Shown piece after piece: positions 1 to 36,801 of a DNA stretch of 36,801 nt. A program made the position numbers and the translations under genes. Source of the stretch: a bacterium (GTDB lineage: Bacteria > Sysuimicrobiota > Sysuimicrobiia > Sysuimicrobiales > Segetimicrobiaceae); NCBI GenBank assembly GCA_035691305.1, contig DASSJF010000068.1, positions 1 to 36,801 on the forward strand, given 5' to 3'. The notes beneath the pieces are model-generated. The model was given only the letters and a program-made list of their open reading frames with translations. It was not told the DNA's origin and did no database searches. Each line of letters starts with the position of its first letter. The stretch's first letter is position 1.

Positions 1-2
1 AA

Positions 3-297
3 AACGACCGGGTGACGTTTCACGTGGCCGGGCCGGACGATATGGTTTCACGTGCGCGCGGTTCCCGGCGCGCACGTCGTGCTCAAGGCGCCCGGGGAGC
101 CGACGGAGGCCGCGGTGGCGGCCGCGGCACAGGTCGCCGCCTACTACAGCGAGGGGCGGCAGGCGCAGCAGGTCGCCGTCGACGTGGTGCCGCGCCGGCA
201 GGTGCACAAGGCGCGCGGCGCCGCGCCGGGCGCCGTGATCTACGAGGGCGAGCGGACGCTGCGGGTCAGGCCGGCGCTTCCCGTCCCACAGCCGTAA
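3..297 (+). CDS. rqcH: RqcH (Rqc2/FbpA, NFACT family), C-terminal fragment with frameshift
   Basis: This is the C-terminal NFACT-R domain of the ribosome quality control factor RqcH, which binds stalled 50S subunits and recruits tRNA-Ala for alanine tailing. The N-terminal part lies outside the window. From base 3 one frame reads NDRVTFHVAGPDD. From base 43 another reads WFHVRAVPGAHVVLK, then AAYYSEGR, VDVVPRRQVHK and PGAVIYEGERTLRV. Together they give the family's DDIWFHVR...PGSHVV pattern, but a one-base gain or two-base loss lies at about base 42, where the Ile codon of DDIW should be. This may be a sequencing error near a contig end or a real lesion. The gene runs convergent to pyrR with a 54-base gap and no clear terminator. 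The family call is firm; the state of the gene is open. Confidence 0.8.
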
Positions 298-351
298 CCC
301 GTCCGGGATCGGCGGAAAGTCGCGGAAGACTCGGGGCTTTCGCTCGACCCG

Positions 352-1859
<1,508 letters not shown>

Positions 1860-1876
<17 letters not shown>

Positions 1877-2690
1877 CAGGCTCGGACTGCGGCGGGCCGC
1901 CGCCCAGGTCCCCGACATCGGATGTCGAGCCGGCGCCCGGCACCGCCGCCGGGCCCGTCTCCGCCGCGCGGCCGCGGAGCGAGAACCAGATGGAGAACGA
2001 CAGCACGGCGGCGACGATGCTGAGCGCCTGCGCGAGCGTCAGGGGACCGACCACCCGCGGGCTGTCCATGAAGACTTCAACGATCGCGCGGGCGAGCCCG
2101 TAGAGGGCGAGGAACTCCCAGAAGACGCGGCCGGGAGCGTGCGGACGGTTCACCGCCGGCTGGACGATCGCGAGGATGATGACCGCGGCGAGCATCAGGT
2201 ACAGCTGTGTGGGATGCCGCGGCTCGCCAAAGAGCGTCACCGCCCACGGCACGGACGCGGCGCGCCCGTAGTTCAGGCCGTACATCAAGGTCCCGAGCAT
2301 CGCGATCGCGTAGCCGAGCGCAAGGGCCGGCGCGGCGGCGTCCGCGAGCCAGCCACAGCTCCACCCGCGACGCCGGCTGTACAGCCAGGCGACGATCGCC
2401 CCACCGGCCAACGCCCCGTAGAAGGTGAGTCCCGCGTCGCGCCAGATCGTAAGAACCCGCGCCCAATCCGCGGCAAAATCGCGTAAGTTGACGAGGACGT
2501 AGCCGATGCGCGCGCCGATCACGCCGCCGATGATCGAGTAGAGGCTGAGGTCCAGCACCTCGCCGCCGTCCCACCCCCACTTCGACGTCCGCGTTCGCAG
2601 CAGCAAGATGCCCGCAACGAACGCGACCAGCAGGAATACGCCGAAGGACGATACGGGAAACGGCCCGATCTGGAAGAGCACGGGCTTCAT
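1860..2690 (-). CDS. lgt: Lgt-family prolipoprotein diacylglyceryl transferase, atypical active site
   Basis: Lgt transfers diacylglycerol from phosphatidylglycerol to the lipobox cysteine of pre-lipoproteins in the inner membrane. The 276-residue protein has about seven membrane segments and clear family marks: QIGPFPV at the N-terminus, GARIGYVL (60-67), LPxxY-like PRHPTQLY, and GLARAIVEVF with the Arg and Glu that match E. coli Arg239 and Glu243. The signature region is abnormal: AGRLGNFINGELWG of E. coli aligns with IAMLGTLMYGLNYG (129-142), so Arg143, Asn146 and Glu151 become Met131, Thr134 and Leu139. Tyr26 aligns with Phe16 and His103 with Tyr91. The C-terminal 30 residues are low-complexity. 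It overlaps lspA by four bases (ATGA). The family is clear; whether it has Lgt activity is in doubt. Confidence 0.85.
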
Positions 2691-3169
2691 CCTTCACCCC
2701 CTCTGTCGCGGAGCAATGCCAAGATCAGCAGCCCGGCCCCCAGGACAATGGCGGAGTCCGCCAGGTTGAACACCGGCCACACATGAACGTCGAGGTAATC
2801 GATGACGTACCCGAAGCGCAACCGCTCGACAACGTTGGCGGCCGCGCCGCCGAGCACCAGCCCGAGCCCCCATCGGACCGCGGTGGTCCGTGGCCACGCG
2901 TCCCTATTGTAGAGGGCGACGGCGAGGACGGTCAAGGCGAGCGCGACGATCGTCGCCGGCGGCAGGCCACGCAGCAGGCTGAAGGCGATGCCGGTGTTAT
3001 ATACAAGCGTGAGCGAGAGCACGCCCGGCACGAGGACCCGCTCGGCGCCCGGCGTCAGCGACGACTGCGCCGCGGCGTCCGCGGCGAGCGATCCGCCGCA
3101 CGCCGCCGCGAACGCGGCGGCGCCGGCCACCCACCCTGCCCCCGGCCCCCCCGCCGCGCCCCGGCGCAT
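2687..3169 (-). CDS. lspA: LspA, signal peptidase II
   Basis: LspA is the membrane aspartyl protease that cuts the signal peptide from diacylglyceryl-prolipoproteins. At 160 residues it has the expected four membrane helices. VYNTGIAFSLL (56-66) is the conserved NxGxAF box. The two catalytic aspartates are in GYVIDYLD (Asp124) and FNLADSAI (Asp138). The usual DR in GNxxDR is ER here, which is tolerated in the family. The N-terminal helix is Ala/Gly-rich and lacks the common DxxTK. It starts 38 bases after the DksA/TraR gene and overlaps lgt by ATGA, so the two lipoprotein-maturation steps are coded side by side. Confidence 0.93.
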   Translation of the reverse strand: MRRGAAGGPGAGWVAGAAAFAAACGGSLAADAAAQSSLTPGAERVLVPGVLSLTLVYNTGIAFSLLRGLPPATIVALALTVLAVALYNRDAWPRTTAVRWGLGLVLGGAAANVVERLRFGYVIDYLDVHVWPVFNLADSAIVLGAGLLILALLRDRGGEG

Positions 3170-3207
3170 CTTCGGCTCGCGCCGCGGGTCCTGGGGGTGC
3201 CGGCTGC

Positions 3208-3843
3208 TCAGCGCATCGCGCTGCGCAGCCGCTCTTCGCGCTCCTTACATTTGATGCACAGACGCGCGTACGGAATCGCCCGGAGCCGGTTGGCGTCGAT
3301 CAGGCGCCCGCATCCGTCGCACACGCCATACGTCCCGCTGCGGCCGCGCCGTAGCGCGTCTTCCACCATCTGAAGCATGCCCTGGACGCTGCTCTCGAGC
3401 GCCATGCCCTTTTCCCGCTCGAAGGTCTCGGTGGCCACGTCGACGAGATCGTCATCGTAGCTGCCCGAGACGTCCGCGACGGGCTTTTCTTCGGTCTTCA
3501 CCTGGTGCTGCTCCATCTCCGCCAGCTCCTGCCGGAGACGGCGGCGCTCGTCCATCAACCGGCGCATATACGGCTCCAGCCGGGGACCCGACAGACCGCG
3601 CGCACGCACCACCGGCTTCGGCTGCTGTTCGGGCGGCGCCGCCGGGCGGGCGGTGGCTCGCGCCCCTCGGGCGCCGTTCTTCGTCGCGATCGGGCGGGCG
3701 GCCGGGACCTTCGGCACCTTCACCGCGCTCCGGGATGCCGCGGTGCGAGGCTCCGCGGCTTTGATTACACGATTGCCGGCCGCGGGTCGGCCGGCGCGGA
3801 CGCCGGCGGCACGGGGCTTTTTAGAGGAACGACCTGGGGCCAT
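3208..3843 (-). CDS. TraR/DksA-family zinc-finger protein
   Basis: The C-terminus has a C4 zinc finger of the DksA/TraR type: Cys175-x2-Cys178 and Cys196-x2-Cys199 within YGVCDGCG and ARLCIKCKE. Before it lies a coiled-coil segment (about 85-165) with many Glu and Arg residues. DksA acts in the secondary channel of RNA polymerase; in Firmicutes-like genomes a TraR/DksA-like protein (YteA/YlyA type) is often coded next to ileS and lspA, as here. The first 80 residues are an Ala/Lys/Arg/Pro-rich basic extension with no recognisable fold, probably disordered and nucleic-acid binding. The start ATG directly follows the TGA of the upstream racemase with no gap. The family is certain; the exact role (polymerase modulator or other) is inferred. 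Confidence 0.88.
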   Translation of the reverse strand: MAPGRSSKKPRAAGVRAGRPAAGNRVIKAAEPRTAASRSAVKVPKVPAARPIATKNGARGARATARPAAPPEQQPKPVVRARGLSGPRLEPYMRRLMDERRRLRQELAEMEQHQVKTEEKPVADVSGSYDDDLVDVATETFEREKGMALESSVQGMLQMVEDALRRGRSGTYGVCDGCGRLIDANRLRAIPYARLCIKCKEREERLRSAMR

Positions 3844-4617
3844 TCAGTGCCTCCTCGCGGGGCCGATCGACGCCCCGATACTCCCTTGCGAACGCTCTCG
3901 ATCTGAGTGATATTCCCCCAAACCCTCGCGAACCGCGGCCCGCGCCAAGATCTCGGTGCCGTCCAACACGGGCACGGCCACGTCGCCGGAGCCGAGGATC
4001 AACGGCACCTCGGTGCAGCCCAACACGACTACCCCGGCGCCCGCTCGAACGAGCGCGTCCGCGACACCGCGGACGCGCGCACGCACCTCCGGACCGGTGT
4101 CGCCGGCCTTCACCGACGCGATCGCCTCCGAGACCACCCGCTGCCCCTCGGCGTCGGGGGCCATCACCCCGATGCCGCGGCGGTCCAGGGCCGCCTGATA
4201 CAGGCGCTGCCGGACGGTTCCGGACGTCGCGAGCAACCCCGCCGCCGCCGGCGGCGGTCGCAGCGCAGCCGCGCTCGACGCCACCTCTTCCATAATATCC
4301 AGCACCGGAACGCCGGGTACCGCGCGCCGGATCTCATCAATGAAGGCGTGCGCGGAGTTGCACGGGATCGCGAGCACCTCCGCCCCGGCCGCGACGAGCC
4401 GCCGCGCCGTTTCGACCAACGCCGGGGTCGGGTCGGGTCCGCGGCCCTCGATGGCGGCGGTCCGGTCGGGGATGCCGGTGTTGCTGTCGATCAGCACGTG
4501 GAGGTGGTCCTGGTCCTTCGCCGCCGGCGTCGCGCGCACGAACCGCATGTAGAAGTCCGCCGTGGCGAGCGGCCCCATGCCCCCGATCACGCCGATCGTG
4601 CGCCGCCGGCCGCTCAC
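3844..4617 (-). CDS. Aspartate/glutamate racemase family protein
   Basis: The 257-residue protein belongs to the cofactor-independent Asp/Glu racemase superfamily. Both catalytic cysteines are present: Cys86 in AIPCNSAH and Cys201 in VLGCTEVPL. The N-terminal IGVIGGMGPLATADFY matches the aspartate racemase (RacX/YgeA-like) branch better than MurI glutamate racemase. It would interconvert L- and D-amino acids, possibly for peptidoglycan or cell-wall turnover; the substrate cannot be read from the sequence. The GTG start overlaps the ileS stop (GTGA), and its stop abuts the next gene, so it is co-transcribed in the T-box unit. It is an addition to the usual ileS-dksA/traR order. The last 25 residues are variable. 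Confidence 0.88.
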   Translation of the reverse strand: MSGRRRTIGVIGGMGPLATADFYMRFVRATPAAKDQDHLHVLIDSNTGIPDRTAAIEGRGPDPTPALVETARRLVAAGAEVLAIPCNSAHAFIDEIRRAVPGVPVLDIMEEVASSAAALRPPPAAAGLLATSGTVRQRLYQAALDRRGIGVMAPDAEGQRVVSEAIASVKAGDTGPEVRARVRGVADALVRAGAGVVVLGCTEVPLILGSGDVAVPVLDGTEILARAAVREGLGEYHSDRERSQGSIGASIGPARRH

Positions 4618-7600
4618 GCCGGTCCCCTCCGCGTGCCGGCCGCGCCCGCCTCCCTGGCGATTCCTAGGGTCACGGTCTGCGAATCCAGCCGCACGGCCTT
4701 GGCGTGGGCGCCGCCCGCCGGCATGCCCTGCACCGCGGACACCGCCAGGACCTCGCGCAAGATCGTCTCGCCGTGCGCCCGCAGCAGCCGCGGCAGGCGG
4801 TCATCCCCCTCGTAGTACAGGGTGATCCGGTCAGAGATCTCGAGCCCGGCTTCCTTGCGCATCTGCTGCACCTGGTGGACGAGCTCGCGGGCGAGGCCCT
4901 CGAGAACGAGATCCTCGGTCACCTTCGTATCGAGCACCACCCAGGCGGTGCCCTCGCCGGCGCCCGCGGCGCCGTCGCGCCAGCGCATCCGCACGTCGAC
5001 CTCGGCGCGCTCCAGCACGATCTCCGCGCCGTCCGCCGTGCGCACGCGGTACGGCTCGCCCTCCGGCGTCTGCTCGACCAGCGCCTGGCCCTGGGCGCGG
5101 AGGGCCTCGGCGACCGCGGTGATGCGCCCGCCGAATTTGGGGCCCAGCAGGTCGAAGCGCGGGCGCACCTCCAGCCGGCCGAGCTCGCCGAGCGACGTCG
5201 CGAACCGCACCTCGCGGACGTTCAGCTCGTCCTTCAACAGTTCGATCAGCTCGGCGCGGCCCGCGACGGTCTTGGACCGGTCGAGCAGCGTCGCCGAGGC
5301 CAAGGGCTGGCGGACCTTGAGCTTCGCCTCGTTGCGCGCCGCGCGGCCGAGATAGACGAAATGCCGCGTCTGCTCCATCGCCTGCTCGAGCCCCGCGTCG
5401 AGCGCCGGCTCGTCGGGGACGGGCATCGCGCACAGATGCACGCTCGCCGGAGCGGCGGCGTCGACGGCGCGGACGAGGTTCTGATGCAGGGCTTCGCTGA
5501 GGAACGGCACGAACGGCGCGAGCACGCGCGACAGCGTCACGAGCACCTCGTAGAGCGTCTCGTACGCGGCCTGCTTGTCGGCGTCCGCCTCCGACTTCCA
5601 GTACCGGCGGCGGCCCCGGCGCACGTACCACAGCGACAGATCGTCCACGAACCGCTCGATGGGCCGCGCGGCGCCCGCCACGTCGTAGACGTCGAGCCGG
5701 CTCCGGACGGTGCCGACCACGTCCGCGAGGCGCGACAAAATCCAGCGATCCAGCAGCGACGGCGAGCCGGCCCTGTGCCCGGGCGTCCAGCCGTCGAGGT
5801 TCGCGTAGGTGACGAAGAACGCGTAGACGTTCCACAGCGGCAGGATGAAGCGCCGCCGCACCTCGTCGCCGGGGCCGTACCCGAAGTTCACGTTCTGCGC
5901 CGGGTTCTGGATGGCGTAGAGCCAGCGGATCACGTCCGCGCCCATCCGCTCCGCCGCGTCGTTGAACTCGATCATGTTGCCCCAGGACTTGTGCATCTCG
6001 CGGCCGGTCTCGTCCCGCACCATCGCGTGGCCGAGGCAGGTGAGGAACGGCGGCCGGTCCTCGAGGACGGTACTCATGACCAGCATCGAGTAGAACCAGT
6101 TGCGGTACTGTCCGGGGAACGCCTCGGTGATGAAATCGGCGGGAAACCACTCCCGCCACTTCGCCGGGTCTTGCCGGTAGAACATCGTCGAGAACGGCAC
6201 GATGCCCGCGTCGAGCCACGGGTTGCCGACGTCCTGAACGCGCGACACGACGGCGCCGCACTTCCCGCAGCGGATCTTGACCGCGTCGATCCACGGCCGG
6301 TGCGGAGTATGGCCCTCGAACGCGTCCCACCCCTCGACGGCGCGCACGCGCAACTCGTGCTCGCTGCCGATCACCTCGAAGGTCCCGCACGCCCGGCATT
6401 CGTAGATCGGCAGGGCCAGGCCCCAGTACCGCTTCTTGCTGATCATCCAGTCGTGCATGTTGCGGAGCCAGTCGAGCTCGCGCTCGAGCCCGAACTCCGG
6501 GATCCAGGTGATCCGGCGGGTCACCGCCATCATCGGCTCGCGCAGCGAGTCCATGGCGATGAACCACTCGTCGACGAGCCGGAAGACGAGCTCGCTGCCG
6601 CACCGCCAGCACATCGGATAGCGGTGCGTGTACTCGTCGGCCCGATACAGGAGGCCGCGCTGCTCGAGATCGTCCTTGATCGGCGAAGCGACCTCGTAGA
6701 CGTGCCGGCCGCTCAGGCGCCCGAACGACTCGGTGAAGATCCCGAACTCGTCGATCGGGGCGAGCACGTCGAGGCCGTGCTCCTTGCCGAGCGCGAAGTC
6801 CTCGGCGCCGGCGCCCGGGGCGATGTGGACGAGCCCGGTGCCTTCGGCCGCGCTCACGTCCGTCCAGGGGATGACGCGGTGGGTGATGCCCTGCTGCGCG
6901 GGGAGACCGTCAAACGGCCCCTCGTAGGTCCACCCCACGAGCTCCCGTCCCGGAAGCTCCCGGACGACCGTCACCTTCGCCCGGCCGGCGGTCGTCGCCT
7001 CGAGGCGGTCCTTCGCGACGTAGTAGCTCGTCCCGCCGCGTTCCTTCACCTGGACGTACGTGAGGTCGGGGTTCACCGCGACCGCGACGTTGCTGGTGAG
7101 CGTCCACGGCGTGGTCGTCCAGACCAGCAGGTATTCGCCGGTTCGCCCCGCGACCGGCAGGCGCACCGTGAGACTGAGGTGCGTGACCTCCTGGTAGCCC
7201 TCCGTGACGATCTCGTGCTCGGAGATGCCGGTGCTGCACCGTGGGCACCACGGCATCACGTCGTGGCCCTTGTAAACGAGACCGCGCTCCCAGCACCGCT
7301 TCAGGAACAACCAGATCGAGTAGTTGTTCTCGTCGGACATCGTGTAGTACGAGTTGTTCCAGTCCATCCAGTAGCCGAGCCGGATGGACTGCTGCGTCTG
7401 CACGCCGGCGAACCGGAGCACGCGGGCCTTGCAGCGTTCGACGAACTCCGCGATCCCGTACTGCTCGATGTCGCGCTTGCTCTTGAAACCGAGCTCCTTC
7501 TCGACCTCCACCTCGACCCACAGGCCCTGGCAGTCGAAGCCGTTCTGGTAGCGCTGCCGGTGGCCGAGCATCGTGTGGTACCGGCAGAACAGGTCCTTGT

Positions 7601-7796
7601 ACGTTCGACCCCAGGCGTGGTGCACGCCCATCGGGTTGTTGGCGGTGATGGGTCCGTCGAGAAAGGACCAGCGCTCGGTCGCATCGCGATTCTTCGCGAT
7701 GTAGCGGCCGATCACGCCCTCGCGGGTCCACCACTCCAGAAGTTCCCGCTCCTGCGCCGGAAAGTTCGCGCGCGGATCGACAGGCCGAAACGCCAT
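4614..7796 (-). CDS. ileS: Isoleucyl-tRNA synthetase, type 2, with swapped HxGH motif
   Basis: IleRS charges tRNA-Ile with isoleucine in the cytoplasm. The protein has 1060 residues, with the class I Rossmann domain, an inserted CP1 editing domain (TTPWTLTSNVAVAVNP), and a long C-terminal anticodon-binding part of the eukaryote-like type 2 form. The first signature reads GVHH at residues 57-60 (TANNPMGVHHAWGRT) where HxGH is standard, so the first and third positions are exchanged. The KMSKS loop is EMHKSWGN (Met601, Lys603, Ser604). Zinc-type pairs occur in PWCPRC and RCGKCG. The ATG at 7796 is chosen for its AAAGGAG site nine bases upstream and its place just after the T-box terminator; the frame is open to 7898 inside the leader. 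It leads a seven-gene unit. Confidence 0.97.
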   Translation of the reverse strand: MAFRPVDPRANFPAQERELLEWWTREGVIGRYIAKNRDATERWSFLDGPITANNPMGVHHAWGRTYKDLFCRYHTMLGHRQRYQNGFDCQGLWVEVEVEKELGFKSKRDIEQYGIAEFVERCKARVLRFAGVQTQQSIRLGYWMDWNNSYYTMSDENNYSIWLFLKRCWERGLVYKGHDVMPWCPRCSTGISEHEIVTEGYQEVTHLSLTVRLPVAGRTGEYLLVWTTTPWTLTSNVAVAVNPDLTYVQVKERGGTSYYVAKDRLEATTAGRAKVTVVRELPGRELVGWTYEGPFDGLPAQQGITHRVIPWTDVSAAEGTGLVHIAPGAGAEDFALGKEHGLDVLAPIDEFGIFTESFGRLSGRHVYEVASPIKDDLEQRGLLYRADEYTHRYPMCWRCGSELVFRLVDEWFIAMDSLREPMMAVTRRITWIPEFGLERELDWLRNMHDWMISKKRYWGLALPIYECRACGTFEVIGSEHELRVRAVEGWDAFEGHTPHRPWIDAVKIRCGKCGAVVSRVQDVGNPWLDAGIVPFSTMFYRQDPAKWREWFPADFITEAFPGQYRNWFYSMLVMSTVLEDRPPFLTCLGHAMVRDETGREMHKSWGNMIEFNDAAERMGADVIRWLYAIQNPAQNVNFGYGPGDEVRRRFILPLWNVYAFFVTYANLDGWTPGHRAGSPSLLDRWILSRLADVVGTVRSRLDVYDVAGAARPIERFVDDLSLWYVRRGRRRYWKSEADADKQAAYETLYEVLVTLSRVLAPFVPFLSEALHQNLVRAVDAAAPASVHLCAMPVPDEPALDAGLEQAMEQTRHFVYLGRAARNEAKLKVRQPLASATLLDRSKTVAGRAELIELLKDELNVREVRFATSLGELGRLEVRPRFDLLGPKFGGRITAVAEALRAQGQALVEQTPEGEPYRVRTADGAEIVLERAEVDVRMRWRDGAAGAGEGTAWVVLDTKVTEDLVLEGLARELVHQVQQMRKEAGLEISDRITLYYEGDDRLPRLLRAHGETILREVLAVSAVQGMPAGGAHAKAVRLDSQTVTLGIAREAGAAGTRRGPA

Positions 7797-7819
7797 CGAT
7801 TTCACTCCTTTGAAATCAC

Positions 7820-7846
7820 AAAACCCCGTCCGGCAAGGGACGGGGT
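7820..7846 (-). terminator. T-box regulated intrinsic terminator
   Basis: A nine-base-pair hairpin, ACCCCGTCC / GGACGGGGT with loop CTTGCC, is followed by TTTT and then G. It ends 24 bases before the ileS start. It competes with the antiterminator for CCGTCC, as expected for transcriptional control by a T-box. The U-tract is short but the stem is strong. Confidence 0.88.
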
Positions 7847-7863
7847 CGCCGTGGTACCACCCT
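7836..7863 (-). promoter_or_regulatory. T-box antiterminator
   Basis: AGGG pairs with CCCT and ACGG with CCGT, all eight pairs perfect, around the seven-base TGGTACC bulge and a CGACC loop. This is the canonical antiterminator shape. Its 3' half (CCGTCCCT, 7843-7836) is also the 5' half of the terminator, so the two structures exclude each other. Confidence 0.9.
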
Positions 7864-8178
7864 CGTTCCGGGCTCACGCATACCGCAAGTCCCGGCACTC
7901 GTTCGAAACCGGCGCGCGGCTATGCTGTGGCCGAAGCACCCGGTCCGAATCCTGATATCGGAGGATACCGGCGAAACCTCGGGAGGTTGTCCCTGGGCCC
8001 CGCACCTCGGGAGGCGATCGCTGCCGCCGGCTCCGCACCGGCTTTCACCGTTACCCGTTCCGCGTTGGCCCGGGCGGCGGGCTCGTCAACGGCGCCCGCG
8101 AGGTGCCGGCGCAAACGGGTACTCCGGCTCGCTTTTCGGGCCGCGCGGCGGCGGTCCCCCGTCATCGCGTTCCCGCGG

Positions 8179-8207
8179 ATTCTAGCACAGGCCCGCGGGA
8201 GCGTCAA
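8179..8207 (-). promoter_or_regulatory. Housekeeping (sigma-70-type) promoter of the ileS unit
   Basis: TTGACG (8207-8202) and TAGAAT (8184-8179) are separated by 17 bases, nearly consensus and striking in such GC-rich DNA. Transcription should start near 8172, giving a leader of about 375 bases before ileS. The -35 box begins only eight bases after the stop codon of the upstream glycosyltransferase, so there is no room for a terminator between the two units. Confidence 0.85.
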
Positions 8208-8214
8208 TTAAGCC

Positions 8215-9632
8215 CTACGGCGGCGATGTCGCGGCCACGGGCTCCTTTGCTCCCCGCTCCCCGGCCGGCAGCCGGGGCCCGGCAAACGACGGCAGGCCGA
8301 GCCCCCGGTGGTGGGTCTTCATCCACTCGATCCGTCCGGTGAAGACGCTGCGGACGAAACGGTACATGGCCAGCGGCAGCGTGACGATCTGGTGCGTCGC
8401 GAACAGCATGTAGCGGGTCGAGGCAAGAAGCACCTCGAGCGGCGGCCGCATCCGCTCCACCGCGATCCCGACCGCGGTCGAGAGCATGACCACGATCCAG
8501 TAGTACGCGTACCACGGCTGATGCTGGGCGACCGGCACGGCGTCCAGCACCGTCAGCCGGTGCGAGGCGAAACCGATCAGCCAGTCCTCCGCGATAAAAA
8601 TGTAACTCGCCACCATTCCCATGGCCAGAACGAGCGAACCCGAGAGAAACACCAGAAAGTCGATTCGCTTCCGCCACGGCACCGGCGCCCGCAGCATCGC
8701 TCCCGCGTACTCAAACAGACATCCCAGCGAACCTTCCGACCAGCGCGTGCGCTGCTGGATGAGCGCGCGCCACGTCGAGACGGCCTCCTCCCAGACCACC
8801 ACGTCTTCGCAGTAGTGCACCGTCCACCCGCGCAGCGCGTAACGCACCGAAAGGTCGATGTCCTCGGTGAGGGCGTCTTCATTCCAGCCGCCGACCGCCT
8901 CGAGCGCGTCGCGGCGCGTCACGAGCCCGTTCCCGGTCAGGATCACGGCCCCGCCCAGGCGGTGGCGGGCGCGCTGGGTGAGCGTCTGGAACACGAAGTA
9001 GTCGTCATCCTGGGCGCGGACGAGCAGATTGCCGCCGCCGTCGTACACGAGCTTGCGCGCCTGGACCCCGGCGACGCCCGGGCGTGCCAAGTGCGGCACG
9101 AGCCGCGCGAGGAAGTCGGGCGCCACCCGCGCGTCGGCGTCGAAGACGCAGATCGCCTCACCGCGCGCGGCCGCCAGGCCGACGTTGAGGGCGACCGCCT
9201 TGCCGACGCCGTCCTCGACCGACGGCCGCACCACCGCGAAGGCAAGCTCCCGGCGCAGCGTCTCGAGCAGCTGCCCCGTCCGGTCCGTCGAGCGGTGGTC
9301 GACGACGATGACCTCGAACGCCCGCGCGCCGAAATCGTCCCGGTAGTCCAGCGCGCACAGACAGCGCACGGTATCGGCGATCACGTGCTCTTCGTTCCGC
9401 GCCGGCACCACGATGCTCACAAACGGACGGAACGTCCCCGTGGGGAGCGACGCCTCCGTCCCTCGGCGGCGCGGCCACACGGCGATCGCCATCAGCATCG
9501 TGCCGTACAGCCCGGTCGCGAAGAAAACCGCGGACAGCCACGTCGCATCGTGCGCGGCGATCTGCCTGACCATGATCGCGGTCCAGACCGCGAGCGCGGC
9601 GACGACGAGCGACTTGCGGCGGAGCGGCCGTT

Positions 9633-9636
<4 letters not shown>
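8215..9636 (-). CDS. Processive family 2 glycosyltransferase, membrane protein
   Basis: The 473-residue protein looks like a BcsA/NodC/PgaC-type polysaccharide synthase. Two N-terminal membrane helices (about 8-54) precede a GT-A domain with SIVVPARNEE (74-83), a DADA metal-binding site (166-169), TEDID with the catalytic Asp (257-261) and QQRTRW (294-299), the QxxRW mark of processive enzymes. Three or four membrane helices follow (about 325-440). The sugar and product are not evident; beta-1,4-linked hexose or N-acetylhexosamine is the usual choice. Its ATG overlaps the mtnA stop (ATGA), so it ends the phn-pgeF-yggS-sepF-mtnA run. No partner gene for export or deacetylation is nearby. Confidence 0.87.
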
Positions 9637-10688
<1,052 letters not shown>

Positions 10689-10754
10689 CCCGCGCGGTCT
10701 CCAGATCTGGACGTCAGACGGTGCCGGCGCTTCCCAGTATAGCGAAACGCGCCG

Positions 10755-11156
10755 TCACTCAACCGGGAACAGCCCCGAAGGCCCCGCCTCCTCGCGCAGA
10801 TGCTCCGCGGTGATGGACACGTGCGCCGGGGTAAAGAGGAAGATCTCGTCTCCGACCCGATGCGTGTGTCCGTCCATCGCATACGCGACTCCGCTCAGAA
10901 AATCGACCATGCGGCGGCCGAGATCCTTGTGCGCGTTCCGGAGGTTGAGCACGATGGGCCGGTGGGTCTTGAGGTAGTCCGCCGCGGTCTGCGCCTCATC
11001 ATACTCCGCCGGCTCGAGCACCACGATCTCCAGTGACCGCTGCGTGTGGAGCCGAAAGATCGGCGCCCGCTGCGGCGTGGTCTCGGCCGGTATTCCTCCC
11101 TCCTCCGGCTCGCCGAAGCCCAGAAAATGCCACATCCGTTGCATGACCCGGCCCAT
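10755..11156 (-). CDS. sepF: SepF, cell division protein
   Basis: SepF polymerises into rings, binds the FtsZ C-terminal peptide and anchors it to the membrane. The ATG at 11156 gives 133 residues and has GGAGG seven bases upstream. The frame is open to 11288 but the added part overlaps yggS and looks non-coding. The N-terminal [19 protein letters not shown] is the expected amphipathic membrane-binding helix. The C-terminal domain has [43 protein letters not shown] and a typical end. It lies after yggS as in Bacillus ylmE-ylmF. FtsA is also present in this window, so the cell has two FtsZ membrane tethers. Confidence 0.93.
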
Positions 11157-11211
11157 ATGTCGCCTCCGGTGTGGGGCGTCCGCTGCTGCGATCGCCGGTG
11201 CGTCCGGCCGG

Positions 11212-11898
11212 CTATGTCCGGCCTCGGTCAGCAAAGATGGCCCGCCCGATGCGGACCATGGTCGCGCCTTCTTCGATGGCCACTTCAAAATCGTCCGTCA
11301 TTCCCATTGAGAGCTCGGGGAGCGCCACCCCGGCGGAGCGCCGGATACTCTCGCGTAGCTCGCGGAGCATCCGGAAGACCGGACGCGCTTGGTCGGGGTC
11401 GCCAAACGCGGGCGCGATCGTCATCAGCCCGCGCAGTCTGAGCCCCGGCAGGGCGGCCGTCCGGCGTACCACCGCCGCCGCCTCCTCCGGCGACGCGCCG
11501 TGCTTCTGCGGCTCGCGGGCCACGTTCACCTGCACGAGCACGTCGACGGCCCGCTTCTGCTGTTCGGCGCGGCGGCTCAGTTCTTCCGCCAGCGCTTCCG
11601 AGTCGACGGACTCGATCACCGTGAACAGCCGGGCGGCCTCCTTAGCCTTGTTCCGTTGGAGGCTGCCGATCAGGTGCCAGGATACGTCGGGGACCGCCGC
11701 GGCTTTCTCGCGCGCCTCCTGGACCCGATTTTCCCCAAACGCCGGGAGTCCAAGTGCGGCCGCCTCCCGCACCCGCGCCGCGTCGACGGTCTTGCTCACC
11801 GCGACCAGCAACACGTCCTCGGCCCGGCGGCCGCTGCGACCGGCCGCGGCGGCGATGCGCGCGCGCACTTGTGCCACGTTCGCTGCAAGATCGGCCAT
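11212..11898 (-). CDS. yggS: YggS/PLPBP-family pyridoxal phosphate homeostasis protein
   Basis: This is a single-domain TIM-barrel protein that binds PLP and helps keep vitamin B6 and amino-acid pools in balance; no enzyme reaction is established for the family. In its 228 residues, Lys36 in LLVAVSKTV is the PLP-binding lysine. [39 protein letters not shown] and [23 protein letters not shown] are all diagnostic. The Ser/Gly-rich phosphate site is at the C-terminal GMTDD. It sits between pgeF and sepF, as in many Firmicutes and Actinobacteria. Confidence 0.95.
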
Positions 11899-11937
11899 GG
11901 AGGCGTCCCGGCGGGCGCTGTATTCGACGAAGCGGAA

Positions 11938-12744
11938 TTATTCCCTTTGGGCTCGCTCGCACAGCCGGATACAGGCCGCCATGCGTCCGGTCGCGCGTTC
12001 TCGCCGGTACGAGAAGTACAGATCGGGTTCGCAGCGCGTGCACCCAGGCGTCATCTCGACGTGGTCGGGGACTACCCCGACGGCGGCAAGTTGGGCCCGG
12101 ACGGCGACGCGAAGATCGAGATACCACCTGCCGGGCGCCCCCGCCTGCGCCGCGCGATGCCACCACGGTGCGGCCCGCATCGCATCGGCGACCGGACGGT
12201 CGACCTCGTAGCAGCACGAACCAATTGAGGGTCCCAGCGCCACCAGGCAGCGCGCCAGATCGGTCCGAAACGCGGTCCGGAGCGGCGCGAGCGCGGCATG
12301 CACCGTTCCGGCCGCCACCCCGCGCCACCCCACGTGGACGGCGGCCACCGCCGGGCGGCCTGGGTCGAGCACTAGCACGGGGACACAATCCGCCGTGTGA
12401 ACGGCGAGCCACACTCCGGGGCACGCCGTCATGAGCGCGTCGACGCCCGCGACGACGCGGCCCGCGTCGCGGGGCCCCACCACCGCGGCCGAGGTACCGT
12501 GCACCTGTTGCGCTTCGACCAGCCGGCGCGGATCCGCGCCCAGGGCCGCCGCCGCCAGGCGCCGGTTGCGGTCGACCGCGGCCCGGCCGTCGCCGACGGC
12601 ATAGGATAGGTTGAGGCTGCGGTAGGGCCCCCCACCGGTCCCGCCCTGACGGGTCGTGAAGCACGCGCGCGCCAACCCCGTCGCTTCGATCCCGCGGGCC
12701 CGGAGCACCACGGCCGGGCCGGCCGAATTCCGCGCGCCGATCAC
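11938..12744 (-). CDS. pgeF: PgeF/YlmD, peptidoglycan editing factor (multicopper polyphenol oxidase-like fold)
   Basis: Members of this family remove wrongly incorporated residues from UDP-MurNAc precursors or act on purine nucleosides. The metal-binding set is intact: His82 in QQVHGT, Cys120 in [12 protein letters not shown] and His137 in AVHVGWRG, with the spacing of E. coli Yfi[36 protein letters not shown] are also typical. I place the start at the GTG at 12744, which overlaps the phnE stop (GTGA). The same frame stays open far upstream to 14004, but there it runs antiparallel in sense with the Arg-rich composition of a false frame. It begins the conserved pgeF-yggS-sepF run. Confidence 0.92.
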
Positions 12745-13910
12745 AACAGGCGTTCGCGCACCACGGCGCTCCCGTAGTCCAGCACGCCGACGACGATCGC
12801 GATCATCCACAGCGCCGTCGCCGCCTGCGGCCACTGCAGCAGGTTGATGTACTGGAGCAGGATGAATCCGATGCCGCCGCCGCCCACGAACCCGATCACC
12901 GTGCTGAACCGGACGTTGGCGTCCCAGCGGTAGATGGTGAAGGCGATGAACTGCGGGACGATCTGCGGCACCACCGCGTAGCGCACGACCTGCAGCGTGG
13001 TCGCACCGGTCGCCATGATCGCTTCGATCGGCCCGGTATCGATGCTCTCGATCGCCTCCGAATACAGCTTGCCGAGAGTGCCCATGCTGTGCACGCCGAG
13101 GGCGAGCACGCCGGCGAACGGACCGAGGCCCACCCACACCGTGAAGATGATCGCGAGCACGAGCGCCTCGATCGACCGCGTGACGTTGAACGCGAGCCGC
13201 GTCGCGCCGTAGACTGCGCGGCCGGCGGGAAGATGCGCGGTCAGGTTGCGGGCGCCGAGAAACGACAGCGGCACCGAGAACACGACCCCCATCGTGGTGC
13301 CCATCAGCGCCAGAAACACGGTCTCGACCATCCGGCCGCCCACCACGCCGAGGGTCGGGCTCGGCCGCCACGGACCGTACCCGGTGATGACCTCGGCGAT
13401 GACCATGTTGTGCGTGCCCTGGACGTCGGGCGTCGTGAACGCGGCGTCGAAGCGGCCCTGCGCGTCGATGTGAAAGGTGCCCAACGGTTGGCGTTGGCCG
13501 ATCTGATTCTCCCACCACAGCGTGCCGGTGCGTCCGGCGCCGAACCCGTCGCCGCGCACGGTCACACGCTGTCCGATCGCGCCGGACGCGCGCGACAGGC
13601 CCAGCGCCGGCCCGCCGGCCCCGGGGGGCGGCGGCGGAGTCTCCCCGCCGTAGTAGAACGGCGCGCTCGCCTGCTGCGTCACCGGCGCGCGCGTCACGAC
13701 GTCGGGCGTCGCAAGCGCGACCACGAACGGACGGATGAGCCGCGCCCCGCCCCACAGCTCGCCGAGCCGGATCTGCGTCACGTGCCAGCCGTACGCGTAG
13801 ACGAGCACGGCGGCCACGAGGCCCGCGTAGGCGCGCCACGACCGATACCACGGGACCGGCACGCGCGCCGGACGAGCGCGCGCCGGGGCTTCGGGGACCG
13901 AGCGGGTCAC
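12741..13910 (-). CDS. phnE: PhnE-type ABC transporter permease with an inserted extracytoplasmic domain
   Basis: This is the membrane subunit of a phosphonate/phosphite-type importer. At 389 residues it is about 100 longer than usual. After an Arg/Pro-rich N-terminus and one membrane helix (27-44) comes an inserted segment, about 70-190. Its core (101-175: SGAIGQRVTVRGDGFGAG, then DAQGRFDAAFTTP) resembles an IPT/TIG-type beta-sandwich and would face outward. The standard permease domain follows (about 192-389) with five helices and the coupling motif near EAIMATGATTLQVVRYAVVPQI. ATGA overlaps phnC upstream and GTGA links to pgeF downstream. The permease call is firm; the insert's fold and role are inferred. 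Confidence 0.9.
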   Translation of the reverse strand: MTRSVPEAPARARPARVPVPWYRSWRAYAGLVAAVLVYAYGWHVTQIRLGELWGGARLIRPFVVALATPDVVTRAPVTQQASAPFYYGGETPPPPPGAGGPALGLSRASGAIGQRVTVRGDGFGAGRTGTLWWENQIGQRQPLGTFHIDAQGRFDAAFTTPDVQGTHNMVIAEVITGYGPWRPSPTLGVVGGRMVETVFLALMGTTMGVVFSVPLSFLGARNLTAHLPAGRAVYGATRLAFNVTRSIEALVLAIIFTVWVGLGPFAGVLALGVHSMGTLGKLYSEAIESIDTGPIEAIMATGATTLQVVRYAVVPQIVPQFIAFTIYRWDANVRFSTVIGFVGGGGIGFILLQYINLLQWPQAATALWMIAIVVGVLDYGSAVVRERLL

Positions 13911-14710
13911 CGGATCTCGACCTCCTCCGCCTGTTCGCCGTAGATCTCATGGAAGCGCGCGTCGTCGATGTCGCCGGGCCGGCCTTCGAAGACGATGCGG
14001 CCATCCTTGAGCGCGAGGAGGCGCGTCCCGTACCGCCGGGCCAGGCTCAAGAAATGAAGGCAGCACAGGATGGTGATGCCGTCGTTCCGGTTCAGGTCCT
14101 CGAGGTAGTGAAGGATGGAATGGGACAGCGCGGGGTCGAGGCTCGCGACCGGCTCGTCGGCGAGAATCAGCCGCGGTCGCTGCATCAAGGCCCGCGCGAT
14201 GCCCACGCGCTGCTGCTGGCCGCCGGAGAGCGCCGAGGCCCGCCCGTATGCCTTGTCCGCGATGCCCACGCGCTCGAGGTTGCTCATCGCCCGCGCGACG
14301 GCCGCGGGCGGGAAGTAGTTCACGACGGCCCACGCCGGCGGCACGTAGCCGAGGTCCCCGGCGAGCACGTTCGTCAACACCGACGCGCGGCGGACCAGGT
14401 TGAACTGCTGAAAGATCATCCCGATGCCGCGCCGGATCTCGCGGAGCTCGTCGCGGGACGCCGCGGTTACGTCCCGGCCGTCGACCACCACGCGGCCGGA
14501 CGTCGGCTGGACGAGGCGGTTGATGCACCGCAGCAGCGTCGACTTGCCGGATCCCGACAGCCCGATGATGACAAGAAATTCGCCGCGGGCGACCTCGAAC
14601 GACACGTCCGAAAGCGCCCGCGTGCCGTCCTCGTAGACTTTGCTGAGGTGTTCGACCCGGAGGACGCGATCGTCTACCCCGTGTGCACCGCCTCGCGGGC
14701 GGTCACTCAC
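13907..14710 (-). CDS. phnC: PhnC-type ABC transporter ATP-binding protein
   Basis: This is the cytoplasmic ATPase of the importer, 267 residues. It has the Walker A motif GLSGSGKST, the Q-loop IFQQFNLV, the signature LSGGQQQR, Walker B LILADEP and the switch His in CCLHFLSLA. The PhnC mark [13 protein letters not shown] resembles the NVL.G.L family stretch just after the Q-loop. The last residues (EEVEIR) overlap phnE by ATGA. It lies 67 bases after phnD. Since no C-P lyase or phosphite dehydrogenase gene is nearby, the substrate (phosphonate, phosphite or phosphate) is uncertain. Confidence 0.94.
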
Positions 14711-14777
14711 AAGCCCCGCGCGGCGGCCGTGGCCGCGAACGGCTCGGTCATGGCCCGGCCTTGGGCGGCCCGCGCGT

Positions 14778-15689
14778 TTATGGGTTCAGGCCCACGAACC
14801 GCTGCACGTCCCGCACCGGGTCGAAGAAGGCGTCCAGGTTCCCTGTCTTGACGTTGTACTTGGTCACGAGCAGGTTGTAGTCTGCGAGCGCCTCGATTTC
14901 GTAGAGCGACTTGAGCGCGTCGAGACCGGCGGGCGTCTGCGAAAATCGCAGCAGCGCGGTCGTCACCTTCGCCTTTACCTCCTCGGGTAGACCTTTGCGG
15001 AAGCTCACCGTGTCGTTCGGAATCGGATCGGATTTCCACACGACCTTGACCTTCTGCATCACGTCCGGCAGCGTCTTCTGCACGGTGCCGCGGGCGTCTT
15101 CGAACACGGATCCGGCGTCCACGCGACCTTGATAGACGGCGAGGACGACGTTGTTGTGTGAGCCGGCGAAGATCGTCTGGCCGAAAAACTTCTGTGGGTC
15201 GTATCCGGCCTTCTTGAGGCCCGCCACCGGGAACAGATAACCCGATGTGCTCGCCGGATCGACGAACGCGAACCGCTTGCCGCGGAGATCGGGCAGCCCG
15301 TTGATGCCGGAGGTCGACTGCGTGATGATCTCCGCGCGGTAGTACGGCAGACCGAAGCGCACCGTGACGAGACGCACTTCCACACCGTACTTTTGGTGGG
15401 CGATCACGTAGGAGAAGGTGTTCAACCAGCCGATGTCCGCGCGGCCGGCGCCCATCGCCTCGATCACACCCGCGTAGCTCGTCGCGACGAACGGCTCGAA
15501 CTTGTAGCCGGTCGCCATCTCGAGCAGCTGCGCGACGCGGTTGCCCGAGTCGAGAATCGTCCGCGCTTCGCCGGACGGCACAAAGGCCATGACGAGGCGG
15601 GTCTGCGCGGGCACGGCGGCGGGAACGGCCGCCGCAAGACCGGCGGCCAGGACGACGGCGAGTGCAAGCGCGGCAACGCGAAATCGCAT
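14778..15689 (-). CDS. phnD: PhnD-type phosphonate/phosphite ABC transporter substrate-binding protein
   Basis: This is the extracytoplasmic binding protein of the importer. The ATG at 15689 has GGGGGAGG eight bases upstream and yields a clean Sec signal peptide ([21 protein letters not shown], cut near PAQT). A second possible ATG at 15734 would place 15 residues in front of it. The signal has no lipobox cysteine. Family marks are [36 protein letters not shown] and [10 protein letters not shown]. About 303 residues, the normal size. It is the first gene of the unit, divergent from the DUF1275 gene with 152 bases between them; I saw no convincing promoter boxes in that gap. Confidence 0.93.
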
Positions 15690-15841
15690 AACGTTCCTCC
15701 CCCCGAGGTTGAGTCGCGCACAGCGCACGTTCATTGGGGAACCTTCTCCCCGTCCGGCGCGGGACCTCCGGCGCAGCCGCCCCCCTGCTTCGGGCTCGGC
15801 CTCCAGGACTCGCCCGCGCCGATCCGAAGTAGGCCCGTGCG

Positions 15842-16590
15842 ATGGCGACGACGCGCGGCGGGCCCGCGGCGCCCCGCAGGCGGCTGGTGATCCTCCTCGC
15901 GGGCGCGGCCGGATGCCTCGACGCGGTCGGCTATCTCATGCTCGGCCTCTTTACCGCCAACATGACAGGGAATACCATTCTTCTCGGGCTGTCCGTCGGC
16001 CGGGAAGCGTGGGCGGACGCGGCGCACAACGTCGCCGCGCTGGCCGCGTTCGTGATCGGCGCCGGGGCCGGCAGCGCGGCGACGCGGGGAATCCGGCGGA
16101 TCGCGCCCGGGCTCGGTTTCGAAGCCCTCGTGCTCGCCGCCGCGGTCGCGGTCTGGCTCCTCTTCGGCGCACCGCGCGGCCGGGTCGCCGAACCGGCCGT
16201 CTACTGGCTGATCGCACTGCTCGCGGCCGCGATGGGGATTCAGAGCGCGGCGGTCCGGCGGGTGGGCGAGCAGCGCGTGGCAACGACGTATGTGACGGGC
16301 ACGCTCACGACGCTGGCGACAGATACCGCGGGCGACCTCCTGGACCGCTGGAGCGCCCGGCGCGGGCCCGACGCCGGAGCGGTGCGACGGGTGCCGGCGG
16401 CGGGGAACCCCGAGGCCCGGCCGCGGGGAAGGACGCTGATGACGGGGCTCTGGGCCGCCTATCTGCTCGGCGCGCTGATCGGCGGCTTTGTGGAACAACG
16501 CTGGTCGATGTGGGCGGTCGTGGCGCCGGTCGTGGTGCTGGTGGCCGTCATGGGCTCGGACCTTGCCCACCGGCCCAGGGAGGGAGCGGC

Positions 16591-16594
<4 letters not shown>
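15842..16594 (+). CDS. DUF1275 (YoaK-family) membrane protein
   Basis: The 250-residue protein has about six membrane helices and the DUF1275 signatures [23 protein letters not shown] (split as GCLDAVGYL and FTANMTGNT) and [25 protein letters not shown]. The family's function is unknown; a transport role has been suggested from topology alone. A hydrophilic loop of about 35 residues (around 170-200) sits before the last two helices. Its stop overlaps the fumC start by ATGA, so the two are probably translated together, which is the only functional hint available. Confidence 0.88.
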
Positions 16595-18072
<1,478 letters not shown>

Positions 18073-18098
18073 TCGCGTACACGCAGGAGGCGCTGATC

Positions 18099-18608
18099 AT
18101 GGAAGTAGTTGAGGCGGTACGGACGGTCCTCGCGGTGCGCAGTTACCAGAACAAGCCGGTGCCGGCGGACGTGGTGACGCGGATCGTCGAGGCGGGACGG
18201 CTGACGGGCAGCAGCCGGAACGGCCAGCCCTGGCAGTTCGTCGTCGTCCAGGACCGTGAGATGCTGTCGAAGCTCGGTGCGGCGTCGCCCACCGGTCCGT
18301 ACATCGCCCAGGCGCCCATGGCGATCGCGGTCGCGATCGAAAAAGCGTCCCGGTTCGGTGTCTCCGACGGCAGCCGGGCCATCCAGTCGATGATGCTCAC
18401 GGCGTGGGCAGACGGCGTCGCCTCCAACTGGGTCGGCTTCGCCGGCATGAGCGCGGCCAAGTCGCTCCTCGGGATCCCCGACGAGTATGATCTGCTCGCG
18501 ATCGTGCCGTTCGGCTACCCGGTGACGCCCGGCGGCCGCGGGAAGAAAAAACGCAAATCGCTCAGCCAGGTTGCCTCGCGGGAGCGCTACGGGCGGCCGT
18601 TCGCTTAG
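18099..18608 (+). CDS. Nitroreductase-family flavoprotein
   Basis: The 169-residue protein is a short member of the FMN-dependent nitroreductase family, which reduces nitro compounds, quinones or flavins with NAD(P)H. AVRTVLAVRSYQNKPV supplies the FMN-phosphate Arg-Ser pair, and SSRNGQPWQFVVVQD is the usual FMN-contact segment. IQSMMLTAWADGVASNWVGF matches the dimer-interface helix, and a short KKKRKSL tail follows the VPFGYPV strand. The ATG at 18099 is preceded by GCAGGAGGC; the frame opens further upstream inside fumC. It follows fumC by 26 bases and is probably in the same transcript. The physiological substrate is unknown. Confidence 0.9.
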   Translation: MEVVEAVRTVLAVRSYQNKPVPADVVTRIVEAGRLTGSSRNGQPWQFVVVQDREMLSKLGAASPTGPYIAQAPMAIAVAIEKASRFGVSDGSRAIQSMMLTAWADGVASNWVGFAGMSAAKSLLGIPDEYDLLAIVPFGYPVTPGGRGKKKRKSLSQVASRERYGRPFA

Positions 18609-19175
18609 TCACGCGCCGACGTGGCGCTCCTGCTTCAGGAAATCCTCGAGGTCCGCTTCATCCACCGGGCGGACGCCGCCATGCGTTGCGCTGTGAGCGC
18701 GAAATACCCGCACCAGACCTTCGAAATCCGCCCACGCATCGGCCCCGTGCCGTGCTCTATCCGTCCCGACGAAGCTCTGAAGGGCCGCCCAGTAGCGCTG
18801 GGCCCAGTAGTCAAAAAAGGCCCATGCGGCATCCGTATCGATGTCGCGGCGCCGGTGCATGAAAGCCAGCGATTCAAAGAACCCGGGAATTTCGTCTCCG
18901 ATCACATCATACGTTGAATCCGGCAACGCACTGCTGGCCCGGTAGACGTGGGAGTCGAGCAGACGGCCAGCCAGCGCGCGCCTCAAAGCCATCATGGTCG
19001 GCGCCTCCCACCGGTCTTCGTATTGAAGCAGCAAATGGACCTTCAGATCTTCCCTCGACATTCGCAACTGGTCTCGAGCAGCATCGCGGGAGATCCGCGC
19101 CTGCCATAGAGCGACGAAGACCGCCAAGATCGCCGCGATTCCGGTAAGGACCTGCGCCCAGTCGACGACGCTCAT
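18609..19175 (-). CDS. Small membrane-anchored protein of unknown function
   Basis: I do not recognise this 188-residue protein with certainty. It starts with a single membrane helix (about 6-25, VLTGIAAILAVFVALWQAR) followed by a charged helix (ISRDAARDQLRMSREDL) and a soluble part rich in Trp and Tyr (FFDYWAQRYWAALQSF). This layout resembles DUF4760-type proteins, which have no known function. The ATG at 19175 has GGGAGA just upstream; a longer frame to 19223 is possible. Its base composition is visibly lower in GC than its neighbours, and its stop abuts the nitroreductase stop tail to tail, so it may be a later arrival. Confidence 0.7.
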   Translation of the reverse strand: MSVVDWAQVLTGIAAILAVFVALWQARISRDAARDQLRMSREDLKVHLLLQYEDRWEAPTMMALRRALAGRLLDSHVYRASSALPDSTYDVIGDEIPGFFESLAFMHRRRDIDTDAAWAFFDYWAQRYWAALQSFVGTDRARHGADAWADFEGLVRVFRAHSATHGGVRPVDEADLEDFLKQERHVGA

Positions 19176-19220
19176 GGTCTCCCGGCGAGGCCCGAACCAC
19201 CCAGGCACTTCGCGTGCGAG

Positions 19221-19260
19221 CACAAGACGAAGGCGGCGGAGACCAGTGTCACCGCCGCCT
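19221..19260 (-). terminator. Possible terminator after nrdJ
   Basis: A perfect nine-base-pair stem, AGGCGGCGG / CCGCCGCCT, with a 12-base loop is followed on the minus strand by TCGTCTTGTG. It lies about 110 bases after the nrdJ stop. The tail is only moderately U-rich, so the assignment is tentative. The rest of the 19176-19372 gap shows nothing else. Confidence 0.4.
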
Positions 19261-19372
19261 CCCCGACGAACAAACTTTGGGACGGCCGCGCGATTACTGC
19301 CTGGAGTAGTTCAAGATGCTTGATTCGCCCCCGACTCGTGACACCACACCTGTCCCGTCACCTGCCGACCGC

Positions 19373-21958
19373 TTAGCACTTCGAGTAACCGCAGCTCCGA
19401 CAGTGACTGCAGCCGTTCTCGTATGCGAGCGAGCTGCCGCAGTCCGGGCAGACGCCGGCAAAGGTGAGCAGGGGCTCCTGCACCTCGCGACTCTCCGTCG
19501 AGCTCGGCGCAGGGACCGCGACCGCCGCCGGCTGGTCGTGCCCGTTGGTGCCGTGGCCGTTCCCGTTGCCGTTCTTGCGCTCGGGCGCCGGCAGCCGGTC
19601 CGCCATCGGAAAGACCTGGTCCGGACGGAAGCTCGGGCCGTACAGCGCGCGGCCGAGCGCGAGCGCCACTCCCTGGGCGATCGTCGTGATCCGCACCACG
19701 GTGCCGTCGCTCGACCGGTCGATCGCGACTTCGCGAGACTGGACGCGCCAAAGCTGCTCGATCACGTGCCGGGGATCCGCGCCCGTCCGCAGCGCGAGCG
19801 AGGCCAGCCGGCCGACCGCGTCGGCTTCCACGTCGAGCGACTGGACGAATACTTCGCAGACGCCCTTTGCATCCTCGTTGATGGTCACATAGATCCGGCC
19901 GCGCGGAGTTTCGATCCGCTCCGTGCGACCCGTCGTCACCTTGGGCCGGCTGCGCGTCTGGCCCGCGGGCGCCTCGACGCCGTGCGGCGCGCCGATCACC
20001 GCGGAGGCCGCGGGTACGGCCTCCGAAGCGGCTTCGGGCGCCGGGGTCTGGGCCGGCTTGTCCTTCTTGGCACCGGAGGTCAGGATGTTTTCACGCGAGT
20101 TCTCACGGTACACCGTGATGCCTTTGCACCCCATCTTCCAGGCGAGGAAGTAGATCCGGGCCACTTCTTCCTCGGTCGTATCGGCCGCGCAGTTGACCGT
20201 GGACGAGATTGAATGGTCGATGTGCTTCTGAATCGCCGCCTGCATCTGCACGCGCATGTCCGGTTGGATCTCGTGCGCCGTGACGAAAAACTCCGGCAGC
20301 GCTTCCTCGTCCTTGAGGCCGAACCGCTCCATGTACGTCCGCACGAGCGGATGGTAGACCGTGAACTTCTTCTGTGAGAGCGACTCGCTGCGCCGCGTGT
20401 AGCCGAGATCGAAGATCGGCTCGATGCCGCTCGTAGTACCCGCGAGCGCCGCGCCGCTCCCGACCGGCGGCACGGTGAGCAGCGCCACGTTGCGAAGGCC
20501 ATGCTCGCGGATGCGCTGTTGCACCTCGGGCGCCAGCGTCTGGATGAACGCGCCCTGGAGATGCTTCTCCCGGTCGTAACCGGGGAACCGCCCTTTCTCG
20601 AGCCCGAGGTTGACACTCTCGTCGTACACGATGTTCTTGATCCGCTCGAACATCCGGTCGACGAACTCCACGGCCTCTTTCGTGTCGTATTTCAGCCGCA
20701 GCTTGCACAGCATATCCCCCAGGCCGGTGAAACCGACCCCGATGCGCCGCGAGTAGAGGCTGGCTTCACGTTGAGCGGGGAGGGGATGTTTTTCTGCGTT
20801 GTAGTCGAGGACGTCGTCTAGAAACCGCGTCGCCAGCCGCAATGCATGCTCCAATTGAGGCCAGTCCACCTGCGCCTGGGGGCTAAACTCATCCAGTACA
20901 AATTCCTGCAGTCCAAGATTGCCGAGGCAGCAGCATCCATAAGGTTCCAAAGGTATTTCGCTGCACGGATTGGTTGTCGTGACATTCATGTTGCCGTACT
21001 CGGATGTGCTCCATCGCTTGATCGAATCCCAGAAGATGACGCCGGGCTCCGCGTGGTGCGTGGCGCCATAGATCAGCTCCCGCCAGATCTCGCGCGCCTG
21101 CACCGTCCTCTCGACGTTCACTCGGTCGTTCTTGAACTTGAGCGTCCACGGCTGGTCCGCTTCCACTGCGCGCATAAACGCATCGCTGACGCGGACACTG
21201 ATGTTGGCGTAGCGCACCTTGTCGAGATTGCGCTTGACTTTCGTGAACGCGAGTACATCTGGATGGTCGTCGGCGATCGTGATCATGAGCGCGCCTCGCC
21301 GGCCGCTCTGCCCGATGGTGCCGGTCGTCAGCGACATGAGCTCCATGAACGAGACGGAGCCGGTGCTGGACCGCGCGGAGTTGTTGACGGGCGCGCCCGC
21401 CGGCCGCAGGATGCTGATGTCGCCGCCGACGCCGCCGCCGAGCGAGTATGTGCGCGCCGCTTCCTTCGTCCACTCGAAGATAGCTTCGATTGAGTCCTCT
21501 TTTATCGGCAAAACATAACAATTTAGCGCCGTCACGCGCTTGTTGTTGCCGATCGCGTGCATGATGCGGCCGCCCGGGATGAAGCGGAAGTTTTCCATCA
21601 GCCAGTAAAACTCGCCGGCGTACTTCTCGCGGGTCTCCGCGGTCGGCTCGACCGACGCGAGGCCGCGCGCGATCCGCCGCCACATCTCGACCGGCGTCGG
21701 CTCAAGGACGCGGCCGTCCGGGTCGCGCAGCGCATACTTGTCGTAGAAGACACGGGCGCGGAGCTCGTCGCCATGGAAGAACTCGAGGGTCTCCGACGGC
21801 AGAGCGTTCGCCTCCGGCCTGCGCGCCTCCGCGGCCGCGGCTTGCGTTGCGGCACTCTCTGCTGCGGCGGGCTGCTGGGAGGTCTGGTTGTCCGAGGTCA
21901 TCGCCATCGGCATGTCCCCCTGCGCGGAATTAGGCCTGATCGAGTCTGCTGCGGACAT
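19373..21958 (-). CDS. nrdJ: Class II (adenosylcobalamin-dependent) ribonucleotide reductase
   Basis: NrdJ reduces ribonucleotides to deoxyribonucleotides with a cobalamin-derived radical and works with or without oxygen. In the 861-residue protein, Cys147 (LNCYVLP) and one of Cys342-344 form the redox pair. NPCSEIPLEPYG supplies Asn330, radical Cys332 and Glu334. A TSCPD-type domain follows at about 690-780 (RIYVTINEDAKGVCEVFVQS). The C-terminus has a low-complexity linker (NGNGNGHGTNG) and a zinc-ribbon-like tail with CPDC and CSHCRSCGYSKC, which probably carries the reducing cysteines. Several Met codons (1, 16, 18, 20) could start it; codon 16 has GCAGGGGG upstream. It is eight bases after nrdR. 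Confidence 0.95.
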   Translation of the reverse strand: MSAADSIRPNSAQGDMPMAMTSDNQTSQQPAAAESAATQAAAAEARRPEANALPSETLEFFHGDELRARVFYDKYALRDPDGRVLEPTPVEMWRRIARGLASVEPTAETREKYAGEFYWLMENFRFIPGGRIMHAIGNNKRVTALNCYVLPIKEDSIEAIFEWTKEAARTYSLGGGVGGDISILRPAGAPVNNSARSSTGSVSFMELMSLTTGTIGQSGRRGALMITIADDHPDVLAFTKVKRNLDKVRYANISVRVSDAFMRAVEADQPWTLKFKNDRVNVERTVQAREIWRELIYGATHHAEPGVIFWDSIKRWSTSEYGNMNVTTTNPCSEIPLEPYGCCCLGNLGLQEFVLDEFSPQAQVDWPQLEHALRLATRFLDDVLDYNAEKHPLPAQREASLYSRRIGVGFTGLGDMLCKLRLKYDTKEAVEFVDRMFERIKNIVYDESVNLGLEKGRFPGYDREKHLQGAFIQTLAPEVQQRIREHGLRNVALLTVPPVGSGAALAGTTSGIEPIFDLGYTRRSESLSQKKFTVYHPLVRTYMERFGLKDEEALPEFFVTAHEIQPDMRVQMQAAIQKHIDHSISSTVNCAADTTEEEVARIYFLAWKMGCKGITVYRENSRENILTSGAKKDKPAQTPAPEAASEAVPAASAVIGAPHGVEAPAGQTRSRPKVTTGRTERIETPRGRIYVTINEDAKGVCEVFVQSLDVEADAVGRLASLALRTGADPRHVIEQLWRVQSREVAIDRSSDGTVVRITTIAQGVALALGRALYGPSFRPDQVFPMADRLPAPERKNGNGNGHGTNGHDQPAAVAVPAPSSTESREVQEPLLTFAGVCPDCGSSLAYENGCSHCRSCGYSKC

Positions 21959-21966
21959 GGGATGAT

Positions 21967-22488
21967 CTAGTTGCGCTCTGGACGTTGCGGGGTGAGCGGT
22001 AGCAGCAGAACCTGCGAGGCGAGTTCCGCCTCCATTTGTTTGCGTGCCTTCAGGGCCTGGATTTCTTCCACGAGACGGTCGACGTCCGCGACGCGCCGGT
22101 AGACGGAGGCAAACCGAACGTAGGCGACGTCGTCGAGCCGACGGAGCCCCTCGATCACGCTGTCCCCGATTTCCCGGCTCTTGATCTCGGTCCCCTGCTC
22201 GAGCGCGCGGCGTTCGATCTCATCGGCGATCTGCTGGAGCGCCGAGTCCTTGACCGGCCTGCCTTCGCACGCCAGCCTCAGACCTCGCAGGATCTTAGCC
22301 CGCTCGAACCGCTCCCGCCGCCCGTTCCGCTTGATGACGTGAAGGGCGAGCCGCTCGACGCGCTCGAATGTCGTGAAGCGCCGGTGACAGGACTCGCACT
22401 CCCGCCGCCGCCGAATCCCTTCGCCTTCGTCGGCCGGTCTGGAGTCGAAGACCCTGGTCTCTTTGGCTCCGCAGTATGGACAGCGCAC
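21967..22488 (-). CDS. nrdR: NrdR, transcriptional repressor of ribonucleotide reductase genes
   Basis: NrdR senses ATP/dATP through an ATP-cone and represses ribonucleotide reductase genes. The 173-residue protein begins (GTG start) with the zinc ribbon MRCPYCG...CESCHRRFTTFER. The ATP-cone spans about residues 48-138 (VIKRNGRRERFERAKILRGL). The end is variable. It is followed within nine bases by nrdJ, the layout known from Streptomyces nrdRJ. Its own promoter carries two NrdR boxes, so the unit should be self-regulated. It also holds its Clostridia-type place between ftsZ and pgeF, now with other genes in between. Confidence 0.96.
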   Translation of the reverse strand: MRCPYCGAKETRVFDSRPADEGEGIRRRRECESCHRRFTTFERVERLALHVIKRNGRRERFERAKILRGLRLACEGRPVKDSALQQIADEIERRALEQGTEIKSREIGDSVIEGLRRLDDVAYVRFASVYRRVADVDRLVEEIQALKARKQMEAELASQVLLLPLTPQRPERN

Positions 22489-22503
22489 GGACGTTCGACC
22501 TTC

Positions 22504-22519
22504 TGACTAGATTTAGCGC
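22504..22519 (-). promoter_or_regulatory. NrdR box, proximal
   Basis: TGACTAGATTTAGCGC on the plus strand matches the NrdR-box consensus ACACTATATATAGTGT at 10 of 16 positions by hand alignment. It covers the first transcribed bases. Alone it would be weak; its distance of exactly 31 bp from the second box makes it credible. Confidence 0.65.
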
Positions 22520-22526
22520 GAAAGGA

Positions 22527-22555
22527 ATCATAGCATACTACATATTGTATCTCAA
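22527..22555 (-). promoter_or_regulatory. Housekeeping promoter of nrdR-nrdJ
   Basis: TTGAGA (22555-22550) and TATGAT (22532-22527) are 17 bases apart, and TGC before TATGAT is an extended -10. Transcription should begin near 22520, giving a 5' leader of about 30 bases before the GTG of nrdR. The region 22551-22765 between this promoter and the plus-strand gene shows no other feature I can support. Confidence 0.8.
22535..22550 (-). promoter_or_regulatory. NrdR box, distal
   Basis: ATACTACATATTGTAT on the plus strand matches ACACTATATATAGTGT at 12 of 16 positions and has inverted ATAC/GTAT ends. It fills the spacer between the -35 and -10 boxes, where a bound repressor would block RNA polymerase. 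Tandem boxes about three helical turns apart are the known NrdR arrangement. Confidence 0.8.
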
Positions 22556-22765
22556 GGACGAAGAGACCCGGAATAGGCCCTTATTCGTCTGATTTCCAGG
22601 TACGCCGGCAGCAGCGCGCAAGGCGGCCATTGATTGTTGGTCTTCCGGAGGAGGCTGCGGGATGGGTCCCGAGGACGCGTCTGCGCTTCGTTTCTCTCGT
22701 CCGCACAAAAACGAGTCATTCCACGCGCAGGAGCTCGAAAAAGTCCGCTGAACGCTCGCAGGACC

Positions 22766-23507
22766 ATGTCGCGGCCGAGGACCACCGGCGCAGAGCCGCC
22801 AGACGGGGAGACCGCTCCGGGCCGACACACGAGCCCGAGTTGGGCCGACGCGTTGTCGTCCGGGACACCGTCGCGCCCGAGCGAATCTTCACGGCACCCG
22901 CGCCCTCGCGCCTATCGGCTCATCGTCGCGTTGTCGATCATCGCCGCCCTCCTGTTCCCAGCTCTGGTGCTCGCTCCGCCCGCCTACCGCGACGGCCGGC
23001 TGCTCCTGCCGTTCCTCGGGTTGGCGCTGCTGTGGATTACCGTGGTCTGCGTGGGCGCCATCGCGATCCTCCGGCGGCTCTCCGGTCCCCGGAGGGCGCA
23101 TGTTCGCCGGCCTCAGTCCCGCGAAGAGAAGCGTCTCGCTCGGACCGGGGTGTTCATCGCATTCTTAGCCGTCCTCCTGCGGCCGAACATGCCCCGCGCC
23201 GCGTGGCTGTGGCTGTGGGCCGGCTGCGCGGTGTTGGCGGCGGCCCTGGCGGTTGACGCGATGAGGCGCGCACCGGCGGGCGAACGCCGCTACATCACGT
23301 TCGCCGTGTACGGCGTGATCGCCGCCCTGGTCCTCGGAGTTCCGGTGGAGTCGCTGCCGGCGCAGTTCCGGCGAGGCGCCGTTCGTCGTCGCCGCGATCG
23401 GAATCGCCGTAGGGGTCCTGATGATGCTCAACGCGGCACGCCATGGAGAGGCGTCCGCCGCCGAAGAACCGGCCGGCCGAGGTCCGGGGGTTACGTCCGG
23501 AAGATGA
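22766..23507 (+). pseudogene. Membrane protein of unknown function, apparent frameshift
   Basis: From the ATG at 22766 the frame codes a hydrophilic N-terminus of about 50 residues and then several membrane helices (LIVALSIIAALLFPALVLA; LLLPFLGLALLWITVVCVGA; WLWAGCAVLAAALAV; ITFAVYGVIAALVLGV). After base 23368 this frame turns into an Arg-rich false reading. The +1 frame continues as GEAPFVVAAIGIAVGVLM, an obvious last helix, and stops at 23507. One extra C in TTCCGG (23366-23371) explains it: without it the text reads AQFGEAPFVV. The function is unknown. The end overlaps the ABC permease end by 17 bases, tail to tail. It could be a sequencing error rather than a dead gene. Confidence 0.65.
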
Positions 23508-24750
23508 CCGATTCCCGGCTCATCATGGCAACGGCCAGTTCGACCGCGAGCGCGGCATAGAACGCGCACGACACCGCCGCGAGCACCAGGTGCCCCCAGT
23601 TCGTGGTGCCGAGCAGCAGTTCGCGAAAGCCGAAGAACGTGTTCAAGACCGGCAGCAGATACGCCCACGTAGTCGTCTGCCACTCCGTGATGTACTGCAC
23701 GGCGAGGGCCGGCAGCACGGTGATGAAGTAGAGCGGCGTGATGAACTGCTGGGCCTCGCGCGGCGACTTGGCGTAGATGCTCATGGCGAGCTCCACGCCG
23801 CTCATCAGCGCGGCGAACAAGACGGCGACCCCCAGCATCACGATGCCGGTGCCGACCGGAAGGCTCACGTCGAGCTTCTGCGAGGAGTGCAGCACATACG
23901 GGTAGCCCCAGCGGAGGCTGACCATCATCGTGATCACGACGACGATCACCGCGCCCACGGACGCGGTGAGCACAGACAGGAACTTGCCGACGACGACCGC
24001 CTCGCGCGACGGCGGCGTCACCAGCAGCGACTCGAGGGTCCCCCGTTCCTTTTCGCCCGCGGCCTGGTCCACGGCGAGCGACATCCCGCCGACCGTCGCC
24101 CACATCGCGATGAAGAACGGCAGCAGGCTGGCGAGCAGCAGGCCGGAAAGCTGCCGCTGCGTCGCCACGTTGTGCTCGTCGAGCACAACGGGAAGCAGGT
24201 CCCGCGGGTTGATGCGGCGCGCGATCAGCCGCCGGGCCACGACCTCCTGACTGTACCGGGAGATCAAGTCGACGACGCGCGCGCGGGCCGCGACACTCTC
24301 GGGGTTGCTCGCGTCGTACAGCACCCCCGCGTGGGGCTGCCGGTCCTTCGCCACCAGACTCTCGAAGTTCTTCGGCAGTTCGAGGACGGCGAGCACCCGC
24401 CGGTCTTTGAGCGCCTTGACGGCGTCGCCGGTGTGCACCGGCGTGACGAGCTTCGTCGTGTAGGCGAGATGAATGAGGTTCGGCGCGTCGCCCTGAATCG
24501 CGACCTGGGGCGTCGCCGTCTTGATCTGCTGCGCCTGGCGCTGCTCGAGGTACGGGATGCCGAGCGTGACGACCGGCATGATCAGCGCCGGCAGCACGAT
24601 GGTGACCAACAGGCTGCGCCGGTCGCGGAACGCCTCGAGCGTCTCTTTCCAGTACACCGCGCGGATCCAGGCGCCGGTTTCCTGCGACCGCGACTGCGCC
24701 GCGCGGTCACCGCGGGCGCCCCGCACCCAAAACCACGCGGCCCGGATCAT
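23491..24750 (-). CDS. NatB-like ABC-2 family permease
   Basis: This is the membrane half of an exporter of the ABC-2 type, 419 residues. After a membrane helix near residue 45-65 (LLVTIVLPALIMPVVTLGI) comes a large outward domain (about 70-205), then a cluster of five or six helices. The cytoplasmic motif AAGEKERGTLESLLVTPPSR, typical of NatB and related permeases, lies between the second and third helices. NatAB of Bacillus exports sodium; other members export drugs or peptides, so the substrate is open. The ATG at 24750 overlaps the stop of the ATPase gene (ATGA); a longer frame to 24924 lies within that gene and is not coding. Confidence 0.88.
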   Translation of the reverse strand: MIRAAWFWVRGARGDRAAQSRSQETGAWIRAVYWKETLEAFRDRRSLLVTIVLPALIMPVVTLGIPYLEQRQAQQIKTATPQVAIQGDAPNLIHLAYTTKLVTPVHTGDAVKALKDRRVLAVLELPKNFESLVAKDRQPHAGVLYDASNPESVAARARVVDLISRYSQEVVARRLIARRINPRDLLPVVLDEHNVATQRQLSGLLLASLLPFFIAMWATVGGMSLAVDQAAGEKERGTLESLLVTPPSREAVVVGKFLSVLTASVGAVIVVVITMMVSLRWGYPYVLHSSQKLDVSLPVGTGIVMLGVAVLFAALMSGVELAMSIYAKSPREAQQFITPLYFITVLPALAVQYITEWQTTTWAYLLPVLNTFFGFRELLLGTTNWGHLVLAAVSCAFYAALAVELAVAMMSRESVIFRT

Positions 24751-25541
24751 CGGACGATACTCTGCTCGACCATCGCCATGAAGATCTCTTCCAGGTCTTG
24801 GCCGGTGTCGGCCTTGAGCTGCTCGAGCTCGCCCTCGGCGCGTATGCGGCCGCCCGCGATGATCGCGACGCGGTCGCACAAGCGCTCCGCTTCTTCCATC
24901 ATATGGGTGGAGAGAATGACGCACCGGCCCTCTGCCTTGAACCGGAGAACGAAGTCCCGCACCGACCGCGCGGAGATCACGTCGAGCCCCGAGGTCGGCT
25001 CGTCGAGAAACACCACGCGCGGGTTGTGGATCAGCGCGCGTGCAACGTTCACCTTCTGCTTCATGCCTTTGCTGTAGGTGTCGCTGAGCCGGTCGAGGTG
25101 CGGCGTCAGCTCGAGGGCGTCGGCGATCTCGACGATCCGCCGCTCAAGGTCTCGACCGACAAGGCCGTACAGCCGGCCGGCGTACCGGATCGCCTCGCGC
25201 CCGGTCAGGCGGCCGTAGACCCCGGCGTTCTCCGGCAGCACGCCGATCGCGCGGCGCACCTCTTCGGGCTCCCGCACGACGTCGTAGCCGGCGATCCGCG
25301 CGGTGCCGGACGTGGGCCGCAGAATCGTCGTGAGCATCCGGATCGTCGTCGTCTTGCCGGCGCCGTTCGGGCCCAGCAGGCCGAAGACTTCGCCGGAGTA
25401 GCAGGTGAAGGACACGCCGCGGACGGCGTGATAGCTGCGAAACTTCTTCTGCAAATTTTGGGCCTCGACGAGCGGTCGTCCCTCGCCCGATCCGTCGAGG
25501 ATCGCGGACTCGCGGCGCTGGACCGGCGAGGTGACGCTCAT
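24747..25541 (-). CDS. NatA-like ABC transporter ATP-binding protein
   Basis: The 264-residue ATPase pairs with the permease that follows it. It has Walker A GPNGAGKTT, the Q-loop VLPENAGVYGRLTG, the signature YSKGMKQKV, Walker B VVFLDEPTSGLD and the switch His in STHMMEEA. YSKGMKQK rather than LSGGQ is typical of the NatA/CcmA-like exporter branch. The first 22 residues are variable. Its ATG follows the stop of the M50 protease gene after a single base (TAGcATG), so three genes form one unit. Confidence 0.93.
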   Translation of the reverse strand: MSVTSPVQRRESAILDGSGEGRPLVEAQNLQKKFRSYHAVRGVSFTCYSGEVFGLLGPNGAGKTTTIRMLTTILRPTSGTARIAGYDVVREPEEVRRAIGVLPENAGVYGRLTGREAIRYAGRLYGLVGRDLERRIVEIADALELTPHLDRLSDTYSKGMKQKVNVARALIHNPRVVFLDEPTSGLDVISARSVRDFVLRFKAEGRCVILSTHMMEEAERLCDRVAIIAGGRIRAEGELEQLKADTGQDLEEIFMAMVEQSIVR

Positions 25542-25542
25542 G

Positions 25543-26616
25543 CTAGAAGAAACCCAGCCGCACCGCGCTCAGGACGAAGACCGGTACGAGGAGGAGCGCC
25601 GTCGCGATGTGCGCGGGACTCGCCGGCGAGACGTCGTCCAGCGGTCCCGGGTGCCCGCGCCGGATCATGAAGAACACCAGCACGCTCATCAGCCAGTAGC
25701 CGAAGACGATCCCCACGGCGACGGCGACGTAGGAAAGAATGAGGTGCCAGCGGGCGCCGAAGACGGCCCGCGTCACGTGTCCGCCGTCCAGCATGCTGGC
25801 CGGCAGCAGGTTGAGCGCGGTGACGAGCAGGCCCACCCATCCCGCGAACGCCATCGGATGAATGATGACGTCGGCCGTCGCGGCCGGATGCAGCAGCCGT
25901 CCGATCAGCAAGTCGACCAGGAGCGGCGTCGGCACCGCGACCAACGCGCACCCGCGGGCCACGATTGCCGCGTGCGGGATCACGAGCGAGTGCTGCACCC
26001 CGTAGAGCAGAATCGGAATCGCGACGACGAAGCCCGCCAGCGGCCCGCTCGCCCCGAGTTCGATCAGCGCGTCGCGGTTCGGCGCGGGCGTGCGCGTGAA
26101 GATCACCGCGCCGAGCGTCCCGATTGCGAGACCCGGCAGCGGCGGCATCGGGATGAAGAACGGGAGACTCGCGTCGATGCCTCGCCAGATCGACACCACC
26201 TTGTGTCCCATCTCGTGACAGAACAGGATCGCCATCAACGAGAGTGCAAACGCGATCCCGCCCGGCACGGGCGCGAGCAGCCCCGGCACACACGAGCCGC
26301 GCGCGTCCAGGTACCCTGCGACGAACGTCGTGGCCAGCGTCGCGGCGAAGAGCAGCACCGGCCACCGCCACGCGGTCGGCGCCGCCGCCGGCTTCGACGC
26401 CAGCAGGATCACGGTCTCCCCGTCGTGGCGCCGCATCAGCGGCAGCACGCCGAGACCGCTCAGGCGTTCGCGAAGCTCCAGGAACCGGGCCTTGCGGTCC
26501 GGCCCCGGCATGATCGTGAACGCCGGGCGGCCGTTCTGGAACCAGACTTCCTGGACGGGGAACGACGCTTCAACAGCCGCGCGGGCGGCGGCGAAATGCT
26601 CGGGACTCACCACCAT
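25543..26616 (-). CDS. Site-2-type intramembrane metalloprotease (peptidase M50)
   Basis: The 357-residue protein has an N-terminal soluble domain (about 1-75) and about seven membrane helices. CHEMGH (His134, Glu135, His138) is the zinc site and LNLLPASMLDGGHV gives the third ligand. FTRTPAPNRDALIELGASGPLAGF is the pattern seen in plant EGY1-like and related bacterial members. Such proteases cut membrane-bound regulators or remnant signal peptides. It lies just after ftsZ and leads the NatAB-like pair. No anti-sigma factor is nearby, so no substrate can be named. The GC-rich frame is well supported by codon-like composition and motifs. Confidence 0.92.
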   Translation of the reverse strand: MVVSPEHFAAARAAVEASFPVQEVWFQNGRPAFTIMPGPDRKARFLELRERLSGLGVLPLMRRHDGETVILLASKPAAAPTAWRWPVLLFAATLATTFVAGYLDARGSCVPGLLAPVPGGIAFALSLMAILFCHEMGHKVVSIWRGIDASLPFFIPMPPLPGLAIGTLGAVIFTRTPAPNRDALIELGASGPLAGFVVAIPILLYGVQHSLVIPHAAIVARGCALVAVPTPLLVDLLIGRLLHPAATADVIIHPMAFAGWVGLLVTALNLLPASMLDGGHVTRAVFGARWHLILSYVAVAVGIVFGYWLMSVLVFFMIRRGHPGPLDDVSPASPAHIATALLLVPVFVLSAVRLGFF

Positions 26617-26644
26617 ACGGCTAAGCGTACCACCGCGCGCGGGC

Positions 26645-26672
26645 AGACGAAAGAACGCCCCCGTTCGGGCGT
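26645..26672 (-). terminator. Hairpin between ftsZ and the M50 gene
   Basis: On the minus strand, ACGCCC-GAACGG-GGGCGT forms a six-base-pair stem followed by TCTTTCGTCT. It may be a backup terminator for the division cluster or an attenuator before the M50 gene, whose start is about 30 bases further on. The tail is pyrimidine-rich but interrupted. Confidence 0.45.
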
Positions 26673-26732
26673 GTTATACCCTACTTGGCCGTCCTGGCGT
26701 CGCACGGCGCCGGGCCGTCGCGCAGCGGCGCC

Positions 26733-26762
26733 GAAAACACGAGGGCGGCCCGCAGGCCGCCC
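26733..26762 (-). terminator. Intrinsic terminator of the division/cell-wall cluster
   Basis: About 27 bases after the ftsZ stop, GGGCGGCC-TGCG-GGCCGCCC makes a perfect eight-base-pair stem with a four-base loop, followed on the minus strand by TCGTGTTTTC. The strong stem and the TTTT run fit rho-independent termination. Confidence 0.7.
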
Positions 26763-26789
26763 CCGCTCCCGCTGTGTCTCCGACCGAGA

Positions 26790-27878
26790 CTATCGCTTCC
26801 GGAGAAAAGCCGGAATGTCGAGGTCGTCCAGGCCGAGCCGGGCGCTCTCTCTGACCGAGCCGCCGTTCGCCCCCGCGGCGACCGCGGCCGCCGCCGGCTG
26901 CATCGCCTCCTCGGTATCGAGCCGCTTCGCCTCGAACCCGGTCGCGATCACGGTGATCCGGACTTCACCGTCGAGTCGCTCGTCGATCACGGCACCGAAG
27001 ATGATGTTGGCCTCGGGGTCGGCGGCCTTCTGGACGACCGCCGCCGCCTCGTTGACCTCGTGGAGACCGAGGTCGAGGCCGCCGGTGATGTTCAACAGGA
27101 GCCCGCGCGCGCCGTCCATCGAGGTCTCGAGCAACGGACTCGAGATCGCCGCCTGGGCCGCCGTGGTCGCCCGGCCCTCGCCCGTCGCGAGGCCGATGCC
27201 GATCAGCGCCGAACCGGCCTCCGCCATGATCGTCCGGACATCGGCGAAGTCGAGGTTGATGAGGCCCGGCACCGTGATCAGGTCGGCGATACCCTGGACG
27301 CCCTGCCGCAGCACATCGTCCGCCACGCGGAAGGCCTCGACGACTGTGGCGGTTTTGTCGACCACTTGAAGCAGCCGGTCGTTCGGGATGGTGATGACGG
27401 TGTTGACGCGCTGGCGGAGATTGCGCACACCGTCGTCGGCCGCCGCTGCGCGGCGCCGACCCTCGAAGCCGAACGGCCGCGTCACGACGCCGATCGTCAG
27501 CGCGCCGAGTTCGCGGCCGATCTGCGCGACCATCGGCGCACCGCCGGTGCCCGTGCCGCCGCCCATGCCCGCGGTGACGAACACCATGTCCGCGCCCTCG
27601 AGCGCCTCGACGAGATCCTCGCGGCTCTCTTCGGCGGCCTGCCGGCCGATCTCCGGATCGCCGCCGGCACCCAGCCCGCGCGTCACCTTGCCGCCGATGT
27701 GGATCTTGCGGTCGGCGTTGCTGAGCGCAAGCGCCTGCGCATCGGTGTTGATGGCGATGAACTCGACGCCGCGGAGCCCGGCGCTGATCATGCGGTTCAC
27801 CGCGTTGCTGCCGCCGCCGCCCACGCCAACAACCTTGATCGCGGCGTAGCGCCGAAGATCCCGCTCTAGGTTCGCCAC
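26790..27878 (-). CDS. ftsZ: FtsZ, cell division GTPase
   Basis: FtsZ is the tubulin-like GTPase that builds the division ring. [16 protein letters not shown], the tubulin signature [12 protein letters not shown] and the T7-loop NLDFADV are intact. A short linker leads to the C-terminal peptide [11 protein letters not shown], the binding site for FtsA and SepF, both coded in this window. I prefer the GTG at 27878 ([16 protein letters not shown]), which has GGGAGGGG upstream and gives 362 residues, the usual length. An in-frame ATG at 27992 with GAGG before it would add 38 residues and cannot be excluded. The gap to ftsA is 205 bases with the short form, 91 with the long form. Confidence 0.95.
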
Positions 27879-28083
27879 CCTCACCCCTCCCGCCGGTTCG
27901 GGGATGCCGTCCCCGGCACGCGCCGTCGGTAGTGCCGCCCCGAGCCGTTCTGAGATCATCCGCTGGACCGGATGCCACCGTTTCTCGGTCATAGTCGCCG
28001 CCTCGTCTGTGTCAGGTTGGATTGCGCCCGTGTGGTGCGTCCGCTGCTGCGTCGTGACGGCCGTGCGTCATCCCTCCGCCCTT

Positions 28084-29325
28084 TCACCCCCCGTGCGCGA
28101 ACTCGCGGAACCACTGCCGGAGCCGGCCGAACATGTGGCCGTCGCCATTCGTGGCCCGCACCATGCGCCCCGGCCCGCGTTGACGCGCGGCGTGCAGGAC
28201 GAGTCCGACGCCGGCCGCATAGACGGGACTGCCCACCGTGTCGGCCATGCTGCCTGCCATGTCGGGCGTGCCGACGCGCGCCGGCATGTCGAGCTTCTCC
28301 GAGGCCGCCTCGGCGAGACCATGCAGCAACGCCCCGCCGCCGGTCGCGACCACACCGGCCGGAACCATCTGCGCGTACCCGGACCGCTTGATCTGCGCCT
28401 TGATCATGCTACAGATCTCGTCGAGCCGCGGCTCGATAATCTCGCCGAGCACGCGGCGCGGCAGGATGCGCGGCTCCCGCGTCCCGATGTGGAACACCTC
28501 GATCAGCTCGCCCTCCGACGCCATCGACGCGCTGGCGCAGCCGTGGCGGATCTTGAGCTTCTCCGCTTCGGCGATCGGCGTGCGGAGGCCGACCGCGACG
28601 TCGTTGGTCACGTGGTTGCCGCCCACCGGGAGCACGGTCGCGTGGCAAAGGCTGCCGCCCGCGAACACGCCGATGCTGGTCGTGCCGCCGCCGATATCGA
28701 CGAGCACGACGCCGAGGTCCCGTTCGGCCTGGGTCAAGACCGCTTCGCCCGAAGCGAGCGGCTCGAGCACGAGATCGTCGACCTCGAGCCCGGCGCGCTG
28801 GATGCACTTCAAGAGGTTGGCGAGGAGGGTGCTCGCGCCGGTGACGATATGCGCCTCCACCTCAAGGCGCAGGCCGTACATGCCGACCGGATTGTGGACG
28901 CCGTCCTGGCCGTCCACGAGAAAGTCGCGCGGCAGCAGGTGGATGATCTCGCGGTCGCTGCCGGGAATCGCGGCCATGCGCGCGGCCTCGACGACACGGG
29001 CGACGTCGGCCTCGCCGATCTCCTTGTCCGCGCGCGAGACGGCGACTACGCCGCGGCTGTTCTGGGAGGCGATGTGCTCGCCCGACACGGCGACGAGCGC
29101 CTGGGCCGCTTTGATGCCGGCCATGCGCTCGGCTTTGTCGACGGCGTCTTCGATGGCACGGACGGTCGCGTCAAGGTCGACGACGACACCCTTCCGAACA
29201 CCAAGAGACGGGGACGTGCCCACACCCGTGATGTGGACCTCCCCGTCTTCATCCGGTTCAGCGATGATGACACAAACCTTGGTGGTGCCGATATCCAGGC
29301 CCACCAACGGCCCCCGTCTTGCCAA
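28084..29325 (-). CDS. ftsA: FtsA, actin-like divisome protein
   Basis: FtsA is an actin-fold ATPase that ties FtsZ to the membrane. The phosphate-1 motif LVGLDIGTTKVCVII, the SHS2/1C region (TGVGTSPSLGVRKGVVVD), phosphate-2 LVDIGGGTTSI and the adenosine motif VATGGGALLHG are present. The C-terminal FGRLRQWFREFA is the amphipathic membrane helix. I chose the TTG at 29325 (ARRGPLVGLDIG) because GGAGG lies eight bases upstream; the GTG at 29334 would overlap that same site. It comes 149 bases after ftsQ, the only real gap in the cluster apart from that before ftsZ. Confidence 0.94.
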   Translation of the reverse strand: MARRGPLVGLDIGTTKVCVIIAEPDEDGEVHITGVGTSPSLGVRKGVVVDLDATVRAIEDAVDKAERMAGIKAAQALVAVSGEHIASQNSRGVVAVSRADKEIGEADVARVVEAARMAAIPGSDREIIHLLPRDFLVDGQDGVHNPVGMYGLRLEVEAHIVTGASTLLANLLKCIQRAGLEVDDLVLEPLASGEAVLTQAERDLGVVLVDIGGGTTSIGVFAGGSLCHATVLPVGGNHVTNDVAVGLRTPIAEAEKLKIRHGCASASMASEGELIEVFHIGTREPRILPRRVLGEIIEPRLDEICSMIKAQIKRSGYAQMVPAGVVATGGGALLHGLAEAASEKLDMPARVGTPDMAGSMADTVGSPVYAAGVGLVLHAARQRGPGRMVRATNGDGHMFGRLRQWFREFAHGG

Positions 29326-29335
29326 CGGGTGCACC

Positions 29336-29371
29336 TCCAGCTGCGATCCCAGCTGCGACTCAAGCTCCGAT
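29336..29371 (+). repeat. Three 12-bp tandem repeats upstream of ftsA
   Basis: TCCAGCTGCGAT, CCCAGCTGCGAC and TCAAGCTCCGAT stand head to tail in the gap before ftsA. The first copy supplies the GGAG of the ftsA ribosome-binding site on the minus strand. No function is evident; it could be chance slippage. Confidence 0.6.
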
Positions 29372-29474
29372 TAGCGGTAATCCGGCTTTTCCTTCAACGT
29401 TTGCGGAAGTTCTCCTGCCAAACCGCGTCAAAGCTCACCAGGACGCGAAGACGCAACCGGGGGACCGGTCCCGC

Positions 29475-30251
29475 CTAGTTCGGGGGGCTCGGCTTCACGA
29501 TGACGCTGCCGGGGAACCGGAGGTCGACGTACTCAACGCGGATCCCCCGGGACCGGACCGCCGCGAGGACCTCGGCGGCCTGCGCGAGGCGGTCCCGCAG
29601 ACCGTCGCCCGCGCCCACCCGGACGGCGATCCCGTCCCGAGTATAGAGGATGACTTCGCCCGCCTGGTCGACGCGGAGGGCGGCCACATCCGGACGGAGG
29701 TCGTTGGGGAGCGATGCGGCAACGTCCGCGCCGAGCCGCGCGTCCGCCGACGGTACGACCGTCCCGGCCTGCACTTCGCTGGGATCCAGCCGGTCCACCG
29801 TGAGGGCCGGCAGCGCCCCGGGGGTCGCGGCCGGCGCGATGGCCACGCCGTCCGAGCAGAGCAGCACGTAGCCGCCCGGCACGTGGAGGGCCGCCGCGGC
29901 GGTCCGCTCGCGGACGGTGACGAAGACGCGGTCCGGGAACAGCACGCTCACCGACGCGGCGGCGATGCGCGGATCCTGCCGCAGATCGTCCAGGACGCTG
30001 GATTGGTTCACGGTAAAGATGCTCCCCCCGGTTCTGACGCCGGCGCGGGAAAGGATTTCCGACACGGGCACCACGCTGCTGCCGGTCACCGTGACCGACT
30101 TGACGTCGAACGCGCTCGACTTGGTGAACGAGACGACCCCGCAGAGGAACGCGATCGCCGCAAAGAACCGCAGCACCCGCTTCCCGATGGGCCGGCCTGA
30201 AGCCGCGTTTCGGGCGGCATCCGCCGTCACCCCGTTCCGCGGCGCAGCCAT
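29475..30251 (-). CDS. ftsQ: FtsQ/DivIB-type cell division protein
   Basis: FtsQ is a bitopic divisome protein that joins FtsB/FtsL and the septal synthase. The 258-residue protein has a short cytoplasmic N-terminus, one membrane helix (about 28-44, FFAAIAFLCGVVSF) and an outward POTRA domain (FDVKSVTVTGSSVVPVSEILSRAG...LRQDPRIAAASVSVLFPDRVFVTVRER across about 48-118). The following FtsQ beta domain ends in VEYVDLRFPGSVIVKP, the family hallmark. Its start overlaps the murB stop by one base (TGATG). Divergent in the middle, as this family usually is. Confidence 0.9.
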   Translation of the reverse strand: MAAPRNGVTADAARNAASGRPIGKRVLRFFAAIAFLCGVVSFTKSSAFDVKSVTVTGSSVVPVSEILSRAGVRTGGSIFTVNQSSVLDDLRQDPRIAAASVSVLFPDRVFVTVRERTAAAALHVPGGYVLLCSDGVAIAPAATPGALPALTVDRLDPSEVQAGTVVPSADARLGADVAASLPNDLRPDVAALRVDQAGEVILYTRDGIAVRVGAGDGLRDRLAQAAEVLAAVRSRGIRVEYVDLRFPGSVIVKPSPPN

Positions 30252-31189
30252 CAGGCGCCCTCGAACTCGCCGAGCATCTTGATCTCGGTGGCTAGATCAC
30301 GGCCGGCGCGATCGCGCACGCACGCCTGCACCCGCCCGATCAGCTCCAGCACGTCGCGGGCCGTCGCGCCGCCGGCGTTGAGAATGTAGTTGGCGTGGCG
30401 GTCGCTCACCACGGCGCCGCCCACCCTCAGGCCTTTGATGCCGGCGGCGTCGATCAGCCGCCCGGCGTAGTCGCCCTCCGGATTGCGGAAGATACAGCCG
30501 GAGCTCGGCGGGCCGAGGGGCTGGCTCTCCGCGCGGGTCGCGAGCCACTCTTCGAGGCGCGCGACCGTCTCGGCCGCGGGGGCCGGGCGGAGCCGCAGCT
30601 CGCAGTCGAGCACCACGCCCGGCCGCTCTTGAAACAGGCTGTGCCGGTAGCGCAGCCCGAGATCGGCGGAGCGCCATGTCACGAGCCCGCCGGGCGTCCG
30701 CGCCCGGACCGCGATGAGGACGTCGGCCATGGAGCAGCCGTGGGCGCCGGCGTTCATCACCACCGCGCCGCCCACCGACCCGGGAATGCCGGCCGCGAAC
30801 TCGAGGCCCGCGAGGCCCCGCTCCGCCGTCCGGCGGCTCAGGTGTGGCAGGCTCACGCCGCACTCCGCGTGAACGCGCGGATCGTCGTAGCGCACATGCT
30901 CCTGTCCGCGGCCGGTCTTCAGCACCACACCGCGGATTCCGCGGTCCGCGATCAGGACGTTGCTGCCGCGGCCGAGCACGACGAACGGCACGCCCTCCCC
31001 GTACAGCCAGGCGACCGCGGCGTCGAGCGACTCGAGCGTGGGCGGCAGCACGAGCACGTCGGCGGGCCCGCCGATGCGGAACGAGACGTGCCGCGCGAGC
31101 GGCTCGTTCCGGCGCACGCACCCGGGGCACAGCCGCTCGAGCGCGGCTGCCGCCGGCGCCAGGTCGACCTTGGCCATATCGTTAGCCAC
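30251..31189 (-). CDS. murB: MurB, UDP-N-acetylenolpyruvoylglucosamine reductase
   Basis: MurB is the FAD enzyme that makes UDP-MurNAc from the enolpyruvyl intermediate. The 312-residue protein carries HVSFRIGGPADVL, VLGRGSNVLIAD, the FAD-binding GIPGSVGGAVVMNAGAHG, SSGCIFRNPEGDYAGRLID and the catalytic Glu in TEIKMLGEF. It is a type IIb enzyme (no Tyr loop). In the usual SSGSTFKNP segment the third Ser/Ser pair reads SSGCIF, a variation at the end of the catalytic serine loop seen in other phyla as well. The GTG at 31189 overlaps murC by eight bases; an ATG at 31177 is a second option. Confidence 0.95.
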   Translation of the reverse strand: MANDMAKVDLAPAAAALERLCPGCVRRNEPLARHVSFRIGGPADVLVLPPTLESLDAAVAWLYGEGVPFVVLGRGSNVLIADRGIRGVVLKTGRGQEHVRYDDPRVHAECGVSLPHLSRRTAERGLAGLEFAAGIPGSVGGAVVMNAGAHGCSMADVLIAVRARTPGGLVTWRSADLGLRYRHSLFQERPGVVLDCELRLRPAPAAETVARLEEWLATRAESQPLGPPSSGCIFRNPEGDYAGRLIDAAGIKGLRVGGAVVSDRHANYILNAGGATARDVLELIGRVQACVRDRAGRDLATEIKMLGEFEGA

Positions 31190-32603
31190 GTCCGGCCTCT
31201 GCCGGGAGCGGCGCGCCCCGCCGCCGCAGCCGCGCGGTCACGTCGTCGGCGACTTTCCAGATATCTCCGGCGCCGACCGTCAGGATCAGGTCGCCCGGGC
31301 GCGCCTCCGCGGCCACCAGCGCCGCGGCGTCGGCCAGCTCCGGCACAAACCGCACCGGCCGGTGCGCGCTTACGGCGCGCACGATGATGCCCGCATCCAC
31401 CCCGGGAATCGGCGGCTCGTCGGCCGCATAGATCTCGGTCACGATGAGCTCGTCGACCAGGTCGAAGGCGAACGCAAAGTGGCGGCCCACCGTCTGCGTC
31501 CGCGTGTAGCGGTGGGGCTGGAAGACCACGACGATCCGCGCCGCCGGCCATCCCCGGCGGGCGGCGGCAAGGAGGGCCGCGACTTTGGTCGGGTTGTGTG
31601 CGTAGTCGTCGACGACGAGGATCCCGTCGACCTCGCCGCGGACGCTGAAGCGGCGCGTCACGCCCTCGAACGAGGCGAGTGCCGCGGCGATGACCTCTTG
31701 CGACACGCCGAGTTCGGTCGCGACCGCGAGGGCCCCGACCGCGTTCTGCGCGTTGTAGGCGCCCGGAATCCTCAAGGTGATCCTCGTCGCAGGCGCGCCG
31801 CCCCCCCGGACTTCGAGCACCGTGCGACGTCCGGACGTCTCGAGCACCCGGCCGCGGTAGGTCGGCTCGCCCTCCAGGCCGTACGTCACGGTTCGCGCGG
31901 CCCCGTCCGCGGCGAGCAAGCGGCCCCCCGGCCCGTCCGTGCACACCGCGGCGAAGCCCGACGCCGGGACGCCGCGCAGGAACTCCCGGAACGTCTCCAT
32001 GACCCGCGCTTCGCTGCCGTAGAAGTCGAGATGATCCGTCGCGTCGACCGCGGTCACGACCGCGACCTGCGGCGCGATCCAGACCAGCGAGCCGTCGCTC
32101 TCGTCCACTTCCGCGACGACGTCCGGCCCGCCGCCCACGCGCGCGGTGCCGCCGAGCGAGGGAACGTCGCCGCCGACCAGCACCGTCGGATCCCGGCCGG
32201 CGCGCGCGAGGATCGCGCCCAGCATCGCCGTCGTCGTGGTCTTGCCGTGGGTGCCGGCCACACCGATCGCGTGGCGGCCGCGCATCAGATCCGCGAGCAT
32301 TCGCGCGCGGTGCACGAGCGGGATGCCGTGCCCGACCGCGGCCCGCACCTCGACGTTGTCGTCCGGGACCGCGCGGCTGACGATCACAAGCTGCGCGCCC
32401 TCGACGTGCCGCGCCGCGTGCCCGACGTGGACCTCCGCGCCCTCGGCCCGCAGCCGCCGGGTCGTATCGCTCTCGCGCAGATCCGACCCGGAGACGACGC
32501 AGCCGCGCGCAAGGAGCACGCGGGCGATCGCGCTCATCCCGCTGCCGCCGATCCCCACGAAGTGGATGTGCGCGCCTCTGACCGCGAGCGCTGCCGCCGT
32601 CAT
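31182..32603 (-). CDS. murC: MurC, UDP-N-acetylmuramate-L-alanine ligase
   Basis: MurC adds L-alanine to UDP-MurNAc. The 473-residue protein has IHFVGIGGSGMSAIARVL, the Walker A loop GVAGTHGKTTTTAML, VAEVDESDGS, VTAVDATDHLDFYG, DDYAHNPTKVAALL and FQPHRYTRTQT, all typical and intact. The ATG at 32603 overlaps the murG stop (ATGA). The order murG-murC-murB-ftsQ is that of Clostridia and many Actinobacteria. The frame is open further upstream within murG but that part is Arg/Pro-rich and not coding. Confidence 0.96.
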   Translation of the reverse strand: MTAAALAVRGAHIHFVGIGGSGMSAIARVLLARGCVVSGSDLRESDTTRRLRAEGAEVHVGHAARHVEGAQLVIVSRAVPDDNVEVRAAVGHGIPLVHRARMLADLMRGRHAIGVAGTHGKTTTTAMLGAILARAGRDPTVLVGGDVPSLGGTARVGGGPDVVAEVDESDGSLVWIAPQVAVVTAVDATDHLDFYGSEARVMETFREFLRGVPASGFAAVCTDGPGGRLLAADGAARTVTYGLEGEPTYRGRVLETSGRRTVLEVRGGGAPATRITLRIPGAYNAQNAVGALAVATELGVSQEVIAAALASFEGVTRRFSVRGEVDGILVVDDYAHNPTKVAALLAAARRGWPAARIVVVFQPHRYTRTQTVGRHFAFAFDLVDELIVTEIYAADEPPIPGVDAGIIVRAVSAHRPVRFVPELADAAALVAAEARPGDLILTVGAGDIWKVADDVTARLRRRGAPLPAEAGRG

Positions 32604-33751
32604 GCGCGGGATTCTTTCGACACCGCCGCCTCGCTGCCGCCGCGCACGCGCTCCACCAGCGCCAGCACGCGGTCGGCGGCGTCGGGCCGTCCGAGCGCCC
32701 TCGCCCGGCCGGCCATGGCGTCGCGCCGGCCGGGCGCGTCCAAGATCTCCGCCACCGTCCGGGCGAGCGCCGTCCCGTCGAGGGTGGCATCGTCGAGGAG
32801 CACCGCGGCGCCCGCCCGGATGAGGGGCGCGGCATTCTCGGCCTGGTGACCGTCGGCCGCGTACCGGTACGGTACCAGCACCGCGGGCAGGCCGCACGCG
32901 GTAATCTCCGCGAGCGCGGTCGCCCCGCAGCGGCTGATGACGAGGTCCGCGCAGGCGTACGCGAGGCCGATCTGATCGAAGTACGGAACCCGCACGTGCC
33001 GGAGGCCCGCGGCGACGGTTTCGTTCGAGACGGCTGTGCGATCAAACTCGCCGATTTCACGGCCCTGCCAGCCGCGGCCGGTCTGGTGCAGGATCTGAAG
33101 GTCCCGGCGGCCAGCCAGCGACAGCGCCATCTCATCCGCCGCGGCGTTGAGGCGGGCCGCGCCCTGGCTGCCGCCGATCACGAGCACGGTCCGCCGCGCC
33201 GGATCGAGCCCGAACGCCCGCAGTCCCTCGCCCCTCGGCGTCGAGAAAACCTCGGAGCGCACCGGCAGGCCCGTGACGAGTGCCCGGCCGCCTCCGACCC
33301 GCGCCGCGGCGTCGTCCGACGTGACCGCGACCGCGCGGGCGAACCGCGCGAGAAAGGCGTTCGCGCGCCCGAGGGCCGCGTTGCCTTCGAGCAGCACGAC
33401 CGGCACCCGCCACAGCCAGGCCGCCAGCACCGGGGGCGCCGCGGCGATCCCGCCCGTCGCGACGACCGCGTCCGGCTGGAAGCGCGCGACGATCGCGAGC
33501 GCCTGCGCCAGCGAGACGGCGCCGGTCACGATCGCCACCGCCGCGCGAACCGGCGCGCGGCTGCGGGGCGGCCGCACCGCGAGGCCCGCGAACGGCAGCC
33601 CCGCGGACGGAACGAGCGCGGCCTCCATGCCCGTGGCGCTGCCGGCGAAGAGCAGCCCGGCGTCGGGGTCGCGACGCCTCAGCGCTTGGGCCAGCGCCAG
33701 CGCGGGGTACACGTGGCCGCCGGTACCGCCGCCGGCCAGCAGGAGGTTCAT
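32600..33751 (-). CDS. murG: MurG, lipid II-forming N-acetylglucosaminyltransferase
   Basis: MurG adds GlcNAc to lipid I at the inner face of the membrane to make lipid II. The 383-residue protein begins MNLLLAGGGTGGHVYPALALA and has VVATGGIAAAPPVLAA, LLEGNAALGRAN, VLVIGGSQGAARLN and SRCGATALAEITACGLPAVLVPYRYAADGHQ (read as SRCGATALAEI and VPYRYAADGHQ). These are the donor and acceptor loops. The last 25 residues are variable. Its ATG at 33751 overlaps the ftsW stop (ATGA). The open frame that continues upstream to 34894 lies inside ftsW in a different frame. Confidence 0.96.
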   Translation of the reverse strand: MNLLLAGGGTGGHVYPALALAQALRRRDPDAGLLFAGSATGMEAALVPSAGLPFAGLAVRPPRSRAPVRAAVAIVTGAVSLAQALAIVARFQPDAVVATGGIAAAPPVLAAWLWRVPVVLLEGNAALGRANAFLARFARAVAVTSDDAAARVGGGRALVTGLPVRSEVFSTPRGEGLRAFGLDPARRTVLVIGGSQGAARLNAAADEMALSLAGRRDLQILHQTGRGWQGREIGEFDRTAVSNETVAAGLRHVRVPYFDQIGLAYACADLVISRCGATALAEITACGLPAVLVPYRYAADGHQAENAAPLIRAGAAVLLDDATLDGTALARTVAEILDAPGRRDAMAGRARALGRPDAADRVLALVERVRGGSEAAVSKESRA

Positions 33752-34923
33752 CCGCGCGCCCAGGCGGAGTGCCGGCGGAGGATCGCGCGGCGCGATTTCG
33801 TGGTGACGACTTCCTCGTCGGGACGCGCGTACTGGGAAACGTTCAGGAGGATGCCGATCGCGATGTCGTTCAGCACGAGCGACGAGCCGCCGAAGCTGAT
33901 GAAGGGCAGCGGCACGCCGGTGATCGGAAGCGAGCCGGAGACGACCCCGATGTTGAGGACCGCCTGGCCGACCAGCATCGTCGTCAGCCCCGAGACGAGC
34001 AGCGAGCCGTAGCGGTCCGGACAGCGCGTCGCGATCCGGTAGCCCCATACGGCGAGCAGGATGAACAGCACGATGACGCAGACGCTGCCGATCAGGCCCA
34101 GTTCCTCGCCGATGATCGCGAAGATGAAGTCGGTGTGGCGCTCGGGCAGGTAGAAGAACTTCTGCCGGCTGTGGCCGAGGCCGAGCCCGAGCAGGCCGCC
34201 CGAGCCGATCGCGAGCAGCGACTGGATGATGTGAAAGCCGCTGCCGCGCGGGTCGCGCCAGGGGTGAAGGAACGCGGCCATCCGCTGGCTGCGGTACCCC
34301 GCCTTGAAGATAACCGCGAGCACCGCGGGCACGGCGAGCGCGCCGGCCGCGGCGAGGTGCCGCAGCCGCGCGCCGGCCACGAACAGCATCACGAACGCGA
34401 TGATCACGAGGATCAGCGCCGACCCGAGGTCCGGCTGTCTCAAAATCGGCACCGCCATGAGCCCGAGTATCACGAGCGGCGGTACGAGCCCGGCCCCGAA
34501 TTCGCGCGTGCGCGGGCCGCGGTTCGCGAGGAAGTGCGCGAGATACAGGATCAGCGCGAGCTTCGCGAGCTCGGCGGGCTGGAAGTTGAGCGGGCCGCCG
34601 AGCGAAATCCACCGCCGCGCTCCGCCGGCGACGCGGCCGACGTGCGGCACCAGCACGAGGACGAGCGTCGCGAGCGTCACGAGCAGCAGCGGAAACGTGA
34701 GGCGCCTGAGGCGCACGTAGTGGATGCGCCACGCAACCGACATGCCGGCGAGCCCGAGCAGCTCGTACAGCAGCTGGCGCTTCAGGAACCACGTGCCGTC
34801 GTGGTACTGCGCCTGCGCGGCGACCGAACTCGCGCTGTACACCATGACGATCCCGATGCACGTGAGCAGCAGCACGATCGTGAAAAGGCCCCACGCGGCG
34901 CCCCGCCGGTGGATCAGGTCCAC
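33748..34923 (-). CDS. ftsW: FtsW, SEDS-family septal peptidoglycan glycosyltransferase
   Basis: FtsW polymerises lipid II with its partner penicillin-binding protein at the septum. The 391-residue protein has about ten membrane helices. GIVMVYSASSV, LNFQPAELAKLALILYLA, RQPDLGSALIL, SRQKFFYLPERHTDFIFAIIGEELG (as FYLPERHTDFIFA) and GVPLPFISFGGSSL are standard SEDS marks. The place in the cluster favours FtsW over RodA or SpoVE. The GTG at 34923 has GGAGG six bases upstream and overlaps the murD end by ten bases. The C-terminus ends in a basic tail. Confidence 0.95.
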   Translation of the reverse strand: MDLIHRRGAAWGLFTIVLLLTCIGIVMVYSASSVAAQAQYHDGTWFLKRQLLYELLGLAGMSVAWRIHYVRLRRLTFPLLLVTLATLVLVLVPHVGRVAGGARRWISLGGPLNFQPAELAKLALILYLAHFLANRGPRTREFGAGLVPPLVILGLMAVPILRQPDLGSALILVIIAFVMLFVAGARLRHLAAAGALAVPAVLAVIFKAGYRSQRMAAFLHPWRDPRGSGFHIIQSLLAIGSGGLLGLGLGHSRQKFFYLPERHTDFIFAIIGEELGLIGSVCVIVLFILLAVWGYRIATRCPDRYGSLLVSGLTTMLVGQAVLNIGVVSGSLPITGVPLPFISFGGSSLVLNDIAIGILLNVSQYARPDEEVVTTKSRRAILRRHSAWARG

Positions 34924-36407
34924 GACCGGCCTCCGCCCGGGGAGCCCCCGGCCGACGCGCGCGCCACCGCGTCGACGAGCGTTCGAAAGTGCTCGGCGCG
35001 GTGCCGGTAGTCGCGGTACTGATCGAAGCTTTCGCACGACGGCGACAGGCTGACGGCGTCGCCCGGGCGGGCCATGGCGCGCGCCGCGGGGACCGCCTCG
35101 TCGAGCGTCGTGCACCGCACGACGGGCGCGATCACGCCGGCGGCCGCGATCGCCTCCGCGAGGAGGGGCGCCATCGCGCCGAAGAGGACGACGCCGCGCA
35201 CGTCCTGCGCGGCGAGGGCGTCGGCGACCGGCGCGAAGTCCCGCGCCGACGCGTTGCGGCGCATCCCGCCCGCCAGCAGCACGAGCGGCCGGTCGAAGGC
35301 GCGCACCGCCGCCGCCGCCGCCGCCGGGTTGGTGGCGAGCGAGTCCTCGTAGTAGCGGACCCCGTCGACCTCCGCGATGAGCGCGAGGCGGTGCGGGAGG
35401 CCCCGAAACTCGCGCAGCACGGCGCCGATCGCGCCGGCGTCCGCGCCCGCGACCCGCGCCGCGAGCGACGCGGCCAGCGCGTTCTCGAGCGTGTGGGCGC
35501 CGGGCGACTGCAGCCGCGCGTCCGCGATCCGCTCCTCCCGTCCGTCCAGGCGCAGCGTGATCTGGCCGCCGGCGATACAGGCGCCCTCCTCGACCGGTCC
35601 GGTCCGGCTCCAAAACAGCACCCGCCCCCGCGCGCCGGCCGCAAACCCTCGCGTCACCGGGTCGTCCGCGTTCAAGAGTGCCCAGTCCCGCGGCGCCTGG
35701 TGCGCGAGGATGCGCCGCTTCGTCTCGGCGTACGCCTCGAACGAGCCGTGGTCGTCGAGGTGGTGCGCGGCGACGTTCGTGACCACCGCCACGTGCGGGC
35801 TGTGCCCCAGGCCGACCAACTGCCGGTTGCTGATCTCGACGACCAGCACGGCCTCCGGCGTCACCTCGTTCAGGCGGTACAGGATCGGCACGTGCGTCCG
35901 GTCGTTGCCGGTCTCGAACGTCGCGCGGCCGCTGCGCGCGAGCATCGTCGCGGCGAGGCGCACGACCGTGAACTTGCCGTTCGTGCCGGTGACGCCGACG
36001 ATCGGGCACGGCACGGTCTCGAAGAACAGCGCCGTCATGCTGCTGAGCGGCACGCCGCGCTCGCGCGCGCGCCGCACCGGCTCGTTCTCGGGATGCCGGA
36101 ACCACGCCTGGGTCACGTAGATGATCTCGGCCGAGGCGATGCCCTCAAGGTAGCGGTCGCCGAAGCAGCGCGCGATCGGCGCCCGCAGGAGGCGGTCGAG
36201 GGCCGCGGTCTGCTCGTCCGGCGTCATCCATTGGTGGTTCCGGCGGAACGCGGCCGGGAACGCCTCCACCCCGGCCAGGTCGTGGGCCGTGAGCGTGGTG
36301 ATGCCGTGCGCCAGCAGAAAATCGGCGACGGTCGAACCCTCGGTGCCGGAGAGCCCCAGCACGTGGACGCGGCGGCCGCGCAGCCGTGCGAGCACGCCGT
36401 CGTTCAC
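34914..36407 (-). CDS. murD: MurD-type UDP-MurNAc-L-Ala-D-Glu ligase, atypical ATP-binding loop
   Basis: MurD adds D-glutamate to UDP-MurNAc-L-Ala. The start GTG at 36407 overlaps the mraY stop (GTGA), giving 497 residues, 40-50 more than usual, with extra length in the N-terminal domain. The Walker A segment reads [12 protein letters not shown]; Phe146 stands where Ser or Thr normally binds Mg2+. Glu191 in VVEISNRQL matches the conserved Ex[25 protein letters not shown] holds the likely carbamylated Lys230. [12 protein letters not shown] replaces the usual xNDSKATN. The position between mraY and ftsW fits MurD. It is a true Mur ligase; whether it has the standard activity is less sure. Confidence 0.88.
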
Positions 36408-36801
36408 GGCCGCAGCCCCATGCCGACCGCCGCCAGCAGCGCCCCGCAGAGCCAGAAGCGCACGACGGTCTGCGTCTCCGTCCAGCCGCAGAGTTCGAAG
36501 TGGTGGTGCAGCGGGCTCATCCGGAACAGCCGGCGGCCGCCGGTGCTCTTGAACCACGCCACCTGCAGCATCACCGACAGCGCCTCCGCGACGGCGACGC
36601 CGCCCACGATCAGCGTCAACACTTCCCGCTTCGAGAGTACCCCGGCGACGGCCAGCGCCGCGCCGAGCCCGAGGGAGCCGACGTCGCCCATGAAGACGCC
36701 GGCGGGGTGCGCGTTGTGCCAGAGGAAGCCGAGCGCCGCGCCGCCCGTCGCCGCGGCGATTACCGCGGCCGGGCCCGCGCCCGCGGCCGCGGCCGGGCCC
36801 G
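36404..36801 (-). CDS. mraY: MraY, phospho-MurNAc-pentapeptide transferase, C-terminal part
   Basis: MraY makes lipid I from UDP-MurNAc-pentapeptide and undecaprenyl phosphate. Only the last 130 or so codons lie in the window; the gene enters from the right edge. [23 protein letters not shown] contains the family's catalytic FMGDxGSL (here Val for the usual Thr), and [23 protein letters not shown] is the HHHFE loop that binds the nucleotide. Three membrane helices can be seen. The first 12 or so codons are GC-only low complexity. It is the first gene of the division and cell-wall run that ends at ftsZ, and overlaps murD by GTGA. Confidence 0.93.
36764..36801 (+). repeat. 14-bp direct repeat at the right edge
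   Basis: CGCGGCCGGGCCCG occurs at 36764-36777 and again at 36788-36801, the very last base of the window, with only G and C between. It lies inside the mraY frame. A short pure-GC repeat at an end is a common place for an assembly to break. Confidence 0.7.

Follow-up and report, generated by a model that had tools for sequence, protein, structure and literature searches.

A housekeeping type 2 isoleucyl-tRNA synthetase with GVHH and EMHKS in place of the class I signature motifs

Type 2 isoleucyl-tRNA synthetases and mupirocin

Type 2 isoleucyl-tRNA synthetases (IleRS2) that carry G/AXHH where class I enzymes normally have HxGH were described by Brkic et al. 2023, who linked this arrangement to inhibition constants (Ki) for mupirocin in the millimolar range (PMC10485003). 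Swapping HVGH and GVHH or ALHH in type 2 enzymes alters the Ki for this inhibitor some 200- to 800-fold at a mild catalytic cost (PMC10485003). The natural ALHH enzyme of D. radiodurans has a Ki of 6.6 mM (PMC10485003), and that of S. griseus IleRS2, whose motif is GXHH according to PMC10485003, is 10 mM (PMC4861432). Together with two engineered mutants, built on the P. megaterium and T. thermophilus backbones, these are the GXHH or AXHH enzymes that have been measured (PMC10485003, PMC4861432). In type 2 enzymes, the distance between the third motif residue and the adenine is larger by 1.7 A, so that a His at this position can replace the first one, and it is this His that clashes with mupirocin (PMC10485003). 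The proposed clash depends on a closed KMSKS loop that pushes the HIGH helix back (PMC10485003). The first Lys of KMSKS (hereafter Lys-1) has a role described in another class I enzyme, the LeuRS of E. coli, where it contacts the penultimate base of the tRNA (PMC5059758).

The ileS gene and its surroundings

The gene studied here is located in a contig of a Sysuimicrobiota genome assembly (DASSJF010000068.1, 36,801 nucleotides), the whole of which is referred to as the window. Its coding sequence and downstream neighbours are as follows.

4614..7796, minus strand: ileS coding sequence, type 2 isoleucyl-tRNA synthetase of 1060 aa, starting with the ATG at 7796 (TIGR00392)
4656..5240, minus strand: C-terminal DUF5915 domain, aa 853-1047 (PF19302, 143 bits)
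914..4617, minus strand: downstream genes for a racemase-like protein, a DksA/TraR zinc finger protein, lspA, lgt, and an rluD-like pseudouridine synthase (Pfam)

The protein scores 711 bits against TIGR00392, for which the curated cut-off is 621.4. The ATG at 7796 is preceded by AAGGAG and was retained as the start, the mechanically assigned GTG at 7898 (an ORF of 1094 aa) being rejected because it sits within the T-box leader described below. A DUF5915 domain and the absence of C-terminal zinc-binding cysteines are marks of type 2 IleRS. Besides the DUF5915 tail, no CxxC was found past residue 513 in a scan of the window enzyme; the IleRS1 used for comparison has two at its end. The best relatives of the enzyme are PmIleRS2 and TtIleRS2, and in the tree it groups with IleRS2 and not with IleRS1, all of which bears out the type 2 assignment of an earlier note made on this DNA. 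The predicted fold comes closest to Priestia megaterium IleRS2, at 35% identity and with its GVHH mutant 8c8w among the matches, followed by the yeast and Thermus enzymes, identities to the closest structures ranging from 35 to 39%. In the AlphaFold model (mean pLDDT 81), GVHH is placed at the tip of helix 58-76, with low pLDDT at the motifs, residues 51-54, 88-91, and 601-609 of the motif loops being unreliable. Because it is uncertain exactly there, the model is uninformative on the mupirocin clash.

A profile search of the 3.6-Mb assembly, which is 96% complete, found a single ileS, the other hits being ValRS and LeuRS. The suggestion that this is possibly the sole IleRS of its host was thus upheld, although at this level of completeness a second ileS could be missing. 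Upstream of ileS and on the same strand, Pfam matches identified sepF, a YggS-type gene, a gene for a laccase-domain protein, an IF-2B-family gene that is probably mtnA, and a glycosyltransferase gene. These surroundings, from sepF through ileS to lspA, lgt, and the rluD-type gene, are an ordinary housekeeping setting, and PADLOC reported nothing. The laccase gene (11938-14004, minus strand) is a 688-aa ORF whose Cu-oxidase_4 domain occupies the last third only; nothing in Pfam matches its first 450 residues, which may stem from a misassigned start or form an additional domain.

A T-box leader upstream of ileS

The leader region of ileS contains the following elements.

8179..8207, minus strand: putative promoter TTGACG ... 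TAGAAT preceding the leader, conserved in relatives
7820..8168, minus strand: T-box leader of ileS (weak Rfam match and order-wide alignment of 21 leaders)
8016..8018, minus strand: AUC (Ile) specifier codon, an invariant column in 21/21 leaders
7849..7867, minus strand: T-box sequence AACGAGGGTGGTACCACGG, antiterminator (Rfam match, alignment)
7820..7845, minus strand: intrinsic terminator CCCCGTCC..GGACGGGGTTTT (leader alignment)

The match of this leader to the Rfam T-box model RF00230 (23.9 bits, E 0.0017) is below the gathering score of 93 bits, whereas the leader of a relative (L122) in the same alignment reaches 106.7 bits, above the Rfam threshold. The assignment was accepted on comparative grounds, the Rfam threshold not being passed: the promoter, the T-box AGGGTGGTACC, the terminator, and the AUC specifier are common to the window leader and to 20 leaders from the same order. 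The gene is therefore predicted to be controlled by a T-box with an AUC specifier, as the earlier note had proposed, its weak Rfam score notwithstanding.

Both signature motifs are altered

Four sites distinguish the active site of the window enzyme.

7617..7628, minus strand: GVHH replacing the class I HxGH, aa 57-60, codons GGC GTG CAC CAC (alignment)
7524..7538, minus strand: FDCQG, aa 87-91, versus WD[TC]HG of other IleRS (Gln-90 invariant in the group)
7398..7400, minus strand: Gln-133, corresponding to Trp-130 of P. megaterium IleRS2 close to the HIGH motif (alignment)
5985..5999, minus strand: EMHKS replacing KMSKS, aa 600-604 (alignment, group comparison)

In HMMER alignments, GVHH matches column for column both the engineered GVHH of P. 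megaterium IleRS2 (8c8w) and the wild-type HVGH. The exchange of the first and third positions of HxGH, noticed earlier from the sequence with its strand (minus) left unnamed, is thus real, and the motif is the G/AXHH of PMC10485003, which agrees with the earlier reading that GxHH had been described in hyper-resistant type 2 enzymes. A motif scan of the 1060-aa protein found neither H-x-G-H nor KMSK anywhere, so that no normal HxGH lies nearby and GVHH stands, together with the proposed reading of the second loop as EMHKS; [GA]-x-H-H occurs only once. Since the ValRS (HMGH) and LeuRS (HIGH) of the same genome keep ordinary motifs, the change is specific to IleRS.

IleRS sequences were collected from 80 public genome contigs, from the whole phylum of the window genome (43 genomes), and from a spread of 121 genomes of Chloroflexota, the phylum of an Anaerolineae genome. 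The group of the window enzyme was defined as the sequences with a GPITANNPM-type context, of which 134 are distinct. All of them carry G/A-x-H-H, which shows that GVHH is no sequencing or chance oddity. Lys-1 of KMSKS is also gone from every member, being replaced by E (78 sequences), P (32), D (9), A (8), Q (4), L (2), or I (1). Position 3 of this motif is a His in 131 of the 134, and the second Lys is kept in 131 and replaced by Arg in three. FDxQG replaces WD[TC]HG in most of the group, Gln-90 being present in every member. At the position of P. megaterium Trp-130 these enzymes have Gln or Ile in most cases and never Trp. The remaining 55 sequences, mostly of type 2, keep Lys-1 in 53 cases and the Trp in 52; G/A-x-H-H is found in 47 of them and HxGH in seven.

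A few members depart from the common pattern. L251, L255, and L257 form a tight subgroup with Ser at position 3 (P/LMSKSKGT), Lys-1 being absent there too. L238, L239, and L242 have MHRS, i.e. an Arg for the second, catalytic Lys. Loops of the EMHKS type were considered as a unique mark of the group, an idea that had to be dropped given the archaeal-looking L153, which has QMHKS. This second IleRS of bin G030 (contig C17), whose N-terminus with HIGH is cut off and whose tail carries HHH, zinc ribbons, and DUF835, probably sits on a contaminant contig.

Evolution of the motifs

In a tree computed without the motif columns, the GPITANNPM group forms one branch (SH-aLRT 100). One change is counted on this tree at Lys-1 and six at the HIGH motif. 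Because the loss of Lys-1 is one event, it provides no statistical evidence of co-evolution with GXHH. The idea that EMHKS and GXHH are a required pair was rejected, since KMSKS is retained by GXHH enzymes from the second IleRS2 group, including some from the phylum of the window genome, and since Lys-1 changed only once. Judged from these sequences, EMHKS is a second, group-wide change that is separable from GXHH. Canonical HIGH motifs occur in three IleRS2 nested among GXHH sisters (L122 from G015, L197, and L205), in the phylum of the window genome and in Chloroflexota; these are natural reversions or retentions.

Both GXHH groups of IleRS2, the xMHKS and the KMSKS types, are present in the small G000 phylum (loci L095-L131), even within a single family, f4 (G014 versus G019, G022, G025, G028, and G031). 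AUC T-box leaders are carried by both kinds of IleRS2 in this phylum, and their distribution suggests ileS replacement within it. In two genomes of genus g13, G020 (97% complete) and G041 (89%), ileS was not detected and only ValRS- and LeuRS-type hits were obtained, with two ValRS-like genes in G041; this could be due to an assembly gap or to a divergent enzyme.

Proposed mechanism and alternative explanations

Taken together, the window protein is very probably the housekeeping IleRS of its uncultivated host, of type 2, from a deep group whose active site appears to be built around GXHH. Given its type 2 architecture and identical motif, the enzyme likely relies on its third-position His, His-59, for catalysis and likely binds mupirocin very poorly. 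As judged from the structures of the P. megaterium GVHH mutant, His-59 probably does the transition-state work of the first His of HxGH, a role that the more distant position of the type 2 helix tip from the adenine would make possible. The same residue should clash with bound mupirocin and render the enzyme highly insensitive, and the host would be so too, the GVHH enzyme being its only IleRS. Lys-1 would be dispensable in this group, which keeps the catalytic second Lys; by analogy with E. coli LeuRS, its loss may alter the handling of the tRNA 3' end rather than activation. Mupirocin insensitivity of both enzyme and host is thus likely, and we regard as very probable the overall reading of a housekeeping, mupirocin-insensitive, T-box-controlled GXHH type 2 IleRS in which EMHKS is a separable change. 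What speaks against this reading is that the published mechanism was derived from enzymes retaining Trp-130 and an unaltered KMSKS loop, two features that differ in the sequence considered here. The P. megaterium and T. thermophilus backbones, as well as an inspected actinobacterial relative of the S. griseus enzyme, keep Lys-1, and no mupirocin Ki or solved structure was found in the literature for any member of the GPITANNPM group.

These differences are the ground for supposing that the window enzyme carries GXHH and yet is not hyper-resistant, the EMHKS loop and Gln-133 altering the seating of mupirocin. The clash depends on a closed KMSKS loop, which differs throughout the group, but all tested GXHH or AXHH type 2 enzymes, on four backbones, bind mupirocin much more weakly, and it is unlikely that binding would be restored through the loss of Lys-1; we consider this explanation improbable. 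Still less credible, to the point of being nearly dismissed, is an acquired, mobile mupA-like resistance synthetase beside a normal IleRS. Although the MupA and MupB models match the protein at about 600 bits, the scores (608 and 583 bits) are far below the NCBIfam cut-off of 1900, MupA itself (L174) has HTGH and KMSKS, and the assembly has a single ileS, which lies in a housekeeping neighbourhood and has a T-box conserved in relatives. Within the limits of the assembly, a mobile mupA-like gene was rejected on the basis of the model scores, the motifs of MupA, and the neighbourhood.

A different matter is why the motif is there. GXHH could be an ancient structural feature of the group, unrelated to antibiotic selection, with mupirocin resistance as a by-product. 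All sequences (134/134) of a deep group that spans several phyla, most of its bacteria being uncultivated, have the motif; it came with other active-site changes, and according to the reconstruction in PMC10485003 the ancestor of the minor clade of IleRS2 had GXHH. On the other hand, members of the other IleRS2 group have switched motif repeatedly (six changes counted on the tree), a pattern expected under fluctuating selection. An ancient origin seems to us slightly on the probable side, and it disputes only the cause of the resistance, not the resistance itself. The window enzyme shows that the swapped HIGH motif, far from being a rare resistance allele, is fixed in a broad bacterial group that carries it in its housekeeping IleRS; inhibitors of the mupirocin type would therefore probably be of no use against members of this group. 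A more far-reaching proposal, put forward tentatively and rather doubtful in its full extent, is that the GPITANNPM group (Sysuimicrobiota-like bacteria, Chloroflexota, and several candidate phyla) has rewritten its active site in both signature motifs, with His-3 for His-1, Lys-1 lost, mostly a His at position 3 of KMSKS, and FDxQG for WD[TC]HG, so that activation chemistry and tRNA 3'-end handling would be distributed over its residues in another way than in every structurally studied IleRS. With both class I motifs changed in an unstudied group, a natural enzyme offers a direct test of what the first His and Lys-1 do.

Comparison with known systems

The closest described systems are the G/AXHH type 2 IleRS of PMC10485003, with which the window enzyme shares the swap of the first and third HxGH positions and the type 2 architecture. 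By contrast, the loss of Lys-1, the His at position 3, FDxQG, and Gln-133 of the window's group are not discussed in the main text of that paper, and none of the enzymes assayed there is identified in that text as a member of this group. A literature search for MHKS loops returned nothing relevant; the loss of Lys-1 with a His at position 3 may nevertheless be visible in published alignments. As far as the text of PMC10485003 allows the comparison, its minor IleRS2 clade is probably the one to which the window enzyme belongs; GXHH was inferred for the ancestor of this clade, apparently the one linked there to Planctomycetota/Chloroflexi.

Among individual enzymes, P. megaterium IleRS2 (8c8v, wild type; 8c8w, GVHH mutant) provides the best structural matches over the whole length of the fold, and the GVHH of the mutant is identical, whereas the wild type has HVGH, an intact KMSKS, and Trp-130 where the window enzyme has Gln-133. 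S. griseus IleRS2 (PMC4861432) has GXHH in common with it; the actinobacterial relative of the S. griseus enzyme from Nonomuraea (L173) falls into the other group, with KMSKH and Lys-1 kept. MupA of staphylococcal plasmids is likewise a type 2 IleRS (33% identity), but it is a plasmid-borne second copy with canonical HTGH and KMSKS. The loss of Lys-1 with a His at position 3 merits a biochemical look rather than the claim of a new system. GXHH has already been described, and the window protein adds to it a member from a neglected branch in which more of the active site has changed.
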